Assembly: GCF_014207505.1 (NCBI RefSeq)
Contig: NZ_JACHGL010000001.1
Coordinates: 124,001-188,000 of the forward strand
DNA from: Leuconostoc carnosum
Lineage (GTDB): Bacteria > Bacillota > Bacilli > Lactobacillales > Lactobacillaceae
Direction of reading: 5' to 3'
Length of the DNA: 64,000 bases
Of this stretch, positions 1-64,000 are shown in pieces (position 1 is the stretch's first letter; every line of letters begins with the position of its first letter). Below the pieces are notes generated by a model that ran no database searches, had not been told where the DNA came from, and saw only the letters and a program-made list of their open reading frames with translations. The translations under genes were made by a program, and so were the position numbers.

Positions 1-1
1 A

Positions 2-1120
2 AATCCAGGAATCCGTTATGATACAGCATTAGTAGAGAAAGCGCAATCATTAGATATTCCTGTTTTGAGTGAGGTTGAAGTCGCACTGAGCTCATTTCAT
101 GGGCGTTTGATAACAGTGACAGGGTCTAATGGTAAGACAACGACAATATCGTTGATTAGAGATATGCTGATTGCTGATGGTCAGTCGGTAATAACAGCTG
201 GTAATATTGGTACACCAGTAAGTGAAGTTGTTGATGATTTGAGTGCAAATGATACACTGTTGCTTGAGCTATCGAGTTTCCAATTGATGGGGTTGCCCGA
301 TATCCAACCCGATATTGCCTTAATTACTAACATTTTTGCTAATCACCTAGATTATCATGGTACGCGAGAAAACTATGTGGCGGCTAAATTTCAAATCACC
401 AAGAATCAGTCATCAAATCAGATGTTGGTTTTAAATGCTGATGGTCAAGATACAAGTTCGTTTGCAGCTAAAACACGTGCACAAGTCATGACATTTTCTC
501 GTAAGACAATTGGATCTATCAGCAGTACTGATGGTCAAGATCTGATTATTGATGATAACCATTTGATGGCATTAACGGCAATCAAACTGGTAGGACCTCA
601 TAATTTGGAAAATATCCTAGCAGCAACTACTGTGGCAAAATTAGCTGGTGTAGGTGATCAAGCAATTAAACAGGTGCTAAAAATATTTGGTGGTGTGCCA
701 CATCGTCTGCAATATTTATTTACCAATAATGGTATTCAATTTTATAATGATTCAAAAGCTACAGATATTGAAGCAACACAAACAGCATTGAATAGTTTTG
801 AACAACCTACGATTTGGCTTGGCGGTGGCTTGGACCGTGGTGATGATCTAATGCGATTGTTGCCTAATTTAAAACACGTCAAGGTAGTGATCGCTTTTGG
901 TGAAACACAACAAAAGATTGTAGCATTAGCACGTGAAGCCCATAAGCCGGTTATCACAGTTTTAGACGCTGAACATGCTGTGCCAGTCGCATTGCAATTA
1001 GCTGAATCTGGTGACGTTGTCTTATTATCACCAGCGGCTGCTAGTTGGGATCAGTATCAAAGTTTTGAAGAACGTGGTGACAAATATGTTGCCGAGTTGA
1101 AGAAAGTATTGAGGCTATAA
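2..1120 (+). CDS. murD: UDP-N-acetylmuramoyl-L-alanine--D-glutamate ligase, 5' end outside window
   Basis: Cytoplasmic Mur ligase that adds D-glutamate to UDP-MurNAc-L-Ala in peptidoglycan precursor synthesis. The frame is open from base 2 and the first visible residues (NPGIRYD, then IPVLSEVE) match the conserved segment just before the ATP-binding domain, so only the N-terminal Rossmann part is cut off by the window edge. The P-loop TGSNGKTTT follows, then the Mur ligase central domain ([12 protein letters not shown]) and C-terminal domain ([24 protein letters not shown]). The stop is one base before murG, so the two are almost certainly co-translated. Identification is secure; the true start is not visible. 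Confidence 0.95.
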
Positions 1121-1121
1121 T

Positions 1122-2231
1122 ATGCGAGTAATTTTATCAGGTGGTGGAACTGGTGGACACATTTATCCTGCTTTGGCATTAGCTGAAGTCATTAAACAGC
1201 ATGATTCTGATGTTGAATTTTTGTACGTTGGATCAGAACGTGGTGTCGAATCAAGTATTGTACCGGCAACGGGCATGCCATTCAAAAAACTTACTGTTCA
1301 GGGCTTTAAGCGGTCATTATCATTGGATAACATTAAAACAGTTAATTTGTTTTTAAAAGCTGTTAAGGTGTCTAAACAAATTATCAAAGATTTCAAACCA
1401 GATGTTGTGGTTGGTACCGGTGGTTACGTTGCTGGGGCGGTCGTTTACGCTGCACAAAGGATGCACATTCCAACAGTTATTCACGAACAAAATTCTGTTG
1501 CAGGAATGACTAATAAATTTTTAGCACGAGGTGCTAGTAAGATTGGTGTGGCTTTCGACGTAGCTAAATCACAGTTTCCCGCAGGTAAAGCAGTGCTTGT
1601 CGGCAATCCACGTGCACAACAGGTTGCACATATTAAGTCTGACTTTTCATGGCAAACGCTTGGATTACGTGATGATAAGCCAACTTTATTAATTTTTGGT
1701 GGTTCACAAGGGGCACCGGCAATTAATTTAGCTGTGATTGCTGCCATTGATCAATTTAATGAGCGATCTTATCAAGTTGTTATTGTGACTGGACCAAAGC
1801 GATATGATAATGTACTAAATAAGCTAAAAGAAAAAAATATTGCAGCAGCAGATAATGTTCGTATTGTGCCGTACATTGATAACATGCCGGAAGTTTTGGT
1901 TCAAACTGCAGCCATTGTTTCACGTGCTGGTGCTACATCTATTGCAGAAATTACTGCTTTGGGCATTCCTTCTATTTTAATACCAAGTCCTTATGTGACA
2001 GGTGATCATCAAACAAAGAACGCTCAAAGTTTAGTGGATGCTGGAGCAGCCTTGGTTATTAGTGAACCAGAATTAACTGGACAAAGTTTAATTGCAGCGG
2101 CTGATATATTGTTGTTAGATGAATCGGTTAGTGAAAAGATGGCAGCACAAACAACGAAGATTGGCATGCCAGATGCTGGTGATCGATTATACAGTATCAT
2201 TTTAGATGCTATTGCAGAAAAGAAGGTTTAA
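1122..2231 (+). CDS. murG: UDP-GlcNAc:lipid-linked MurNAc-pentapeptide GlcNAc transferase
   Basis: Membrane-associated GT28 glycosyltransferase that converts lipid I to lipid II. The N-terminal glycine-rich loop [12 protein letters not shown] (about residues 7-18) binds the lipid-linked acceptor/diphosphate. The C-terminal half carries GGSQGAP and the UDP-GlcNAc region ([15 protein letters not shown], then HQTKNAQ). Length 369 aa is normal for the family. It starts one base after murD, and its order after murD and before divIB is the usual dcw cluster order in Firmicutes. Confidence 0.97.
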
Positions 2232-2237
2232 AAGATA

Positions 2238-2981
2238 TTGGGTGTGGCGACTAATAATCAAAAATCAAAAAAGCACCCGCTAAAACTTTGGATAAGTCTA
2301 GCGGCTTTTATCGTCTTCATTATCATTATTTTATTGTTCTTACAACCATGGCGTAAAATCAACGAGGTTCAAGTTAATACGCTGCAATTATCTGAACAAC
2401 AAGTGAAAAAATATGCTAATGTGGAAAAGCATACGCCATATTGGCGTGTTGCTGGGCAGACGGCATTTATTGCACATCATATTGTTCAACAGGATAAACG
2501 TATTGATGCGGCAACAGTAACACTCCATAATGATCAAGTTATCATTGATGTTGTTGAAAAAATAAAAGCCGGCTATGTCCAAAAAAAAGGGCAGTGGTTC
2601 GTTATTAATAGGCAAGGTAAACTAAATAAAGTGGTTAAGCCAAATGGTGATGCACCCACATATTCAGGATTTAAATCTGAAAAAGATATTCAAATAGTCA
2701 GTCAGCAGTTTGTTGTGTTAGAATTAACACTACGCCAAAATATTAGTCAAATTATTTTTTCACCGAATAAAGATAATCATAAACGCTTAGAAGTGGTTAT
2801 GAACGATGGTAATATGGTTTATGCTACGTTAGATACATTTGGTAAAAAGATCAGTTTTTATCCAGGTATCGTGGCTCAAATGCCTAAAAAAGGTGTTATA
2901 GATTTACAATTTGGCGCGTATTCTTATGCATATGGTTCGCAAAATAACACATCAACATCAAAGAGTAAAAAAAGCAAGTGA
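2238..2981 (+). CDS. divIB: Cell division protein DivIB/FtsQ
   Basis: Bitopic division protein of the DivIB-DivIC-FtsL complex. A short basic cytoplasmic tail (KSKKHPLK) is followed by one transmembrane helix (about residues 16-37), then an extracellular POTRA-type region beginning WRKINEVQVNT and a FtsQ/beta domain. The C-terminus is lysine- and serine-rich. The start used is TTG with AAGAAGG about 12 bases upstream; a GTG two codons later is an alternative. Position between murG and ftsA supports the call. The sequence diverges strongly, as is normal for this protein. Confidence 0.88.
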   Translation: MGVATNNQKSKKHPLKLWISLAAFIVFIIIILLFLQPWRKINEVQVNTLQLSEQQVKKYANVEKHTPYWRVAGQTAFIAHHIVQQDKRIDAATVTLHNDQVIIDVVEKIKAGYVQKKGQWFVINRQGKLNKVVKPNGDAPTYSGFKSEKDIQIVSQQFVVLELTLRQNISQIIFSPNKDNHKRLEVVMNDGNMVYATLDTFGKKISFYPGIVAQMPKKGVIDLQFGAYSYAYGSQNNTSTSKSKKSK

Positions 2982-3079
2982 AGCAGTAGCTATAATTGGT
3001 GGCGAAACAGCCCTCATTTATGATATTATTATTATTGGGTATGTTTTATTAAAAATAAATTTATAAAGGGGCACGACGC

Positions 3080-4423
3080 ATGAATAATTCAGGCGTGACG
3101 GTAGGATTAGATATCGGCACAACATCTATCAAAGTTGTCATTGCGCAAACAGCTAGTAATCAGTTCAATGTCATTGGCGCAGGAAACGCACCATCTCGTG
3201 GTTTGCGTCAAGGTGTTATTGTTGATATTGATGCCACTGCCAGTGCAATTCGAGCAGCAATAGACCAGGCACAAGAAAAAGCCAATTTTCAAATTCACGA
3301 AGTGGTTGCAGGTATTCCGGCTAATAAAATTGAAATGGTCCGTGTCGAAGGATTAGTGTCAATTGCTAATCAAAATAAACGTATTACTTATGATGATGTG
3401 AAAAATGTTGCTAAACAAGCATTGTCTCATAATTTACCTTCTGATCGGGATGTGGTCGATTTAATCGCAGAAGAGTTTAGCGTTGATGGCTTTGATGGTA
3501 TTAAAGATCCACATGAAATGATTGGTGTGCGTCTTGAAATGCAGGGAACAGCGTATACCGTTCCTAGTAAAATACTTGATAATACACGAATGGCTATCCA
3601 AAAAGCAGGTCTGTCCTTGCGTGAATTCGTTTTGTCACCACTAGCTATGGGGACTAATATTTTAAATGATGGTGAGCAAGACTTTGGTACAGTCTTAATT
3701 GATTTAGGTGGTGGACAAACTACAACGTCAGTAATGCATGATCGTAAATTAAAGTTTAATTATGTTGATCTTGAAGGTGGAGATAGTATAACCAAAGATA
3801 TTTCAACTGTTTTGAGTACATCTTATTCACATGCTGAAAAAATTAAGCGGGACTACGGATATGCTGATCCAACACAAGCAAATGCTGATAATGAATTTTT
3901 AGTCGAAGTAGTTGGAGATAGTGCACCAAAAACTGTTGATGAACATTATTTGTCGGAAATTATATCGGTTCGTTTAGAACAAATATACAACCGTTCATTT
4001 GAACATTTAGCTGCAGTAAATGCATTAAATATGCCGGGTGGTTTTGTTCTAACTGGAGGTAATGCTGCTTTGCCGCGGATGGTCGATTTTGCTAAGACAA
4101 TTCTTGGCGAAAATGTACGGCTGTTTGTCCCAGATCAAATTGGCTTACGTCATCCATCGTATACACGAGCTTTGTCTTATGCTATTTTTGTGTCACGTGA
4201 AAGTATGACGCAACAAATCATCAAGCAAGCAATTATGACTCGACGGGATGATATAGATATACAACCGGTTGGCGGTGAAGTTCGCGAGTATGTAGAAGTA
4301 CCAGAATCGACAACTGAACAGTTTGATAACTATAATTATAGTGCAGATGTTGATGTTACACCTCGAAGAGGGTTTTTCAGTCGTTTAGTACAAGCAGTCA
4401 AGAATTTATTTACTGAAGATTAA
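3080..4423 (+). CDS. ftsA: Cell division protein FtsA
   Basis: Actin-like ATPase that tethers FtsZ to the membrane and recruits late division proteins. The N-terminal phosphate-1 motif VGLDIGTTSIKVV is at residues 8-20; the phosphate-2 motif LIDLGGGQTT and adenosine loop GFVLTGGNAALPRM follow. The C-terminal 15 residues (RGFFSRLVQAVKNLF) form the expected amphipathic membrane-targeting helix after an acidic linker. ATG is preceded by AAAGGGG. It lies 98 bases after divIB and 21 bases before ftsZ. Confidence 0.97.
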   Translation: MNNSGVTVGLDIGTTSIKVVIAQTASNQFNVIGAGNAPSRGLRQGVIVDIDATASAIRAAIDQAQEKANFQIHEVVAGIPANKIEMVRVEGLVSIANQNKRITYDDVKNVAKQALSHNLPSDRDVVDLIAEEFSVDGFDGIKDPHEMIGVRLEMQGTAYTVPSKILDNTRMAIQKAGLSLREFVLSPLAMGTNILNDGEQDFGTVLIDLGGGQTTTSVMHDRKLKFNYVDLEGGDSITKDISTVLSTSYSHAEKIKRDYGYADPTQANADNEFLVEVVGDSAPKTVDEHYLSEIISVRLEQIYNRSFEHLAAVNALNMPGGFVLTGGNAALPRMVDFAKTILGENVRLFVPDQIGLRHPSYTRALSYAIFVSRESMTQQIIKQAIMTRRDDIDIQPVGGEVREYVEVPESTTEQFDNYNYSADVDVTPRRGFFSRLVQAVKNLFTED

Positions 4424-4444
4424 CAATAGTTAAGGAGATAACTC

Positions 4445-5755
4445 ATGGATTTTTCAATAGATGACGCTCAGGAGTCTGGAGCAATCATTAAAGTTATTGG
4501 TGTTGGTGGTGGTGGTTCAAACGCTGTTAACCATATGATTGAAGAAGGTGTTAGCGGTGTTGAATTTATCGTTGCCAACACTGATGTACAAGCCTTAGAT
4601 AAGTCAAAAGCGGATATTAAGATTCAAATTGGCCCTAAACTGACAGGTGGTCTAGGTGCCGGATCTAATCCAGAACGTGGTACAAAAGCTGCCGAAGAAT
4701 CATCTGAAGACATTGCATCAGCAATTTCTGGTGCTGATATGGTTGTGATTACTGCTGGTATGGGTGGAGGTACCGGTAACGGTGCTGCCCCTGTTGTTGC
4801 TCGTATCGCAAAAGAACAGGGTGCGCTAACCGTTGCGGTTGTAACCCGTCCATTTAAATGGGAAGGGCCAAAACGCGGCCGATTTGCTGCTGAAGGGTTA
4901 CAAGCATTATCAGAATCTGTCGATTCATTAATCGTCATTACAAACGAACGCTTAAAAGATCGTATTGATTTACGTACGCCTTTGTCAGAAGCTTTCAAAG
5001 TTGTCGATGAAGTTGTGGCACAAGGTGTTCGTGGTATTTCAGAATTGATTACCAATCCTGGATTTATTAACTTGGATTTTGCTGATGTGAAGACAGTGAT
5101 GCAAGATGCTGGACCAGCATTAATGGGTGTCGGACAAGCTAGTGGTGAAACACGTGCTGCAGATGCTACAAAACAAGCAATTTCATCACCTTTGCTCGAA
5201 GTTGATATGTCTGGTGCTGAGGATGTGTTGTTAAATATTACTGGTGGCTTAGATATGTCATTATTTGAAGCACAAACTGCTTCTGAGGTTATTGCACAAG
5301 AAGCTGGTCGTGAAGTTAACGTTATTTTTGGTACATCAATTGATGAAGATTTAGGTGATTCAATTCGCGTTACAGTTATTGCAACTGGTCTACAAAACAT
5401 TGGTGGTGATAATGCGGCAAACAAGGCGGCTACACCTAAAGCTAATGCTGCTAAGGTATTTGGTATACCAACCAATGATAAGATGCCAGCACAACCATCA
5501 AATAATAACGCAATGTTTGATAAGATTAATACAGAGGCTGTTAAATCAAATTCAGCACAAAAGCAAAATGACCCATTTGCTGATTGGAATATTAGTGGTA
5601 GTTCAAAAGATGCCTTTGCTGAAGAAGACCGATTTGATGGTGTACAAAAACAATCGTTTGATGTATTTAACACACCAACATCAAATTCTGAAACAGTTGA
5701 TTTCTCAAGTAATGATGATGACAACGATCAACCACCATTTTTCAAGAAACGTTAA
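4445..5755 (+). CDS. ftsZ: Cell division GTPase FtsZ
   Basis: Tubulin homologue that polymerises into the Z-ring. The GTP-binding loop [11 protein letters not shown] is at residues 21-31 and the tubulin signature [11 protein letters not shown] at about 106-116. The synergy residues [12 protein letters not shown] are present in the C-terminal domain. After about residue 320 comes a low-complexity Asn/Asp-rich linker of roughly 100 residues and a short C-terminal peptide ending PPFFKKR, the site that binds FtsA and SepF. A strong AAGGAG precedes the ATG. The long open frame on the opposite strand is a composition artefact. Confidence 0.98.
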
Positions 5756-5817
5756 TAAGAGAATGTCTATCAGGTAGCGTAACTTTATATTCTAATAGAC
5801 AGGGTTAAGGAGATTAC

Positions 5818-6270
5818 ATGGCATTTGGTGAAACATTGAAGCGTCTTTTCAGCAATGATGATGACGATTATTATGAAGATGGTTATGATAACAATGATTA
5901 TCAAGAGCAACCACAGCAAGCAGTAACATCACAACAGCCAACACGTTTTGGTCGTCAAACGACGCCATCATCACAAGCTATGATGGATTCAAATAATGAA
6001 AACAGTAAAATTGCGTTATTTGAGCCGAAAGTATATTCAGATTCACGTGCAATTGCTTCTCAAATTTTAGGTGGTGAAGCTGTTATTGTTAACTTTACGC
6101 AAATTGACGAAGCACAAGCTAAGCGCATATTGGATTTTTTGGGTGGCGCAGTATATGCAGTTAATGGTGAAATTGAGCGTATTGGGCAATCTATTTTCCT
6201 GGTAACACCTGACACATTTGAAATTTCAGGAACGTTAACAGATAATTTAGAACCCAACACACGGTATTAA
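5818..6270 (+). CDS. sepF: Cell division protein SepF
   Basis: Membrane anchor and bundling protein for FtsZ. The first residues (MAFGETLKRLFSN) form the amphipathic membrane-binding helix. An acidic Asp/Tyr-rich linker and a Gln-rich stretch follow (about residues 16-60), then the globular SepF domain (KVYSDSRAIASQIL ... AQAKRILDFLGGAVYAVNG) that forms rings. Length 150 aa is typical. It starts after AAGGAG, 62 bases behind ftsZ, in the standard Firmicute ftsZ-sepF-yggT-ylmH-divIVA order. Confidence 0.95.
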   Translation: MAFGETLKRLFSNDDDDYYEDGYDNNDYQEQPQQAVTSQQPTRFGRQTTPSSQAMMDSNNENSKIALFEPKVYSDSRAIASQILGGEAVIVNFTQIDEAQAKRILDFLGGAVYAVNGEIERIGQSIFLVTPDTFEISGTLTDNLEPNTRY

Positions 6271-6273
6271 TAT

Positions 6274-6537
6274 ATGATTGAAATATTAAGTTGGATTCTT
6301 CGTATTGCACGTTATTATGAATATGCAATTGTTATTTATGTTTTAATGTCTTGGTTACCAGGTGCTCAGCAATCAAAGTTAGGGCAATGGCTAGGACGAA
6401 TTGTATTACCATATTTGAATTTATTTCGTGTCATCCCACCAATTGGTGGGATGATTGATATTTCTCCAATCATTGCTATTTTAGTTTTGAATTTTGCTGT
6501 GAGTGGACTGTCACATCTGATACTGCTTTTGTTCTAA
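6274..6537 (+). CDS. yggT: YggT family membrane protein
   Basis: Small integral membrane protein of 87 aa with two predicted helices (about 10-30 and 62-84) separated by the family signature YLNLFRVIPPIGGMIDISPI. The function in division is not well defined; related YlmG/CCB3-type proteins are linked to nucleoid and division morphology. It begins 3 bases after sepF and ends one base before ylmH, so it is translated as part of the division operon. Confidence 0.9.
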   Translation: MIEILSWILRIARYYEYAIVIYVLMSWLPGAQQSKLGQWLGRIVLPYLNLFRVIPPIGGMIDISPIIAILVLNFAVSGLSHLILLLF

Positions 6538-6538
6538 A

Positions 6539-7333
6539 ATGACAGACAAATTATCGACAATTGAACAGCATTTTAGACCTGAAGAATCTGAATTCATCCA
6601 ACAAGTTAGTGAATGGATTCGCCAAAGTGAAGATGAGTATCGTGGTATTTTAACGAAATTTTTAAATCCGCGCGAACAATACATTTTACAGACACTGGTT
6701 AATCGTGTTGAAGATTTAACTGTGACGTATAATGGTGGTACTATTGGTGCTGAAAATCAACGCGCCATCATTGCACCTGATTTTTATCAATTTAATTTAT
6801 CTGATTTTGAATTGGCACTACTAGAAGTGAAATACCCTGTAAAATTTGTTGAATTGCATCATTCCACTTTGCTAGGATCATTGATGAACGCTGGTATTAC
6901 ACGAGATGTCATCGGTGACATTTTATTTGATGATAGTCAGCAATGGCAAATTATTGTCGATGCAAAAATGGTGCCTTATTTACAACAGACTATTGAGAAA
7001 GTAGGTCATGTTAAAATAACGTTAAGTGTTGCTGATTTCAGTCATGTGATTCAAAAGCATGATGACTGGGAAGAAATATTTTTATTATCATCTTCATTAC
7101 GTGTGGATACAGTTATTGCAGCTGCATTTGCTATCTCCCGTAGTTTGGCAAAATCACTAGTAGATCAGCGTCGTGTTCGAATTAATTGGACGGTTATTGA
7201 TAAACCTGATTTTATGATTAGTGTCGGTGATATAGTGTCTGTTCGGAAATATGGTCGCTTACAATTGACTCTACTTGACGGATTTAGCAAAAAAGATAAA
7301 ATTAAGACAGTTGTAAATATTATTCGTCGTTGA
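6539..7333 (+). CDS. ylmH: YlmH-like S4-domain RNA-binding protein
   Basis: The 264-aa protein has the YlmH arrangement: an N-terminal globular region with the conserved FLNPREQYI, a middle ferredoxin-like region, and a C-terminal S4 RNA-binding domain (about residues 185-250, including SRSLAKSLVDQRRVRIN and DIVSVRKYGR). YlmH homologues bind ribosomes/tRNA and act in rescue of stalled 50S complexes; that role is from family knowledge. ATG is placed one base after the yggT stop, indicating translational coupling. Confidence 0.92.
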   Translation: MTDKLSTIEQHFRPEESEFIQQVSEWIRQSEDEYRGILTKFLNPREQYILQTLVNRVEDLTVTYNGGTIGAENQRAIIAPDFYQFNLSDFELALLEVKYPVKFVELHHSTLLGSLMNAGITRDVIGDILFDDSQQWQIIVDAKMVPYLQQTIEKVGHVKITLSVADFSHVIQKHDDWEEIFLLSSSLRVDTVIAAAFAISRSLAKSLVDQRRVRINWTVIDKPDFMISVGDIVSVRKYGRLQLTLLDGFSKKDKIKTVVNIIRR

Positions 7334-7369
7334 AACAAATAAATATAGGTCAAACTAAAGGAGATCATA

Positions 7370-8050
7370 ATGGTATTAACACCTGACGAAATTTTAGATC
7401 ATGATTTTACTAAAAAAGGCTCACGAGCATATGTAGCATCTGAAGTTGATGTATTTTTGGACCAAGTAAATACTGATTATCAATCAGTTATTGCTGATCG
7501 TGAACAACTAGTTGCTGAAAATGCTAAATTGAAAAGTACTGTTGATGAACTAGAAGCCAAACGTGAACAAGTAAACCAGTCTATTTTCGTAGCACAAGAA
7601 GCAGCTGATCGTCTCAAAAAAGAGGCAGATAGTGAAGTTAAGAAACAATTAACGCACGCACAAGAAGCAGCAACGAAAATTATTAGTGATGCACGTGCAA
7701 AAGCGGAGTCAGAAGCCATTCATTTAGCACAGGAAAACGCTGGGTTAGTTAACGAACAGAATGAGTTGCGGACTGAAGTTGAAAATTTTAAAAATTCCTT
7801 CTTGAAACTATTGTCACTTCAGAGTAAACTATTAGAAAATGATGAACTAGCAGAAGCAGTGCATCATTTGCCAATGGGTGAAGTAACCGCGCAACGTGTG
7901 GCACAGCAAGAAAACCAATTAGAAACTTCTGAAATGAGTAAAGATGATTCGGAAGTTTCTGAAACTATAACGGCGCCTGAAAGTATTTCTGAACAAGATG
8001 GCCCAGTAGTTGTGCTGCCAGAGGCAGAAGACAAAACGAATAATAAATAA
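7370..8050 (+). CDS. divIVA: Cell pole/septum protein DivIVA
   Basis: Coiled-coil scaffold that senses curved membrane and organises septal and polar proteins. The N-terminal lipid-binding domain matches the family (LTPDEILDHDFTKKGSRAY, EVDVFLDQV). It is followed by a long coiled coil rich in Glu, Ala and Lys (about residues 40-160) and an acidic Ser/Glu tail that is probably disordered. AAAGGAG precedes the ATG. It is the last gene of the dcw cluster; the next transcript begins with the ileS T-box leader. Confidence 0.95.
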   Translation: MVLTPDEILDHDFTKKGSRAYVASEVDVFLDQVNTDYQSVIADREQLVAENAKLKSTVDELEAKREQVNQSIFVAQEAADRLKKEADSEVKKQLTHAQEAATKIISDARAKAESEAIHLAQENAGLVNEQNELRTEVENFKNSFLKLLSLQSKLLENDELAEAVHHLPMGEVTAQRVAQQENQLETSEMSKDDSEVSETITAPESISEQDGPVVVLPEAEDKTNNK

Positions 8051-8055
8051 TAAAA

Positions 8056-8290
8056 AGCGTAACACAGCAAGATGGGCATACATACGCGCAGCGAGTCATG
8101 GTGGTTAGAGATGATCGTCCCTGTAGTCCTTCAGATCAGTTACTAGTTTGTTGAACTGAAATTTCACGTAAGTTCAATCGGCGCAGGTCGTTATTACTGA
8201 ATTGAGGATCATATGTTAGTGTGATCAAATATTGGGTGGTACCACGCTTTAGCGTCCCTATGTCGTAAGACATAGGGACTTTTTTTATTT
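8056..8290 (+). promoter_or_regulatory. T-box leader, isoleucine type (upstream of ileS)
   Basis: The T-box sequence TGGGTGGTACCACG lies at about 8233-8246, followed by a terminator whose arms GTCCCTATGTC and GACATAGGGAC flank GTAA and end in a T-run. Upstream, Stem I shows an AGCGAG bulge motif, a TCAT/ATGA stem with a GGTGG-containing loop, and 20 bases later ATC (8135-8137). That spacing matches the specifier position in the other four T-boxes here, so the element should sense uncharged tRNA-Ile(GAU) and read through into ileS. The 341-base gap between divIVA and ileS holds only this element and the ileS ribosome-binding site. Confidence 0.93.
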
Positions 8291-8390
8291 GATACTGTCA
8301 TTTGATTCATCTTATTATCAATCTAAGGTGAATCATTGGTATTACTTCACATTGTCAAACATGCGAACGATATTATGAGGAGAAGAGCAT

Positions 8391-11183
8391 ATGAAATATA
8401 AAGATACATTGAATTTAGGGAAAACAGGTTTTCCAATGCGTGGTTCATTACCAAAGACAGAACCTGTCCGTCAAAAGAAATGGGATGATGGCGAATTATA
8501 TGAAAAGCGCTTGATTCAAAATGAGCAAAAGCCTCATTTTAATTTGCACGATGGACCACCATATGCTAATGGTAACATTCATTTGGGTCATGCGATGAAC
8601 AAGATTTCAAAAGATATTATTTTGCGTTATAAGAATATGGCTGGTTTTTACGCGCCTTATGTTCCTGGATGGGATACTCATGGTTTGCCAATTGAACAAC
8701 AGTTGACTAAAGCTGGCTATGATCGCAAATCAATGCCAAAATCAAAATGGCGTGACCTGGCTAAAGACTTTGCACTAGAACAGGTAGATAAACAACGTAA
8801 TGATTTCAAGCGTTTAGGTGTTATGGCTGATTGGCAACGACCATACATTACATTACTGCCTGAATTTGAAGCAGCACAGATACGCGTCTTTGGTGAAATG
8901 GCAGGAAAAGGTTATATTTTCAAAGGCCAAAAACCTGTTTATTGGTCTTGGTCATCTGAATCAGCCTTGGCTGAAGCTGAAATTGAGTATCACGATATTG
9001 ACTCAACATCATTGTATTATGCAAACAAAGTAAAAGATGGGAAGGGAATTCTTGATGACGATACTTACTTTGTTGTATGGACAACGACGCCGTTTACAGT
9101 AACGGCATCGCGTGGTATTACATTAGGCCCTGACTTCGAATATTCAGTAATTCAGCCCGTCGGTGAGACACGTAAATTTGTAGTTGCCACTGGACGCCTA
9201 GAAGCCATTACCTCAAAATTTGGTTGGGAATCTTATACAACATTAGCTACATACAAAGGTCAAGAATTAGATCGCATTACAGCCTATCATCCATGGGATA
9301 CTGATGCAGAAGAATTAGTGATGAATGCAGATCATGTCACACTGGATTCTGGTACTGGCTTAGTTCATACAGCTCCTGGATTTGGTGAAGACGATTTTAA
9401 TGTTGGACAAAAATATGACTTGGAAATCAAGGTTACTGTTGATGAAAAAGGTTATATGACAAAAAATGCTGGTCCTGATTTTGAAGGACAGTTTTACGAT
9501 GATGTAGCTGATACTGTAATTAATAAGCTGACTGAAGCAAATTTGTTTTTAGCGAAGGAAAAGATTACGCATTCATACCCATTTGATTGGCGTACAAAGA
9601 AACCAATTATTTGGCGAGCTGTACCACAATGGTTTGCTTCTGTAGAAAAGTTCCGTCAGCAAATTTTGAATGAAATTGATAATGTCAAGTTCTACCCTGA
9701 ATGGGGAAAGAAGCGACTATATAATATGATTCGCGATCGTGGCGATTGGGTTATTTCACGGCAACGTGTTTGGGGTGTTCCGCTACCAATTTTTTATGCT
9801 GAAGATCAAACACCAATTTTGGATCAAAAGATTATTAATCACGTAGCTGATTTGTTTGCTGAACATGGTTCAAATTATTGGTTTGAACATGATGCTAAAG
9901 ACTTATTACCAGAAGGCTATACGAATGAGCACTCACCAAATGGTGTATTTAAAAAAGAAGAAGACATCATGGACGTTTGGTTTGATTCTGGGTCATCTTG
10001 GTCTGGTGTTATGGCTACGCGCGATTACTTAGATTATCCAGCTGACCTATACTTAGAAGGTTCCGATCAGTATCGTGGTTGGTTTAATTCATCATTAATT
10101 ACGTCTGTTGCTGTTACGGGACATGCACCTTACAAAAATGTTTTGTCACAAGGATTTACTTTAGACGGTAATGGCAATAAGATGTCTAAGTCTTTGGGGA
10201 ACACTATTTCACCACTTGAAGTTGCAGATAAAATGGGAATTGAAATCTTGCGTTTATGGACAATTTCTGTTGATACTTCACAAGATATGCCTGTATCTCA
10301 TGAAATTTTGAAACAGGTTTCTGAAAACTATCGTAAAGTGCGTAATACATTGCGTTTCCTTATGGCTAATACATCAGACTTTAATTATGAACAAGATGCG
10401 GTGCCATTTGCCCAGCGTGCTGGTCATGATCGTTACTTCTCAGTATTATTGAATGATTTTGTTAAAGATGTTCGAAATTATTATGATAATTATCAATTTA
10501 ATGACATCTTTAAGCGTCTGATTAATTTTGTTAACGTTGATTTATCAGCATTCTACTTAGATATTGCCAAAGACGTCGTTTATGTTGAAGCACCTACTAG
10601 TCTGGTACGTCGTTCTATGCAGACAGTGTTTTATGAGACATTAACGGCATTAACGAAGTTACTATTGCCAATTTTGCCACACACTGCAGAAGAGGTATGG
10701 GAATATTTGCCAAATGAAACAGCAGAATTTGCTTACTTAACTGACATGCCGGAAGTCCAAGATTATGGTGAAACGAATGAATTATTGGCTAACTGGAAGC
10801 AGTTTATGAATCTACGTGATTCTGTCAATAAAGCATTGGAAGAGGCACGTGCAACAGATCTTATTGGTAAAAATGCTGAAGCAGCTCTAACATTATATTT
10901 GACAAAAGATCAAAAGCAATTGGTAGATGATTTAGATATCAATGTCCGCTTAATTTTGATGGTATCACAATTACACGTTGATACCGTTGAAAACGGCGCT
11001 GATGTGAAGGATTATGATGGCGTAAAGGTGGCTGTGTCACACGCTGTTGGCGGTGTTTCACCACGTGACCGTTTGTACCACGAAGATCTTGGTGCTGATG
11101 CTGATTTCCCAGAATTATCAAAACATGAAGCAGAAATCGTTCGTGAGTTTTATCCAGAGGCTTTAGTTGAAGGATTTGAATAA
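8391..11183 (+). CDS. ileS: Isoleucyl-tRNA synthetase
   Basis: Class I synthetase charging tRNA-Ile, 930 aa. HIGH motif [11 protein letters not shown] is at about residues 61-71 and KMSKS at about 597-601; the CP1 editing domain lies between ([23 protein letters not shown]). The anticodon-binding domain follows. The C-terminal segment that is a Cys4 zinc finger in most bacterial IleS is present in outline ([13 protein letters not shown]) but has no cysteines. Start ATG follows GAGGAGAAG. Expression is controlled by the preceding Ile T-box. Confidence 0.97.
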
Positions 11184-11202
11184 AATAAAAGTTATCTGAA
11201 TA

Positions 11203-11237
11203 AAAAATCCTGATAGTAATACTTTCAGGATTTTTTT
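11203..11237 (+). terminator. Rho-independent terminator after ileS
   Basis: Arms AAATCCTGA and TCAGGATTT with a short loop, followed by a T-run, 20 bases after the ileS stop. Confidence 0.9.
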
Positions 11238-11386
11238 AATGCATAGAGATGGTCAAATTAAATACGTTATTGTTTAATGAGTGAATCCTTAGTATATTTA
11301 TATCATAAGATAGTTTATAATATAAATATTAATCGGAAAGAAGCTAGTGATTTATTGATCAAATACTAGCTATTGTGAAACTAATT

Positions 11387-12001
11387 ATGACAAATCATAA
11401 AATAAAATATTATGTGGTGACGACACTTTTTGTGGCGATAGTCATGTTACAATTTTTCGTACCTTGGCTAGGATTATTACCACTAGGGGCATTTGTTATT
11501 GGCGCTAGTGCTACAATCATTCCTTTCACTGTTGCTATTGCCGGTGTCATATTAGGTCCAAAGTACGGGGCAGTAGTGGGTATGTTTTGGGGTTTATTTT
11601 CTTTTATCAACGCAATAACTCATCCTGGAACGATTGGTTCGTTAATGTTCCAAAATCCATTGACGGCATTATTACCACGTATTTTAGTAGGGTATCTTGT
11701 GGGCTGGTTGTTTAACCGCTTACTTCGTCAACAACCAAATCGTATTAAACTACTTGGTTTGGGTGGATTAGGGGTGCTGGCTGCGTTAATCAACACCATA
11801 GGTGTTGTTTTGTTAACAACGCTTGGTTTCACCATTATGCAAACAAATTTTACTGGTATACCGCAGCATAACTTACTTGGTTGGCTGATAAGCATTGTCT
11901 CATTTAATGCAATATTTGAAATGATCGTTGGTTTTATTCTAGTGAGTGTCATTGGTAACATTTTATTACCAATAGCTGAACGTTCAGAAATAAAAGGTTA
12001 A
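11387..12001 (+). CDS. ECF transporter S component, PanT-like
   Basis: Substrate-binding integral membrane subunit of an energy-coupling-factor vitamin transporter; about six hydrophobic segments. Motifs VILGPKYGAVVGMFWGLFSF, FQNPLTAL and PRILVGYLVGWLF resemble pantothenate-type (PanT) S components, but the ligand cannot be fixed from sequence. The EcfA/EcfT module is not in this window, as expected for a group II ECF system with a shared module. ATG 11387 gives a family-like N-terminus; an in-frame GTG at 11375 is possible. There is no good Shine-Dalgarno directly before either; GGAAAGAAG lies upstream across an 11-bp hairpin (11342-11371). Confidence 0.8.
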   Translation: MTNHKIKYYVVTTLFVAIVMLQFFVPWLGLLPLGAFVIGASATIIPFTVAIAGVILGPKYGAVVGMFWGLFSFINAITHPGTIGSLMFQNPLTALLPRILVGYLVGWLFNRLLRQQPNRIKLLGLGGLGVLAALINTIGVVLLTTLGFTIMQTNFTGIPQHNLLGWLISIVSFNAIFEMIVGFILVSVIGNILLPIAERSEIKG

Positions 12002-12002
12002 A

Positions 12003-12034
12003 AAAACTGTGAATATTATATTCACAGTTTTTTT
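12003..12034. terminator. Bidirectional terminator between the ECF gene and tRNA-Arg
   Basis: AAACTGTGAATA and its near-complement with A-run before and T-run after; serves the + strand ECF gene and the minus-strand tRNA that converge here. Confidence 0.85.
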
Positions 12035-12035
12035 A

Positions 12036-12108
12036 TGCACTAACCCAGACTCGAACTGGGATCAAAGACTTAGGAGGTCCCCGTTTTATCCTGTTAAACT
12101 ATTAGTGC
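12036..12108 (-). tRNA. tRNA-Arg (anticodon CCT)
   Basis: The reverse complement folds as a 73-nt cloverleaf: acceptor GCACTAA/TTAGTGC with discriminator A, anticodon stem GGGAC/GTCTT, loop CTCCTAA giving anticodon CCU (reads AGG), and T-arm CCCAG-TTCGAGT-CTGGG. The CCA end is not encoded. Confidence 0.95.
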
Positions 12109-12195
12109 GAACTATATTATTATACCTTAAAGCGATTAAAAAACAAAATATCACAGGTATCAAAGGCTAAATAATAGTGTGATAATAATTAGAGG

Positions 12196-12224
12196 TTGAC
12201 AGTTTAAAATTAATATGTTTTAAT
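12196..12224 (+). promoter_or_regulatory. Promoter of the Ile-leader/brnQ transcript
   Basis: TTGACA, 17 bases, TTTAAT; start expected about 12231, close upstream of the leader peptide ORF. The spacer resembles that of the Leu-leader promoter at 15429. Confidence 0.7.
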
Positions 12225-12255
12225 TATTATATTAAATAAAAGAAGAGATAAACAA

Positions 12256-12312
12256 ATGATAACATCAGTTACAACAACTGCACAAATTATTATCAGCATT
12301 ATCATTATTTAG
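12256..12312 (+). CDS. Ile-rich leader peptide (18 aa)
   Basis: ATG to TAG encodes 18 residues: MITSVTTTAQ followed by IIISIIII. Seven of the last eight codons are isoleucine (ATT/ATC). AGAAGAG precedes the start. The peptide ends exactly where a chain of alternative hairpins begins and a terminator follows at 12377-12414, the layout of a classical ilv-type transcription attenuator. Inference: when Ile-tRNA is scarce, ribosomes stall in the Ile run and the downstream hydratase and brnQ genes are transcribed. Confidence 0.8.
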   Translation: MITSVTTTAQIIISIIII

Positions 12313-12313
12313 T

Positions 12314-12415
12314 GATAGGTGCTGATACTTTGCAGTGCCTATCAATTCTATTGATAGGCAGCTGATGATAGTCGAAAAGGACAAGCTGCTTTCGTAAGTA
12401 GCTTGTCCTTTTTTG
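12314..12415 (+). promoter_or_regulatory. Transcription attenuator controlled by the Ile leader peptide
   Basis: Mutually exclusive stems are visible. 1:2 pairs GATAGGTGCTG with CAGTGCCTATC (two G-U pairs). 2:3 pairs TGCCTATCAA with TTGATAGGCA. An antiterminator can pair GCAGCT (12358-12363) with AGCTGC (12384-12389). The terminator pairs AAGGACAAGCT (12377-12387) with AGCTTGTCCTT (12400-12410), then T-run. The antiterminator and terminator share bases, so only one can form. Confidence 0.78.
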
Positions 12416-12437
12416 TTTTATTTTAAAGGAGAATATT

Positions 12438-13229
12438 ATGACATTAACATTAGAACAACAGGCACTCGCACAAAAATTGTTTGAGGCATTTAAGACGAAT
12501 ACACCTCTAGATCGAGATGAATATGTTGGGGTAGTAAATAATTTTGATACAGCTTACGCAGTCCAAGAAGCTGTGATGGCATTAAAAAAAGAACCCACTG
12601 CTGGATACAAAGTCTCACTGACTTCGCCTGAGACACAGGCAATGTTTTCATCAGATTCACCATTGTATGGTGCACAAGTAGCGCAGCGTTTTGTGCAAGC
12701 GCCCTACGTCTTAAATTTAGCAGATTATAATGAACCATTAGTTGAAGTGGAGTTTCAATTTACAGCTAAAGTTGATTTGACACCTAAAATGACCAAAGAA
12801 GAATTATTACAAAATACAACTGTGGCACCTGCGTTAGAAGTGCCAGATGCCCGTTTTAAAAATTGGTTTCCAAAATTAGATAAATATCTTGTTTTAAGTG
12901 ACACAGCTGTTGGTGGTGCTGTCGTATCAGGTAAAGCGAGGGATGGCGCAACACTTACTGTTGACGAACTGGCAGAAGTTAGTGCCACTTTAACCCATGA
13001 TGGTAACAAGAAAGGTTACGGGAAAGGCAGCGAAGTCTTAGGAAATCCAGTTGAATCATTAAAGTGGTTGGTGGCAAAGTTAGCAGCACAGGGGAAAACT
13101 TTTCCAGCAGGAACACATGCTTCAACAGGTACATTCTTGCTACCACCAAATTTAACTGTTGGCGAATGGCGTGTTGATTTTACTGGTGGATTTGGTGAAG
13201 TTGTACTCAAGGTTGAGGGAGAGAAATAA
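12438..13229 (+). CDS. Fumarylacetoacetate hydrolase-fold protein, 2-keto-4-pentenoate hydratase (MhpD) family
   Basis: 263-aa protein with the hydratase-like layout: an N-terminal helical part with GYKVSLTSPETQ and a C-terminal beta domain containing EVEFQFT, ALEVPDARF, SDTAVGGAVVSG and GTHASTGTF, matching the MhpD branch. Family members act on 2-oxo acids with a metal cofactor. The natural substrate here is unknown. The gene overlaps brnQ by one codon boundary (TAATG) and is the first gene behind the Ile-rich leader, so a role connected with branched-chain 2-oxo acids is possible, but this is inference. Confidence 0.8.
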   Translation: MTLTLEQQALAQKLFEAFKTNTPLDRDEYVGVVNNFDTAYAVQEAVMALKKEPTAGYKVSLTSPETQAMFSSDSPLYGAQVAQRFVQAPYVLNLADYNEPLVEVEFQFTAKVDLTPKMTKEELLQNTTVAPALEVPDARFKNWFPKLDKYLVLSDTAVGGAVVSGKARDGATLTVDELAEVSATLTHDGNKKGYGKGSEVLGNPVESLKWLVAKLAAQGKTFPAGTHASTGTFLLPPNLTVGEWRVDFTGGFGEVVLKVEGEK

Positions 13230-14608
13230 TGGTAGAAAAAAAGTTAACATGGCGTCAACTATTACTCATCGCATCATTAATTTTTGGCATGTTCTTTGGT
13301 GCTGGAAATTTAATTTTTCCGGTACAACTTGGACAACTATCTGGGTCAAATTGGATTCCTGCTACCTTAGGATTTTTAGTAACTGGCACAGTTGTACCAT
13401 TTTTAGCCATGTTAGCTGTCAGTGTAACGCGCAGTCGTAGTGTTTACGATGTCGCACAACCTGTTGGACACTTGTTTGGTGTATTATTTTTAGTTACTAT
13501 TCATCTAACTATTGGCCCTTTTTTTGGCACACCACGTACAGCTGCAACAGCATTTTCAATGGGAGTGGCACCATTTTTAGCCCCACGTGATCAGCAATTA
13601 GGGATGTTAGTTTTTTCTGCTTTGTTTTTTGGACTAGCATATTTTCTAACAATTAAGCAGTCACAGCTCACCAAGCATATTGGTAAATATTTAAATCCAT
13701 TGTTTATTGGTTTGTTAATTGTTGTTTTATTGGTCGCATTATTTATGCCAATGGGCGGTACACATCAAGTTGTGAATACAGCGTATCAAAATAATGCTGG
13801 ATTACAAGGTGTACTTGATGGTTATAACACGATGGACGGTTTGGCATTACTAGCGCTAGCTGTATCAGTTGTTTATGCTGTTAAAGGTCTTGGATTTAGA
13901 GACCATCAAATATCAAAAGTATTAGCTAAAGCAGGTTTATTGAGTATTATTTTTGAAGCAGTCATCTACACTAGTTTAGTTTTGCTAGGTGTTTCTAGCT
14001 TAGGTAAATTTAAAGCCGCTGCTAATGGTGGTGATGCTTTTGCACAAATCATTGCACATTTTGCTGGTAATTTTGGTACAGCGCTAACTGGTGTTTTGGT
14101 CACTTTAGCTGTCTTTACGACAGCTATGGGATTATTCGTCTCATTTGCACAAGATTTACATTTAGCTTTTCCTAAAGTAAGTTATCTTTGGTTTTTACGT
14201 CTTATTGCCTTTGGTTCATTCGTTACTGCAAATGCCGGATTGACCAACATTGTGGCATGGTCAGTTCCAGTATTAATGTTATTATATCCTTTTGCTTTGG
14301 TTCTGATATTATTATCGCTCTTTTCTAATTACTTTAACCGCTCGAGCTTGGTTTATCGTAGTGTTGTAATAGGTGTCGCGTTACCTGCCGTATTAGATGC
14401 TTTGGCTAATTCACCGTTTATGAGTAATACTGTTGTTCAAGGCCTTGTCTCAGCATACCATCAATATATACCGTTTTCAGCTTTGGGATTTGGTTGGTTA
14501 GTTCCCGGATTGCTCGGTACAATGGTAGGCTTTGTCTTATATGCTTTTGCGGCGACAACCCAGAAGCAGCAAACAAGTTTATCAGTGGGTACAGTTTCTG
14601 ATAGATAA
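13229..14608 (+). CDS. brnQ: Branched-chain amino acid:cation symporter (LIVCS family)
   Basis: 459-aa membrane protein with about 12 hydrophobic segments. The N-terminal motif IFGMFFGAGNLIFPVQLGQ is diagnostic of BrnQ carriers that import Leu, Ile and Val with Na+ or H+. Further family motifs GPFFGTPRTAATAF and GLGFRDHQ are present. The ATG overlaps the stop of the hydratase gene, so both belong to the unit read through the Ile-leader attenuator; regulation by Ile supply agrees with its substrate. Confidence 0.95.
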   Translation: MVEKKLTWRQLLLIASLIFGMFFGAGNLIFPVQLGQLSGSNWIPATLGFLVTGTVVPFLAMLAVSVTRSRSVYDVAQPVGHLFGVLFLVTIHLTIGPFFGTPRTAATAFSMGVAPFLAPRDQQLGMLVFSALFFGLAYFLTIKQSQLTKHIGKYLNPLFIGLLIVVLLVALFMPMGGTHQVVNTAYQNNAGLQGVLDGYNTMDGLALLALAVSVVYAVKGLGFRDHQISKVLAKAGLLSIIFEAVIYTSLVLLGVSSLGKFKAAANGGDAFAQIIAHFAGNFGTALTGVLVTLAVFTTAMGLFVSFAQDLHLAFPKVSYLWFLRLIAFGSFVTANAGLTNIVAWSVPVLMLLYPFALVLILLSLFSNYFNRSSLVYRSVVIGVALPAVLDALANSPFMSNTVVQGLVSAYHQYIPFSALGFGWLVPGLLGTMVGFVLYAFAATTQKQQTSLSVGTVSDR

Positions 14609-14612
14609 TGAG

Positions 14613-14639
14613 AAAGTCCCCGTTATGGGGGCTTTTTTG
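14613..14639 (+). terminator. Terminator after brnQ
   Basis: AGTCCCC-GTTAT-GGGGGCT stem followed by TTTTTT directly after the brnQ stop. Confidence 0.88.
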
Positions 14640-14737
14640 TTATAATAGGATTGGAACTAAATTGAAAGGAAATATATTTGGCAGACCATACCAGTTAGCT
14701 TGGTGGGAGGGTCTTGTTAAATATAATCTTTAATACC

Positions 14738-15367
14738 ATGGGAAAATTTGTTGAAATGGATCACCCCTTAATCCAGCATAAGCTGACGATGATTCGTAAT
14801 AAGAACGTCGGTACCAAAGACTTTCGGGCTTTAGTAGATGAAATTGCTATGCTAATGACTTATGAAGCTAGTCGCGATCTGCAATTGGAAGACGTTGTTG
14901 TTGAGACACCTGTTGCAACAACAACTAAAAAACAATTAGCTGGTAAAAAATTAGCTGTTGTACCTATTTTACGTGCTGGATTGGGAATGGTTGATGGTAT
15001 TGTGCAACTTATTCCGGCTGCAAAAATTGGGCATATAGGCATGTATCGTGATGAACAAACACTAGAACCGGTCGAATATTTTATTAAATTGCCAGAAGAT
15101 ATTGATCAGCGTGATGTTTTATTAGTTGACCCAATGCTTGCGACTGGAGGTTCAGCGAAGGATGCTATTTTGGCACTAAAGAAGCGTGGCGCAAAACATA
15201 TCAAATTGATTACGCTTGTTTCAGCACCTGAAGGTGTTGAGGCAGTGCAACAAGCACACCCAGATGTTGATATTTATACTGGCTCATTAGACGAAAAGCT
15301 TAATGAACATGGTTATATTGTTCCTGGTTTAGGTGATGCAGGCGACAGACTATTTGGTACAATGTAA
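14738..15367 (+). CDS. upp: Uracil phosphoribosyltransferase
   Basis: Pyrimidine salvage enzyme making UMP from uracil and PRPP. From ATG 14738 it has 209 aa, the usual family length, and starts [16 protein letters not shown] as expected. The PRPP-binding loop is [16 protein letters not shown] and the C-terminal uracil-binding segment is [13 protein letters not shown]. This ATG has no Shine-Dalgarno. GGGAGG at 14704-14709 is instead placed for a TTG at 14714 that would add eight residues, so the start is uncertain. The leader 14681-14716 can fold AGACC...ACCA with TGGT...GGTCT around that GGGAGG. Confidence 0.95.
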
Positions 15368-15428
15368 GTGAATATTGTCTTGTAATCAAATGATAATTTA
15401 ATTATTTTGACGAAGTTAATCAAAAGTA

Positions 15429-15457
15429 TTGACATTTTAAATTAATCTATGTATAGT
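15429..15457 (+). promoter_or_regulatory. Promoter of the Leu-leader/liv operon
   Basis: TTGACA (15429-15434), 17 bases, TATAGT (15452-15457); start near 15464, about 45 bases before the leader peptide ORF. Confidence 0.8.
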
Positions 15458-15507
15458 AATAAACATCAAGAAACAAGCAAGTAATTGCTCAAACAAGGAG
15501 AGTCATT

Positions 15508-15570
15508 ATGATCAAAGTATCTACTAACCAAATTAATAACACACTCCTCCTCAACCTCCTTCTCATCTGA
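15508..15570 (+). CDS. Leu-rich leader peptide (20 aa)
   Basis: ATG to TGA encodes MIKVSTNQINNT followed by LLLNLLLI, six leucines in eight residues, five of them CTC and one CTT. AAGGAGAG sits at the right distance before the ATG. CTC is little used elsewhere in these AT-rich genes, which would strengthen stalling. The stop codon abuts the first of several alternative hairpins and a terminator. This is the layout of a leu-type attenuator and precedes a branched-chain amino acid ABC transporter operon. Confidence 0.85.
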   Translation: MIKVSTNQINNTLLLNLLLI

Positions 15571-15686
15571 GTTTAGTTGGTTGTTATTTGAGCAGAACCA
15601 ACCACTAAACTTGTACAGGCTTAGTGGTTGGTTAGGAAATATACGTGAAAACGTCCTAACCAGTAGTCGTTAGGACGTTTTATTTT
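15571..15686 (+). promoter_or_regulatory. Transcription attenuator controlled by the Leu leader peptide
   Basis: Successive alternative pairings are visible. GTTTAGTTGGTTG (15571-15583) can pair with ACCAACC-ACTAAAC. CCAACCACTAA (15598-15608) pairs perfectly with TTAGTGGTTGG (15621-15631). GGTTAGGA (15630-15637) pairs with TCCTAACC (15654-15661) as antiterminator. The terminator pairs AAAACGTCCTAAC (15648-15660) with GTTAGGACGTTTT (15669-15681). The last two share bases. The stems chain so that ribosome position in the Leu codons would decide read-through. Confidence 0.82.
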
Positions 15687-15740
15687 GTCCTAATGACTAC
15701 ACTGCTTAATTGGAGTGTAGATTAAAGGGAGATTAGAGTT

Positions 15741-16883
15741 ATGGCACAAAATGCAATGATGAAGGATAGTCAAGTTGACAAAGAAGTGATTCAAGAAAAA
15801 GTTGGTGAGGCCAAAGAATCTGTACGTGATATTGTATATAATACCTCGGCTGCCGTTTCCAATGCTATTTTGGTAACATTGGGTATGGGATTATTATTGC
15901 AGACCATTGCAGGTTTTATCCAATGGGAACCAATGGTTCAGATGGGTGCAATCACAAAAATATTGTTGCCAGCTGCATTTGGTGCTGCAGTTGCTTCACA
16001 AATGAAGACGAATACAATGGTTATGTTTAGTGCCATGGCTGCTTCAACAGTAGGTGCTAATGCGGTATTCTTCAGTGATTCAGCTGTTCAAGGTGTTACT
16101 GCTACAGGTTATGCCGGAATGCAAGCAGCAGGTTCAACTATTATTACAACGGGTCAGCCTATATCAGCTGTCATTGCTGCTATTATTGCAGTTTTGTTTG
16201 GAAAATGGTTAAGTGGTAAAACACCATTAGATATGGTAATTGTACCGGCAGCCACAACGATTGTTGGTACAGTAAGTGGTTATTACTTGGCTGCAGTGAC
16301 AACACCGGCTTTGGTGGCAGTTGGACAATTTATTGCTTCAAGTGTTGCAATAAATCCAGTGATTGGTACGGCCATTGTAGCAATGGCATTTGGTGCTATG
16401 ACAATGACACCAGCTTCTGCTGCAGCATTGGCAGTTGCCATTGGTGCAACAGGTGTGACTTCACCTGAAGCAGCAGGTGCAATCTTGATTGGTACAACAG
16501 CCGTATTTGTCGGTTTTCCTGCAATGTCATTTCACGAAAACAAAATTGGCGCTACAATCGCACAAGGTATTGTTACACCGAAAATTCAATTTCCTAATTT
16601 AACTAAAAATCCAGCTTTGATCATACCACCAATGATAGGTGCCGCTATCGCAGCACCTATTGCGACAATGGTATTTCATGTGACCGCACCATTTGCTATG
16701 GCTGGTATTGGCTTCAATTCATTTATTGTACCATTGGCTTTGGCCGGATCGAACCCAGTAGCGTTTGCTGCATATATGGGCGTTGGTGTTGGGGTGCCGG
16801 TGGTTGTATCGTTTGTCGGATATCGTATCATGCGTAAAATGGGCTGGGCGAAACCAGAACAATTACATTTAGAAATGATTTAA
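15741..16883 (+). CDS. PTS EIIC-like (PTS_EIIC_2 family) membrane protein
   Basis: 380-aa polytopic protein, Ala/Gly/Thr-rich, about ten hydrophobic segments, resembling the PTS_EIIC_2 family (LLPAAFGAAVASQMKTNTMV, PAMSFHENKIGATIAQGIVTP). No EIIA or EIIB domain is attached and no PTS partner is nearby. It is the first gene after the Leu-peptide attenuator and lies 39 bases before the liv-type binding-protein gene. A function in sugar uptake is therefore doubtful. A role in moving a branched-chain amino acid or a related acid is an inference from position only. Start ATG follows AGGGAGAT. Confidence 0.7.
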   Translation: MAQNAMMKDSQVDKEVIQEKVGEAKESVRDIVYNTSAAVSNAILVTLGMGLLLQTIAGFIQWEPMVQMGAITKILLPAAFGAAVASQMKTNTMVMFSAMAASTVGANAVFFSDSAVQGVTATGYAGMQAAGSTIITTGQPISAVIAAIIAVLFGKWLSGKTPLDMVIVPAATTIVGTVSGYYLAAVTTPALVAVGQFIASSVAINPVIGTAIVAMAFGAMTMTPASAAALAVAIGATGVTSPEAAGAILIGTTAVFVGFPAMSFHENKIGATIAQGIVTPKIQFPNLTKNPALIIPPMIGAAIAAPIATMVFHVTAPFAMAGIGFNSFIVPLALAGSNPVAFAAYMGVGVGVPVVVSFVGYRIMRKMGWAKPEQLHLEMI

Positions 16884-16922
16884 TACACTGAATTCAAAAA
16901 ACTCTTGGGAGAAATAAATAAG

Positions 16923-18095
16923 ATGAAAAAAATTATTATCATTATATCAGCATTTGTCGTGATTGTCGGCGCAGTTATTGGGATTGGTGTTGCAAAAAAA
17001 TCTGACACTAAGTCAAGTAATACGATCAAAATTGGAGGTGTATTTGATACATCTGGTAATATTTCGGCATATGGGCAAGCCGAGCAAAAGGGTGCTAACT
17101 TTGCTGTTAAACGTATTAATGATGACGGCGGCGTTAAAGTCGATGGTAAAAACTACAAATTCAAAATGGTTAACAAGGACAGTAAATCAGATAATACTGA
17201 GGCAGCCTCTGTAACCACAAACTTGATAAACAATAATCAAGTAAATGCCATTGTGGGACCAGTTGTTACTTCAGCTGTTCAAGCAGCGATTCCAGCTGCT
17301 ACCAAAGGTAAAACACCCATGATTTCTCCAACTGCTGGGGCTGATAATATTTCAGTTCAAAAAAATGGTAAAGTACAGCCTTATGTTTTCCGTGCACAAT
17401 TCAAAAATTCATATTTAGGTACTAAGATGGCCAAGTTTGCAACAGATAACATTAAAGCTAAGAATGTCATTGTTTTCCAAGATAATTCTTCTGACTATGG
17501 GACAGGTATCACAGCAGCTTTCAAAAAAGCTTATACAGGAAATATTGTTGAAACTGATTCATATCAAGCAGGTGATACTGATTTCCAAGCAATTTTGACA
17601 AAGATTAAGAATAAAAAATTTGATGCAATCGTAATTAACGGTTACTATACTGAAGCCGGTGCAATTTTGAAGCAAGCACGTGATATGGGTATTGATGTAC
17701 CAGTTATTGGCCCAGATGGATTGGGTGATCCAAAGTTGGCTGAAATTGCTGGTAATAAAAATACAAGTGATGTTTATTATGCCGCACATTTTTCAACACA
17801 AGCTTTATCGACTGATGCTGCTAAAAGCTTTGTGACTGCATATCGTAAAGAATATAAGCAAGAACCTTCACAATTTACTGCATTAACATATGATGCTGTT
17901 TATATGATTAAGCAAGCCATTGAAGATGAAAAATCAATAGATAAGGCTAAAATTACAACTGGTTTAGCTAATATTAAGAATTTTGAAGGTGCAACTGGTG
18001 AAATGACAATGGATGAATTCCATAATCCTCAGAAACCCATTGTTATGGTTGGCGTAAAAGATGGAAAAGATACAACCGCAACGGTTGTTAAATAA
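16923..18095 (+). CDS. livJ: Branched-chain amino acid ABC transporter, substrate-binding protein
   Basis: Periplasmic-binding-protein fold type I (Leu/Ile/Val-binding). IKIGGVFDTSGNISAYGQA starts the mature domain at about residue 37; later motifs GPVVTSAVQAAIP and ALTYDAVYMIKQAIE fit the family. The first 25 residues (MKKIIIIISAFVV...) form one hydrophobic helix after two lysines, but there is no cysteine and hence no lipobox, so it may stay attached by an uncleaved helix or be released. Start ATG 16923 has GGGAG upstream. First of five liv genes. Confidence 0.92.
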   Translation: MKKIIIIISAFVVIVGAVIGIGVAKKSDTKSSNTIKIGGVFDTSGNISAYGQAEQKGANFAVKRINDDGGVKVDGKNYKFKMVNKDSKSDNTEAASVTTNLINNNQVNAIVGPVVTSAVQAAIPAATKGKTPMISPTAGADNISVQKNGKVQPYVFRAQFKNSYLGTKMAKFATDNIKAKNVIVFQDNSSDYGTGITAAFKKAYTGNIVETDSYQAGDTDFQAILTKIKNKKFDAIVINGYYTEAGAILKQARDMGIDVPVIGPDGLGDPKLAEIAGNKNTSDVYYAAHFSTQALSTDAAKSFVTAYRKEYKQEPSQFTALTYDAVYMIKQAIEDEKSIDKAKITTGLANIKNFEGATGEMTMDEFHNPQKPIVMVGVKDGKDTTATVVK

Positions 18096-18107
18096 AAGGT
18101 GGATGTT

Positions 18108-18986
18108 GTGTCGAGTATAATTCAACAATTAATCAACGGTGTCATTCTTGGAAGTGTCTATGCATTATTAGCTTTAGGATACACGATGGTTTACGGTATT
18201 ATTAAACTAATTAATTTTGCGCATGGTGATGTTTACATGCTGGGTGCATATTTTGGTTATTTTTTTATTAGAGTCATGCATTTGAATTTCTTTATTGCTT
18301 TAATTTTATCAATGGCTATCTGTTCGGTTTTGGGTATGTTGATTGAATTTATAGCTTATCGACCACTGCGTCACTCACCAAGAATTGCTGTGTTAATTTC
18401 TGCTTTAGGGGTCTCGTTTTTTTTGCAAAATGGGATGAGTTACCTTTATGGTTCCGATAAAAGAGCGTTTCCACAGGCAATTGAAACAACACAATATCAT
18501 TTTGGTGCTTTACAAATTTCCAATATTCAAATTATTATTGTGACAACAGCAGTTGCTTTGATGATATTATTGCATCTAATTGTTAAAAGGACAAAAATGG
18601 GACGTGCCATGCGCGCTGTCTCTGCTGATGAAGAAGCAGCCATTTTAATGGGTATTAACGTTAGTCGTACGATTTCATTTACCTTTGCGATCGGGTCTGC
18701 CTTAGCAGCTGCGGGTGGTGTATTAATTGGCCTTTATTACAATAATATTGATCCATTGATGGGCATGACACCAGGAATTAAAGCCTTTGTTGCGGCCGTG
18801 TTAGGTGGTATTGGGATTATTCCTGGCGCAGCGCTGGGTGGTTGGTTAATTGGCATATTAGAAACAATGGCGCAAGCGGTTGGTTTATCGAACTACAAAG
18901 ATGCTATTGTTTATGCAATATTAATTATTATTTTGTTGTTAAAGCCTACTGGTATTTTAGGTAAAAATAAGCGGGAAAAGGTGTAA
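18108..18986 (+). CDS. livH: Branched-chain amino acid ABC transporter permease LivH
   Basis: Inner permease subunit with about eight membrane helices. Signature segments include LALGYTMVYGIIKLINFAHGD near the N-terminus and the EAA-like region DEEAAILMGINVSRTISFTF. GTG 18108 is used because AAAAGGTGG lies at the right distance; an in-frame GTG at 18099 is too close to it. The gene begins 12 bases after the binding protein and ends 4 bases before livM. Confidence 0.95.
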   Translation: MSSIIQQLINGVILGSVYALLALGYTMVYGIIKLINFAHGDVYMLGAYFGYFFIRVMHLNFFIALILSMAICSVLGMLIEFIAYRPLRHSPRIAVLISALGVSFFLQNGMSYLYGSDKRAFPQAIETTQYHFGALQISNIQIIIVTTAVALMILLHLIVKRTKMGRAMRAVSADEEAAILMGINVSRTISFTFAIGSALAAAGGVLIGLYYNNIDPLMGMTPGIKAFVAAVLGGIGIIPGAALGGWLIGILETMAQAVGLSNYKDAIVYAILIIILLLKPTGILGKNKREKV

Positions 18987-18990
18987 GTTC

Positions 18991-19965
18991 ATGGATAAAA
19001 CGCATATAAAGTATACGTTGAGCTGGGCTACATTGGCTTTGATGATATTTATTTTAATTTTTGTTATGACCATTTTCAATATTATTGGTCCATATGGCAT
19101 GACAACTATTGTATTGATTGGGATTAATTTAATTGCAGCGGTTGGTCTAAATTTGGTAATTGGAATGTCTGGTCAATTCTCACTTGGACATGCTGGATTT
19201 ATGGCCATTGGCGCTTATGCTACCGCATTAATTGCTACAGCTATTCCAACAGTATTTGGTTTTGTTATTAGCTTATTGATTGGCGCCACGTTAAGTGGTA
19301 TTGTTGCTTTAATTGTGGGTATACCAACATTACGTTTACGTGGAGATTATTTAGCCATTGCAACACTTGGTGTTGCAGAAATTATTCGTATTTTAATTAT
19401 GAATTTAAAAATCACTCGCGGTCCGGCCGGTATTTTTGCTATTCCATCTTTTGTGAATTGGCAAGTAGTGTTTGGATTAAGTGTATTAACGATTATTGTT
19501 GTTGTGAATTTAGTTCGTAGTACAACAGGACGTGCAATTATTGCAGTTCGTGATAATGAAATTGCAGCTGAATCTTTAGGTATTAACACGACAAAATATA
19601 AAGTTATTGCGTTTGTTATTGGAGCGATGTTAGCAGCACTTGCAGGTGGCTTACGTGCTAGCTTTATCCAATCGGTTTCACCACAAGATTATTCCTTTAT
19701 GCAAAGTATTACAATTTTGATTATTGTTGTTTTAGGTGGTATTGGGTCAATTAGCGGTACTGTAATAACAGCTGTTGCGTTGGGAATTTTGGATGTTGTA
19801 TTACAAAGCTTTGGTTCATTACGTATGGTTATTTATGCTTTAATCTTAATTATTGTGATGCTATTTAGACCACAAGGTTTGCTTGGTACGTTCGAATTTT
19901 CTTTAAAGACAATGCTATTTAGTTCAGGAGGCGATAATGACAAGGACCATTCTAAAAACGCGTGA
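18991..19965 (+). CDS. livM: Branched-chain amino acid ABC transporter permease LivM
   Basis: Second permease subunit of the liv system. Family motifs: NLVIGMSGQFSLGHAGFMAI, PTLRLRGDYLAIATLG and the coupling region RDNEIAAESLGINTTKYK. About nine helices; the C-terminus is a short polar tail. The last 29 bases overlap the start of livG in another frame, a normal compact junction rather than a frameshift. Confidence 0.95.
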   Translation: MDKTHIKYTLSWATLALMIFILIFVMTIFNIIGPYGMTTIVLIGINLIAAVGLNLVIGMSGQFSLGHAGFMAIGAYATALIATAIPTVFGFVISLLIGATLSGIVALIVGIPTLRLRGDYLAIATLGVAEIIRILIMNLKITRGPAGIFAIPSFVNWQVVFGLSVLTIIVVVNLVRSTTGRAIIAVRDNEIAAESLGINTTKYKVIAFVIGAMLAALAGGLRASFIQSVSPQDYSFMQSITILIIVVLGGIGSISGTVITAVALGILDVVLQSFGSLRMVIYALILIIVMLFRPQGLLGTFEFSLKTMLFSSGGDNDKDHSKNA

Positions 19966-20719
19966 TCTGAGTGTGAGATTTGGTGGTGTGACAGCTGTTG
20001 ATCAAGTATCAATAGAAGCACGTGAAAATGAGCTTGTTGGACTTATTGGACCAAACGGTGCTGGAAAAACAACATTATTTAATTTACTAACAGGTGTTTA
20101 TAAACCAACTAATGGTGAAGTATCAATTTTTAGTAATGATAAACTGATCAATATTAATCAATTGTCACCATATAAACGTTCACAATTAGGTATTGCCCGT
20201 ACTTTTCAAAATATTCGCTTATTTAAAAGTAGAACAGTGCTAGAAAATGTATTGATTGCTATGACTGCTAAAAATAAGTCATATTCTTTGCAGGCAATAT
20301 TACGTACACCAAGTTTCTATAAAAATGAAGAAAAACGTCAACAACAGGCGATGGCATTGCTCGACATTTTTGGTATGACAAATGTAGCAGATGAGTTAGC
20401 AGATAATTTATCTTATGGTCAACAACGACGGTTGGAAATTGTTCGTGCATTGGCGACTAAACCGGCAATTCTATTTTTAGATGAGCCTGCCGCTGGTATG
20501 AATCCTCAAGAAACGAAAGAATTGACAGATTTAATCAAGCAAATTCAAGTGCAGTTTAAAATGACTATTATTTTGATAGAGCATGATATGAACTTGGTCA
20601 TGGCTGTCAGTGAAAGACTTTATGTATTAGAATATGGGAAAGTTTTGGCAACGGGAACACCAATTGAAATTCAAAATAATCCAGCAGTAATTAAAGCTTA
20701 CCTGGGGGAAGAAGGTTGA
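19937..20719 (+). CDS. livG: Branched-chain amino acid ABC transporter ATP-binding protein LivG
   Basis: ABC ATPase of 260 aa. Walker A GPNGAGKTT (about 36-44), LivG-specific GIARTFQNIRLF, signature LSYGQQRRLE, Walker B AILFLDEPAAGMN, and H-loop IEHDM. AGGAGG precedes the ATG, which lies inside livM. Its stop is followed after two bases by the livF ATG. Confidence 0.97.
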   Translation: MTRTILKTRDLSVRFGGVTAVDQVSIEARENELVGLIGPNGAGKTTLFNLLTGVYKPTNGEVSIFSNDKLININQLSPYKRSQLGIARTFQNIRLFKSRTVLENVLIAMTAKNKSYSLQAILRTPSFYKNEEKRQQQAMALLDIFGMTNVADELADNLSYGQQRRLEIVRALATKPAILFLDEPAAGMNPQETKELTDLIKQIQVQFKMTIILIEHDMNLVMAVSERLYVLEYGKVLATGTPIEIQNNPAVIKAYLGEEG

Positions 20720-20721
20720 TA

Positions 20722-21438
20722 ATGGCTGAAGAATTGTTGAAAGTGGATAATTTAAGTGTGAATTACGGTGCGATTAAGGCCGTTCGTGGTGTGAGTTTTT
20801 CTGTTAATAGTGGTGAAATCGTCACATTAATCGGGGCTAATGGTGCAGGGAAAAGTACAATTTTACGTACAATTTCTGGATTAGAGAAAGTCGCTGACGG
20901 TATTATTTCTTTTGAACACCAAATTTTAAATCGTATGCCATCTGAAAGGCGTGTTCGCAGTGGTATTGTTCACGTACCGGAGGGACGTCGTGTGTTTCCG
21001 GGTATGAGTGTTCAAGAAAACCTACAACTTGGCGCTTTTACAATTTCTGGTAAATCTCAAAATAATGCGGCTTATGAAGCTGTATATGAGCATTTTCCAA
21101 TTTTAAAAGATCGTCGAAATCAGGATGCGGCAACGTTGTCAGGTGGGGAACAACAAATGCTCGCTATTGGCCGTGCCTTAATGGCAAAGCCAAAAATCAT
21201 TTTATTAGACGAGCCTTCAATGGGACTTGCGCCACTTTACATTCAAAAAATATTTGATATTATTCAAAATATCCGAGATACTGGTGTGACGGTGCTAGTG
21301 ATTGAGCAAAATGCTAATCAGGCGTTAAAAATAGCTGATCGGGGCTATGTAATTGAAGGTGGTAAAATTACTGCAACAGGCACCGGAGAAGAATTATTAG
21401 CATCAGCCGATGTTCGTCAAGCTTATCTTGGCGGTTAA
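20722..21438 (+). CDS. livF: Branched-chain amino acid ABC transporter ATP-binding protein LivF
   Basis: Second ABC ATPase of the liv pair, 238 aa. Walker A GANGAGKST, the LivF motif VPEGRRVFPGMSVQENL, signature LSGGEQQMLAI, Walker B IILLDEPSMGLAP. AAGAAGG lies at the right distance before ATG 20722; a TTG at 20716 is less likely. Last gene of the operon; no clear terminator follows and the next promoter begins 27 bases later. Confidence 0.96.
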   Translation: MAEELLKVDNLSVNYGAIKAVRGVSFSVNSGEIVTLIGANGAGKSTILRTISGLEKVADGIISFEHQILNRMPSERRVRSGIVHVPEGRRVFPGMSVQENLQLGAFTISGKSQNNAAYEAVYEHFPILKDRRNQDAATLSGGEQQMLAIGRALMAKPKIILLDEPSMGLAPLYIQKIFDIIQNIRDTGVTVLVIEQNANQALKIADRGYVIEGGKITATGTGEELLASADVRQAYLGG

Positions 21439-21465
21439 GGTTAGTAATCAATTACAAATTAAAGC

Positions 21466-21494
21466 TTGACACATGAAGTTATACTTGATAACAT
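21466..21494 (+). promoter_or_regulatory. Promoter of the metF T-box transcript
   Basis: TTGACA, 17 bases, TAACAT, immediately upstream of the Met T-box leader. Confidence 0.7.
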
Positions 21495-21499
21495 ATGTT

Positions 21500-21816
21500 C
21501 AACGATGAAAAGATAAGTAATGTGATAAGCGTTCTAAGAGAGTCTACGTTTGGTGCAAGTAGATGACGTAATTATATGAAAATGGTCTTGGAGAAATGTC
21601 ATTGTGAGCATACGCCAACTCATATGTTGATACGGTGTGAGCAATGTCCGGGAGAGCCCGTTATAGCTACCATAATTCCTATTATTTTGTTCAGATATTT
21701 TCAAAGCAAAATAAAAGTGATTGTGTGAGGTATGTTTTTTAAACATATAAATGCTGGGTGGTAACGCGATAATTCGTCCCACAGTTTGATTAGGTTCAAA
21801 CTGTGGGATTTTTTGT
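21500..21816 (+). promoter_or_regulatory. T-box leader, methionine type (upstream of metF)
   Basis: T-box core CTGGGTGGTAACGCG at about 21753-21768, then a terminator CCCACAGTTTGA/TCAAACTGTGGG with T-run. Stem I has AGAGAG, a TCTAC/GTAGA stem with GGTG in its loop, then 18 bases later ATG (21582-21584) in the shared context GAAAATGGTCTTGGAG. The same ATG context recurs in the metE leader, so the specifier is methionine. It should raise expression of the downstream genes when tRNA-Met is uncharged. Confidence 0.93.
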
Positions 21817-21867
21817 TGCATTATAATATGATGAAATGAATAATTGGATAGAAAATAGAAGGGCAAT

Positions 21868-22011
21868 ATGGCAAAATAATTAAAGCGTGCAATGAGTTCA
21901 AGACAAATACAAATGATTGGTTTGGCTAGTGGTATTGGCACAGGATTATTTTTATCATCGGCTTATACGATTCATACGGCGGGGCTTTCTATTATCATGC
22001 ACAAAAACTAA
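21868..22011 (+). pseudogene. Remnant of an APC-family amino acid permease
   Basis: An ATG with AGAAGGG upstream reads MAK then a TAA stop; the same frame continues LKRAMSSRQIQMIGLASGIG, TGLFLSSAYTIHTAG and LSIIMHKN before a second stop. This matches the N-terminal 45 or so residues of amino acid permeases (conserved IGTGLF of helix 1), while the remaining 400 residues are missing. Because it lies directly behind a Met T-box, the ancestral gene was probably a methionine or related permease. Confidence 0.8.
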
Positions 22012-22071
22012 TTGGGACGGCAACTGAATAAATTTATGTGGTTGGATAATAACGAATGAAGAGAGACGACA

Positions 22072-22170
22072 ATGGTAACAGCTTTTAAAATATATTATTT
22101 GCACGGTGAGAAGATAACTACGAATGTTTTTTTGAAAGGGTGTGGAGCAGTAGATGCAGTCATGTTCTGA
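22072..22170 (+). CDS. Conserved 32-aa small protein, metF copy
   Basis: ATG to TGA, 32 codons, with a GAGAG-type site just upstream. It aligns without gaps in its core with the ORF at 23531-23629: both share KIYYLH, a Lys-Ile pair, an FL pair, a Gly-x-Gly-Ala-x-Asp core and Val-Met near the end, about 18 of 31 positions identical. Many shared residues use different synonymous codons, which argues for selection on the protein. Both copies sit between a Met T-box terminator and a methionine-synthesis gene. The family and function are not recognised. Confidence 0.65.
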   Translation: MVTAFKIYYLHGEKITTNVFLKGCGAVDAVMF

Positions 22171-22210
22171 ATAGAATTGATAACACAATTAATTATAAAG
22201 GATAAGAACT

Positions 22211-23107
22211 ATGACTAAAATATCTGAAATATATCACACAAAACCAGCGCCAGTATTATCATTTGAAATTTTCCCACCAAAAAAAGAAGGTGATATTGAA
22301 TCACTGTATCAAACTTTGAACGACGTTGATCCACTTGCTTTAGGCGTGGACTACATTAGTGTGACATATGGTGCGGGTGGTTCTGGTAATAATATCAAAA
22401 CACGTGATTTGGCACAATACATTCAAGAACATTTTGGAGTGACAGCGCTTCATCATTTAACAGGTATCAATCAAACACCGGAAGTTTTGCAGGATCAGTT
22501 AGCCGATATCAAACAAGCCGGTATTGAAAACATTCTAGCATTACGTGGTGATTTACCAGATGCAGATTATGTGAACACATATTATCCTTATGCCAAAGAT
22601 TTAATACATGATATCAAGCAATTTAATCAATTTAATATTGGTGCAGCAATCTATCCTGAAGGACATGTTGACAATCCTGTGACTGGTATTAGTGTGGCGG
22701 GTGTCAAAGAAAAGGTTGTCAGTGGCACTGATTTCTTGATTTCCCAATTTTTCTTTGAAAATGATGTGTATTACAATATGCAAGATGCCTTAAAGAGCAA
22801 TTACATTAAAGTGCCTGTTTCTGCAGGTGTGATGCCTATTATTAATAAAGCACAGGTAGAACGTATGACGTACATGATTGGGTCATCCCTACCATCACGT
22901 TTAGTTAAAATTATTCATAAATATGAAAACCAGCCAGATAGTTTGAAGCAAGCTGGCATTGAGTACGCACTTGAACAAATTCATGATCTATTAAACCATG
23001 GTGTTGATGGGATACATTTATACGCAATGAATCGTCCAAGTGTGCTGAAAAGCATGTTACCAGTAATTAATCAGGATATTCAATCAAAATCTTTGGATTT
23101 TCCATGA
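22211..23107 (+). CDS. metF: Methylenetetrahydrofolate reductase
   Basis: Flavoprotein that makes 5-methyl-THF for homocysteine methylation. 298-aa TIM barrel with the N-terminal SFEIFPPKKEGD, the conserved ISVTYGAGGS, LALRGDLP, and SQFFFEND motifs. AAAGGAT precedes the ATG. It lies 40 bases behind the small ORF and is expected to be controlled by the Met T-box. It supplies the methyl donor for MetE, encoded next in a parallel T-box unit. Confidence 0.96.
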   Translation: MTKISEIYHTKPAPVLSFEIFPPKKEGDIESLYQTLNDVDPLALGVDYISVTYGAGGSGNNIKTRDLAQYIQEHFGVTALHHLTGINQTPEVLQDQLADIKQAGIENILALRGDLPDADYVNTYYPYAKDLIHDIKQFNQFNIGAAIYPEGHVDNPVTGISVAGVKEKVVSGTDFLISQFFFENDVYYNMQDALKSNYIKVPVSAGVMPIINKAQVERMTYMIGSSLPSRLVKIIHKYENQPDSLKQAGIEYALEQIHDLLNHGVDGIHLYAMNRPSVLKSMLPVINQDIQSKSLDFP

Positions 23108-23114
23108 AATTTTA

Positions 23115-23143
23115 TTGACAATAAAATGAGATTTTGATAATAT
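23115..23143 (+). promoter_or_regulatory. Promoter of the metE T-box transcript
   Basis: TTGACA (23115-23120), 17 bases, TAATAT (23138-23143), eight bases after the metF stop. Confidence 0.8.
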
Positions 23144-23147
23144 ATTC

Positions 23148-23470
23148 ATAACAGTGAAGAGATAAGTATTGATTTAGCGCTAAAAGAGAGTTTGCGTTTG
23201 GTGAGAGTAAACAGCTGATAATCAGGAAAATGGTCTTGGAGTTACTGTGTGGCGAGTACACGCCGGCTCATTAGCCGATACGATATAAGTCATGCTCGGG
23301 TGAGCCCGTTACAGCGTCATTGATTCCTTAAGGGGTATGTACAGATATTTTCGAATCATACCCTTGCGATCAATAGAGAGGTGTATTGTTTTTTTTTGCA
23401 GATACATAAAAACCGGGTGGTAACACGAGATTTCGTCCCGCAGACTAATTTTTAGTCTGCGGGATTTTTG
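23148..23470 (+). promoter_or_regulatory. T-box leader, methionine type (upstream of metE)
   Basis: T-box core CCGGGTGGTAACACG near 23414-23428 and terminator CCCGCAGACTAA/TTAGTCTGCGGG with T-run. Stem I has AGAGAG, a TTTGC/GTAAA stem with GGTG in the loop, and ATG at 23230-23232, 18 bases after the stem, exactly as in the metF leader. The two leaders are clear paralogues, so the whole promoter-leader-small ORF module appears duplicated. Confidence 0.93.
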
Positions 23471-23530
23471 TTTGTTGAGTTTTAAGAAACGAAAAAATTG
23501 GCTATACAACTTATTAGAAAGGGGTCGGCG

Positions 23531-23629
23531 ATGACCAGTTATTGTCAAAAAATTTATTATTTACATGCTGATAAAATTGTGACTGCAATATTTTTGACAG
23601 GTAGTGGTGCGATGGATTATGTCATGTGA
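23531..23629 (+). CDS. Conserved 32-aa small protein, metE copy
   Basis: ATG to TGA, 32 codons, preceded by AAAGGGG six or seven bases upstream. It is the paralogue of the ORF at 22072-22170: same length, shared KIYYLH, DKI/EKI, FL and GSGAMD/GCGAVD segments and VM end. No signal peptide or strong transmembrane helix is evident. A strong hairpin (23658-23700) separates it from metE. Its equal length and position in two independently regulated met units make chance unlikely, but the product is unknown. Confidence 0.7.
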   Translation: MTSYCQKIYYLHADKIVTAIFLTGSGAMDYVM

Positions 23630-23657
23630 TGCTGTCAGTTAATAGATATCATACCGT

Positions 23658-23700
23658 GTTAAAAGTGACATTCATGTTTACGAAGACTATCACTTTTAAC
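23658..23700 (+). other. Inverted repeat between the small ORF and metE
   Basis: GTTAAAAGTGA and TCACTTTTAAC form a perfect 11-bp stem around a 21-base loop. No T-run follows, so it is not a typical terminator; it could be a processing or stability element, or an operator. Confidence 0.6.
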
Positions 23701-23722
23701 TTGAGCTAATTAGGAGAAAAAT

Positions 23723-26020
23723 ATGACAACAGTAAAATCATCAAACCTTGGTTATCCACGTTTGGGTGAACATCGTGAATGGAAAAAATTATTAGAATCT
23801 TACTGGAAAGGTGACGTGACAGAAAAAGAATTTCATGTTACGTCAAAAGAAATTCGCTTAACGAATTTAAAAAAGCAAATTGATGCAGGCATTGATATTG
23901 TTCCTGTTGCTGATAATTCAAATTATGATCATGTACTAGATACTTCAGTAGCTTTCAATATTGTACCCACACGTTTTGGCTCTTACACGGAAAAATTGAC
24001 CTTAGATCAATACTATGATATTGCTCGTGGGAATAAAGACAACGTCGCTGCCGATATGACGAAATGGTTCAATATTAATTACCACTATACTGTGCCAGAA
24101 TTTGATAATACACAACCACGTTTGCTAGAAAATCGATGGTTAAAGTATTGGCAAGAAGCTAAAAATGAATTAGGAATTAATGGGAAGCCGGTTATTGTCG
24201 GACCGGTAACACTGATTAAATTGGGTAAGTTACATGGCGACTATGTTTCAACTGAAAAAGATATTGATATCTTACTTGATAGTATTTTACCATTGTATCA
24301 ACAAGTGTTTAAAGAATTACAGGATGCGGGTGTGGACTGGGTGCAACTTGATGAACCAAGCTTGGTTAAAGTGGCACATGAAGAAGAGGTAAAACCATAT
24401 CGCCGCGCAATTGAGGCGCTTAGAGCAGCGGCACCAAAGCTCAATATCGAATTACAAACTTATTTTGATGCCATTGACCCATATCAATCAGTCGTTAATT
24501 TACCTGTTCAGGCTGTGGGTCTTGATTTTGTTAATGGCAATGGTGAGAACTTGAGACATATCCGTGAATTTGGTTTTCCAAAAGAAAAAATTTTGGCAGC
24601 TGGTGTGATTGATGGACATAATGTTTGGACCGCTGATTTGTCAAAAAAATTGCAATTAGTTACTGAATTGCAAGGTATTTCTTCAGAATTATGGATTCAA
24701 CCATCAAACACATTGTTGCATGTACCAATTACCACGAAATACGAAACAGCAGCAGGTCCAGAGTTACTGGGTGGCTTAGCCTTTGCAGATGAAAAGCTGC
24801 CAGAAATTGTGACATTAACGCAAACATTAAACGGTGATGATACGCGCGTTAGTTTTACTGAAAATGCTGCAGCATTGAAAGCGTTGAACGAATCAAAAGC
24901 ACGTAATAATGTGACAGTTCAAACAGCTATCAAAAATTTGGATCAGTCACATGTTGAACGTCATAGTACTTATGCTGAGCGTTCAAAGCTACAACAGGCA
25001 CAGTTGCATTTGCCAAAGTTACCAACAACTACAATTGGATCCTTTCCTCAATCTACAGAAGTGCGCGCAAAACGTGCAGCGTGGCGTAAGGGTCATCTCA
25101 CAGATGATCAATATGATGCATTCATTAAATTAGAAACGACACGTTGGATTAAATTACAAGAAGATTTAGGTTTGGATGTTTTGGTTCATGGTGAATTTGA
25201 ACGAACAGATATGGTTGAGTATTTTGGTCAGAAACTTGATGGCTTTTATGCAACACAAAATGGTTGGGTACAATCTTATGGTTCTCGTGGTGTTCGCCCA
25301 CCAGTTATTTTTGGAGACGTTGATTACATAGAACCAATTACAGTAGCAGCATCAACTTACGCCCAATCACAAACAGAGAAGCCTGTGAAGGGGATGTTGA
25401 CAGCACCTTTGACGATAATCAACTGGTCATTTGTCCGTAACGATATCAAACGCGCTGATGTGCAAAATCAAATTGCTTTGGCCTTACGTCAAGAAGTCAT
25501 TAATTTGGAAAAAGCGGGAATTAATATTATTCAAGTTGATGAACCTGCGTTGCGCGAAGGGTTACCATTGAAAAAACGCAATTGGCAAAACTATTTGGAC
25601 GAAGCAGTTTACTCTTTCAAAATTACAACGACTGGTGTGCGTGATGAAACACAAATTCATACGCATATGTGTTATTCAGATTTTGAAGATATTATTAGTA
25701 CCATTTCAGACTTGGATGCGGACGTAATTTCAATTGAAACATCGCGTTCACACGGTGAAATTATTTCAGCTTTTGAAGCGGTTGATTATGACAAGCAAAT
25801 TGGTTTGGGTGTCTATGATATCCATTCACCACGTATTCCAACTGTTGAAGAAATTGCTGATAATATTCGTCGTGGTCTAAAAGTAATTGACGATAAGCAG
25901 TTCTGGGTAAATCCAGATTGTGGTTTGAAAACACGCAATGAAGAACAAACGTTATCAGCTTTAGCAAACTTAGAAAAAGCTAGAAATACGGTGTTAACTG
26001 AGCTCGAAGTTGAGGCTTGA
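23723..26020 (+). CDS. metE: Cobalamin-independent methionine synthase
   Basis: Transfers the methyl group of 5-methyl-THF-triglutamate to homocysteine. 765 aa, two related barrels as usual. The N-terminal part has [15 protein letters not shown]; the C-terminal catalytic barrel has [26 protein letters not shown], the zinc site HTHMCYSDF and NPDCGLKTR, and [16 protein letters not shown] precedes the ATG. Read behind its own Met T-box. Confidence 0.98.
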
Positions 26021-26064
26021 TACTATTCAGTTAGTGAATTAATTTGCCTTTGAAATAATATATT

Positions 26065-26096
26065 AAAAAAACTCAGATTTTTTCTGAGTTTTTTTA
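26065..26096. terminator. Bidirectional terminator between metE and the LURP-one-like gene
   Basis: AAAAACTCAGA-TTTT-TCTGAGTTTTT with A-run and T-run on either side, between convergent genes. Confidence 0.9.
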
Positions 26097-26115
26097 TGAT
26101 TATTAAATGCACTAT

Positions 26116-26652
26116 TTATTTCATATAGGTTTGACGATAATTTAAGTTATTACCTGGTAACCACTTGAGATGAGTTAGTGGATTTGATTTTGTACCCCAG
26201 ATATCAAGTAGTGCAGCAATGGCGATATGAACAGGTGCCTGGGAATCAAATGTTACTGTTAATTTATTATAAATACCATCTGGGCGGGTATCGGGCTTGA
26301 CACTGAGTAATTTTTTGGTATTGTGGGTAATGAAGTATCGATTAGCAATGAAATTACCAGAAATCAACCAACTCAAGTGGCGTACGTAAACAATATCGCC
26401 AAAATGACCGAAAGTCAAACTGATGGAACCAACGACATGACCACGGTATTTTAAGATAAATCTTGGTATAATACCAAATGAGGTTTGTTTAATACGGACA
26501 AGAACAGTACCGGACATATCTTGCACATGTAATTCATCATGTTTTTTACCACTACGACCAGAGACTAGGTAACTTGCTTGGAAATTTTCATCAAATACAA
26601 TGTTAACGCCATCGCTAATGCTATGCCGTTGTCTTAAGTAGTATTGCGTCAT
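26116..26652 (-). CDS. LURP-one-related (YxjI-like) protein
   Basis: 178-aa cytoplasmic protein of the LURP-one/Tubby-C-terminal-like fold. Family-like features: the N-terminal YYLRQRHSISDGVNIVFDE, then short beta segments with basic turn residues (SYLVSGRSGKK, VLVRIKQTSFGIIPRF), and a terminal hydrophobic helix (APVHIAIAALLDIWG). The biochemical function of bacterial members is not established. It starts after AGAGGAATAACC and is transcribed divergently from ung. Confidence 0.75.
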   Translation of the reverse strand: MTQYYLRQRHSISDGVNIVFDENFQASYLVSGRSGKKHDELHVQDMSGTVLVRIKQTSFGIIPRFILKYRGHVVGSISLTFGHFGDIVYVRHLSWLISGNFIANRYFITHNTKKLLSVKPDTRPDGIYNKLTVTFDSQAPVHIAIAALLDIWGTKSNPLTHLKWLPGNNLNYRQTYMK

Positions 26653-26697
26653 GGTTATTCCTCTTTACCATAATTCTAACACGAAAGCAGATTAAAT

Positions 26698-27357
26698 ATG
26701 TTATTAACAAATACATCTTGGGCACCTTATATTAAGCATAAGTTATCATCAGAACAGTTGGCAGAAATAAAAGTCTTTCTAGATAATATTTACCAAGGCC
26801 AAACTATTTTCCCACCACGAGATAGAGTTTTTGCGGCACTGTTCGCCACCCAATTAAAAAATACAAAAGTAGTGATCATGGGACAAGATCCCTATCATGA
26901 GTTTGGGCAAGCACAAGGACTGAGTTTTTCAGTACCAGATACGACATCAGCACCGCCATCATTACGTAATATTTTGACTGAGTTAACTACTGATATTGGG
27001 AAACGAGCATCACATGATCTCACATCCTGGGCAACCCAAGGTGTATTGTTACTAAACGCAGTTTTGACCGTACCTGAAGGACACGCTAATGCGCATGCCG
27101 GTGGTGTGTGGGAACCGCTCACCGATGCGGTTATTCAAATTGCTTCGGAGGATGAAAATCCAAAAGTCTTTATTCTATGGGGAAAATATGCACAATCTAA
27201 ACGTAAATTTATTGACGAGTCCAGACATCTTGTAATTGTGTCAGCGCATCCAAGCCCTTTATCAGCATATCGCGGTTTTTTTGGTAGCCAACCGTTCTCA
27301 AAAGCCAATGATTTTTTGAGCAAAAATGGTCGACAGGCAATTGATTGGTTAGATTGA
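26698..27357 (+). CDS. ung: Uracil-DNA glycosylase
   Basis: Family 1 UDG that removes uracil from DNA for base excision repair. 219 aa. Water-activating loop GQDPYHEFGQAQGLSFS (Asp64 catalytic), LLLNAVLTV, and the leucine/His intercalation loop HPSPLSAYRGFFGS are all present. The start has only a weak ribosome-binding site. Stands alone, divergent from the LURP-one-like gene. Confidence 0.97.
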   Translation: MLLTNTSWAPYIKHKLSSEQLAEIKVFLDNIYQGQTIFPPRDRVFAALFATQLKNTKVVIMGQDPYHEFGQAQGLSFSVPDTTSAPPSLRNILTELTTDIGKRASHDLTSWATQGVLLLNAVLTVPEGHANAHAGGVWEPLTDAVIQIASEDENPKVFILWGKYAQSKRKFIDESRHLVIVSAHPSPLSAYRGFFGSQPFSKANDFLSKNGRQAIDWLD

Positions 27358-27464
27358 GTGAAAAAAATCACAAATATACTGAAAATCAAAGACAAATACC
27401 AATGCTTCTGTTACAATGAAAATGTAAAGAATGAACAGTGATAAAGTATACTGGAGGAAGTATT

Positions 27465-28451
27465 ATGGTTGAATTATTTGAACAATTAAAACATAAAATT
27501 AACGGACAAAATAAGCGTATTGTTTTTCCAGAAGGCACAGATGTGCGTATCCAAGGAGCTGCTGTTAGACTAGCAAGTGAAGGATTGATTGAGCCAATTT
27601 TGTTAGGCGATAAGAAGGTTATTGAACATACTGCAGCTGGGCATCAATTTGATTTATCTGGTATTGAAATTATTGATCCAAAACAGTATGATCCTTCTCT
27701 ATTAGCAGAACTAAATGCCGCCTTAGTGGCACGTCGTAAGGGTAAAACAGATGTAGACACTGCTACCAAGTGGTTAAAAGATGAAAACTACTTTGGTACA
27801 ATGCTTGTCTATACTGGTAAGGCAGATGGCATGGTTTCTGGTGCAACACATCCAACAGGGGACACAGTTCGTCCAGCATTACAATTAATCAAAACTGCCC
27901 CAGGCTCATCACGTATTTCGGGTGCATTTATCATGCAAAAAGGCGATGAACGTTATGTATTTGCTGATGCTGCAATCAATATTGATATTGATGCACCTAC
28001 AATGGCTGAAATTGCTATACAATCAGCAAAAACAGCTCAAGTTTTTGATATTGAACCAAAAATCGCTATGTTATCATTTTCAACTAAGGGGTCAGCAAAA
28101 TCGGCTTTGGTTGATAAAGTAGCTGAAGCAACCAAATTGGCTAAAGAGATGGCACCCGAGTTAGCAGATCAAATTGATGGTGAATTACAGTTTGATGCGG
28201 CCTTTGTCCCTTCAGTTGGTGAAGCTAAAGCACCCAACTCATCTGTAGCTGGACAAGCAAATACATTTGTTTTTCCGAGTTTAGAGGCAGGGAATATCGG
28301 TTATAAGATTGCACAGCGCTTAGGTGGCTATGAAGCAATTGGGCCCATTCTTCAAGGGTTGGCAAAACCTGTATCTGACTTATCGCGTGGCGCTAATGAA
28401 GAAGATGTATATAAAGTAGCTATTATTACTGCTGCACAAGCATTGGTATAG
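27465..28451 (+). CDS. pta: Phosphate acetyltransferase
   Basis: Interconverts acetyl-CoA and acetyl phosphate. In heterofermentative lactic acid bacteria it works in the ethanol/acetate branch of the phosphoketolase pathway. 328 aa from ATG 27465, chosen because GGAGGAAG lies seven bases upstream. Motifs: IVFPEGTDVRIQGAAVRL, DGMVSGATHPTGDTVRPALQ, MLSFSTKGSAKSA and PNSSVAGQANTFVFP. Monocistronic, with a long inverted-repeat terminator. Confidence 0.97.
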   Translation: MVELFEQLKHKINGQNKRIVFPEGTDVRIQGAAVRLASEGLIEPILLGDKKVIEHTAAGHQFDLSGIEIIDPKQYDPSLLAELNAALVARRKGKTDVDTATKWLKDENYFGTMLVYTGKADGMVSGATHPTGDTVRPALQLIKTAPGSSRISGAFIMQKGDERYVFADAAINIDIDAPTMAEIAIQSAKTAQVFDIEPKIAMLSFSTKGSAKSALVDKVAEATKLAKEMAPELADQIDGELQFDAAFVPSVGEAKAPNSSVAGQANTFVFPSLEAGNIGYKIAQRLGGYEAIGPILQGLAKPVSDLSRGANEEDVYKVAIITAAQALV

Positions 28452-28457
28452 CATAAA

Positions 28458-28511
28458 CAATTAATAAAAGCGCTTAATACTCAATCGAGTATTAAGCGCT
28501 TTTATTAATTG
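28458..28511. terminator. Bidirectional terminator, perfect 25-bp inverted repeat
   Basis: Arms at 28458-28482 and 28487-28511 are perfect reverse complements with loop AATC; TTTTATTAATTG on one side and its complement on the other. It separates pta from the convergent small ORF. Confidence 0.88.
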
Positions 28512-28596
28512 TCAGGTAGAAACATCAAGTGATGTTTAAAATAGGCAATACCTAAAAAGGGTAAAGTTCATCTAATTTGAAATTGCTTATTTAATT

Positions 28597-28707
28597 TTAC
28601 AGAGAAATAACAATAACATAAAAGCCATAGATAAGTAAGCTGATTAGATATAACCAGCAGGCTATGCGCCAAAATTTGGTGTGAGATTGTGTTCGATAGT
28701 GTTGCAT
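28597..28707 (-). CDS. Putative 36-aa single-span membrane protein
   Basis: ATG to TAA with GGGAGAGGACT upstream on the minus strand. The product is a basic N-terminus (MQHYRTQSHTKFWRI) followed by one hydrophobic helix (ACWLYLISLLIYGFYVIVIS). The good ribosome-binding site, the membrane-helix pattern and the bidirectional terminator placed after it support a real gene. No family is recognised. Apart from this ORF, the 28512-28820 gap shows nothing else. Confidence 0.55.
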   Translation of the reverse strand: MQHYRTQSHTKFWRIACWLYLISLLIYGFYVIVISL

Positions 28708-28820
28708 AGTCCTCTCCCATCTTTCTACCATTTTAACTGTAAATATAACGTTAATATGTGACAAAATGATGACAATAAACTCATATTTAGAAAATTATAT
28801 ACTTTTTTAAAAAACCTTAC

Positions 28821-28848
28821 AAAAAAAGCACTCTAAGAGTGCTTTTTT
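28821..28848. terminator. Terminator downstream of tRNA-Leu
   Basis: AAAAAAGCACTCT and AGAGTGCTTTTTT form a 13-bp arm pair one base beyond the tRNA 3' end. Confidence 0.88.
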
Positions 28849-28849
28849 A

Positions 28850-28933
28850 TGCCGCTGACAGGAATCGAACCTGCACGAGATTACTCTCATACCGACCTGA
28901 ACGGTACGCGTCTGCCAGTTCCGCCACAGCGGC
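28850..28933 (-). tRNA. tRNA-Leu (anticodon CAG)
   Basis: Reverse complement folds as a class II tRNA of 84 nt: acceptor GCCGCTG/CAGCGGC with A as discriminator, anticodon stem TACCG/CGGTA with loop TTCAGGT (anticodon CAG, codon CUG), long variable arm with GAGA/TCTC, T-arm GCAGG-TTCGATT-CCTGT. CCA is not encoded. Confidence 0.95.
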
Positions 28934-29029
28934 ATTACTATTAATATTATACGCGTTTTATTAACAAAATAAAAGATTGACTTTCAATGCAAATATAGTA
29001 AGATTATAGTGTAATATTGAAAAGAGATA

Positions 29030-29083
29030 ATGATGCTAAGATTAAGTATGTTAACCGAAAATTTATCCGCCACTCGTCCATAA
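29030..29083 (+). CDS. Possible leader peptide upstream of serC (17 aa)
   Basis: ATG ATG ... TAA encodes MMLRLSMLTENLSATRP, with AAAGAGA before it and a promoter-like TTGACT at 28977. Its stop lies inside a hairpin (ACTCGT 29072-29077 with ACGAGT 29089-29094) that precedes a terminator. Only two serine codons are present, so control by Ser-tRNA is weakly supported. Confidence 0.35.
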   Translation: MMLRLSMLTENLSATRP

Positions 29084-29162
29084 GTGTGACGAGTTTTCTT
29101 CGCGTACATACAGCGATGTTAAACATAGCCACACGGTCATTTTGACGCGGTGTGGTTTTTTT
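29072..29162 (+). promoter_or_regulatory. Putative attenuator in the serC leader
   Basis: A terminator is clear: CCACAC...GTGTGG (29129-29155) with inner GTCA/TGAC pairs, followed by a T-run, about 37 bases before the serC start. GTGTG at 29084-29088 could pair with CACAC of the terminator arm and block it. This implies premature termination before serC; the sensed signal is not identified. Confidence 0.55.
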
Positions 29163-29198
29163 ATACCCAAAATAGGGCTTTGCGTAGGGGCGCATATA

Positions 29199-30284
29199 AT
29201 GACAATGACAACATATAATTTTTCTGCTGGTCCTGGTGTGATTCCTGAAGAAGTAGTTACACAAGTTAAGAATGAATTTGAAAAGAATGAACACACGCAG
29301 CTTAGTATTATGGAAATATCGCATCGTTCAGAGACTTTTCAAAATATTATTTTTGATGCTGAACAAAAATTACGTGAATTAATGGCCATTCCAGATGAAT
29401 ACGCAGTAGTCTTTTTACAAGGGGGTGGTTCACTGCAATTTGAAATGTTACCCTTAAATTTTGCAACACATCAGCAAAATGTTGCGCTACTGGATTCTGG
29501 TAATTTTGCAGCTAAAGCTGGTGAAGCTATTGAAGCACTTGGTAAAAAGTTAACGGTTATTGACAGTACTAAACAACAGCATTATCAACAATTACCGAGT
29601 TTACCTTCGGATTTTAATGCTGATGCTTATGATTATTTGCATATTGTTACAAATAACACTATTGAAGGTGCAACTTTCCATCAAAATAATCTACCAGTGA
29701 CTTCTGGTCGTTTAGTCGCAGATATGAGTTCAAATATTTTAGCAGAACCATATGATATTAACACTTTTGATGCTGTGTTTGCTGGTGGGCAAAAGAATCT
29801 TGGACCGGCAGGTGTGACACTGGCCATTGTTCGCAAAGAATGGTTAGATCAACAAGATATTACTGGTGTGGGTCCGATGATGCGTTACCAAAATCATATC
29901 GATAAACAGTCGATGTTCAATACATCACCCGTTTTCTCAATATATGTGATGGATTTAGTTTTGAATTGGGTTGCGCAACAAGGTGGGGTGGCAGAGATGC
30001 ATCGTCGGAATTTGATGAAATCCCAACGACTTTATGATTTTATTGATCAATCTGATTATTTTTCAGCACCGGTAGCCACTGAAGAGCGGTCATTAACGAA
30101 TATTATTTTTACAACAGGTGATCTTCAGAATGACAAAGCCATTGCGAAGCAAGCAACACAAGAAGGTTTATTTAACTTAGCAGGGCATCGTTCCGTTGGT
30201 GGCTTTAGGGCATCACTTTATAACGCGCAACCTATAGAAGCAGTGGATGCACTGATTTCATTTTTACAGAAAGTAGAAAAATAA
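29199..30284 (+). CDS. serC: Phosphoserine aminotransferase
   Basis: PLP enzyme converting 3-phosphohydroxypyruvate to phosphoserine. 361 aa from ATG 29199, which has AGGGG upstream and gives the family N-terminus TYNFSAGPGVIPEEV. Other motifs: QGGGSLQFEMLPLN, the PLP lysine in AGGQKNLGPAG, and the C-terminal FNLAGHRSVGGFRAS. It is three bases from serA. Confidence 0.97.
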   Translation: MTMTTYNFSAGPGVIPEEVVTQVKNEFEKNEHTQLSIMEISHRSETFQNIIFDAEQKLRELMAIPDEYAVVFLQGGGSLQFEMLPLNFATHQQNVALLDSGNFAAKAGEAIEALGKKLTVIDSTKQQHYQQLPSLPSDFNADAYDYLHIVTNNTIEGATFHQNNLPVTSGRLVADMSSNILAEPYDINTFDAVFAGGQKNLGPAGVTLAIVRKEWLDQQDITGVGPMMRYQNHIDKQSMFNTSPVFSIYVMDLVLNWVAQQGGVAEMHRRNLMKSQRLYDFIDQSDYFSAPVATEERSLTNIIFTTGDLQNDKAIAKQATQEGLFNLAGHRSVGGFRASLYNAQPIEAVDALISFLQKVEK

Positions 30285-30286
30285 GT

Positions 30287-31465
30287 ATGACAAATATTAA
30301 AACATATAACGCCATTAGCCAAAAAGGTTTGGCTTACTTAAATGCACATCATTATGATATTAATGGTCAAGAGGAGCCAAAGGGTATCCTCTTGCGTTCA
30401 CAGAATTTGCACAATGAGGCTATTCCTAGTAGTGTTCGTGCAGTTGTTCGTGCAGGTGCAGGGTTTAACAATATCCCTGTTGACACCTTGTCAAAGCGCG
30501 GTGTTGCTGTTTTTAATACACCTGGTGGAAATGCTAATGCTGTAAAAGAATTAACTATTGCAGCTTTAATATTAGCTGCTCGTCCCGTTGTCGGGGCGAT
30601 TGGGTTTGCTAACGAAACTCGTGGTGGTGATGTATCATTACGTACTGAGGTAAATAAAGGTGGTTACCGTGGTACGGAATTAGCCGGGAAAACTTTGGGC
30701 GTTATTGGTTTGGGAAATGTGGGATCAAAAGTAGCTAACACAGCGTTAGCATTAGACATGGATGTCATTGGTTATGATCCAGGACTTAATGCTAATACCG
30801 CTTGGCGCATTGATCGCCATATCAAGCATGCCAAAACTGTTGAAGAGGTTTTACGACAATCTGATTATGTTACTGTTCATATCCCACTTACTGATAAGAA
30901 TAAATATTTTATTGGTGGGGAAAGTATTAAATTGATGAAACCAGATGCAGCTTTATTAAACTTTTCACGTGGTGGGATAGTGGATGATTTGGCAGCGAAA
31001 TCAGCGTTAGATCAAGATCAATTGCGTGTTTATATTACAGATTTTGCTGATGAAGCATTATTTGATCATCCAAAAGTTATTATTACACCACATATTGGTG
31101 GTTCCACTGTTGAGGCAGAAGATATGAGTGCCTTAATGGCCGCTCGCCAACTTGATAATTATTTAACTACTGGTAATATTGTTAATTCAGTTAATTATCC
31201 GGATATAGATGAACCATTTACTACAAAATACCGTGTGGGCATTATTCATGATAATGTACCAAATATGATTGGACAAATATCGACATTTTTTGGTGACAAG
31301 AATATTAACATTGAACAGTTGAGTAATCGTGCTGTTGGTGATTATGCTTACACATTGGTAGCTATCAATGATTTTACAATTGATCAACAAGAATATGTGA
31401 AAGTTGCATTAGATAGTATTCCACATGTCATCTTAACGCGTCGCTATGTGAATGATAATTTTTAA
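30287..31465 (+). CDS. serA: D-3-phosphoglycerate dehydrogenase
   Basis: First enzyme of serine synthesis. 392 aa: substrate/NAD domains with KTLGVIGLGNVGSKVANTAL (Rossmann fold, about 140-160), the catalytic region NFSRGGIVDD and HIGGSTVEAEDMS, then a C-terminal ACT domain (about 318-392, RVGIIHDNVPNMIGQISTFF) that usually mediates feedback by serine. Shorter than the form with an intervening domain. Co-transcribed with serC and pgpA. Confidence 0.96.
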   Translation: MTNIKTYNAISQKGLAYLNAHHYDINGQEEPKGILLRSQNLHNEAIPSSVRAVVRAGAGFNNIPVDTLSKRGVAVFNTPGGNANAVKELTIAALILAARPVVGAIGFANETRGGDVSLRTEVNKGGYRGTELAGKTLGVIGLGNVGSKVANTALALDMDVIGYDPGLNANTAWRIDRHIKHAKTVEEVLRQSDYVTVHIPLTDKNKYFIGGESIKLMKPDAALLNFSRGGIVDDLAAKSALDQDQLRVYITDFADEALFDHPKVIITPHIGGSTVEAEDMSALMAARQLDNYLTTGNIVNSVNYPDIDEPFTTKYRVGIIHDNVPNMIGQISTFFGDKNINIEQLSNRAVGDYAYTLVAINDFTIDQQEYVKVALDSIPHVILTRRYVNDNF

Positions 31466-31481
31466 AAGGGAGATATAATTC

Positions 31482-31967
31482 ATGAAAGAATTACAAGAAG
31501 CAGCCATTAATAAATTAGCACAACGTGGTGTCAGCTTAGGAGATATTACAGATGGCACACGCACCTTTTTAACTGGAAAATATAAAGATGCCATTGAAGA
31601 AGAGGTATTAACTCAAAGTATCACTCGTGTTTTGCATAAAGATGAGGTTGCTGATATTATTTTAACGGCACTTTATTTAGATGAACAAGCAGAGAGCATG
31701 CCGGATAGCCAACCGCTGAAGGCGCGTTTGCAACGTGATGCTAATGGACACAACGTTGATGAAATTCTAGCAATCGCTATTACACAGCAATTTTCAGCCG
31801 CTGCAACAGTACATTATGGGTTGCTTGATGACTTGAAACCAGGGTTAATTGGCGTAATTAATGATAAAACTGATAGTATCAATGTTTACTTAGATGATAT
31901 ATTAGCTGCCTTGATTGCAAGTTCAGCGATGACTTATTTAGAGTTACTGGGTGGAAATAAGTATTAA
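31482..31967 (+). CDS. pgpA: Phosphatidylglycerophosphatase A family protein
   Basis: 161-aa protein resembling PgpA/YutG, which dephosphorylates phosphatidylglycerophosphate. The N-terminal part (LAQRGVSLGDITDG) and the acidic segment (HKDEVADIILTALYLDEQAE) match the soluble Firmicute subgroup; there is little hydrophobic sequence. It lies 16 bases after serA behind AAGGGAGA and is likely in the same transcript, although a link of serine synthesis with phospholipid synthesis is only suggestive. Confidence 0.82.
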   Translation: MKELQEAAINKLAQRGVSLGDITDGTRTFLTGKYKDAIEEEVLTQSITRVLHKDEVADIILTALYLDEQAESMPDSQPLKARLQRDANGHNVDEILAIAITQQFSAAATVHYGLLDDLKPGLIGVINDKTDSINVYLDDILAALIASSAMTYLELLGGNKY

Positions 31968-32055
31968 TCTTTATTTATAAAGCTTGCAAAGCTAGTCACA
32001 AGGGTATTTTTTTGATAAAATAGGATGATATTGATAAATTCAAGGAGATGTTATA

Positions 32056-32781
32056 ATGTCAGGACACAGTAAGTGGCATAACATCCAGGGCCGTAAAAAT
32101 GCCCAAGATGCTAAGCGTGGTAAAATTTTTCAAAAATTGGCACATGATTTATACGTTGCTGCAAAAGCAGGGGGTGCTGATCCGGATTTGAACGCTTCAT
32201 TGCGTTTAGTTGTGGATAAAGCTAAAGCGGCAAACATGCCAAAAGATAACATTCAGCGTGCGCTAGATAAGGCTTCCGGCGCTGGTGGACAAAAGTTTGA
32301 AGAAGTAACTTATGAAGGTTATGGTACTGCAGGTGTAGCTGTTTTGGTTGAAACGTCAACGGATAATATTAATCGTACTGTTTCAAGTATTCGTAATTCT
32401 TTTAAACATTATGGCGGTGCTTTAGGAACATCTGGTTCAGTGGCTTTTCAATTTGATCGAAAAGGGTATTTAGCAATTGATCGGGAAGCCTTTCCAGATT
32501 TGGATGAAGACACGGTACTAGAAGCTGCTTTGGAAGCTGGTGCTGAAGATGTTCAAACGCAAGATGAAGTATTTGAAATTTATACAGAATCAGGAGATTT
32601 CCAAACTGTAGAGGCTTCATTAACTGAAGCAGGTTACATTTTTGAAGATGCCGAAGTAACAATGATTGCTCAAAATCCAATGGTGATTTCTGATGAGGAT
32701 CGTGAAAAGTTAGATAAGCTTGTTGACGAACTAGAAGAAAATGAGGATGTCTTGGCAGTTTATACAACAGCTGATGAATAA
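32056..32781 (+). CDS. YebC/PmpR/TACO1 family protein
   Basis: 241 aa. The N-terminus MSGHSKWHNIQGRKNAQDAKRG matches the strongly conserved family start (only the first part is listed as a motif: SGHSKWHNIQ). Further family segments: DKAKAANMPKDNIQRALDK, YEGYGTAGVAVLVE, NSFKHYGGALGTSGSV. Members were called transcriptional regulators; recent work links them to translation of proline-rich or difficult sequences. A strong AAGGAGAT precedes the ATG. Confidence 0.95.
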   Translation: MSGHSKWHNIQGRKNAQDAKRGKIFQKLAHDLYVAAKAGGADPDLNASLRLVVDKAKAANMPKDNIQRALDKASGAGGQKFEEVTYEGYGTAGVAVLVETSTDNINRTVSSIRNSFKHYGGALGTSGSVAFQFDRKGYLAIDREAFPDLDEDTVLEAALEAGAEDVQTQDEVFEIYTESGDFQTVEASLTEAGYIFEDAEVTMIAQNPMVISDEDREKLDKLVDELEENEDVLAVYTTADE

Positions 32782-32795
32782 ATGTGGTAAGTAAA

Positions 32796-32838
32796 AAAGA
32801 AGTATTTTGAAGGAAACCTTCAAAATACTTCTTTTTAT
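32796..32838. terminator. Bidirectional terminator between the YebC-family and flavodoxin genes
   Basis: AAAGAAGTATTTTGAAGG and its reverse complement flank AAA, then T-run; convergent genes on both sides. Confidence 0.9.
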
Positions 32839-32840
32839 TC

Positions 32841-33290
32841 TCATTGATTTTTTGCGACTTGAATTAACTTTTGCGTAAAGGCTTGTAGGACAATTGTATC
32901 TTTTTCGTCCGGACGCAAATTAATTTTAATACCTTCAGCACCTTTGATCGCATTCGTTTGTGCGAGTTGTGTTTCAAATTTTGGTACAGCTAAACAAAAA
33001 TCTGACAGGTAATAAGTATCTCCCGAACCGGCTACACCATATACCACACCGCTTAGGTCAGCCTCAGCAAGGTCTTCGAAGAAATCTAATCCTTCATCTG
33101 GTAATGAGCCTTGATCATATGTGTAAGGAACGATAATGGCAATATCTGTACTTTCGAGTTCGTCAACTTCTGTTTGTGATATTTCAGTTTTTGTCACACT
33201 GACTTCAGCGCTTTCTAGTGCTTCGACAATGACATCAGCGACTTCTTCATTATTTCCGGTGATTGTTGCATAAACAACTTGAGCATTCAT
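32841..33290 (-). CDS. Flavodoxin
   Basis: 149-aa FMN-binding electron carrier. The phosphate loop is VYATITGNNEEVADVI (residues about 6-21), a common Lactobacillales variant of the T-x-T-G-N/T-T motif, and the FMN-ring loops are YTYDQGSLPDEG and AGSGDTYY. Strongly acidic, as usual. Likely electron donor in isoprenoid, ribonucleotide or similar reductive reactions; the partner is not shown here. Confidence 0.88.
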   Translation of the reverse strand: MNAQVVYATITGNNEEVADVIVEALESAEVSVTKTEISQTEVDELESTDIAIIVPYTYDQGSLPDEGLDFFEDLAEADLSGVVYGVAGSGDTYYLSDFCLAVPKFETQLAQTNAIKGAEGIKINLRPDEKDTIVLQAFTQKLIQVAKNQ

Positions 33291-33545
33291 ATTAATTAGT
33301 TGTGCTTGATACGATTTTAAATAAATGTATCAATCACTTTCCCTCCGACGTTTTTCTTTAATTATAACTAACTACCAAAATATTGTATAGATTACTTTTC
33401 AGGTATTTCTTTTTGAATGTGACAGTTTCAAGACAAATCAGCAAAATGCTTTACAGTAGTGAGTTGAAGCCTTAATATAAGGAATGGTAAATCACATAAA
33501 AAAACTGCGACTTTTTTTAATTTGCAACCGCTTAGGAGATTACAA

Positions 33546-34265
33546 ATGTTACACCAGTTGTTGGCTGAGTTCATGGGAACTGCTTTAATGATTATTTTTG
33601 GTGTTGGCGTACATGCCGACGAAGTACTGAACCGTACGAAATACCATGGTTCAGGACATATTTTTTCAATTACTACTTGGGGTTTCGGTATTTCAATTGT
33701 CTTACTTATCTTTGGTGATGTGTTCATTAATCCAGCAATGGCATTGGCGCAACTCATTTTAGGTAATATTAGTTTGCCGTATTTTTTAATTGTGAGTCTG
33801 GTTGAAGTACTCGGCGCAGTTATTGGCTCATTGATTGTCTATGTGATGTATGCGGATCAATTTAAATTATCTGAAAAAGACATTGATCCAATTATTGTCA
33901 GAAATATTTTTTCAACGGCACCAGCTATCCGAAATTTACCCCGGAATTTTTTTGTTGAAGCGTTTGCAACTTTTATTTTCTTAACAAGCATCATGGCAAT
34001 TTCTGAACGTGTAGGGGATGTACCAGGGATGGTGCCTTTAAGTGTTGGTTTCCTAGTCTGGGCTGTTGGGATGGGTCTGGGTGGTACAACCGGTTTTGCT
34101 ATGAATTTAGCACGTGATTTAGGACCGCGGATTGCCTATACTATTTTGCCGTGGAAAAATCGTGCGAATGCAGACTTTCAATATGGTTTATTAATTCCTG
34201 GTATTGCGCCCTTTGTAGGGGCCATCTTTGCTGCACTGTTTGCGCAATATTACCTTGGATTATAG
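33546..34265 (+). CDS. Aquaporin/glycerol facilitator family (MIP) protein
   Basis: 239 aa from ATG 33546, which follows AGGAGAT. Six membrane helices in two repeats. The N-terminal half has LLAEFMGTALMIIFGVGV and the first pore motif NPAMALAQ; the second has GFAMNLARDLGPRIAY, where the usual NPA is NLA. Lactobacillales members of this group transport glycerol, water, H2O2 or lactic acid; which one cannot be told here. Transcribed divergently from flavodoxin. Confidence 0.88.
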   Translation: MLHQLLAEFMGTALMIIFGVGVHADEVLNRTKYHGSGHIFSITTWGFGISIVLLIFGDVFINPAMALAQLILGNISLPYFLIVSLVEVLGAVIGSLIVYVMYADQFKLSEKDIDPIIVRNIFSTAPAIRNLPRNFFVEAFATFIFLTSIMAISERVGDVPGMVPLSVGFLVWAVGMGLGGTTGFAMNLARDLGPRIAYTILPWKNRANADFQYGLLIPGIAPFVGAIFAALFAQYYLGL

Positions 34266-34342
34266 TAACTGTGTTTGTAGATTTGAAAAGATATTAATTT
34301 TGTTTATAATTAAGAGTATTAAATTTCTGAAGGAAAAGGCAA

Positions 34343-34483
34343 ATGATGATAACACAACAACAATATGATGCTTTAAAAGTAGCATTTGATAATGGTATTC
34401 TAGATCACGATGATGTTGCTAAGGACGCGTTAGCAACTGTTTTATCTCAAATCAAGACAAAATAAGTATTGCACAATCATAAA
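34343..34483 (+). CDS. Putative 46-aa small protein
   Basis: ATG ATG start with GAAGGA at a good distance, reading MMITQQQYDALKVAFDNG then a helical acidic segment and ending near SIAQS. The stop lies at the beginning of the thrS T-box. Composition (Gln, Asp, Ala, hydrophobic) is protein-like and the first 35 residues could form helices. No family recognised. Confidence 0.45.
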
Positions 34484-34745
34484 AAGCGTGCTAAACTGGG
34501 TTTCAAGAACGTTGATAAGGACAACTCGATTGTAGCAAATGTTTAGAGAACTCATGGTTGGTGAAAATGAGTCATTTGTACTTGACAGACTACCTTTGAG
34601 TGATAGGTGAGTAGGTAACGAAAAGTATCCGGGTGACACCGTTAATTGTCATTTGAGTCACACGTTCAGCGTGTTAAACTTGGGTGGTACCACGGTAAAG
34701 CGTCCCTTTGTGTCTATATTGGCACAAAGGGACGCTTTTTGTTTT
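34484..34745 (+). promoter_or_regulatory. T-box leader, threonine type (upstream of thrS)
   Basis: T-box core TTGGGTGGTACCACGG at about 34679-34694 and terminator GCGTCCCTTTGTG/CACAAAGGGACGC with T-run. Stem I shows an ACTCAT/ATGAGT stem with GGTTGGTG loop, then ACT ACC at 34589-34594 at the specifier distance; both are threonine codons, so the amino acid is clear although the exact triplet is not. Confidence 0.92.
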
Positions 34746-34813
34746 GGTATCTTCTAGTTTATAATATGAACTGTGATTCAAAATTAATTTTAAATTTGAA
34801 GAGGATATTACAC

Positions 34814-36778
34814 ATGTCAGAAATTAGTCTTACATTTCCAGATGGCGCAGTAAAGCGCTTTGATGAAACAACCACACCTCTTGCAGTTGCAGCGAGTATT
34901 TCAAAATCATTAGCGAAAAAGTCGGTTTCTGCTAAATTAAATGGTGAGTATGTTGGTATGAATGATATTATTCCAGCATCAGGGGATTTTCAATTAATTA
35001 CAACTTCTGATGATGAAGCGGTGTCACTGTTACGTCACTCAGCATCTCATTTATTAGCACAGGCCCTTAAGCGCATACCTAAATTTGCTAACATGCATTT
35101 TGGGGTTGGTCCATTTATTGATAATGGTTTTTATTACGATACAGATAATGGCGCAGGGAATCAAGTTTCCGTTGAAGATTTTTCTGAAATTGAAGCCATG
35201 ATGCATAAAATCGTTGCAGAAGATCTACCGATTGTTTCACGAGAATTGACACGTGACGAAGCTTTGAAAACATTTTCAGAAGATCCATATAAGGTTGAAT
35301 TAATTTCTGATTTACCTGTGGATGAAAAAATTACTATTGCAGTTCAAGGTGATCATGTTGAATTAGATAAAGGTGGTCTTGTACCATCCACTGGTTGGAT
35401 TAAGCATTTTAAATTAACATCAGTGGCTGGTGCCTATTGGCGTGGTAAGTCTTCGAACCCAATGATGCAGCGTATTTACGGTATTGCTGAGTGGAAACAA
35501 GCTGATGTTGATGCTGAAGTACAACGTCGTGAAGAAGCGAAAGAACGTGACCATCGAACGATTGGTCGTGATTTGGACTTATTCTTTACGAGCCAAGAAG
35601 TGGGATCTGGTTTACCCGTTTGGTTGCCTAATGGAGCAACGATTCGTCGTCAAGTAGAACGGTATATTACCGATAAAGAATTGGCCAATGGCTACCAACA
35701 CGTATATACGCCAGTATTATCAAACTTGAATTTGTACAAAACGTCGGGGCACTGGGATCATTATCGTGAAGATATGTTCCCACCAATGGACATGGGAGAT
35801 GGTGAATTCTTAGAATTACGACCAATGAACTGTCCATCTCATATCACGGTATTCAAGCATAAGCCACGTTCATATCGTGAGTTACCAATGCGGATTGCTG
35901 AACTGGGTATGATGCATCGTTACGAGAAGTCTGGGGCTTTGACTGGTCTGTCACGAGTCCGTGAAATGACATTGAATGATGGGCACACATTCGTTGAACC
36001 TGAAAAATTGGAAGAAGAATTCAAATCAATTTTGACAATGATGATGGGTGTTTATCGTGATTTTGATATTACAGATTATCGATTCCGCTTGTCTTATCGT
36101 GATCCTAAAAATACAGAAAAATATTTTGATGACGATGATATGTGGGAAAAATCACAGGCTCAGTTAAAGCGTGCGATGGATGATCTTAAGCTTGATTACT
36201 TTGAAGCAGAAGGTGAAGCAGCTTTTTATGGTCCTAAACTGGACGTACAAACGAAAACCGCTTTGGGTGGTGAAGAAACAATGTCAACCATTCAGTTGGA
36301 TTTCTTGTTGCCCGAGCGTTTCAATCTGACTTATATTGGTGCTGATGGTCAAGATAATCATCGCCCTGTTATGTTGCATCGTGGTATTGTTGGCACAATG
36401 GAACGTTTCACTGCATACTTGATTGAAATGTACAAGGGTGCTTTTCCAACATGGTTATCACCATTACAAGTTCAGATTATTCCTGTTAACTTGGGTGCAC
36501 ATGGCGATTATGCAACTAGTGTGCAAAAGCACTTACAGGATGCTGGTTTACGTGCAAATGTTGAGACAAAAGATGCCAAAATGGGCTACTTGATTCGTGA
36601 AGCTCAAACTAACAAAATACCATATACGTTGGTATTGGGGGATTCTGAAGTCGATAATAATACTGTAACAGTACGTCGTTATGGTCAAGATAAAACTGAA
36701 ACAATGTCGTATTCAGCATTCCAAAATTTGATTTTAGAAGACGTGTCAAACTATTCACGTCAAATGCCGAACAATTAG
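34814..36778 (+). CDS. thrS: Threonyl-tRNA synthetase
   Basis: Class II synthetase, 654 aa from ATG 34814, preceded by GAGGA. The frame is open further upstream but that part lies inside the T-box leader. Domain order: TGS (about 1-65, [14 protein letters not shown]), editing domain with [12 protein letters not shown], catalytic core with zinc ligands in [19 protein letters not shown] and VMLHRGIVG, and a C-terminal anticodon-binding domain ([10 protein letters not shown]). Regulated by its Thr T-box. Confidence 0.98.
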
Positions 36779-36863
36779 TATAAAGCACCTGGCGACTGTT
36801 CGTCGGGTGCTTTATACGGTATATCATATACAAGCTGAGTAACGCTGGAGGATTTTTTTACTA

Positions 36864-38237
36864 ATGACAGAAGCAACAGAAAGTACAAAGCAACCACCAA
36901 AACGTGGGTTACAAAATAGGCATGTTCAGTTAATTGCAATTGGCGGTACCATTGGTACCGGCTTGTTCATGGGAGCTGGTCATTCGATAAATTTTGCTGG
37001 ACCCTCAATTTTATTTGTTTATTTAATTATTGGTTTATTTATGTTTGTCATGATGCGAGCAATTGGTGAATTATTATATGCCGACCCATCACAACACACA
37101 TTTATAACATTTATAACAAGATATATTGGTAATCGTGCTGGTTTTTTTGCGCGTTGGTCTTACTGGTTGACGATTGTCTTCATGGGTATGGCAGAGTTAA
37201 CTGCGGTAGCCAAATATATACAATATTGGCTTCCTAACGTTCCGGGATGGCTTATTCAAATTTTGATGTTAATTATATTAACCAGTATAAACTTGGTTGC
37301 AGTTGCGTTATATGGTGAAACCGAATTTTGGTTTGCTATGATTAAAATCGTGGCGATTCTTGCTTTAATTATGACTGGTATTATTATGGCGTTAACCGGT
37401 TTTAAAACACCAGTAGGCGATGTATCTTTTGGGAATGTTTTTGACCATTTTACTTTATTTCCAAATGGTGTTGGTAATTTCATTAATGCCTTTCAAATGG
37501 TCATGTTTGCTTTTGTTGGTATGGAATTTATTGGTATGACAACTGCTGAGACTGATAATCCTCGTGCGGTTTTACCAAAAGCAATTAACCAAATACCATG
37601 GCGAATCTTATTTTTCTACTTGGGTGCATTATTTATTATTATGACGATCTATCCTTGGCAAAAAATACCCGCTGATCAAAGCCCATTTGTCATGGTGTTT
37701 CAATTAGCAGGTGTTAAATGGGCTGCTGCATTGATTAATTTTGTTGTATTAACTAGTGCAGCTTCAGCTCTGAATTCAGTACTTTTTAGTGCGAGTCGAA
37801 ATTTTTATGCATTAGCTTTTCAATCGAAAGCAAAATTTTTACAACCGTTTAGAAAAATGTCGAGAACAAAGTTACCCGTTAACGCTGTGCTATTTACTGC
37901 ACTTATGGTCGGATTCTCAGCTATTATTTCGGTTATTCCTGCCGTTACTAATGCGTTCAGTTTTGTTACGAGTGCATCAACAGATCTATTTTTGATGATT
38001 TATGTTTTGATTTTAATTGCTTATCTCAAATATCGGAAATCTGATAGTTACATGGCTGATGGCTTTTTGGTTATTGCCCCTAAAACGTTAGTTCCTGCTG
38101 CAATTGCATTCTTTGTTTTTGTTTTTATTACACTCTTTTTTAATCCTGAATCACGTGTGCCGGCAATTGGAGCAACCATTTGGTTAGTAGTCTTTGGATT
38201 AGTTGCCATGCGTCAGCCCAAAACATTGACAAAATAA
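36864..38237 (+). CDS. Amino acid permease, APC superfamily (AAT type)
   Basis: 457 aa, twelve hydrophobic segments. Helix 1 motif LIAIGGTIGTGLFMGAGHSI, the FVGMEFIGMTTAETDNPR segment and ASALNSVLFSASRNFYAL place it in the AAT group with D-Ala/D-Ser/Gly and aromatic or threonine transporters. Substrate not assignable. It follows thrS by 85 bases with a hairpin lacking a T-run between them, so co-transcription from the Thr T-box is possible. GGAGG lies about 13 bases before the ATG. Confidence 0.9.
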   Translation: MTEATESTKQPPKRGLQNRHVQLIAIGGTIGTGLFMGAGHSINFAGPSILFVYLIIGLFMFVMMRAIGELLYADPSQHTFITFITRYIGNRAGFFARWSYWLTIVFMGMAELTAVAKYIQYWLPNVPGWLIQILMLIILTSINLVAVALYGETEFWFAMIKIVAILALIMTGIIMALTGFKTPVGDVSFGNVFDHFTLFPNGVGNFINAFQMVMFAFVGMEFIGMTTAETDNPRAVLPKAINQIPWRILFFYLGALFIIMTIYPWQKIPADQSPFVMVFQLAGVKWAAALINFVVLTSAASALNSVLFSASRNFYALAFQSKAKFLQPFRKMSRTKLPVNAVLFTALMVGFSAIISVIPAVTNAFSFVTSASTDLFLMIYVLILIAYLKYRKSDSYMADGFLVIAPKTLVPAAIAFFVFVFITLFFNPESRVPAIGATIWLVVFGLVAMRQPKTLTK

Positions 38238-38326
38238 ATAGAAAAACTATTTTACCCGTAATTTAAGATAGCATAATTTTTCTGTGATATGATACATTTA
38301 ATACTTTGTAAAAAGGAGGGCAATTG

Positions 38327-38962
38327 ATGAACACTAGGTTTTTAAATATTAGTATTGTCCACATTATAATCATCCTATTTTTCTTGTTTGTTCATTTAAC
38401 ACCAACACGATTCACATTTTTAAATTGGAATGTGTTTTTGTCACTACTGCCATTTGATTTTGCATTGATAGTATCCTATACAAAATCACGATCAGTTAAG
38501 ATACTTTTTGCTAGCTTTTGGTTGTTGTTTTTCCCAAATACGATGTATATGATGACAGATTTCATTCATTTGTATGCGATTGGGACAAGCTTAGATCAAG
38601 CAACACAGTATTTTAATTATGCAGTTTTAGCCACTGGCATTTTTATTGGTGTTGGCTTGGGTATTTTAAGTTTAGAGATTATTACCAGTTCGGTCTTCCA
38701 ACAGCATATGCATTTGGTATATTGGAGTGTTACTGCTATTGTGTCCGTATTATCGGCGATCGGAATTTATTTGGGCCGGTATTTACGATTGAATTCATGG
38801 GATGTATTCACTGATATTGCTGGCGTCATGAGAAATATTGTATTGTCTATGAGTTATCATATGGTTACTTTTGTGATTTTGTTTGCCGGTGCACAGTTTG
38901 CTGTATTAGTCATTTTTCATTACGGCATACGCTTAATTCAGACATCAAGAATAGATGCTTGA
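38327..38962 (+). CDS. DUF1361 membrane protein
   Basis: 211 aa, six hydrophobic segments. Family hallmarks: LLPFDFAL, LFFPNTMYMMTDFIHL and GIYLGRYLRLNSWDVF. No known activity. ATG 38327 is chosen because AAGGAGGG sits seven or eight bases upstream; an in-frame TTG at 38324 is slightly too close. Lies upstream of the infC leader with its own apparent promoter region. Confidence 0.85.
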   Translation: MNTRFLNISIVHIIIILFFLFVHLTPTRFTFLNWNVFLSLLPFDFALIVSYTKSRSVKILFASFWLLFFPNTMYMMTDFIHLYAIGTSLDQATQYFNYAVLATGIFIGVGLGILSLEIITSSVFQQHMHLVYWSVTAIVSVLSAIGIYLGRYLRLNSWDVFTDIAGVMRNIVLSMSYHMVTFVILFAGAQFAVLVIFHYGIRLIQTSRIDA

Positions 38963-38974
38963 CAGAATTGATAT

Positions 38975-39135
38975 AACAGCGTAGAATGGTATTTGTTGAA
39001 CAAGTAGAAGCGCCCGCTTCTCGCCAAGTGATGATGTTGCTTGGCAGATACAGTTGTCCTTATGGACTACAAGTATTCGGAGTGGGTGAAGATTAATTTC
39101 TTTATCCACTTTTCTTCTTGATTCACAAAATAAAT
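38975..39135 (+). promoter_or_regulatory. L20-type ribosomal leader of infC-rpmI-rplT
   Basis: The 190-base gap before infC contains the segment AGAAGCGCCCGCTTCTCGCC (39007-39026) typical of Firmicute infC leaders, a TGCTTGGCAGA pairing partner, and a terminator-like stem GTGGGTGAAG/CTTTATCCAC followed by a T-rich stretch (about 39079-39118). In relatives L20 binds such leaders and promotes termination of its own operon; that role here is by analogy. Confidence 0.75.
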
Positions 39136-39151
39136 TTGGAGGTACCTGACA

Positions 39152-39673
39152 ATAGCACGTCAACCAAGACAAGTTGATTTAATCAACGAAAATATTCGCG
39201 TTCCTCGCGTATTGCTTATCCATGAAGGTAAGCAGACAGAAATGTCAACTCGAGACGCACAACAAATTGCTAACGATTTAGACCAAGATTTGGTGCTGGT
39301 ACAAGCTAACGCTGAACCACCAGTAGCTAAAATCATGGATTGGGGGAAGGCTAAGTTCGAAGCTCAAAAGAAGCAAAAAGAACAACGCAAAAACCAAAAA
39401 ATTGTGCAAGTTAAAGAAGTCCGTATGTCACCAGTTATTGATTCAGGTGACTTTGAGACACGTAAAAAAGCAGCTATTAAGTTTCTTAGTCAAGGAAATA
39501 AGGTTAAGCTTAATCTACGTTTCCGCGGTCGTATGATTACGCACCAAGATATTGGACGTCAAGTATTAGACCGTATGGCTGTAGAACTGGATGATATTGC
39601 TAAGGTTGAGCAACGTGCCAAAATGGATGGCCGCCAAATGTTTTTGATCTTGGCTCCCAGGGATGCCAAGTAA
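39152..39673 (+). CDS. infC: Translation initiation factor IF-3
   Basis: Binds the 30S subunit and checks start codons. The frame 39152-39673 gives 173 aa and the expected N-terminus [17 protein letters not shown] when translated from ATA (39152), which lies nine bases after GGAGG. There is no ATG, GTG or TTG near it, so infC starts at a rare AUA, in line with the non-canonical start used by infC in many bacteria for autoregulation. Basic linker [11 protein letters not shown] at mid-protein, C-terminal domain [13 protein letters not shown] and LRFRGR. Confidence 0.93.
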
Positions 39674-39735
39674 TTAAGGGTTTAATTGCTTGTTTACAAG
39701 TTTAAACAAAATTATAAAGTAGGAGAATTAGTCAC

Positions 39736-39933
39736 ATGCCAAAGATGAAGACACACCGCGCATCAGCAAAGCGCTTTAAGAAGACAGCCAATGGTGGGTT
39801 GAAGTCAGCTTCAGCTTACACATCACACCGTTTCCATGGTAAGACAAAGAAGCAACGTCGTCAATTACGTGGTACACGCATGATGGATTCAACGACTGTT
39901 AAGACATACGCTAAGATGTTGTCAAACATCTAA
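39736..39933 (+). CDS. rpmI: 50S ribosomal protein L35
   Basis: 65 aa, highly basic. N-terminus [20 protein letters not shown] is diagnostic and [20 protein letters not shown] completes the family pattern. Starts after AGGAG, 62 bases behind infC in the conserved infC-rpmI-rplT operon. Confidence 0.97.
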
Positions 39934-40016
39934 TTCGCCTTGCGATGGTTCATCTATCTACATTTTGGATCGTAGATCCAGCAATTTATTTTTTAGAATT
40001 CTAGGAGGAATTACCC

Positions 40017-40436
40017 ATGCGAGTTAAGGGTGGTACAGTTTCACGCGCACGTCGTAAAAAGATGGTTAAGTTGGCTAAGGGTTACCGTGGTCAACGTCGT
40101 ATTAATTTTAAGGTTGCAAAGCAACAAGTATGGAAGTCATATTTGTATGCATACCGTGATCGTAAGAACACAAAGCGTAATTTCCGTAAGTTATGGATTG
40201 CACGTATCAACGCAGCAGCACGCATGAATGGTTTGTCATATTCAAAACTAATGCATGGTTTGACATTAGCTGGTGTTGAATTAAACCGTAAGATGTTGGC
40301 TGAAATTGCTGTTTCTGATTTTGATACTTTTTCAAACTTAGCAGATCAAGCAAAGTCAGCTTTGGCATCAGACAATGTTTTGGTACAAGAACGTATTGCT
40401 GCAACATTGGAAACAACTGTTAAGGTTGATCGTTAA
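40017..40436 (+). CDS. rplT: 50S ribosomal protein L20
   Basis: Early 23S-binding assembly protein. [20 protein letters not shown] and [20 protein letters not shown] are diagnostic. At 139 aa it is about 20 residues longer than Bacillus L20 (119); the extra C-terminal tail (after ADQAKSALA) is acidic/neutral and ends VKVDR. AGGAGG precedes the ATG. Likely autogenous regulator of the operon through the leader. Confidence 0.97.
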
Positions 40437-40440
40437 GATT

Positions 40441-40490
40441 ATTAATTCAAATAAAAAACGCGCATTTGCGCGTTTTTTATTTGAATTAAT
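40441..40490. terminator. Bidirectional terminator, perfect 23-bp inverted repeat
   Basis: Arms at 40441-40463 and 40468-40490 are perfect reverse complements around ATTT; core ACGCGC/GCGCGT with A- and T-runs. Lies between convergent rplT and the minus-strand surface-protein gene. Confidence 0.9.
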
Positions 40491-40510
40491 TTAGAAAGTC
40501 CTATAATTGG

Positions 40511-41164
40511 TTATTGGAGTCCAGATTGAGATTTGCTACTAGCGATTAATTTTAGATTGTCATCATTACCAGTTGGGGTAAATACAATAGATACTTTTAT
40601 ACCAGTTTTACTTTGCCATGTAGCATAGACGCGATCACTAGCTGTTAAATAGGTTGGGTTACCATAAGCGCTACGTACGTCATCATATGTAGCGGAACCA
40701 ATAGCAATTTGCTCATAGGTAGTTGCCGACCAGTTACCAAAAGATGCTGCTGGTTGTGAACTTGATGTGGCCTGTGAAGAATCTGAAGATGTGTCACTGC
40801 TACTTGCAACTGAAGAAGATGATGATGATGGGCTATTAGATGTGTTGTCTTCTATGGGAGCTTGTGTGGCATCATCGGTTACAGTACTAATGGCTGATGA
40901 AACTGCTGGACCAGCAGGTGCTTCTGGTACAGAGGTTGACTCACTGGCTAAATCCTCTGATGAACTGGATTGAGTGGTCGGCGCCGCTTTAGATTTTTGC
41001 TTTTTAGGAGTACTAGAAGAGCTACTTGTTTGCTCGGTTTTATTCGAGTGATTTTGTCCTAAAAATGTGAAAGTAATACCTAATATAATAATGATGCTCA
41101 GAGAAAAGATGATAATATTACGTACTTTATGTGATTTTTTAAATGGTTTACGTTGCATAGTCAT
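40511..41164 (-). CDS. Membrane-anchored Ser-rich protein with a C-terminal DUF3862/BLIP-like domain
   Basis: 217 aa. A basic tail (KPFKKSHKVR) and one transmembrane helix (about 14-35) are followed by an extracytoplasmic Ser/Thr/Ala-rich linker (about 36-135) and a small domain of some 75 residues. That domain has YEQIAIGSATYDDVRSAYGN, a YATWQSKTG beta segment, and a terminal SSKSQSGL, resembling the BLIP/SmpA-like DUF3862 found in Lactobacillales. The linker suggests a cell-wall-spanning spacer. Function unknown. Confidence 0.75.
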   Translation of the reverse strand: MTMQRKPFKKSHKVRNIIIFSLSIIIILGITFTFLGQNHSNKTEQTSSSSSTPKKQKSKAAPTTQSSSSEDLASESTSVPEAPAGPAVSSAISTVTDDATQAPIEDNTSNSPSSSSSSVASSSDTSSDSSQATSSSQPAASFGNWSATTYEQIAIGSATYDDVRSAYGNPTYLTASDRVYATWQSKTGIKVSIVFTPTGNDDNLKLIASSKSQSGLQ

Positions 41165-41366
41165 TTTGTGCAGATGGAATCCCTACTGCATTTCCTTTCT
41201 GTAACAATGATAACAGAAAAATTTAAAAGTATGTTAAAATAGATATAATTACGTATCGAGACAAGAAATAGGATGTTTCCGTGTTTTAGAAACCAAAACA
41301 TCTAATTGTTATATTTACGAAAAATTTCGACTTATTACTATAAGTCTATTTATAAAGGAAATAATC

Positions 41367-43208
41367 ATGACAGATTTAAGTATTATTCCGTTTGGCGGCG
41401 TTCGCGAAAACGGTAAAAACATGTATGCCGTAACGGTAAATGATGAGATTTTTATTCTAGATGCTGGTCTAAAGTATCCAGAAACGGATCAATTAGGTGT
41501 GGACGTTGTTGTACCAGATTTTGAATATCTTATAAAGAATTCAGATAAAATTGCTGGTGTTTTTTTGACTCACGGTCATGCGGATGCTATCGGTGCATTG
41601 CCATACTTTTTACAACAAGTACAGGCACCAATTTTTGGTTCGCAGATGACAATTGAGCTAGCTAAACTAGCGATTAAAGATCAAGAAGCGTTGAACACAT
41701 ATGATGACTATCACATTGTCAATGAAAAAACTGAAATTGTATTTGGAGATGTTACCGTATCCTTCTTCAATACAACGCACTCAATACCTGAATCATTGGG
41801 TATTGTATTGGGAACACCTTATGGTCAAGTTGTTTACACAGGTGATTTTAAGTTTGATCAAACAGCAAAAAGTTACTATAAAACGGATATCTCTCGTTTA
41901 GTAGAGGTTGGAAAAGGGAAAGTCTTGGCCTTGTTAGCTGACGCAGCTGGTACGGGTGATAATGCTAATTCAGTCAACGAATCTAAAATTAGTGATTACA
42001 TTTTAGAAACTTTCCGTGATAATAAAAAGAAACGAATTATTGTTGCTGCTGTGGCATCGAACGTGCAACGTATTCAGCAAGTCATTGATGCAACTGTTGC
42101 CACCAAAAGACAATTAGTTTTGTCAGGTAATGATATTGAGAATGTTGTGCGTACAGCAATTCGTTTACGTAAATTAAATTTACCGGTACCAGAGAGCAAA
42201 CTTTTCGTTAATTTGAAAAATGCAAAAAAATTAGCACCAGAAGAAACTGTTATTCTTGAAACCGGCCGAATGGGCGAACCTGTTAAACATTTAAATCGAA
42301 TGGCGAATGGCGAAGATCCTTACATTCGTATTGGTAAAGATGATTTGGTCTTTATTACTACGACACCATCCACTGCGATGGAAGGTATTGTTGCTAAAAC
42401 ACGTGATATGTTGTTTAAGCAAGGAGCGGACGTTAAACAAATTAGCACTGATTTACGTTCAAGCGGTCATGCATCACGTAATGATTTACAAATGATGATT
42501 AATGTCATACAACCTGAATATTTCATGCCCATTCAAGGTGAATATCGCGTGATGACAACAGCTAAAAAAGCTGCTGAAGAGGTTAATATTTCTGAAGATC
42601 ATATTCTCATGGCTATGAAAGGAGATCAATTCAAGTGGTTAGAAGATCATTTTGAATTGCAAGATTCATTTACCATAGGAGAAACGTTGATTGATGGTTC
42701 TGGTATTGGTGACATTGGAAATGTCGTTTTGAGAGATCGTCGTATTTTGTCAGAAGATGGTATTTTTGTGTCAGTTGTCACAATTGATCGTAAGAAACGT
42801 CAAGTCGTTTCAAAACCCAAACTAACGTCACGTGGCTTTGTTTATGTGAAAGCCAATCGTGACTTGATGAAGGAAGCTTCAGAATTAACTGTGAAACAGA
42901 TTGAAGACTATTTGACTAACACAAAAAGTTTTGATTGGACTGAACTCAAGAATGGCGTACGTGAAGTCTTATCACGTTATTTATTTGAACAAACGCGTCG
43001 ACGTCCGATGGTTATGCCAGTTGTGATGGAAGTGAATCAAAATCGCCGACCAACAGCGCATAAAGTAGCACAGTCGGGGACACAACCAAATAAAAACCAA
43101 GTCGTAAAAAAGAACAAAAAAGAAGTATCCGAAAAGCAAGTGGCGAATAAACGGCCACAAAATCATGCTAAAAATAAGTCAGTAACTAAAGTAACAGAGA
43201 AATCTTAA
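41367..43208 (+). CDS. rnjB: Ribonuclease J2
   Basis: Metallo-beta-lactamase/beta-CASP RNase. 613 aa. N-terminus SIIPFGGVRENGKNMYAV is J2-like. The metal motif reads HGHADAIGALPY (from residue 69) where J1 has HGHEDHIGG, so one metal His is Ala and the neighbouring Glu is Ala; J2 proteins of Lactobacillales typically have weak or no activity and act with J1. The beta-CASP and C-terminal domains follow, ending in a Lys/Asn-rich tail (about 575-613). Confidence 0.92.
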   Translation: MTDLSIIPFGGVRENGKNMYAVTVNDEIFILDAGLKYPETDQLGVDVVVPDFEYLIKNSDKIAGVFLTHGHADAIGALPYFLQQVQAPIFGSQMTIELAKLAIKDQEALNTYDDYHIVNEKTEIVFGDVTVSFFNTTHSIPESLGIVLGTPYGQVVYTGDFKFDQTAKSYYKTDISRLVEVGKGKVLALLADAAGTGDNANSVNESKISDYILETFRDNKKKRIIVAAVASNVQRIQQVIDATVATKRQLVLSGNDIENVVRTAIRLRKLNLPVPESKLFVNLKNAKKLAPEETVILETGRMGEPVKHLNRMANGEDPYIRIGKDDLVFITTTPSTAMEGIVAKTRDMLFKQGADVKQISTDLRSSGHASRNDLQMMINVIQPEYFMPIQGEYRVMTTAKKAAEEVNISEDHILMAMKGDQFKWLEDHFELQDSFTIGETLIDGSGIGDIGNVVLRDRRILSEDGIFVSVVTIDRKKRQVVSKPKLTSRGFVYVKANRDLMKEASELTVKQIEDYLTNTKSFDWTELKNGVREVLSRYLFEQTRRRPMVMPVVMEVNQNRRPTAHKVAQSGTQPNKNQVVKKNKKEVSEKQVANKRPQNHAKNKSVTKVTEKS

Positions 43209-43291
43209 CTACCTTTTGGTTCTGCCTGTAAAAATGACTAGGGAAGGAGAGATATTGGTTGAATAAAGTCAGCTGATACATTGATAAATAT

Positions 43292-44221
43292 ATGACTTTA
43301 GAAAATCATTTACCACCAGAAACACAAAGTCTTATTGATCGTGCACATACTGAAATGACTCAGGAAAATTGGCATGACGCAGCCGAAACACTGGCTGAAT
43401 TGTATGAAAAATTATCCACTTTTGAAGTGAATTATCGATTAGTTACTGCGTTATTCATGGATGAGCAATATCAATTAGCATCATCATATGCTGATGATTT
43501 CTTGTTGAATTATTTAGATGATGAAGCTAATTTTCGAATGGTTGTAGCGTTAGCCATACAAAATCAAAATTTTGTTTATGCACAACAATTAGCTGTTTTG
43601 TGGGATGGTGTGGATACACGAGAAGCTGTCATTCAAGAAATTAGAGATGCTGAAAAAAATGCTGAAATAACAATGGCAGCGACGTTTAAAACCATTGCTC
43701 GCCAATTCTATCATTTAAGTGATACTGATATTATTGAGCAGCGTGATCGCTATGAGTCGGGCAGGCATTTACCTGTAGATCAATTTATTATTGGCGCTAA
43801 GTATATACTAGTTGACCCTTATGCGACACCCATTATTCGTGCAACATTACTTGAAGATTTGCAAAAACTAAAATTAGACGAAGATATTCAGTATCGCTGG
43901 TTAGATGATGAATTATATACTGCTAATTTTAGTCAAATACCTTTGTTAACTAATTCTAAAGTTTTTGAACAAATCGCTGATTTATTAGATGAAAAATTAA
44001 GTCAAGATGACCCAATAGCATTAGATATGTTAGCACAACAAGCCAGATTTGAATTAACTTTAATTTATCCTAGGATAGAAGAAATTGTGGTCGATATAGA
44101 AAACTGGGTTAATGCAACAATTGATCATTACTATGGTCGCCAAAACAACTTAGAATTATCATCACAAAAACAATGGCATGATAAAGTAAGAAATTTGACA
44201 GAAGATTTTTTTGAAAAATAA
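43292..44221 (+). CDS. TPR-like helical repeat protein
   Basis: 309-aa acidic protein made of helix pairs resembling tetratricopeptide repeats (about residues 10-110: IDRAHTEMTQENWHDAAETL, EVNYRLVTALFMDEQYQLA). The C-terminal part is helical and unassigned. Homologous genes occur next to rnj/tuf in other Lactobacillales, from memory. AAGGAGA lies about 42 bases before the ATG, next to a mini-frame TTG GTT GAA TAA, so start and translation control are unclear. Confidence 0.75.
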   Translation: MTLENHLPPETQSLIDRAHTEMTQENWHDAAETLAELYEKLSTFEVNYRLVTALFMDEQYQLASSYADDFLLNYLDDEANFRMVVALAIQNQNFVYAQQLAVLWDGVDTREAVIQEIRDAEKNAEITMAATFKTIARQFYHLSDTDIIEQRDRYESGRHLPVDQFIIGAKYILVDPYATPIIRATLLEDLQKLKLDEDIQYRWLDDELYTANFSQIPLLTNSKVFEQIADLLDEKLSQDDPIALDMLAQQARFELTLIYPRIEEIVVDIENWVNATIDHYYGRQNNLELSSQKQWHDKVRNLTEDFFEK

Positions 44222-44233
44222 TAGACAAAACTC

Positions 44234-44262
44234 TTTACATTTTTTTAATAACTAGGTATAAT
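44234..44262 (+). promoter_or_regulatory. Promoter of tuf
   Basis: TTTACA, 17 bases, TATAAT; leaves an untranslated leader of about 115 bases before the TTG start. Confidence 0.8.
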
Positions 44263-44384
44263 AATTTCTGGCTTCAAAAGCCGGAAAAACGCAATTAACT
44301 GTTGTCTTTTGATGGCTTGCGTTGTAAAATATAATTATAAACATTTTTCAAATTATTGAAAAATGAATTTTGGAGGAAACTACA

Positions 44385-45572
44385 TTGGCTAAGGAAACTT
44401 ACGTTCGCACTAAGCCCCACGTTAACATTGGTACTATTGGACACGTCGATCACGGAAAGACGACTTTGACAGCCGCAATCTCAAAGGTATTGGCTGAAAA
44501 GCAGGGCCGTACAGCTACTGATTTTGCTGAAATTGATAATGCTCCTGAAGAGAAGGAACGTGGAATCACGATCAACACTTCTCATATCGAATATGAAACA
44601 GAAGCACGTCACTATGCTCATATTGATGCCCCAGGACACGCTGATTATGTTAAAAACATGATCACTGGTGCCGCTCAAATGGATGGTGCTATCTTGGTTG
44701 TTGCTGCAACTGATGGTCCTATGCCACAAACACGTGAACATATTTTGTTGGCACGTCAAGTTGGTGTTGACTACTTAGTTGTCTTCTTGAACAAGACAGA
44801 CTTGGTTGATGATGAAGAATTAGTCGACTTAGTTGAAATGGAAGTTCGTGAACTATTATCAGAATACGATTTCCCAGGCGATGATATTCCTGTATTAAAG
44901 GGTTCAGCTTTGAAGGCTCTTGAAGGTGATCCTGAACAAGTTAAGGTTATCGAAGAATTGATGGATACTGTTGATTCATATATTCCAGAACCAAAGCGTG
45001 AAAATGATAAGCCTTTCTTGATGCCAGTTGAAGATGTATTTACAATTACTGGTCGTGGTACTGTTGCATCTGGTCGTGTTGACCGTGGTGTATTGACTAC
45101 TGGTACTGAAATTGAAATTATCGGTATGAAGGATGAAGTCAAGAAGACTACTGTTACTGGTATCGAAATGTTCCGTAAGACTTTAGATGAAGCTCAAGCG
45201 GGTGACAATATTGGTGCTTTGTTGCGTGGTGTTGATCGTAACGAAATTGAACGTGGTCAAGTTTTGGCTCAACCAGGTTCAATTAAGACACACAAGAAGT
45301 TCAAGGCAGAAGTTTATGTCCTTTCTAAGGAAGAAGGTGGTCGTCATACACCATTCTTCACTAACTACCGTCCACAATTCTACTTCCACACAACTGATGT
45401 TACAGGTGTTGTTGAATTACCAGCTGGCGTAGAAATGGTTATGCCTGGTGACCAAGTAACATTTGAAATTGAATTGATTTCACCAGTTGCTATTGAACAA
45501 GGATTGAAGTTTACTGTTCGTGAAGGTGGCCACACTGTTGGTGCCGGAACAGTTACTGAAATTGAAGATTAA
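44385..45572 (+). CDS. tuf: Elongation factor Tu
   Basis: GTPase delivering aminoacyl-tRNA to the ribosome. 395 aa when started at TTG 44385, which follows GGAGGAAAC and gives [21 protein letters not shown]1 GHVDHGKT, G3 DAPGHAD, G4 NKTD, G5 GSALKAL present. C-terminal beta barrels complete ([12 protein letters not shown]). Codon use is strongly biased (AAG, CGT, GGT), as expected for a highly expressed gene. The upstream in-frame TTG inside the ribosome-binding site is not used. Confidence 0.98.
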
Positions 45573-45612
45573 TAAATATTTATTTACAATATAAAATTAA
45601 ATTTTATGTTGT

Positions 45613-45662
45613 GCGTCTCTAACTTTGGTTATTAATTTATCCAAAGTTAGAGACGCTTTTCT
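45613..45662 (+). terminator. Terminator after tuf
   Basis: Perfect 16-bp arms GCGTCTCTAACTTTGG and complement around 12 bases, then TTTTCTTTT. Confidence 0.92.
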
Positions 45663-45690
45663 TTTACTAAATAAATTACGTATAGATATT

Positions 45691-45741
45691 ATAAAAGGTG
45701 CCCCATGAGATTTATTACCTATCTCATGGGGCACCTTTTAT
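45691..45741. terminator. Second terminator, perfect 21-bp inverted repeat
   Basis: Arms 45691-45711 and 45721-45741 are exact reverse complements with core GGTGCCCCATGAGAT. Probably the terminator of the minus-strand small gene at 45766-45903, backed up against tuf. Confidence 0.8.
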
Positions 45742-45765
45742 GCGTTTGATTTATAATTTAAACTT

Positions 45766-45903
45766 TTACTTTCTGTCCTTAGACTCCAAATCACGACCTA
45801 ATGCATTCTGACGTTCATTATCATCATCATGATCTGTTGGAAAAGAAATTAAATCGTCTAGTGAATTTTTTAGTTGCTCTTCGCGATTAACAATTTTTGC
45901 CAT
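45766..45903 (-). CDS. Putative 45-aa acidic small protein
   Basis: ATG to TAA on the minus strand behind a strong GGAGGACATT. The product starts MAKIVNREEQLKNSLDDLIS, continues with a His/Asp cluster, and ends ESKDRK; it is charged, soluble and probably helical or disordered. The strong ribosome-binding site and its own terminator support expression. No family recognised. With the two terminators it accounts for the 464-base gap between tuf and the ABC gene. Confidence 0.65.
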   Translation of the reverse strand: MAKIVNREEQLKNSLDDLISFPTDHDDDNERQNALGRDLESKDRK

Positions 45904-46035
45904 AATGTCCTCCGTTCCTGCTAGTATAACTCATTTTATATGCAATTATATACAATTATTCAAAAAATAAATGAATAATAAGTGTATATTATATATATTG
46001 TTGTATACTTAACATAATAAATCAAAGGAAATTTT

Positions 46036-46773
46036 ATGATGGTTAACTTACTAACAATAAAAAATTTAAAAAAGCAATATAGTGACAAAGTCATTTTTGA
46101 TAATGTCAATACAACTGTGAAGCAAGGCGAAGTTATTGCTATTCTTGGACCGTCAGGTGCTGGAAAATCAACATTCTTACGAGCAATCAATTTATTAGAT
46201 GCACCAACTAGTGGGCAAGTCATTTTTGAAGACAATGAATTAACAAATTTGAGTGAAAAACAATTAGATAGATTACGTGAGAAAATGGGAATGGTATTTC
46301 AAAGTTTTAACTTATTTCCTAACTTATCGGTTATAGAAAATATTAAATTAGCACCTATGAAGGTAAAAAATATTTCTAATAGTTCGGCAACACAATTAGC
46401 TAAAGATTTGTTGAAGCAGGTTGGTTTATCAGATAAGGCAGATGTTTATCCAGCTAGTTTATCAGGTGGACAGCAGCAGCGTGTGGCCATTGCTCGTGCA
46501 TTGGCGATGTCACCGGATGTCTTACTCTTTGATGAACCAACGAGTGCCTTAGACCCTGAAATGGTTGGCGAAGTATTAAACACCATGAAGGATTTGGCAG
46601 AAAGTGGGATGACTATGTTAGTAGTGACTCATGAAATGGGTTTTGCTCGCGAAGTTGCTGATACAATTTGGTTTATGGCTGATGGGGCAATACAAGAGAT
46701 TGCAGAGCCAGAAGCATTTTTTGAACAGCCAAAAACTGCTCGAGCGCAAGACTTTTTGAAAAAAGTATTATAA
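46036..46773 (+). CDS. Amino acid ABC transporter ATP-binding protein (GlnQ type)
   Basis: 245-aa ABC ATPase. Walker [11 protein letters not shown]-loop [14 protein letters not shown], signature [15 protein letters not shown], Walker [16 protein letters not shown]-loop [10 protein letters not shown], all of the polar amino acid (PAAT/GlnQ) type. No permease or binding protein is nearby, so it must pair with subunits encoded elsewhere or be an orphan. AAAGGAAA precedes the ATG. Confidence 0.92.
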
Positions 46774-46781
46774 TAATTGAG

Positions 46782-46809
46782 ACTTGGCCAAAAAAGGTTG
46801 AGTTTTTTT
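46782..46809 (+). terminator. Probable terminator before rpiA
   Basis: ACTTGGCC/GGTTGAGT stem (three G-U pairs) followed by seven T. Confidence 0.6.
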
Positions 46810-46823
46810 GTTATGATAAAGTT

Positions 46824-47522
46824 ATGACAAATATTAATTTAGAAAAGAAGCATGCTGGTGTTGCAGCTTCAGAACTGATAGATGATGGGATGGTTGTTGG
46901 CTTGGGAACAGGTTCAACTGTTGATTTCTTTTTGAAAGCATTGGCAGAACGTCTAGAGCTTGAGCATTTGAGTATTGTTGGTGTCACCACGTCTTTTAAA
47001 ACGGCGGCAAGAGCACAACAGTTGGGCATAAAAGTTTTAGATATTGATGATGCACCAATGATTGATATAACTATCGATGGCGCAGATGAAGTTGATCAGC
47101 ATATGAATGGCATTAAAGGTGGTGGTGCAGCCTTTTTAATGGAAAAAATTGTTGCCAAAAATTCTAAAAAAATCATTTGGATTGTTGATAGTCAAAAAGT
47201 ACATGAAAAATTAGGTCAATTTCCATTACCTGTAGAAATTGTGCCATTTGGTAGCGGGAAATTAATAGCTGAATTTGCAACGCAACATTTGTATCCAATT
47301 TTACGTGAAAAAGACGATAAACCGATTATCACAGATATGGGACATTTTATTGTTGATTTACATTTGGAAACTATTGATCAACCGCATGAGCTGGGGAATT
47401 ATTTAGATCGGCGTGTGGGTATCGTGGAACATGGACTTTTTTTGGACACCGTAGATGAAATTATTATTGGAACAAGTCATGGTATAGAAAAAATTAAACG
47501 TGGTGGTTTTCAGAAATTTTAA
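46824..47522 (+). CDS. rpiA: Ribose-5-phosphate isomerase A
   Basis: Interconverts ribose-5-P and ribulose-5-P in the pentose phosphate pathway. 232 aa. Motifs GLGTGSTVDFFLKAL, DGADEVD, KGGGAAFLMEK (catalytic Lys/Glu region) and GNYLDRRVGIVEHGLF. Stands alone between the ABC ATPase and the universal stress protein gene. Confidence 0.96.
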   Translation: MTNINLEKKHAGVAASELIDDGMVVGLGTGSTVDFFLKALAERLELEHLSIVGVTTSFKTAARAQQLGIKVLDIDDAPMIDITIDGADEVDQHMNGIKGGGAAFLMEKIVAKNSKKIIWIVDSQKVHEKLGQFPLPVEIVPFGSGKLIAEFATQHLYPILREKDDKPIITDMGHFIVDLHLETIDQPHELGNYLDRRVGIVEHGLFLDTVDEIIIGTSHGIEKIKRGGFQKF

Positions 47523-47536
47523 TAAAAGCGCTTACA
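47523..47536 (+). promoter_or_regulatory. cre-like CcpA operator at the uspA promoter
   Basis: TAAAAGCGCTTACA matches the catabolite-responsive element consensus TGAAAGCGCTTACA in 13 of 14 positions. It overlaps the -35 hexamer TTACAT (47532-47537) of a promoter with TATAAT at 47555-47560 (17-base spacer), so bound CcpA would repress. Confidence 0.7.
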
Positions 47537-47621
47537 TTTTATGAAACAAAGCAGTATAATAAAGATGTAATAAATAAATAAGGAGCTTGTCACGCTGGAT
47601 AGCGTAGCAGAATAAATGATT

Positions 47622-48050
47622 ATGGCATATAAGAATATTTTAGTAGCAATTGATGGCTCAGATGTATCCAATGTGTTGATTAAAAAAGCGGTTGAGTTTG
47701 CACCACAAGCACATTTAGATATTTTGACAGTTGTTGATACACGTAGTGGCGGATACTTTGGTACTGTTGTCATGAATGATGATATCATTTATCAAATGGA
47801 ACAAGATGCTGAAAAAGTGATTAATAAAGCTTATGAATATGCTAAGTCTTTGGGTCACGACAATACAGATATTCACGTTCGCTTTGGCTCACCAAAGCAA
47901 GTGATTGCACGTGAATTTCCAAAAGATCATAATAGTGATTTGATTGTTGTGGGTAAGACAGGATTAAGTCCGTTACAGCGTGTTATGGCAGGTACAGTGC
48001 CCGCTTTCGTAATCCAGGTAGCTGACATGGATGTATTGGTTATGCGATAA
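47622..48050 (+). CDS. Universal stress protein, UspA family
   Basis: 142 aa with the family start YKNILVAIDGSDVSN and the ATP-binding C-terminal motif VVGKTGLSPLQRVMAGTVPAFVI (G-2x-G-9x-G type), so probably an ATP-binding Usp. ATG 47622 gives the usual N-terminus; ATG 47616 adds two residues. The only Shine-Dalgarno (AAGGAG) is over 30 bases upstream, separated by a small hairpin (47592-47605). Promoter carries a cre-like site. Confidence 0.93.
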   Translation: MAYKNILVAIDGSDVSNVLIKKAVEFAPQAHLDILTVVDTRSGGYFGTVVMNDDIIYQMEQDAEKVINKAYEYAKSLGHDNTDIHVRFGSPKQVIAREFPKDHNSDLIVVGKTGLSPLQRVMAGTVPAFVIQVADMDVLVMR

Positions 48051-48066
48051 TTATTTGAAAGTAATG

Positions 48067-48101
48067 AAAAAGCTACGAAAAATAATTTTTCGTAGCTTTT
48101 T
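48067..48101. terminator. Bidirectional terminator between the Usp and cyclophilin genes
   Basis: AAAAAGCTACGAAAAA and reverse complement with flanking A/T runs; the two genes converge. Confidence 0.9.
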
Positions 48102-48858
48102 ATTTCACTTCTTTTAGAATTGTAATATGATTAATTTTAACTGGCGCTATTGGTTCAGAACCTTCACCAGTAGTTTTCACTTTTGCATTCGCAATTTTAT
48201 CAACAACATTCATCCCACTCATGACTTGTCCAAATACGGTGTAGCTACCATCTAATTGTGGGTTACCACCTTTTTTATAGGCTGTCGCAATTTTATTTGG
48301 ATAGTTATTTTTATCAATTTTTTGAGCTTGATTATTTGAGTTTTGGTTAATAAAGAATTGAGAACCGTTAGTGTTTTCACCAGCATTTGCCATTGATAAA
48401 GCACCACGAATATTATATAGTGATGTGCTAATTTCATTTTTAAATCCTTTGCCACTATCTATTTGTTTATCTTTATCATGCCAAATCGACTCGCCGCCAG
48501 AACCATTTCCTTTGGGGTCGCCGCCTTGAATCATGAAGTCAGCCATCACACGGTGAAAGATTGTATGATCGTAGTAGCCAGCTTTCGCATGTGTTAAGAA
48601 ATTTTCAACTGCCAGTGGTGCGTATTGATTAAATAATTTAATTATGACATCACCATAAGTGGTTTCAAGTTTAACTTCACTTTCTTTATCAGTTACAGTT
48701 TGATTAAGTTGAGGTAAGGCAACGTTGTTCAAAGCGGGATCGCTTTTGGTATTATCACTAGATGTTTGGTTTGACATCATGACGATGACTGAGACAATAA
48801 TGATGACAAGTAACGTTGATATTGCCGCAAGTAGTATGTATTGATTTTTTTTAGTCAT
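48100..48858 (-). CDS. Membrane-anchored peptidyl-prolyl cis-trans isomerase (cyclophilin type)
   Basis: 252 aa. One N-terminal transmembrane helix (about 6-28) places the enzyme outside the membrane; a linker of about 35 residues follows, then the cyclophilin domain: NFLTHAKAGYYDHTIFHRVM, DFMIQGGDPKGNGSGGES, ALSMANAGENTNGSQFFI. Likely assists folding of exported proteins. No cysteine at the N-terminus, so it is not a lipoprotein. Confidence 0.93.
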   Translation of the reverse strand: MTKKNQYILLAAISTLLVIIIVSVIVMMSNQTSSDNTKSDPALNNVALPQLNQTVTDKESEVKLETTYGDVIIKLFNQYAPLAVENFLTHAKAGYYDHTIFHRVMADFMIQGGDPKGNGSGGESIWHDKDKQIDSGKGFKNEISTSLYNIRGALSMANAGENTNGSQFFINQNSNNQAQKIDKNNYPNKIATAYKKGGNPQLDGSYTVFGQVMSGMNVVDKIANAKVKTTGEGSEPIAPVKINHITILKEVK

Positions 48859-48875
48859 TTTAGAAAATCTTTCTT

Positions 48876-49397
48876 TTAAATACGTTCTATCAAGTAAGTC
48901 GTGATATTTTCAGTTAAGTAGCAGGCTTGTTTATAATCTGCTGATAATAGGCTGTCGCTAAAATTATGCCAACTGTTTGGTTGATGATTAAATTTAATTA
49001 TGAGTAAACCACCGTGTGTCAGGCGAGGCAAAACATGATTAACTTGATTGAGGTAGTCTAATGGTAGGTTATTTTCGTTTTGTACATCTTCAGAATAATC
49101 AAAGATAACCAAGCTGACTTGGTTATTTGATCCAAGTTCCGTGATGAATTGCTCATCAATGTTTTTACTTAGTAATGTGACGCGTTCTAATAGACCGCTC
49201 ATAAATAATGAGGCAGCTGTGGCATTAGCGTTATCTTTAGTAGTGGTATAACTTATTACTTGACCAGATTTTCCTATTCGAGTAGCTAAAAATCTAGTAT
49301 TCGACCCATTAGAAGTTGTACCATCAATGACTATATCACCGACTTTTACAGTTTCTTCAATTAATTCGTGAGAGAATGCTTGACTATTTGGAATCAT
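48876..49397 (-). CDS. YtqB-like class I SAM methyltransferase family protein
   Basis: 173 aa from an ATG behind TTGGAGGCACTT. Similar to YtqB-type putative rRNA methyltransferases in layout: AFSHELIEETVKVGDIVIDG then a glycine-rich loop, and a late LPRLTHGGLLIIK strand. The SAM loop reads DGTTSNGSNT rather than DATxGNGHDT, and the acidic ribose-binding residue of the next strand is missing (SYTTT), so activity is doubtful. Its start overlaps the PAP2 gene by 14 bases; the two form a minus-strand operon. Confidence 0.7.
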   Translation of the reverse strand: MIPNSQAFSHELIEETVKVGDIVIDGTTSNGSNTRFLATRIGKSGQVISYTTTKDNANATAASLFMSGLLERVTLLSKNIDEQFITELGSNNQVSLVIFDYSEDVQNENNLPLDYLNQVNHVLPRLTHGGLLIIKFNHQPNSWHNFSDSLLSADYKQACYLTENITTYLIERI

Positions 49398-50019
49398 AAG
49401 TGCCTCCAATATGAAATATTTTTGTTGATAAAACAAGTAAACTATAGCCCAAAGTCACGCCAGCGAAAATGTCGGTGGGGTGGTGGACATTAATATATAT
49501 TCGACTGATTGGGATAAGAACCATCAGTATAGCCAGTAGACCAAGTATGATGTTTCGAATATGCTGTTGTTTGATGTTTATGTGCGCTAAAATAATTAGC
49601 GTGCCATATAATAGAACGGCCATCATAGTGTGTCCAGAAGGAAAGCTAAAACCAGATTCTGGTATTAATTGCGGTAAGGGCCGTGGATTTTGCACAAAAC
49701 GTTTCACTAGTTGTGTGATGAAGCCAGCAAAAAATAAAACGTTAACTATTAAAAATCCAAGTTGTCGGTAATGATGATAATAGCCTAAAATAGCTGATAA
49801 AATTATTGTTAATAATATTGTGAAAGTTACACCGCCTAACTGTGTGACGTTGAAAAAGAAACTGTCAGCTAGTGGAGACCGTTGTTGAATGATGTTTCTA
49901 ACCAATCGATTTAAACTATCAATCCAGGTGGCATTTGACATGACACCAACTGTTAAGCATAAAAATAATAATAGTGCCAGAACGACAGATAAATATTGTA
50001 GCTTGTGTTTTATATTCAT
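49384..50019 (-). CDS. PAP2-family membrane phosphatase
   Basis: 211 aa from ATG at 50019; the open frame continues upstream into the opposite-strand leader but has no support there. About six membrane helices. The three phosphatase motifs are KRFVQNPRP, FPSGHT and SRIYINVHHPTDIFAG. Likely substrate is a lipid (di)phosphate such as undecaprenyl pyrophosphate or phosphatidylglycerophosphate; not resolved by sequence. Confidence 0.92.
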   Translation of the reverse strand: MNIKHKLQYLSVVLALLLFLCLTVGVMSNATWIDSLNRLVRNIIQQRSPLADSFFFNVTQLGGVTFTILLTIILSAILGYYHHYRQLGFLIVNVLFFAGFITQLVKRFVQNPRPLPQLIPESGFSFPSGHTMMAVLLYGTLIILAHINIKQQHIRNIILGLLAILMVLIPISRIYINVHHPTDIFAGVTLGYSLLVLSTKIFHIGGTYDSK

Positions 50020-50084
50020 AACATATAGTATACCTGATTTATGTGAAACGTGATATAATGAAACCATTATGTTCAACATTACTA

Positions 50085-50297
50085 TACATGGCGTGGCATC
50101 AGAAAGTAAACGGGAATGCAAGTTTACCAAGCAAGATGTAGAACTCGGTTGAATTTTTTTGAAAATGAACTTATAGTAGTTTTCAACGTGTTGTCGCGTT
50201 AGGGCATTTGAGACGTAGCAATACGTGAACATAGGTGGTACCGCGATGATTCGCCCTATGTGACATTTTTTAGTGTCACACAGGGGGATTTTTTTAT
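50085..50297 (+). promoter_or_regulatory. T-box leader, leucine type (upstream of leuS)
   Basis: T-box core TAGGTGGTACCGCG at about 50232-50245 and terminator CCCTATGTGACA...TGTCACACAGGG with T-run. Stem I has AGAAAG, a TAAAC/GTTTA stem, and CTC (50144-50146) 17 bases later, the leucine specifier. Divergent from the PAP2 gene. Confidence 0.92.
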
Positions 50298-50325
50298 TGT
50301 TTAGAAAACAAATTTAGGAGGAAAC

Positions 50326-50373
50326 GTGTTAATCGACATTAATTTTTTAGATAAAGCCACTGAGATTGGTTGA
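50326..50373 (+). CDS. Possible upstream ORF of leuS (15 codons)
   Basis: GTG to TGA reading (M)[14 protein letters not shown], four bases after the perfect Shine-Dalgarno AGGAGG (50316-50321). It ends 5 bases before an ATG (50378) that is in frame with leuS, which itself lacks a ribosome-binding site. It may couple translation to leuS. Coding status is uncertain. Confidence 0.4.
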
Positions 50374-50395
50374 ATTAATGATACACGCTAGAAAT

Positions 50396-52807
50396 ATGAC
50401 ATACGAACATCAAAAAATAGAACAAAAATGGCAAAAGTTTTGGTCAGACAATCATACTTTTAAGACTACTGATGATACAAGTAAGCCCAAGTACTATGCC
50501 TTAGACATGTTTCCATATCCGTCAGGACAAGGCCTACATGTTGGTCATCCTGAGGGCTATACAGCAACAGATATTATGAGCCGGTTCAAGCGAGCTAAGG
50601 GCTTTAATGTACTACATCCTATGGGTTGGGATGCTTTTGGTCTACCAGCAGAACAATATGCGATGAAAACAGGACACAATCCGGCAGATTTCACAAGTCA
50701 AAATGTTGCTCACTTTCGTGAACAAATCCAATCACTAGGTTTATCATACGATTGGGATCGTGAAATTAATACAACGGACCCAGAGTATTATAAATGGACA
50801 CAATGGATTTTTGAGAAATTGTACGAAAAAGGTTTGGCATATGAATCTAAAATGATGGTTAATTGGGATCCCATTGACCGCGTTGTTTTAGCTAATGAAG
50901 AGGTTATTGATGGTAAGTCAGAACGCTCAGGTAATCGAGTTGAGCGCAAGGCTTTGCGTCAATGGGTTTTGAAAATTACTGCTTACGCAGACCGGTTAGT
51001 GGATGATTTAGAAGAGTTAGATTGGCCAGAAGCCATTAAAGAACAACAACGTCACTGGATTGGCCGTTCTAAAGGTGCTGCCGTATTTTTCAACATTGAT
51101 CATTCTGATAAACAAATTGAGGTCTATACTACACGACCTGATACGCTTTTTGGTGCCTCTTACATGGTATTAGCACCCGAGCATCAGCTAGTTAATGAGA
51201 TTGTGACAGACGAGCAAAGTCAAGCAGTTAGTGACTACCGCGCGATGATATCTGCTAAATCTGACTTGGAACGGACCGACTTAAATAAAGATAAAACTGG
51301 TGTATTTACAGGAGCATATGGTATTAACCCTGTAAATGGGGAAAAGTTGCCTATTTGGATTGCTGACTATGTTTTGGCTAGCTATGGGACTGGCGCAATT
51401 ATGGCGGTGCCTGCTCATGATGAACGTGATTTTGAATTTGCCAACAAATTTAATTTAACAATCAAACCAGTCATTGAAGGTGGTGATATCACTCAAGCGC
51501 CTTATATCGGTGATGGCGTGCATATTAATTCTGACTTTTTGAATGGTTTCGACAAAGTAACTGCTATCGATAACATTATTAGCTGGCTTGAAGAACATGG
51601 TGCAGGTCATTCGCAGACTAATTTCCGTTTGCGTGATTGGATATTTTCACGCCAACGCTATTGGGGGGAACCTATTCCAGTTATTCATTGGGAAGATGGG
51701 ACAAAGAGTTTAGTGCCGGAAAACGAATTGCCATTGTTACTGCCACGTGCGACTGAATTACGTCCTTCTGGGAATGGTGAGTCACCACTAGCCAATCTGA
51801 CTGACTGGTTAGAAGTAACACGTGAGGATGGTGTTAAAGGACGTCGAGAGACAAATACAATGCCACAATGGGCTGGCTCATCTTGGTACTTCTTACGCTT
51901 TGTTGATCCGCATAACCAAGAAAAACTAGCAGACCCTGATAAGCTAAAGTATTGGATGAATGTCGATTTGTATGTTGGTGGTGCAGAACATGCTGTGTTA
52001 CACTTATTGTACGCGCGTTTTTGGCATAAATTCTTATATGATTTAGGTGTTGTGCCAACAAAAGAGCCATTCCAAAAGTTGGTTAACCAAGGGATGATTT
52101 TGGGCGGCAATCATGAAAAAATGTCTAAATCAAAGGGTAATGTTGTTAACCCAGATGACATCGTGGCACAATTTGGTGCCGATACATTACGCGTCTATGA
52201 AATGTTCATGGGACCTTTGACGCAGAGTAAACCTTGGTCTGAGGAAGGTATTACTGGTTCACGTCGTTGGCTTGATCGTGTTTGGCGTTTGCTAGTTGAT
52301 GATGCCGGACAACTACGTGATCATGTGACAACAGTTAATCAAGGTGATTTGGATAAAGTTTATAATCAGACAGTTAAAAAAGTAACTGATGATGTAGAAA
52401 ATATGCGATTTAATACAGCCATTTCACAGATGATGGTATTTGTTAACGAAGCATACAAATCAGAGGCGTTGCCAATTGATTATATGAATGGATTTACGCA
52501 GTTATTAGCACCATTTGCCCCACATATGGCTGAAGAATTATGGTTGCGTTTGGGACATGAGTCATCAATAACCTACGTAACATGGCCAGAGTATGATGAA
52601 ACACAAATAGTTGATGATACAGTAGAAATTATTTTCCAAGTCAATGGTAAAGTACGTGGTAAGGCAAAAGTTACACGGGACATTGATAAGAACAGTATGA
52701 TTGATTTAGCTAAAGCGGATGAAAATGTTCAAAACTTTATCGATGGTAAAGAAATACGAAAGATCATTGCTATCCCAGGTAAATTCATCAATATTGTAGT
52801 TGGATAA
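50396..52807 (+). CDS. leuS: Leucyl-tRNA synthetase
   Basis: Class I synthetase, 803 aa from ATG 50396, which gives the family N-terminus [19 protein letters not shown] 50378 or TTG 50366 would add residues. HIGH motif [10 protein letters not shown] (about 47-56), editing domain [20 protein letters not shown], catalytic [20 protein letters not shown] at about 575. C-terminal anticodon and LeuS-specific domains complete. No good ribosome-binding site lies directly upstream of any of the starts. Controlled by the Leu T-box. Confidence 0.97.
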
Positions 52808-52910
52808 ACTAATATAGTTATGTTAATTTATAAAATGGAGAAATTAAGTTAACTCCGAAAGTCAGTTATGTAATGTAACTGACGTACATAATTCCAAAGG
52901 AGTACACTCA

Positions 52911-54881
52911 ATGGCGGATAAAAAGCGTCCAAGTGCGCCGAATGAACTCGGACAACATGTAGATAAAGTTAATGTTGATGGTAAGGTACTGAGTGCCGAC
53001 GAAATACTTGAAAAAGCCCGTCAACGTTTAAAACAAAAACACCAACAGCGTCCTTATGATGGTCATTTTGATGGGCATAAAAAACCAAAAACAGAAGTCA
53101 GTTCTCAGCCTACACAGGAAGAGATTAATGCTATTAAAGCAAAAAATAATCGTGCGCGGACAAACATTGTTAGCAAAAAACCTAGCTTGAAAAATCAAGA
53201 ACCAAAGACATCTGCCAAAGATAATCGTCAAGTTAGCACGTCATCGCCAAATACTGCATCAGATAATGATCGCGCGACCTTAGTTAAAGGATCCGCATGG
53301 TTATCGGCAGGAAATATTGTGTCACGTGTACTTGGTGCTGTTTATATTGTACCTTGGATGGCTTTATTAGGGACTAATTCGAACCGAGCTAACGCTTTAT
53401 TTGGGCAAGGATATAACATTTATGGTATGTTCTTGGCTATTGCAACGTTTGGTATACCAGCCGCAATTTCAAAGTTAGTTGCAGAGTTTGATTCACGTAA
53501 TGATGTTTATCGTTCTCGACAACTCACGAGACAATCATTAATGTTAGGTGTTGTTCTGGGTATTGTCTTTGGTATTGCAATTTATGTTATGGCCCCAATG
53601 TTATCTAATGGGCATGATAACTTTATTCCCGTATTACGGTCACTAGCGCCTGCTGTAGCTATATTTCCTTTGATGTCCATGATCCGTGGGATTTTTCAAG
53701 GGCATCAGCTAATGAGTGTTTCCGCGCTGTCTCAGGTTATTGAGCAAATTGCGCGTACCGCATATATGTTAGTCACTACCATAACTATTTTAAGTATTAA
53801 TCCAAATAATTGGACCGCTGTGGTTGTTCAATCTACATTTGCGGCGTTTATTGGTGCTATTTTCAGTATGATTGTGCTTGGCTGGGGATGGATCAAGTAT
53901 CATAGCATTGTTGTGCGCTCATGGCATCCAAGTGCACCTCTAGAAAAAACGCGTACGTTTAGTATGATAGTTAATATTTTGAAGGAATCGTGGCCGTTTA
54001 TTATTATTGGCTCAGCAATTACACTCTTTCAACTTGTTGATCAGTACACGTATTTTAATATTATGAATCACTTTTTCACACTATCTAGTGAGCAGTTGGA
54101 AGTTAAATTTGCTCTATTTAGTGCTAACCCCAATAAGCTGATTATGATTATTGTACCGTTTTCAACAAGTATTGCAGCAACGGCGTTGCCTATGCTGTCA
54201 GGTAGTAAAGCCACATTAACTCATGAAAAGATTCAAGCCCAATTAGAGCAAGTGATTAAATTATTTGCTTTGGTTATGCTACCTAGTACTCTAGGCATGT
54301 TTGCAATCGCAGGGCCACTGTATAAAATGTTTTATCCAATTGATGTGACAAATCAAGAGGGCATTTATTTGCTGGAATATTCAACAATACTAGCGATTGC
54401 CTTTAGTTTATTTATGCTTTTGTCATTCATCTTGCAAGCATTATCAGAAGTATCTATTGTTATTAAATCATTTGTTATTGGCTTGGTTATCAAACTTGCT
54501 TTCCAAATACCGTTAGTGCGTTATTTTGAGGGGATGGGGGCATTAATGGCAAGTGTGCTTGGTATGGCAGTTGCAGTTGCTTATATGTTGGATTATCTGA
54601 ATACAGTTTATGGTGTTTCGCTGTCAACAGTCAGCCGTGAGCTATGGCAAATGTTTGTTGGTGCAGCCATTATGGCCGTAATTGTTTACCTAATTGTCTT
54701 TGGCTTTAGTCAGTTTATATTACCCGAAGATAATAAATTATCAGTGACCATAACAGCCTTATTATCAGCTGGAATTGGTGGTATCATTGTTATTACGTTA
54801 TACTTACGTATGGGGTTTGTTAGTGAATTACTGGGAAATAAAATGCGTTATATACCACGTATTTTACGACCTAAACAGTGA
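52911..54881 (+). CDS. MOP-superfamily flippase (MurJ/YtgP-like) with a long N-terminal extension
   Basis: 656 aa. Fourteen or so membrane helices begin at about residue 125 (TLVKGSAWLSAGNIVSRVLG), typical of Firmicute polysaccharide/lipid II flippases: GQGYNIYGMFLAIATFGIPA, MIRGIFQGHQLM, FSTSIAATALPMLSG. The first 120 residues are a hydrophilic Lys/Gln/Pro-rich cytoplasmic tail not usual for the family. Probably moves lipid II or another undecaprenyl-linked precursor. AAAGGAG precedes the ATG. Confidence 0.88.
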   Translation: MADKKRPSAPNELGQHVDKVNVDGKVLSADEILEKARQRLKQKHQQRPYDGHFDGHKKPKTEVSSQPTQEEINAIKAKNNRARTNIVSKKPSLKNQEPKTSAKDNRQVSTSSPNTASDNDRATLVKGSAWLSAGNIVSRVLGAVYIVPWMALLGTNSNRANALFGQGYNIYGMFLAIATFGIPAAISKLVAEFDSRNDVYRSRQLTRQSLMLGVVLGIVFGIAIYVMAPMLSNGHDNFIPVLRSLAPAVAIFPLMSMIRGIFQGHQLMSVSALSQVIEQIARTAYMLVTTITILSINPNNWTAVVVQSTFAAFIGAIFSMIVLGWGWIKYHSIVVRSWHPSAPLEKTRTFSMIVNILKESWPFIIIGSAITLFQLVDQYTYFNIMNHFFTLSSEQLEVKFALFSANPNKLIMIIVPFSTSIAATALPMLSGSKATLTHEKIQAQLEQVIKLFALVMLPSTLGMFAIAGPLYKMFYPIDVTNQEGIYLLEYSTILAIAFSLFMLLSFILQALSEVSIVIKSFVIGLVIKLAFQIPLVRYFEGMGALMASVLGMAVAVAYMLDYLNTVYGVSLSTVSRELWQMFVGAAIMAVIVYLIVFGFSQFILPEDNKLSVTITALLSAGIGGIIVITLYLRMGFVSELLGNKMRYIPRILRPKQ

Positions 54882-54996
54882 CATGTGTTGCTGTTTTTTT
54901 ATTGTAAAATAAGATAAAAAATCATTAACAAGCTATTTTTAAGTGATAAATTGGTGTATGCTAAAATTAAGTTTTGTGCTATATGGAGGCGTAAAT

Positions 54997-55851
54997 ATGA
55001 CAAATCGAGACACACAAACTGTACTTCAACCAGTTTTAATTAATCGGTTGGACAGTAAGATACAATATTTAAATCAATTGGAGTTGGCTATTAATAATAA
55101 CCAAGTTTCCAAAGTTTATGAATTACTAGACTCGCAAAAATTTAATGAACAAATTAGACAACGTGAACACGCCGATAGTAACGCACACCTATCTGTGCTT
55201 GTTTCAGATCTTCAAAATGATATCGCTTCATTTTTGGCCCCAGAATTGATTGGTTATTTGACTAGTCAATTCGACTTTTTAACTTTTAACCCAGTACAAG
55301 ATGAGCCAACACTGTATGATGTTTATATTGGTGACTGGTGGAATCATCGCCAATTAGGTGTTTTAGATATATTATCCGCGTCATTAACATTAGATAATCA
55401 TTTGATTTCGGAACTAACAGCAACAGCTAAATTACCAGATGGTGGAACACTTGACGATATTAAAATACAAGAAATTAATAAGATTATTGATGGATTAGAA
55501 GGTTTCTTGTCTGACAACACTAAACGATCATTAGAATTGCGAGTGATTGAGGATCAACTAGCAGAATTAATTAGCAATAAGGCTGGTTTATTTGGTAGAG
55601 GAGATAAGTTGACCAAGCAGTCACTTGAAAAGAAACGAGAATTATTATTGGCGACACAAAAACGTGTACCAGAAGTTCAAAATAAACTTGATGAACAACA
55701 AAAAGAACTATTAAAATTAGAAAAACTAGATGTGTTGCGGCAACTGGAGTTACAAGCTATTTTTACTACATTTACCGATTTAACATCATTTATTGGAGCG
55801 CTAGAGCAAATTTACGTCTCATACATCCACGCATTACAGCAGAAAAATTAG
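54997..55851 (+). CDS. Unrecognised 284-aa protein with a coiled coil
   Basis: Start ATG 54997 is behind GGAGG. Hydrophilic, no membrane helix. The N-terminal half is mixed, with YDVYIGDWWNHRQLGVLDI as its most distinctive piece; residues about 165-255 are charged and heptad-like (LSDNTKRSLELRVIEDQL, KKRELLLATQKRVPEVQNKL), predicting a coiled coil. It is three bases from the next gene and shares a transcript direction with lemA and htpX. I do not recognise the family. Confidence 0.75.
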   Translation: MTNRDTQTVLQPVLINRLDSKIQYLNQLELAINNNQVSKVYELLDSQKFNEQIRQREHADSNAHLSVLVSDLQNDIASFLAPELIGYLTSQFDFLTFNPVQDEPTLYDVYIGDWWNHRQLGVLDILSASLTLDNHLISELTATAKLPDGGTLDDIKIQEINKIIDGLEGFLSDNTKRSLELRVIEDQLAELISNKAGLFGRGDKLTKQSLEKKRELLLATQKRVPEVQNKLDEQQKELLKLEKLDVLRQLELQAIFTTFTDLTSFIGALEQIYVSYIHALQQKN

Positions 55852-55854
55852 ACT

Positions 55855-56772
55855 ATGGATAACTTTAAAATAAAAAATTATAGTGAACAATTAGGCAAGG
55901 ATTTGCGTCTTTTTGATCGTTTACACCTACTTATCGATACGCTAGGAACAACTGAAAATTTAATAGAAATATTGGATGTATTACAAAAAATTTTAGATTT
56001 CGATAGTCATCAATCAAAAATGGTGCGTATTGATAACCCTTTTTGGTTTCCTGATACACATTGGGTCACATTGGCGTTTGCAAAATTTGCTATGTCAGCT
56101 TCCTTATCAACAACTGTGGTGACATTACCTCAGGCACAAAAAGTGGTTGAACTTCATTTTGAAGAGTGGCCAAATGCCTCATTTCGATTTACCAAAGCGC
56201 CGTTAGCTGCAGGCGGTTACTATTTGGAAGAGACTGCTCAAAATTTACGAGTACTTTATTGGGATGTTGTACGTAGACGTTTTTATCTTGATGCGCAGCA
56301 ATTTGCGACCTTAGTACAAACAGAAGCACTTCAAATTGCTGGAGTGGAAGCATTAGCAACTTTCCAAAAGCGTTTAACTGCCATTGCTGAACAACTTGCT
56401 GAGGCAGATTATGATATTGTGTTACCAGGTAGTGATACTGCAAATCAGGGGAATTTAGTTATGACACAAAAAGACTTATCAGCAGATATTTTGGATGCTC
56501 TTTTCGTTTCGGCTGCTAAGCAACAATTCATTTTAAAAAGAATACAAAATGAGCAAACTGGCGCTGAAATAGCGGTTGGCGATGTTATCATCAAGTTACT
56601 ACAACAACGTGTTGACGGTGGACATGCACAATGGCATTATGACATAGTAGATGATCATCAAAAGGTGACGATTTATACGTTATTGCAGCAATTACCATTC
56701 TTTTATCGGTGGTACATGGGTAATCTCAATATAGTTGCTTTAAAAGATAAGCGTGAAGTATTTGTGGATTAG
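55855..56772 (+). CDS. Unrecognised 305-aa protein
   Basis: Hydrophilic protein with no signal or membrane helix and no motif I recognise. Notable segments are IDNPFWFPDTHWVTLAFAKF, the basic VLYWDVVRRRFYLD, and a C-terminal LPFFYRWYMGNLNIVALKD. Starts three bases after the coiled-coil protein and so is translated with it; the pair is probably one functional unit. lemA follows after 77 bases with its own AAGAGG site. Confidence 0.75.
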   Translation: MDNFKIKNYSEQLGKDLRLFDRLHLLIDTLGTTENLIEILDVLQKILDFDSHQSKMVRIDNPFWFPDTHWVTLAFAKFAMSASLSTTVVTLPQAQKVVELHFEEWPNASFRFTKAPLAAGGYYLEETAQNLRVLYWDVVRRRFYLDAQQFATLVQTEALQIAGVEALATFQKRLTAIAEQLAEADYDIVLPGSDTANQGNLVMTQKDLSADILDALFVSAAKQQFILKRIQNEQTGAEIAVGDVIIKLLQQRVDGGHAQWHYDIVDDHQKVTIYTLLQQLPFFYRWYMGNLNIVALKDKREVFVD

Positions 56773-56849
56773 GTTGGTATATGAGACAATTGAGTTATAA
56801 AGTTTTATATATTGTATTATTTTCACACTTAGAAAAGAAGAGGTAAATT

Positions 56850-57398
56850 ATGGCAATTATTATTATTATTGCTGTTGTCGCAGTGATTGCTATCATTTGG
56901 GTTGCTGTTTATAACGGCTTGGTGAAGTCACGCATGCTTACGCAAGAAGCGTGGAGTCAAATTGATGTGCAACTTAAGCGCCGAAATGATTTGATTCCTA
57001 ACCTTGTCAATACTGTTAAGGGTTACGCTGATTTTGAAAAATCAACTTTACAAGCCGTTACAGATGCACGAGCAAGTGTCAATAATGCGCAGGGACCTGC
57101 TGCAACAATGGCAGCTTCTGATCAATTAACTGGTGCTTTATCACATTTGTTTGCTGTGGCAGAAGCATATCCTGACTTAAAAGCAAGTACAAGTTTTAAT
57201 AAGTTACAGGAAGAGTTAACGAATACAGAAAACAAAATTGCTTATTCACGTCAATTATTTAACACAACAACTGCAAGTTACAACACGAAGTTACAATCTT
57301 TCCCAAGTAATATTATTGCAGGTATTCATCATTTTGAACCTAGTGAATTTATTGTTGTGCCAGAAAATGAAAAAGAAGTACCAACGGTTAAATTTTAA
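56850..57398 (+). CDS. lemA: LemA family protein
   Basis: 182 aa. One N-terminal helix (about 2-20, [17 protein letters not shown]) anchors a four-helix bundle with the signature [20 protein letters not shown] and [15 protein letters not shown]. The C-terminus ends EKEVPTVKF. LemA is commonly paired with HtpX; here they overlap by one base. Its role is probably as a partner in membrane protein quality control, from family context. Confidence 0.95.
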
Positions 57399-58291
57399 TG
57401 TTATACGAGCAAATACAATCAAATAAGCGCCGTACCATTGTGCTATTGGTTGGCTTTTTCATTTTGGTAGCTATTGTTGGCGCTGCGGTTGGATACCTAT
57501 TACTTGGTTCTCTTGAACTCGGCATTATTGCGGCTATTGTCATTGGTGTGATCTATACGTTGATTATGATTAGTAACTCAACTAGTGTGGTTATGGCAAT
57601 GAACCATGGTACAGAGATAAAAAATGCTGATGAAGAACCAGAACTATGGCATACAGTTGAAGATATGTCGATGGTAGCACAAGTACCAATGCCCCGTGTT
57701 TTTATTATTCAAGATGATAGTCCTAATGCATTTGCGACAGGTAATAGTCCTAAAAATTCTGCTGTTGCCGCGACAACCGGTTTATTAAAAATCATGAACC
57801 GCCATGAATTGGAAGGTGTCATAGGGCATGAAATCAGTCATATTCGTAATTATGATATCCGTATTTCTACGATTGCCCTCGCTCTAACAGCGGCTATTTC
57901 ATTACTTGTCAATCTTGGGAGTAACTGGTGGTTTTGGGGTAGTGGGACAAATCGTCGTGATAACCGAGAAAGCGGGAGTAATGGTGCTCAAATTTTCCTT
58001 CTGATTTTTTCCATTATTATTATGGTATTAGCACCACTTGTTGCAACAGTGGTACAATTAGCTATTTCACGAAATCGTGAATATTTAGCAGATGCAGGAA
58101 GTGTTGAATTAACTCGTAATCCTGAAGAATTAATTTCTGCGCTAAGTAAACTAGGGTCTGCCAAACCAATGGAAAATGTCGATCCATCTTCAGCATCTTT
58201 ATATATTAGTAATCCGCTTAAACAAAAGAAACACTTGTTTGATACGCATCCACCTATTGAGGAACGAATTGCGCGGCTACAAAAAATGTAA
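57398..58291 (+). CDS. htpX: Membrane zinc metalloprotease HtpX
   Basis: M48 family protease for damaged membrane proteins. 297 aa, two N-terminal helices (about 14-60), zinc motif [11 protein letters not shown], two further helices, and the third zinc ligand in the [17 protein letters not shown] segment. C-terminal [14 protein letters not shown] is typical. ATG overlaps the lemA stop (TAATG). Confidence 0.96.
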
Positions 58292-58326
58292 AAAACGATG
58301 AACAATTACGTTCATCGTTTTTTTGC
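58290..58326 (+). terminator. Terminator after htpX
   Basis: AAAACGATGAAC/GTTCATCGTTTT with T-run immediately after the stop codon. Confidence 0.9.
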
Positions 58327-58477
58327 GGTGATAATCACAACTATATTACAATCATATTTCATAATTATTTTAGATTGATTAATAATTTTATATATTAAAT
58401 TTTATTAATGAAGTTTACGATAAACTAAAGTAGTTAAGAATTGTTAAAGTTTATGCGAACGAGTAGAGGATTAACAT

Positions 58478-59791
58478 ATGGAAAGAATTGATAAGAAAAT
58501 TATTGTATCAGGTTTTAGTTTGTTGGGAATAGCTGCCATTGGGACGGGGATAGCTCATGCAGATGTAGCGCAACAGGTTGTCGATAAAGCTGTGGAATCA
58601 GTCACCGAGCCTTCTAATTTATCGACACAAAAAACGGCACTATCAAAATCACCCTTGAAAATTGCTAAAAATAAAGTTACTCAAGTGTCTGACTCTAAGA
58701 GAGAGCAGATTATTAAGTCAGCAGTGAACTCAAAAACTTATGCGGTTAAAAGTGGTGATTCGCTATGGTCTATTGCCAATCATCATAACGTAAATGTTGA
58801 AGAACTGGTTTTGGCGAATAATGGTTCTGATTTAATTTCTGTCGGTCAAAAAATTACTTTGCCAAGTCAAACGCCTACTACAAGTGTTGAATCAGAAAAA
58901 ACGGATTCGTCACCTGTGACTGTTGATACGGAAAAATCAACTGCAGCGGAAACAGCATTAGAGCCTAAAACTGATGTCAGCGTTGATGACAGTTTAAACT
59001 CACAAGTAGGTAACGAAGCATCAGTGGTGCAAGCACCCACTGATGCTTCATCAGCGAGTGAGAATATTACAAGTAGTGATGTACCAGTTGTAAGTCAGTC
59101 ATCGGCGCCTTCAGTAAGTAGCGTTTCTTCGCAAGTGGATATGTCTTTAACACAAACCACATCAAATCAGGTTAGTGAAACTTTACCTGATATGGCAACA
59201 TCTAAAAATACAAATGATACGACCGCATCATCAGTAGTTCAAACTGCTAGTCAGAAAAGTGACATTGCTGATCAAGGACAAAATACAGTGGAATCAGTCA
59301 CGGCGGCGACTGATCCAGAAACAACAGCTCATTCAGTGGCTGCAGGATCAGACAAATCATCGATTTCACAGTCAGAAAGTGCATCAAATGTACAGCCAGT
59401 TAATAAAACACAACCTAAAACAGACACTAATATAAATGGTATTGTGTCATTAGCTAAAAATTTGGTCACACAGGATATTCCTTATGAATGGGGTGGAACT
59501 AACACGCAAGGATTTGATTGTTCTGGATTTGTGAGTTATGTATTTCAAAATGCTGCTGGTATTTCATTACCTCATTCTTCAGTTGTGCAAGAGTCGTATG
59601 TCCAACAGAAAGCCGTTACGCAAGCACAACCAGGTGATTTGTTGTTCTGGGGAACACCTGGAGCAAGCTATCATGTTGCAATTTACATCGGTGGTAATCA
59701 GTATGTTTCGGCACCCGATTCTGGCGAAAATGTGCGCATTGAAACGATTTCAGCTAACTTTGAACCGAGTTTTGCAGGTCACGTCGAATAG
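58478..59791 (+). CDS. Secreted LysM-NlpC/P60 peptidoglycan hydrolase
   Basis: 437 aa. Signal peptide about 1-28 (hydrophobic core then AHA-DV). One LysM domain at about 87-130 (YAVKSGDSLWSIANHHNVNV ... SVGQKITLP) binds peptidoglycan. A Ser/Thr-rich linker of nearly 190 residues follows, then the NlpC/P60 catalytic domain (about 322-437): YEWGGTNTQGFDCSGFVSY with the nucleophile Cys at about 348, and YHVAIYIGGNQYV with the catalytic His. D,L-endopeptidase activity is expected, in cell separation or wall growth. Confidence 0.94.
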   Translation: MERIDKKIIVSGFSLLGIAAIGTGIAHADVAQQVVDKAVESVTEPSNLSTQKTALSKSPLKIAKNKVTQVSDSKREQIIKSAVNSKTYAVKSGDSLWSIANHHNVNVEELVLANNGSDLISVGQKITLPSQTPTTSVESEKTDSSPVTVDTEKSTAAETALEPKTDVSVDDSLNSQVGNEASVVQAPTDASSASENITSSDVPVVSQSSAPSVSSVSSQVDMSLTQTTSNQVSETLPDMATSKNTNDTTASSVVQTASQKSDIADQGQNTVESVTAATDPETTAHSVAAGSDKSSISQSESASNVQPVNKTQPKTDTNINGIVSLAKNLVTQDIPYEWGGTNTQGFDCSGFVSYVFQNAAGISLPHSSVVQESYVQQKAVTQAQPGDLLFWGTPGASYHVAIYIGGNQYVSAPDSGENVRIETISANFEPSFAGHVE

Positions 59792-59844
59792 GTCTTGCTT
59801 TTTCTAATAAAAACCGTTAAAGTAAAGCTATTAATAAATATTGG

Positions 59845-59978
59845 TTTGCAGATATATTGCTAGAAAATGGCTAGCAGTTTCTACCACGCCCCTAAAGTCG
59901 TGACTATTCGCAAATGCAACACGACCTTAATGGCGAAGTCTAAGCATTTGTGGATCTATATATCCCAGGTGCTTTTTT
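59845..59978 (+). promoter_or_regulatory. Guanine riboswitch with terminator
   Basis: Purine-aptamer signature: P1 TTTGC/GCAAA arms, P2 GCTAG/CTAGC with loop AAAATGG, core AGTTTCTACC, P3 CACG/CGTG with loop CCCCTAAAGT, and TGACTAT. The base at the specificity position is C (59904), so guanine rather than adenine. Expression platform: terminator AGCATTTGTGGAT/ATCCCAGGTGCT plus T-run (59943-59978); the antiterminator pairs CAAATGC of P1 with GCATTTG of the terminator. Guanine binding should switch off the operon. Confidence 0.92.
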
Positions 59979-60107
59979 GGTATAATAATACAATTTGTTA
60001 CAATTTAAATCGGCGGATCAGCTAATAATTGTATTAGCAAAAAGGCCTAATTAACGCGTGTTAAACATCATTGCGGGGTGTTTAATGTATTTAAATCGGA
60101 GGATCTC

Positions 60108-61280
60108 ATGCAAAAATTCTTTTTAGACGATGAAAAGCCTAAATTTAGTTCACGTAATAAGTTTGCTAAGATGGGCTTAACGTTTGAAGATGTCAAGTTA
60201 ATGAACGACAAAAATACGACCGTTCAAGCTAATAATGTCAATGTTTCAACTAGTTTAACACCGACGTTACAACTAAATATTCCGTTGATTTCTGCTGCAA
60301 TGGATACTGTTACTGAGGCTAATTTTGCTATAGAATTGGCAAAGTTGGGTGGGTTAGGTGTTATTCATAAAAATATGACTATTGCTGAACAAGCTGATGA
60401 AGTTAAACAAGTAAAAACAGCCACTTTCGATCCTAAACAATATGATCATGCTGCTGTGGACGCAAAAGAGCAGTTATTGGTTGCTGGTGCAGTAGGTGTG
60501 ACCTCAGATACAGTTAAACGTGTTGAAGCAATGGTTAATGCTGGTGTTGATGCAATTGTTTTAGATTCTGCACACGGTCATTCGGAAGGTGTTTTACGCA
60601 AAGTAACTGAAGTACGTAATGCTTTCCCAGACTTAAATATTATTGCGGGTAATATTGCAACCTCAGAGGGGGCAGCAGCTTTGTATGATGCTGGTGCTGA
60701 TGTTGTTAAAGTTGGTATTGGTCCCGGGTCTATTTGCACAACGCGTGTTGTTGCTGGCATTGGCGTACCACAAATATCAGCAGTTCGTGATGCTGCTGAT
60801 GAAGGTGTTCGTCGCGGTAAAGCAATTATTGCTGATGGTGGTGCAAAAACAGCTGAGGATATTGTCAAGGCAATGGCTGCAGGTGGTAATGCTGTGATGT
60901 TGGGTTCAATGTTTTCTGGTACAAAAGAAACACCGGGCGAAATTTTTGAAGATAACGGTAAGAAATATAAAACTTATAGAGGTATGGGATCAATTGCCGC
61001 TATGGAAGCCGGTTCAAAAGATCGTTATTTTCAAGGTGAAGTTAACGAAGCTAAAAAGATGGTACCCGAAGGTATTGAGGCACGTGTTGAGTATAAAGGG
61101 GCATTGGCAGACATCTTGACCCCTGTTATGAATAGTATTCGCCAAGAAATGTCTGAAATGGGTGAAAGTGCAATTACAGATTTATCAAAAAATCGTCATA
61201 TTGCACGTGATATCACCGGTATTGATTATGAAGAGGCGCTGTCAAAAACTGAGTCAAAGTATACGATACCAACATTCTAA
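60108..61280 (+). CDS. guaB: IMP dehydrogenase catalytic subunit, CBS-less
   Basis: Oxidises IMP to XMP, first step to GMP. 390 aa from ATG 60108 behind GGAGG; usual IMPDH is about 490 aa, and here the CBS pair between the two barrel halves is absent (GLGVIHKNMTIAEQADEV runs on to the second half). Catalytic parts are intact: SAAMDTVTE, DSAHGHS (Asp153), Cys-loop GIGPGSICTTR (Cys210), RGMGSIAAME and flap SKDRYFQG. Missing: the N-terminal DDVLLVP..S.VLP motif, GGLRAGMGYxG, and the C-terminal ESHPHDV..APNY segment, replaced by unrelated sequence ending SKYTIPTF. Those missing parts are present in the next gene's product. Confidence 0.93.
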   Translation: MQKFFLDDEKPKFSSRNKFAKMGLTFEDVKLMNDKNTTVQANNVNVSTSLTPTLQLNIPLISAAMDTVTEANFAIELAKLGGLGVIHKNMTIAEQADEVKQVKTATFDPKQYDHAAVDAKEQLLVAGAVGVTSDTVKRVEAMVNAGVDAIVLDSAHGHSEGVLRKVTEVRNAFPDLNIIAGNIATSEGAAALYDAGADVVKVGIGPGSICTTRVVAGIGVPQISAVRDAADEGVRRGKAIIADGGAKTAEDIVKAMAAGGNAVMLGSMFSGTKETPGEIFEDNGKKYKTYRGMGSIAAMEAGSKDRYFQGEVNEAKKMVPEGIEARVEYKGALADILTPVMNSIRQEMSEMGESAITDLSKNRHIARDITGIDYEEALSKTESKYTIPTF

Positions 61281-61303
61281 GCAGTCAGTAATGGAGAAAT
61301 AAT

Positions 61304-62284
61304 ATGTCTGAAAATAATAAAAACCAAGGTTTAGGGTATGATCAAGTGTTGCTTGTACCTGGTGCTTCAAATGTTTTACCACATACAGTATCGTTATCAA
61401 CACAATTAGCTAACAATTTCATCTTAAATATTCCTTTGATTTCTGAAGCCAATGGTGTTGCTACTGATGTTAGAGTTGTACCAACAGCATTAAATGGTGG
61501 ATTAGGCGTAGTGGCGGAGCAGGAAGATATTGATGCACAGTCAGCAACAATTGCCACTGCTAAACAAACAGTTGTTGATTTTGAAAAATATCCCAATGCT
61601 TTCGTAGATGCTCAGAATCATCTTCGCGTCGCTGCTGAAGTTTGGTTATCTACTGGTGCACAAGACCGAGTTAAAAAGTTAGTTACAGCCGGCGCTGATG
61701 CAATCTTTTTCTATCTTAAAGATGCACTCACTCATGAAACAAATGAAATTGTCAAAGCTGTACGTAAAGCATTTCCAACAACATTCTTAGCTGTTGGGGT
61801 TATTGAAGATCAAGGAATTGCTGGGGCATTGTACCAAGATGGTGTTGACGCCGTCATTGCAGGGCGTGCAGTGAACTCAGAACTACCTAATAATGTGTTA
61901 TATCCATTTTTAACAACAACAATGGCAATTGCAGAAGTGGCAGCTGATTTTGATAAAGCAGTGATTGCTTCTGGTGGTGCTCACTACTCTGGAGATGTTG
62001 TTAAAGCTATCTCAGCTGGAGCATCTGCAATTTTAGTAACTGATTTACTCAAAGGTGAGGTTTTGTCCGCGGATGGTACCTTTGCTGGTGGTGATATGTC
62101 AATTGATGATGCTATTTTCCAAACTGATGGTGGCTTACGTGCAGGGATGGGATATACAGGCTCATCAACAATTTCAGATTTGAAATTGTCAGCAAAGTTT
62201 GTTCAAATTACAGATAATGGTTTGCGTGAATCACATCCACATGATGTTGAAATTACAAAAATTGCACCTAATTACGCAAAGTGA
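61304..62284 (+). CDS. IMP dehydrogenase-like paralogue lacking catalytic residues
   Basis: 326 aa, clearly of the IMPDH barrel family but inactive by sequence. It keeps the N-terminal GYDQVLLVPGASNVLP (11-26), the GGLRAGMGYTGSSTI segment (276-290) and ESHPHDVEITKIAPNY (309-324). The Cys-loop is replaced by AGRAVNSELPNN (186-197, no Cys), SAAMDTVTE by SEANGVATD, and the flap region is deleted. It lies 23 bases after the catalytic gene and before guaA. Inference: a non-catalytic partner that completes the K+ site and interfaces of the first protein. Confidence 0.85.
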   Translation: MSENNKNQGLGYDQVLLVPGASNVLPHTVSLSTQLANNFILNIPLISEANGVATDVRVVPTALNGGLGVVAEQEDIDAQSATIATAKQTVVDFEKYPNAFVDAQNHLRVAAEVWLSTGAQDRVKKLVTAGADAIFFYLKDALTHETNEIVKAVRKAFPTTFLAVGVIEDQGIAGALYQDGVDAVIAGRAVNSELPNNVLYPFLTTTMAIAEVAADFDKAVIASGGAHYSGDVVKAISAGASAILVTDLLKGEVLSADGTFAGGDMSIDDAIFQTDGGLRAGMGYTGSSTISDLKLSAKFVQITDNGLRESHPHDVEITKIAPNYAK

Positions 62285-62374
62285 TATATGATAAAGTTGA
62301 TTTTAAGAATAAAAATGATCTATCGTTTTATTCTCATTGTTAAGTTTAAACATGTACTAAAGGGAGAGTAAAGC

Positions 62375-63922
62375 ATGGCTGAAATTAATGCCGATAAAGT
62401 TCTTGTATTGGACTATGGTAGCCAATATAATCAATTAATTACCCGCCGTATCCGTGAAATGGGCGTTTTTTCTGAGTTGAAGTCACGTAATATGACTATT
62501 TCTGAAATAAAAGCCTATCATCCAAAAGCAATTATTTTATCAGGTGGTCCAAAATCTGTTTATGAAGAAGATGCCTTTAGCATCGATCAAGAACTGTTTA
62601 ATTTAGGCGTTCCTGTGCTTGGTGTTTGTTATGGCATGCAATTGATGGCACAACAACTAGGTGGTAGCGTTGAAGCCAATCCTGGGAATGGTGAATTTGG
62701 TCAAACAATTCTAAAACAAACTGATCACGCTGGCCGGTTGTTTGCTGATACACCAGTTGAACAAACTGTTCTAATGAGCCATTCGGATAATGTTGTAAAG
62801 TTACCTGAAGGATTTGAAGTGGCCGGTGGCTCAGATAAGACACCAATTGCTGCTATTGCTAATGAAGAACGTCGTTTATATGGTGTGCAGTTTCATGCAG
62901 AAACAACATTATCTGAACACGGTAAACAGATTTTGCATAATTTTGTGTTTGACATTGCGCAAGCTGAGGCTAATTGGGATATGAGCGGCTTCGTTGATCA
63001 ACAAATTGCTCATATCAGGAATATTGTTGGTGACAAGAAAGTATTATTGGGACTTTCTGGTGGTGTTGATTCATCAGTTGTTGGTGTTTTATTGCATAAA
63101 GCTATTGGTGATCAATTAACGTCAATTTTTGTTGACCATGGATTGTTACGTAAAAACGAAGCGCAGCAAGTGATGGAAATGATGGGCGGTCAATTTGGAT
63201 TAAACATTATCAAAGTTGATGCACAAGAACGCTTTTTGTCTCAATTAGCTGGGGTGACTGACCCAGAAAAAAAGCGCAAGATTATTGGTAATGAATTTAT
63301 TCAAGTCTTCAATGATGAAGCCACAAAGCTTGATGGTATTGATTTTCTGGCGCAAGGTACATTATATACTGATGTGATTGAGTCAGGTACAGATACTGCG
63401 CAAACAATTAAATCACACCATAATGTCGGTGGGCTACCTGAAGATATGCAGTTTAAGTTAATTGAACCACTGAATACACTCTTTAAAGATGAAGTTCGTG
63501 AACTAGGTGAGACCTTGGATATGCCACATGAAATGGTCTGGCGTCAACCATTCCCTGGACCTGGTCTTGGCATTCGTATCTTGGGTGACATCACAGAAGA
63601 CAAGCTAGAAATTGTTAGAGATTCAGATTGGATCCTACGTGACGAAATTGCTAAAGCTGGACTAGAGGGTGATGTTTGGCAGTACTTTACAGTCTTGACT
63701 GGCGTTCGTTCAGTAGGCGTTATGGGAGACTATCGTACCTACGACTATACGATTGCTATTCGTGCTATTACTTCGGTAGATGGCATGACAGCTGATTTTG
63801 CTCACTTACCATGGGAATTACTACAAAAAATTTCAGCGCGTATTGTTAACGAAGTTGGACACATTAATCGTGTCGTCTATGACATTACAGCGAAGCCACC
63901 AGCTACTGTTGAGTGGGAATAG
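62375..63922 (+). CDS. guaA: GMP synthase (glutamine-hydrolysing)
   Basis: Converts XMP to GMP. 515 aa. Class I glutamine amidotransferase domain (about 1-195): [18 protein letters not shown], nucleophile loop [22 protein letters not shown]-pyrophosphatase domain: [21 protein letters not shown]-terminal dimerisation domain: [13 protein letters not shown] and KPPATVEWE. Follows AGGGAGAG; third gene behind the guanine riboswitch. Confidence 0.98.
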
Positions 63923-63933
63923 TATATATAGCG

Positions 63934-63966
63934 AGAATGAGCACATCTTGTGCTTGTTCTTTTTCT
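63934..63966 (+). terminator. Terminator after guaA
   Basis: GAATGAGCACA/TGTGCTTGTTC stem followed by TTTTTCTTT, ending the guanine operon. Confidence 0.85.
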
Positions 63967-64000
63967 TTGAGCAAATATGTGTCAACATTGATTGTTATGG

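Follow-up and report, generated by a model that had tools for sequence, protein, structure and literature searches.

A putative two-protein IMP dehydrogenase in Leuconostoc and relatives, with catalytic and neighbour-donated residues divided between adjoining genes

The pace of guanine nucleotide synthesis is set by IMP dehydrogenase (IMPDH), an enzyme that has drawn much attention as a drug target; the bacterial forms described in the literature drawn on here assemble from identical chains, either four or eight to the complex. In a 64,000-nt window of the Leuconostoc carnosum genome (contig NZ_JACHGL010000001.1, positions 124,001 to 188,000), two adjoining open reading frames on the same strand both match the IMPDH family (PF00478; 435.8 bits for gene A and 179.3 bits for gene B, with a cut-off of 25.6), as an earlier note on this DNA had claimed, and each of them lacks segments that the other retains.

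The operon runs on the plus strand in the order riboswitch, A, B and guaA. Its leader is a purine riboswitch aptamer (RF00167, 59830..59926; 54.8 bits against a gathering threshold of 37), probably of the guanine type from its discriminating C. Gene A (guaB-A, 60108..61280) encodes the putative catalytic subunit, an IMPDH lacking CBS domains in which the Cys loop, IMP site and flap are present but the donated segments are degenerate; its frame spans 60108-61277 plus the stop codon and encodes 390 aa, or more if translation begins at a GTG at 60078. Gene B (guaB-B, 61304..62284; frame 61304-62281 plus stop, 326 aa) encodes the putative partner subunit, which is without Cys loop, catalytic Asp and flap and has canonical donated segments. 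The gene for GMP synthase, guaA, which acts at the next pathway step, lies 3' of gene B (62375..63922). Upstream of the operon, 56850-59791 carries LemA-like, HtpX-like and LysM plus NlpC/P60-like genes, assigned by eye. A PF00478 search of the genome recovered the A/B pair, one GMP reductase and one FabK and nothing else, with no second intact guaB; since the other matches are GMP reductase and FabK, the pair is the sole IMPDH candidate. The named records found with gene B numbered 11, all from Leuconostoc.

Both proteins scored higher on IMPDH models than on GMP reductase models, and the separate GMP reductase of the same genome exceeded its NCBIfam cut-off. We therefore rejected GMP reductase as an identity for A or B: GuaC shares the PF00478 family with them, but it is a separate gene in this genome and the pair scores best as IMPDH. 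On NCBIfam TIGR01302 (cut-off 481.5 bits), A reached 413.2 and B 124 bits, and the fused A-B protein of genome G036 (genus g19; genera are given as g codes) passed with 547.7 bits. Two intact CBS-less controls also stayed below the cut-off (464.3 and 454.4 bits), so the NCBIfam cut-offs are uninformative here.

The roles of the segments can be read from published structures. The active site of an ordinary bacterial IMPDH lies between two subunits. One gives the catalytic Cys loop, the IMP site, the nicotinamide site and the flap; the next gives the NAD-adenosine pocket, through its N-terminal S-x-VLP and its GMGY loops, and, through its C-terminal E-S-H, one half of the K+ site (PMC4342496, PMC4594927). 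In bacterial enzymes the adenosine of NAD binds the adjacent monomer at Ser-23', Val-25', Leu-26', Pro-27' and Ser-442' (V. cholerae numbering), and in B. anthracis IMPDH inhibitors at this position contact two residues of the adjacent subunit, Gly-444' and the IMSM Tyr (PMC4342496). The motifs that the earlier note reported as lost from A are accordingly neighbour-site elements, VLP and GMGY belonging to the NAD-adenosine pocket and ESH to the K+ site. The argument that the note built on the K+ site held in that ESH does lie in the neighbour's site; the disappearance of the letters ESH, on the other hand, does not prove loss of that site, because the ligands are main-chain carbonyls (PMC4594927), and the altered tail of A could still coordinate K+. 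The missing trans NAD-adenosine pocket, which the note did not name, is the stronger argument.

Alignment with single-gene relatives bore out the description of the first gene. A retains the barrel, MDTVTE, DSAHGHS, GNIAT, GIGPGSICTTR, the IMP phosphate site, the flap and VPEG, and it has lost VLLxPxxSxVLP, KYSGD, GGLRxGMGYxG and ESHPHD...APNY. The canonical VLLxPAxSxVLP is replaced at residues 26-41 (60183..60230), the catalytic Cys loop GIGPGSICT is intact at residues 203-211 with Cys210 (60714..60740), the KYSGD segment has become KTAED at residues 247-251 (60846..60860), and a degenerate C-terminus (61128..61280) stands in place of GGLRxGMGYxG and ESHPHD...APNY, all on the plus strand. A recurring D-[YF] motif occurs within this replaced C-terminus at residues 372-374 (61221-61229) in the rows shown from g1, g2, g7 and g18; given this recurrence, the new C-terminal tail of A may have a role of its own.

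B has the reverse pattern, likewise on the plus strand. It retains VLLVPGASNVLP at 61346..61381, the putative donor to the neighbour's NAD-adenosine pocket, and GGLRAGMGYTG at 62129..62161, both with roles taken from PMC4342496, as well as ESHPHDVEITKIAPNY at 62228..62275, the putative donor of the neighbour's K+ ligands according to PMC4594927. A fourth segment, KYSGD, divides in the same way, being kept in B as HYSGD (61982..61996) and altered in A, and we predict a role for it in the neighbour's site. The second gene had been said to keep the three motifs and to have lost every catalytic element; the former holds, but 3 of 18 own-subunit positions are still canonical in Leuconostoc-type B. 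The predicted structure of B (mean pLDDT 48.9) was too poor for use.

We quantified the partition against 39 control IMPDHs from Lactobacillales, comprising 34 single-gene CBS-less enzymes, with CBS-less status judged from frame length, and 5 CBS-bearing ones. Because strict motif patterns overlook genuine variants, among them the TLLVP of g2 and the DVLM carried by four single-gene g18 enzymes, the counts were drawn from alignment columns. Columns conserved at 90% or more in the controls numbered 183, and a column was scored as kept in a row group at an 80% threshold. The row groups were Leuconostoc-type (g1, g2, g7, g56 and genome G252; 37 A and 37 B), g18 (9 and 9) and g19 (5 and 5). Among Leuconostoc-type proteins, 108 columns were confined to A and 37 to B, both partners kept 32 and neither kept 6; the same four numbers (A alone, B alone, both, neither) were 118, 36, 21 and 8 for g18, and 91, 34, 57 and 1 for g19. 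Loss from both proteins was far rarer than independent loss predicts (6 columns versus 26.8 expected, 8 versus 30.3 and 1 versus 17.6; Fisher p 9e-14, 6e-16 and 2e-11 in the same order, with columns treated as independent). Columns kept at 80% or more in B and below 50% in A numbered 31, 34 and 32, of which 23 were common to all three groups.

The same division appeared among 10 donated and 18 own-subunit residues from the literature, putatively placed by motif. At the 80% threshold, A-type proteins kept 18/18 own-subunit and 0/10 donated positions in each of the three groups, and B-type proteins kept 10/10 donated positions and 3/18, 0/18 and 2/18 own-subunit positions. A thus unites the Cys loop and the catalytic Asp with the IMP phosphate site and the flap in one chain. 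B alone does not: its catalytic Cys, active-site Asp and flap positions are absent in all three row groups. The donated adenosine pocket and K+ segment are lacking from the catalytic chain, and the whole set is present only in the pair taken together. When single rows were counted, all 10 donated residues were found in 51/51 B-type proteins, and the 51 A-type proteins kept 0 (7 rows), 1 (16), 2 (20), 3 (4) or 4 (4) of them; controls held 10/10 in 34/39 and 9/10 in 5/39. Leuconostoc-type A rows retained the V in 62% and the E in 54%. The decay is therefore graded, with as many as 4 of the 10 donated residues surviving in A rows and part of GMGY in one catalytic half from g19. Side by side, these alignments indicate that what A has lost and B has retained is what a subunit gives its neighbour. 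Four g18 single-gene IMPDHs (L062, L066, L070 and L071, from G267, G396, G196 and G035) have DVLMVP for DVLLVP; in those of G267 and G196 the Leu of the VLP motif is lost and the rest kept. The absence of CBS domains, to which the earlier note drew attention, is not peculiar to the pair, as those 34 single-gene controls are CBS-less too, and we discarded it as a novel trait.

We surveyed 397 genomes of the family and searched 21 g18 genomes again. Two-part forms were found in 51 genomes (19 in g1, 2 in g7, 2 in g56, 13 in g2, 10 in g18 and 5 in g19), and g1, the genus of L. carnosum, had the two-part form in 19/19 sampled genomes. Twelve genomes from two lineages carried A and B fused in a single open reading frame (7 in g2, whose other 6 two-part forms were two-gene pairs, and 5 in g19). 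A preceded B on the same strand in 38/38 pairs passing the filter, and the 39th, in G404, agreed by coordinates. At the examined g1, g2, g7, g56 and g19 loci guaA lay 3' of the pair or fusion, and it was not found at the examined g18 loci. RF00167 was present at 17 of the 19 loci searched, including that of L. carnosum; L094 and L097, both g19 fusions, gave no purine riboswitch at the gathering threshold.

At the thresholds used, no extra IMPDH was detected beside a pair in the family genomes or the re-searched g18 genomes. The earlier note had named a genomic pattern that would refute its reading, relatives with a truncated A that routinely lack B. Family genomes were screened for it with a negative outcome: there was no A without B among the single-match genomes scoring nearest the range of A (14 searched, 12 matched, 13 loci read). 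All three segments were present by pattern at nine of the 13 loci (L133-L140 and L142); L143 lacked the GGL pattern only, L141 was broken over two frames with VLP and ESHPHD present, and L144 and L145 were two pieces from G346 lying at contig ends, one carrying VLP and the other ESHPHD. A further 127 family genomes had no match at 1e-30, of which a few were examined. Outside Lactobacillaceae, no pair was detected in 295 genomes of the order, a draw that includes Lactobacillaceae and in which two outside genomes gave one match each, or in 398 genomes of the phylum, at thresholds stricter than the CBS-type matches observed, which a strongly diverged independent pair would escape. A plasmid search with B returned 211 records, all below 60% identity, and the pair was absent among the 10 matches listed.

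The 21 re-searched g18 genomes divide into 10 with a pair and 11 with a single gene; those 11 single-gene enzymes all served as controls and hold 9 or 10 of the donated residues. Families F2 or F3 together with F4 flank 4/10 pair loci (L118, L119, L121 and L122), some of which are cut by contig ends, and F2, F3 or F4 genes stand on both sides at 7/11 single-gene loci (L059, L060, L063-L065, L068 and L069); by reading, F2 is transporter-like and F3 and F4 are ruvA- and ruvB-like. The remaining six pair loci had different neighbours where these were classed, and the remaining four single-gene loci had one or none of F2-F4. In g18, then, a pair and an intact single gene can share one chromosomal slot, which forms a natural replacement series. 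Near the pair at L120, L123, L124 and L125 we observed tRNA genes of equal score, in three copies at L123, L124 and L125. One g18 genome, G124, has guaA and matched neither A (threshold 1e-30) nor the B profile (1e-36); with guaA and no detected IMPDH, it may have lost de novo GMP synthesis.

The catalytic tree comprised 73 catalytic rows, with the trait columns excluded. The g19 catalytic halves fell apart from the A rows; in the best tree a single branch (support 73/81) set off the remaining A rows, and a constraint joining the catalytic halves of every two-part form in one clade was rejected (p-AU 0.000419). As g19 is separate from the other A proteins on the catalytic side, the safest reading is that this side underwent the same kind of decay on at least two occasions, together with two separate fusions. 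All B-type halves clustered in one tree (100/99), which would fit a single origin of B, though the branches are long. With B rows left out, the two halves of g19 as one clade were not rejected (p=0.478), and placement of the g19 partner half with the A clade was rejected (p=0.012). In the GuaA tree, a single clade of pair and g2-fusion hosts was rejected (p=4.45e-05), as was a forced clade of the g18 GuaA rows (p-AU 0.00044). The g18 pairs may reflect either transfer or a further, third origin. The pair of G252 (L118) grouped with the g1-type (84/82 for A and 100/98 for B) and yet sits in the g18 slot, so it looks like a replacement by transfer. The GuaA of another g18 genome, G267 (L160), grouped with the g1/g2/g7/g56/g8/g46 lineage and not with the other g18 genomes. 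Across 28 comparisons of 8 Leuconostoc sequences, A gave dN/dS values of 0.066-0.161 and B of 0.047-0.213, one B comparison being saturated; dS mostly exceeded 1, which makes the values rough. Both genes look to be under purifying selection, and B does not appear to be drifting freely.

We propose that the only IMPDH of the cell is very probably an obligate hetero-oligomer of A and B, whose likeliest form is an A2B2 ring in which the two subunits alternate, and the sequence checks support this. After duplication, the own-subunit parts would have stayed in A and the donated parts in B. In a ring A-B-A-B every A would have a B as donor; the A-B interface would make a complete site one way and a dead site the opposite way, giving two composite active sites and two dead ones. 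Either protein alone would have no active sites or nearly none, and the fused A-B proteins of relatives would fix the ratio at 1:1. The sequences show the division of residues and its conservation, the gene order, the fusions, the constraint on both genes and the replacement of the single-gene form; the assembly, its stoichiometry, the alternation and the mutual dependence for activity we infer.

A different arrangement would be a self-sufficient homotetramer of A with an unusual NAD and K+ site, B being regulatory or stabilising and perhaps standing in for the lost CBS. It could draw on the complete own-subunit set of A, on K+ ligands that, as carbonyls, do not strictly require a given sequence, and on eukaryotic IMPDHs, which bind adenosine mostly within one subunit (PMC4342496). 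We nevertheless regard it as unlikely, given that B keeps exactly the neighbour-donated residues in every one of its rows, that the CBS-less single-gene controls hold 9 or 10 of these in the same protein and have no B, and that A was never seen without B in the genomes checked.

The loss of the catalytic loop and flap from B, and its strong divergence between genera (46% identity to a g2 example and 54% to a g7 example), might suggest instead that B acquired an unrelated function and merely remains in the operon. This appears highly improbable, because the donated IMPDH segments are among the most conserved stretches of B, which is complementary to A and is fused to it in two lineages. We give scarcely any credence to a pair decaying in hosts that live by guanine salvage: low dN/dS, open frames in 51 genomes and the purine riboswitch and guaA in the operon all speak against decay, even though a GMP reductase is present and G124 hints that loss may be possible in the group.

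A broader reading, which we consider probable, is that a self-complementing IMPDH homotetramer gave way to an obligate oligomer of alternating catalytic and donor subunits on at least two occasions, and perhaps on three or more. Each time one copy would have shed its donated residues and the other its own-subunit residues, with fusion locking the result in two lineages. This would amount to a repeated and nearly irreversible ratchet in a central enzyme.

The pair resembles the canonical bacterial GuaB homotetramer in fold family, in the Cys-loop chemistry of A, in the donated loops of B and in an active site shared with the neighbour; it differs in splitting own-subunit and donated parts over two proteins, where single-gene relatives hold both in one chain. 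Its closest relatives are the CBS-less single-gene IMPDHs of other Lactobacillaceae, which are of the same length class and also lack CBS, and of which a g8 example likewise has a riboswitch and a guaA neighbour; in contrast to the pair, they carry both sets of segments in one gene. The closest worked-out precedent that we found is trypanosomatid deoxyhypusine synthase, an NAD-using 2:2 heterotetramer in which an inactive paralog raises the impaired catalytic subunit about 3000-fold (PMC3663545). That different enzyme was shown by experiment to be active only as a complex, whereas the A/B complex is proposed from sequence, and the A/B split follows published own and donated residues and comes with natural fusions. 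B resembles the inactive paralog in lacking catalytic residues, and the fusions, the operon order and the co-occurrence of the two genes lend indirect support to a putative stable 2:2 complex in which B would activate A. In trypanosomatid AdoMetDC and its prozyme a dead paralog also activates the enzyme, but reportedly through relief of autoinhibition and not through donated active-site residues (PMC5201418).

Among the matches listed in a search of titles and abstract openings of open-licence literature, none described a bacterial IMPDH that is heteromeric or encoded by two genes, in keeping with the earlier note's view of an apparently undescribed form, and we rate the pair as a known enzyme in what would be a new quaternary and evolutionary form. 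The natural separation of own and donated parts would allow subunits to be mixed to test their roles in NAD binding, K+ activation and hydrolysis, and natural controls exist within a genus, where some relatives retain the intact single gene, in part at the very chromosomal slot that a pair occupies elsewhere. If true, these enzymes would be a case of recurrent evolution of an obligate heteromer.
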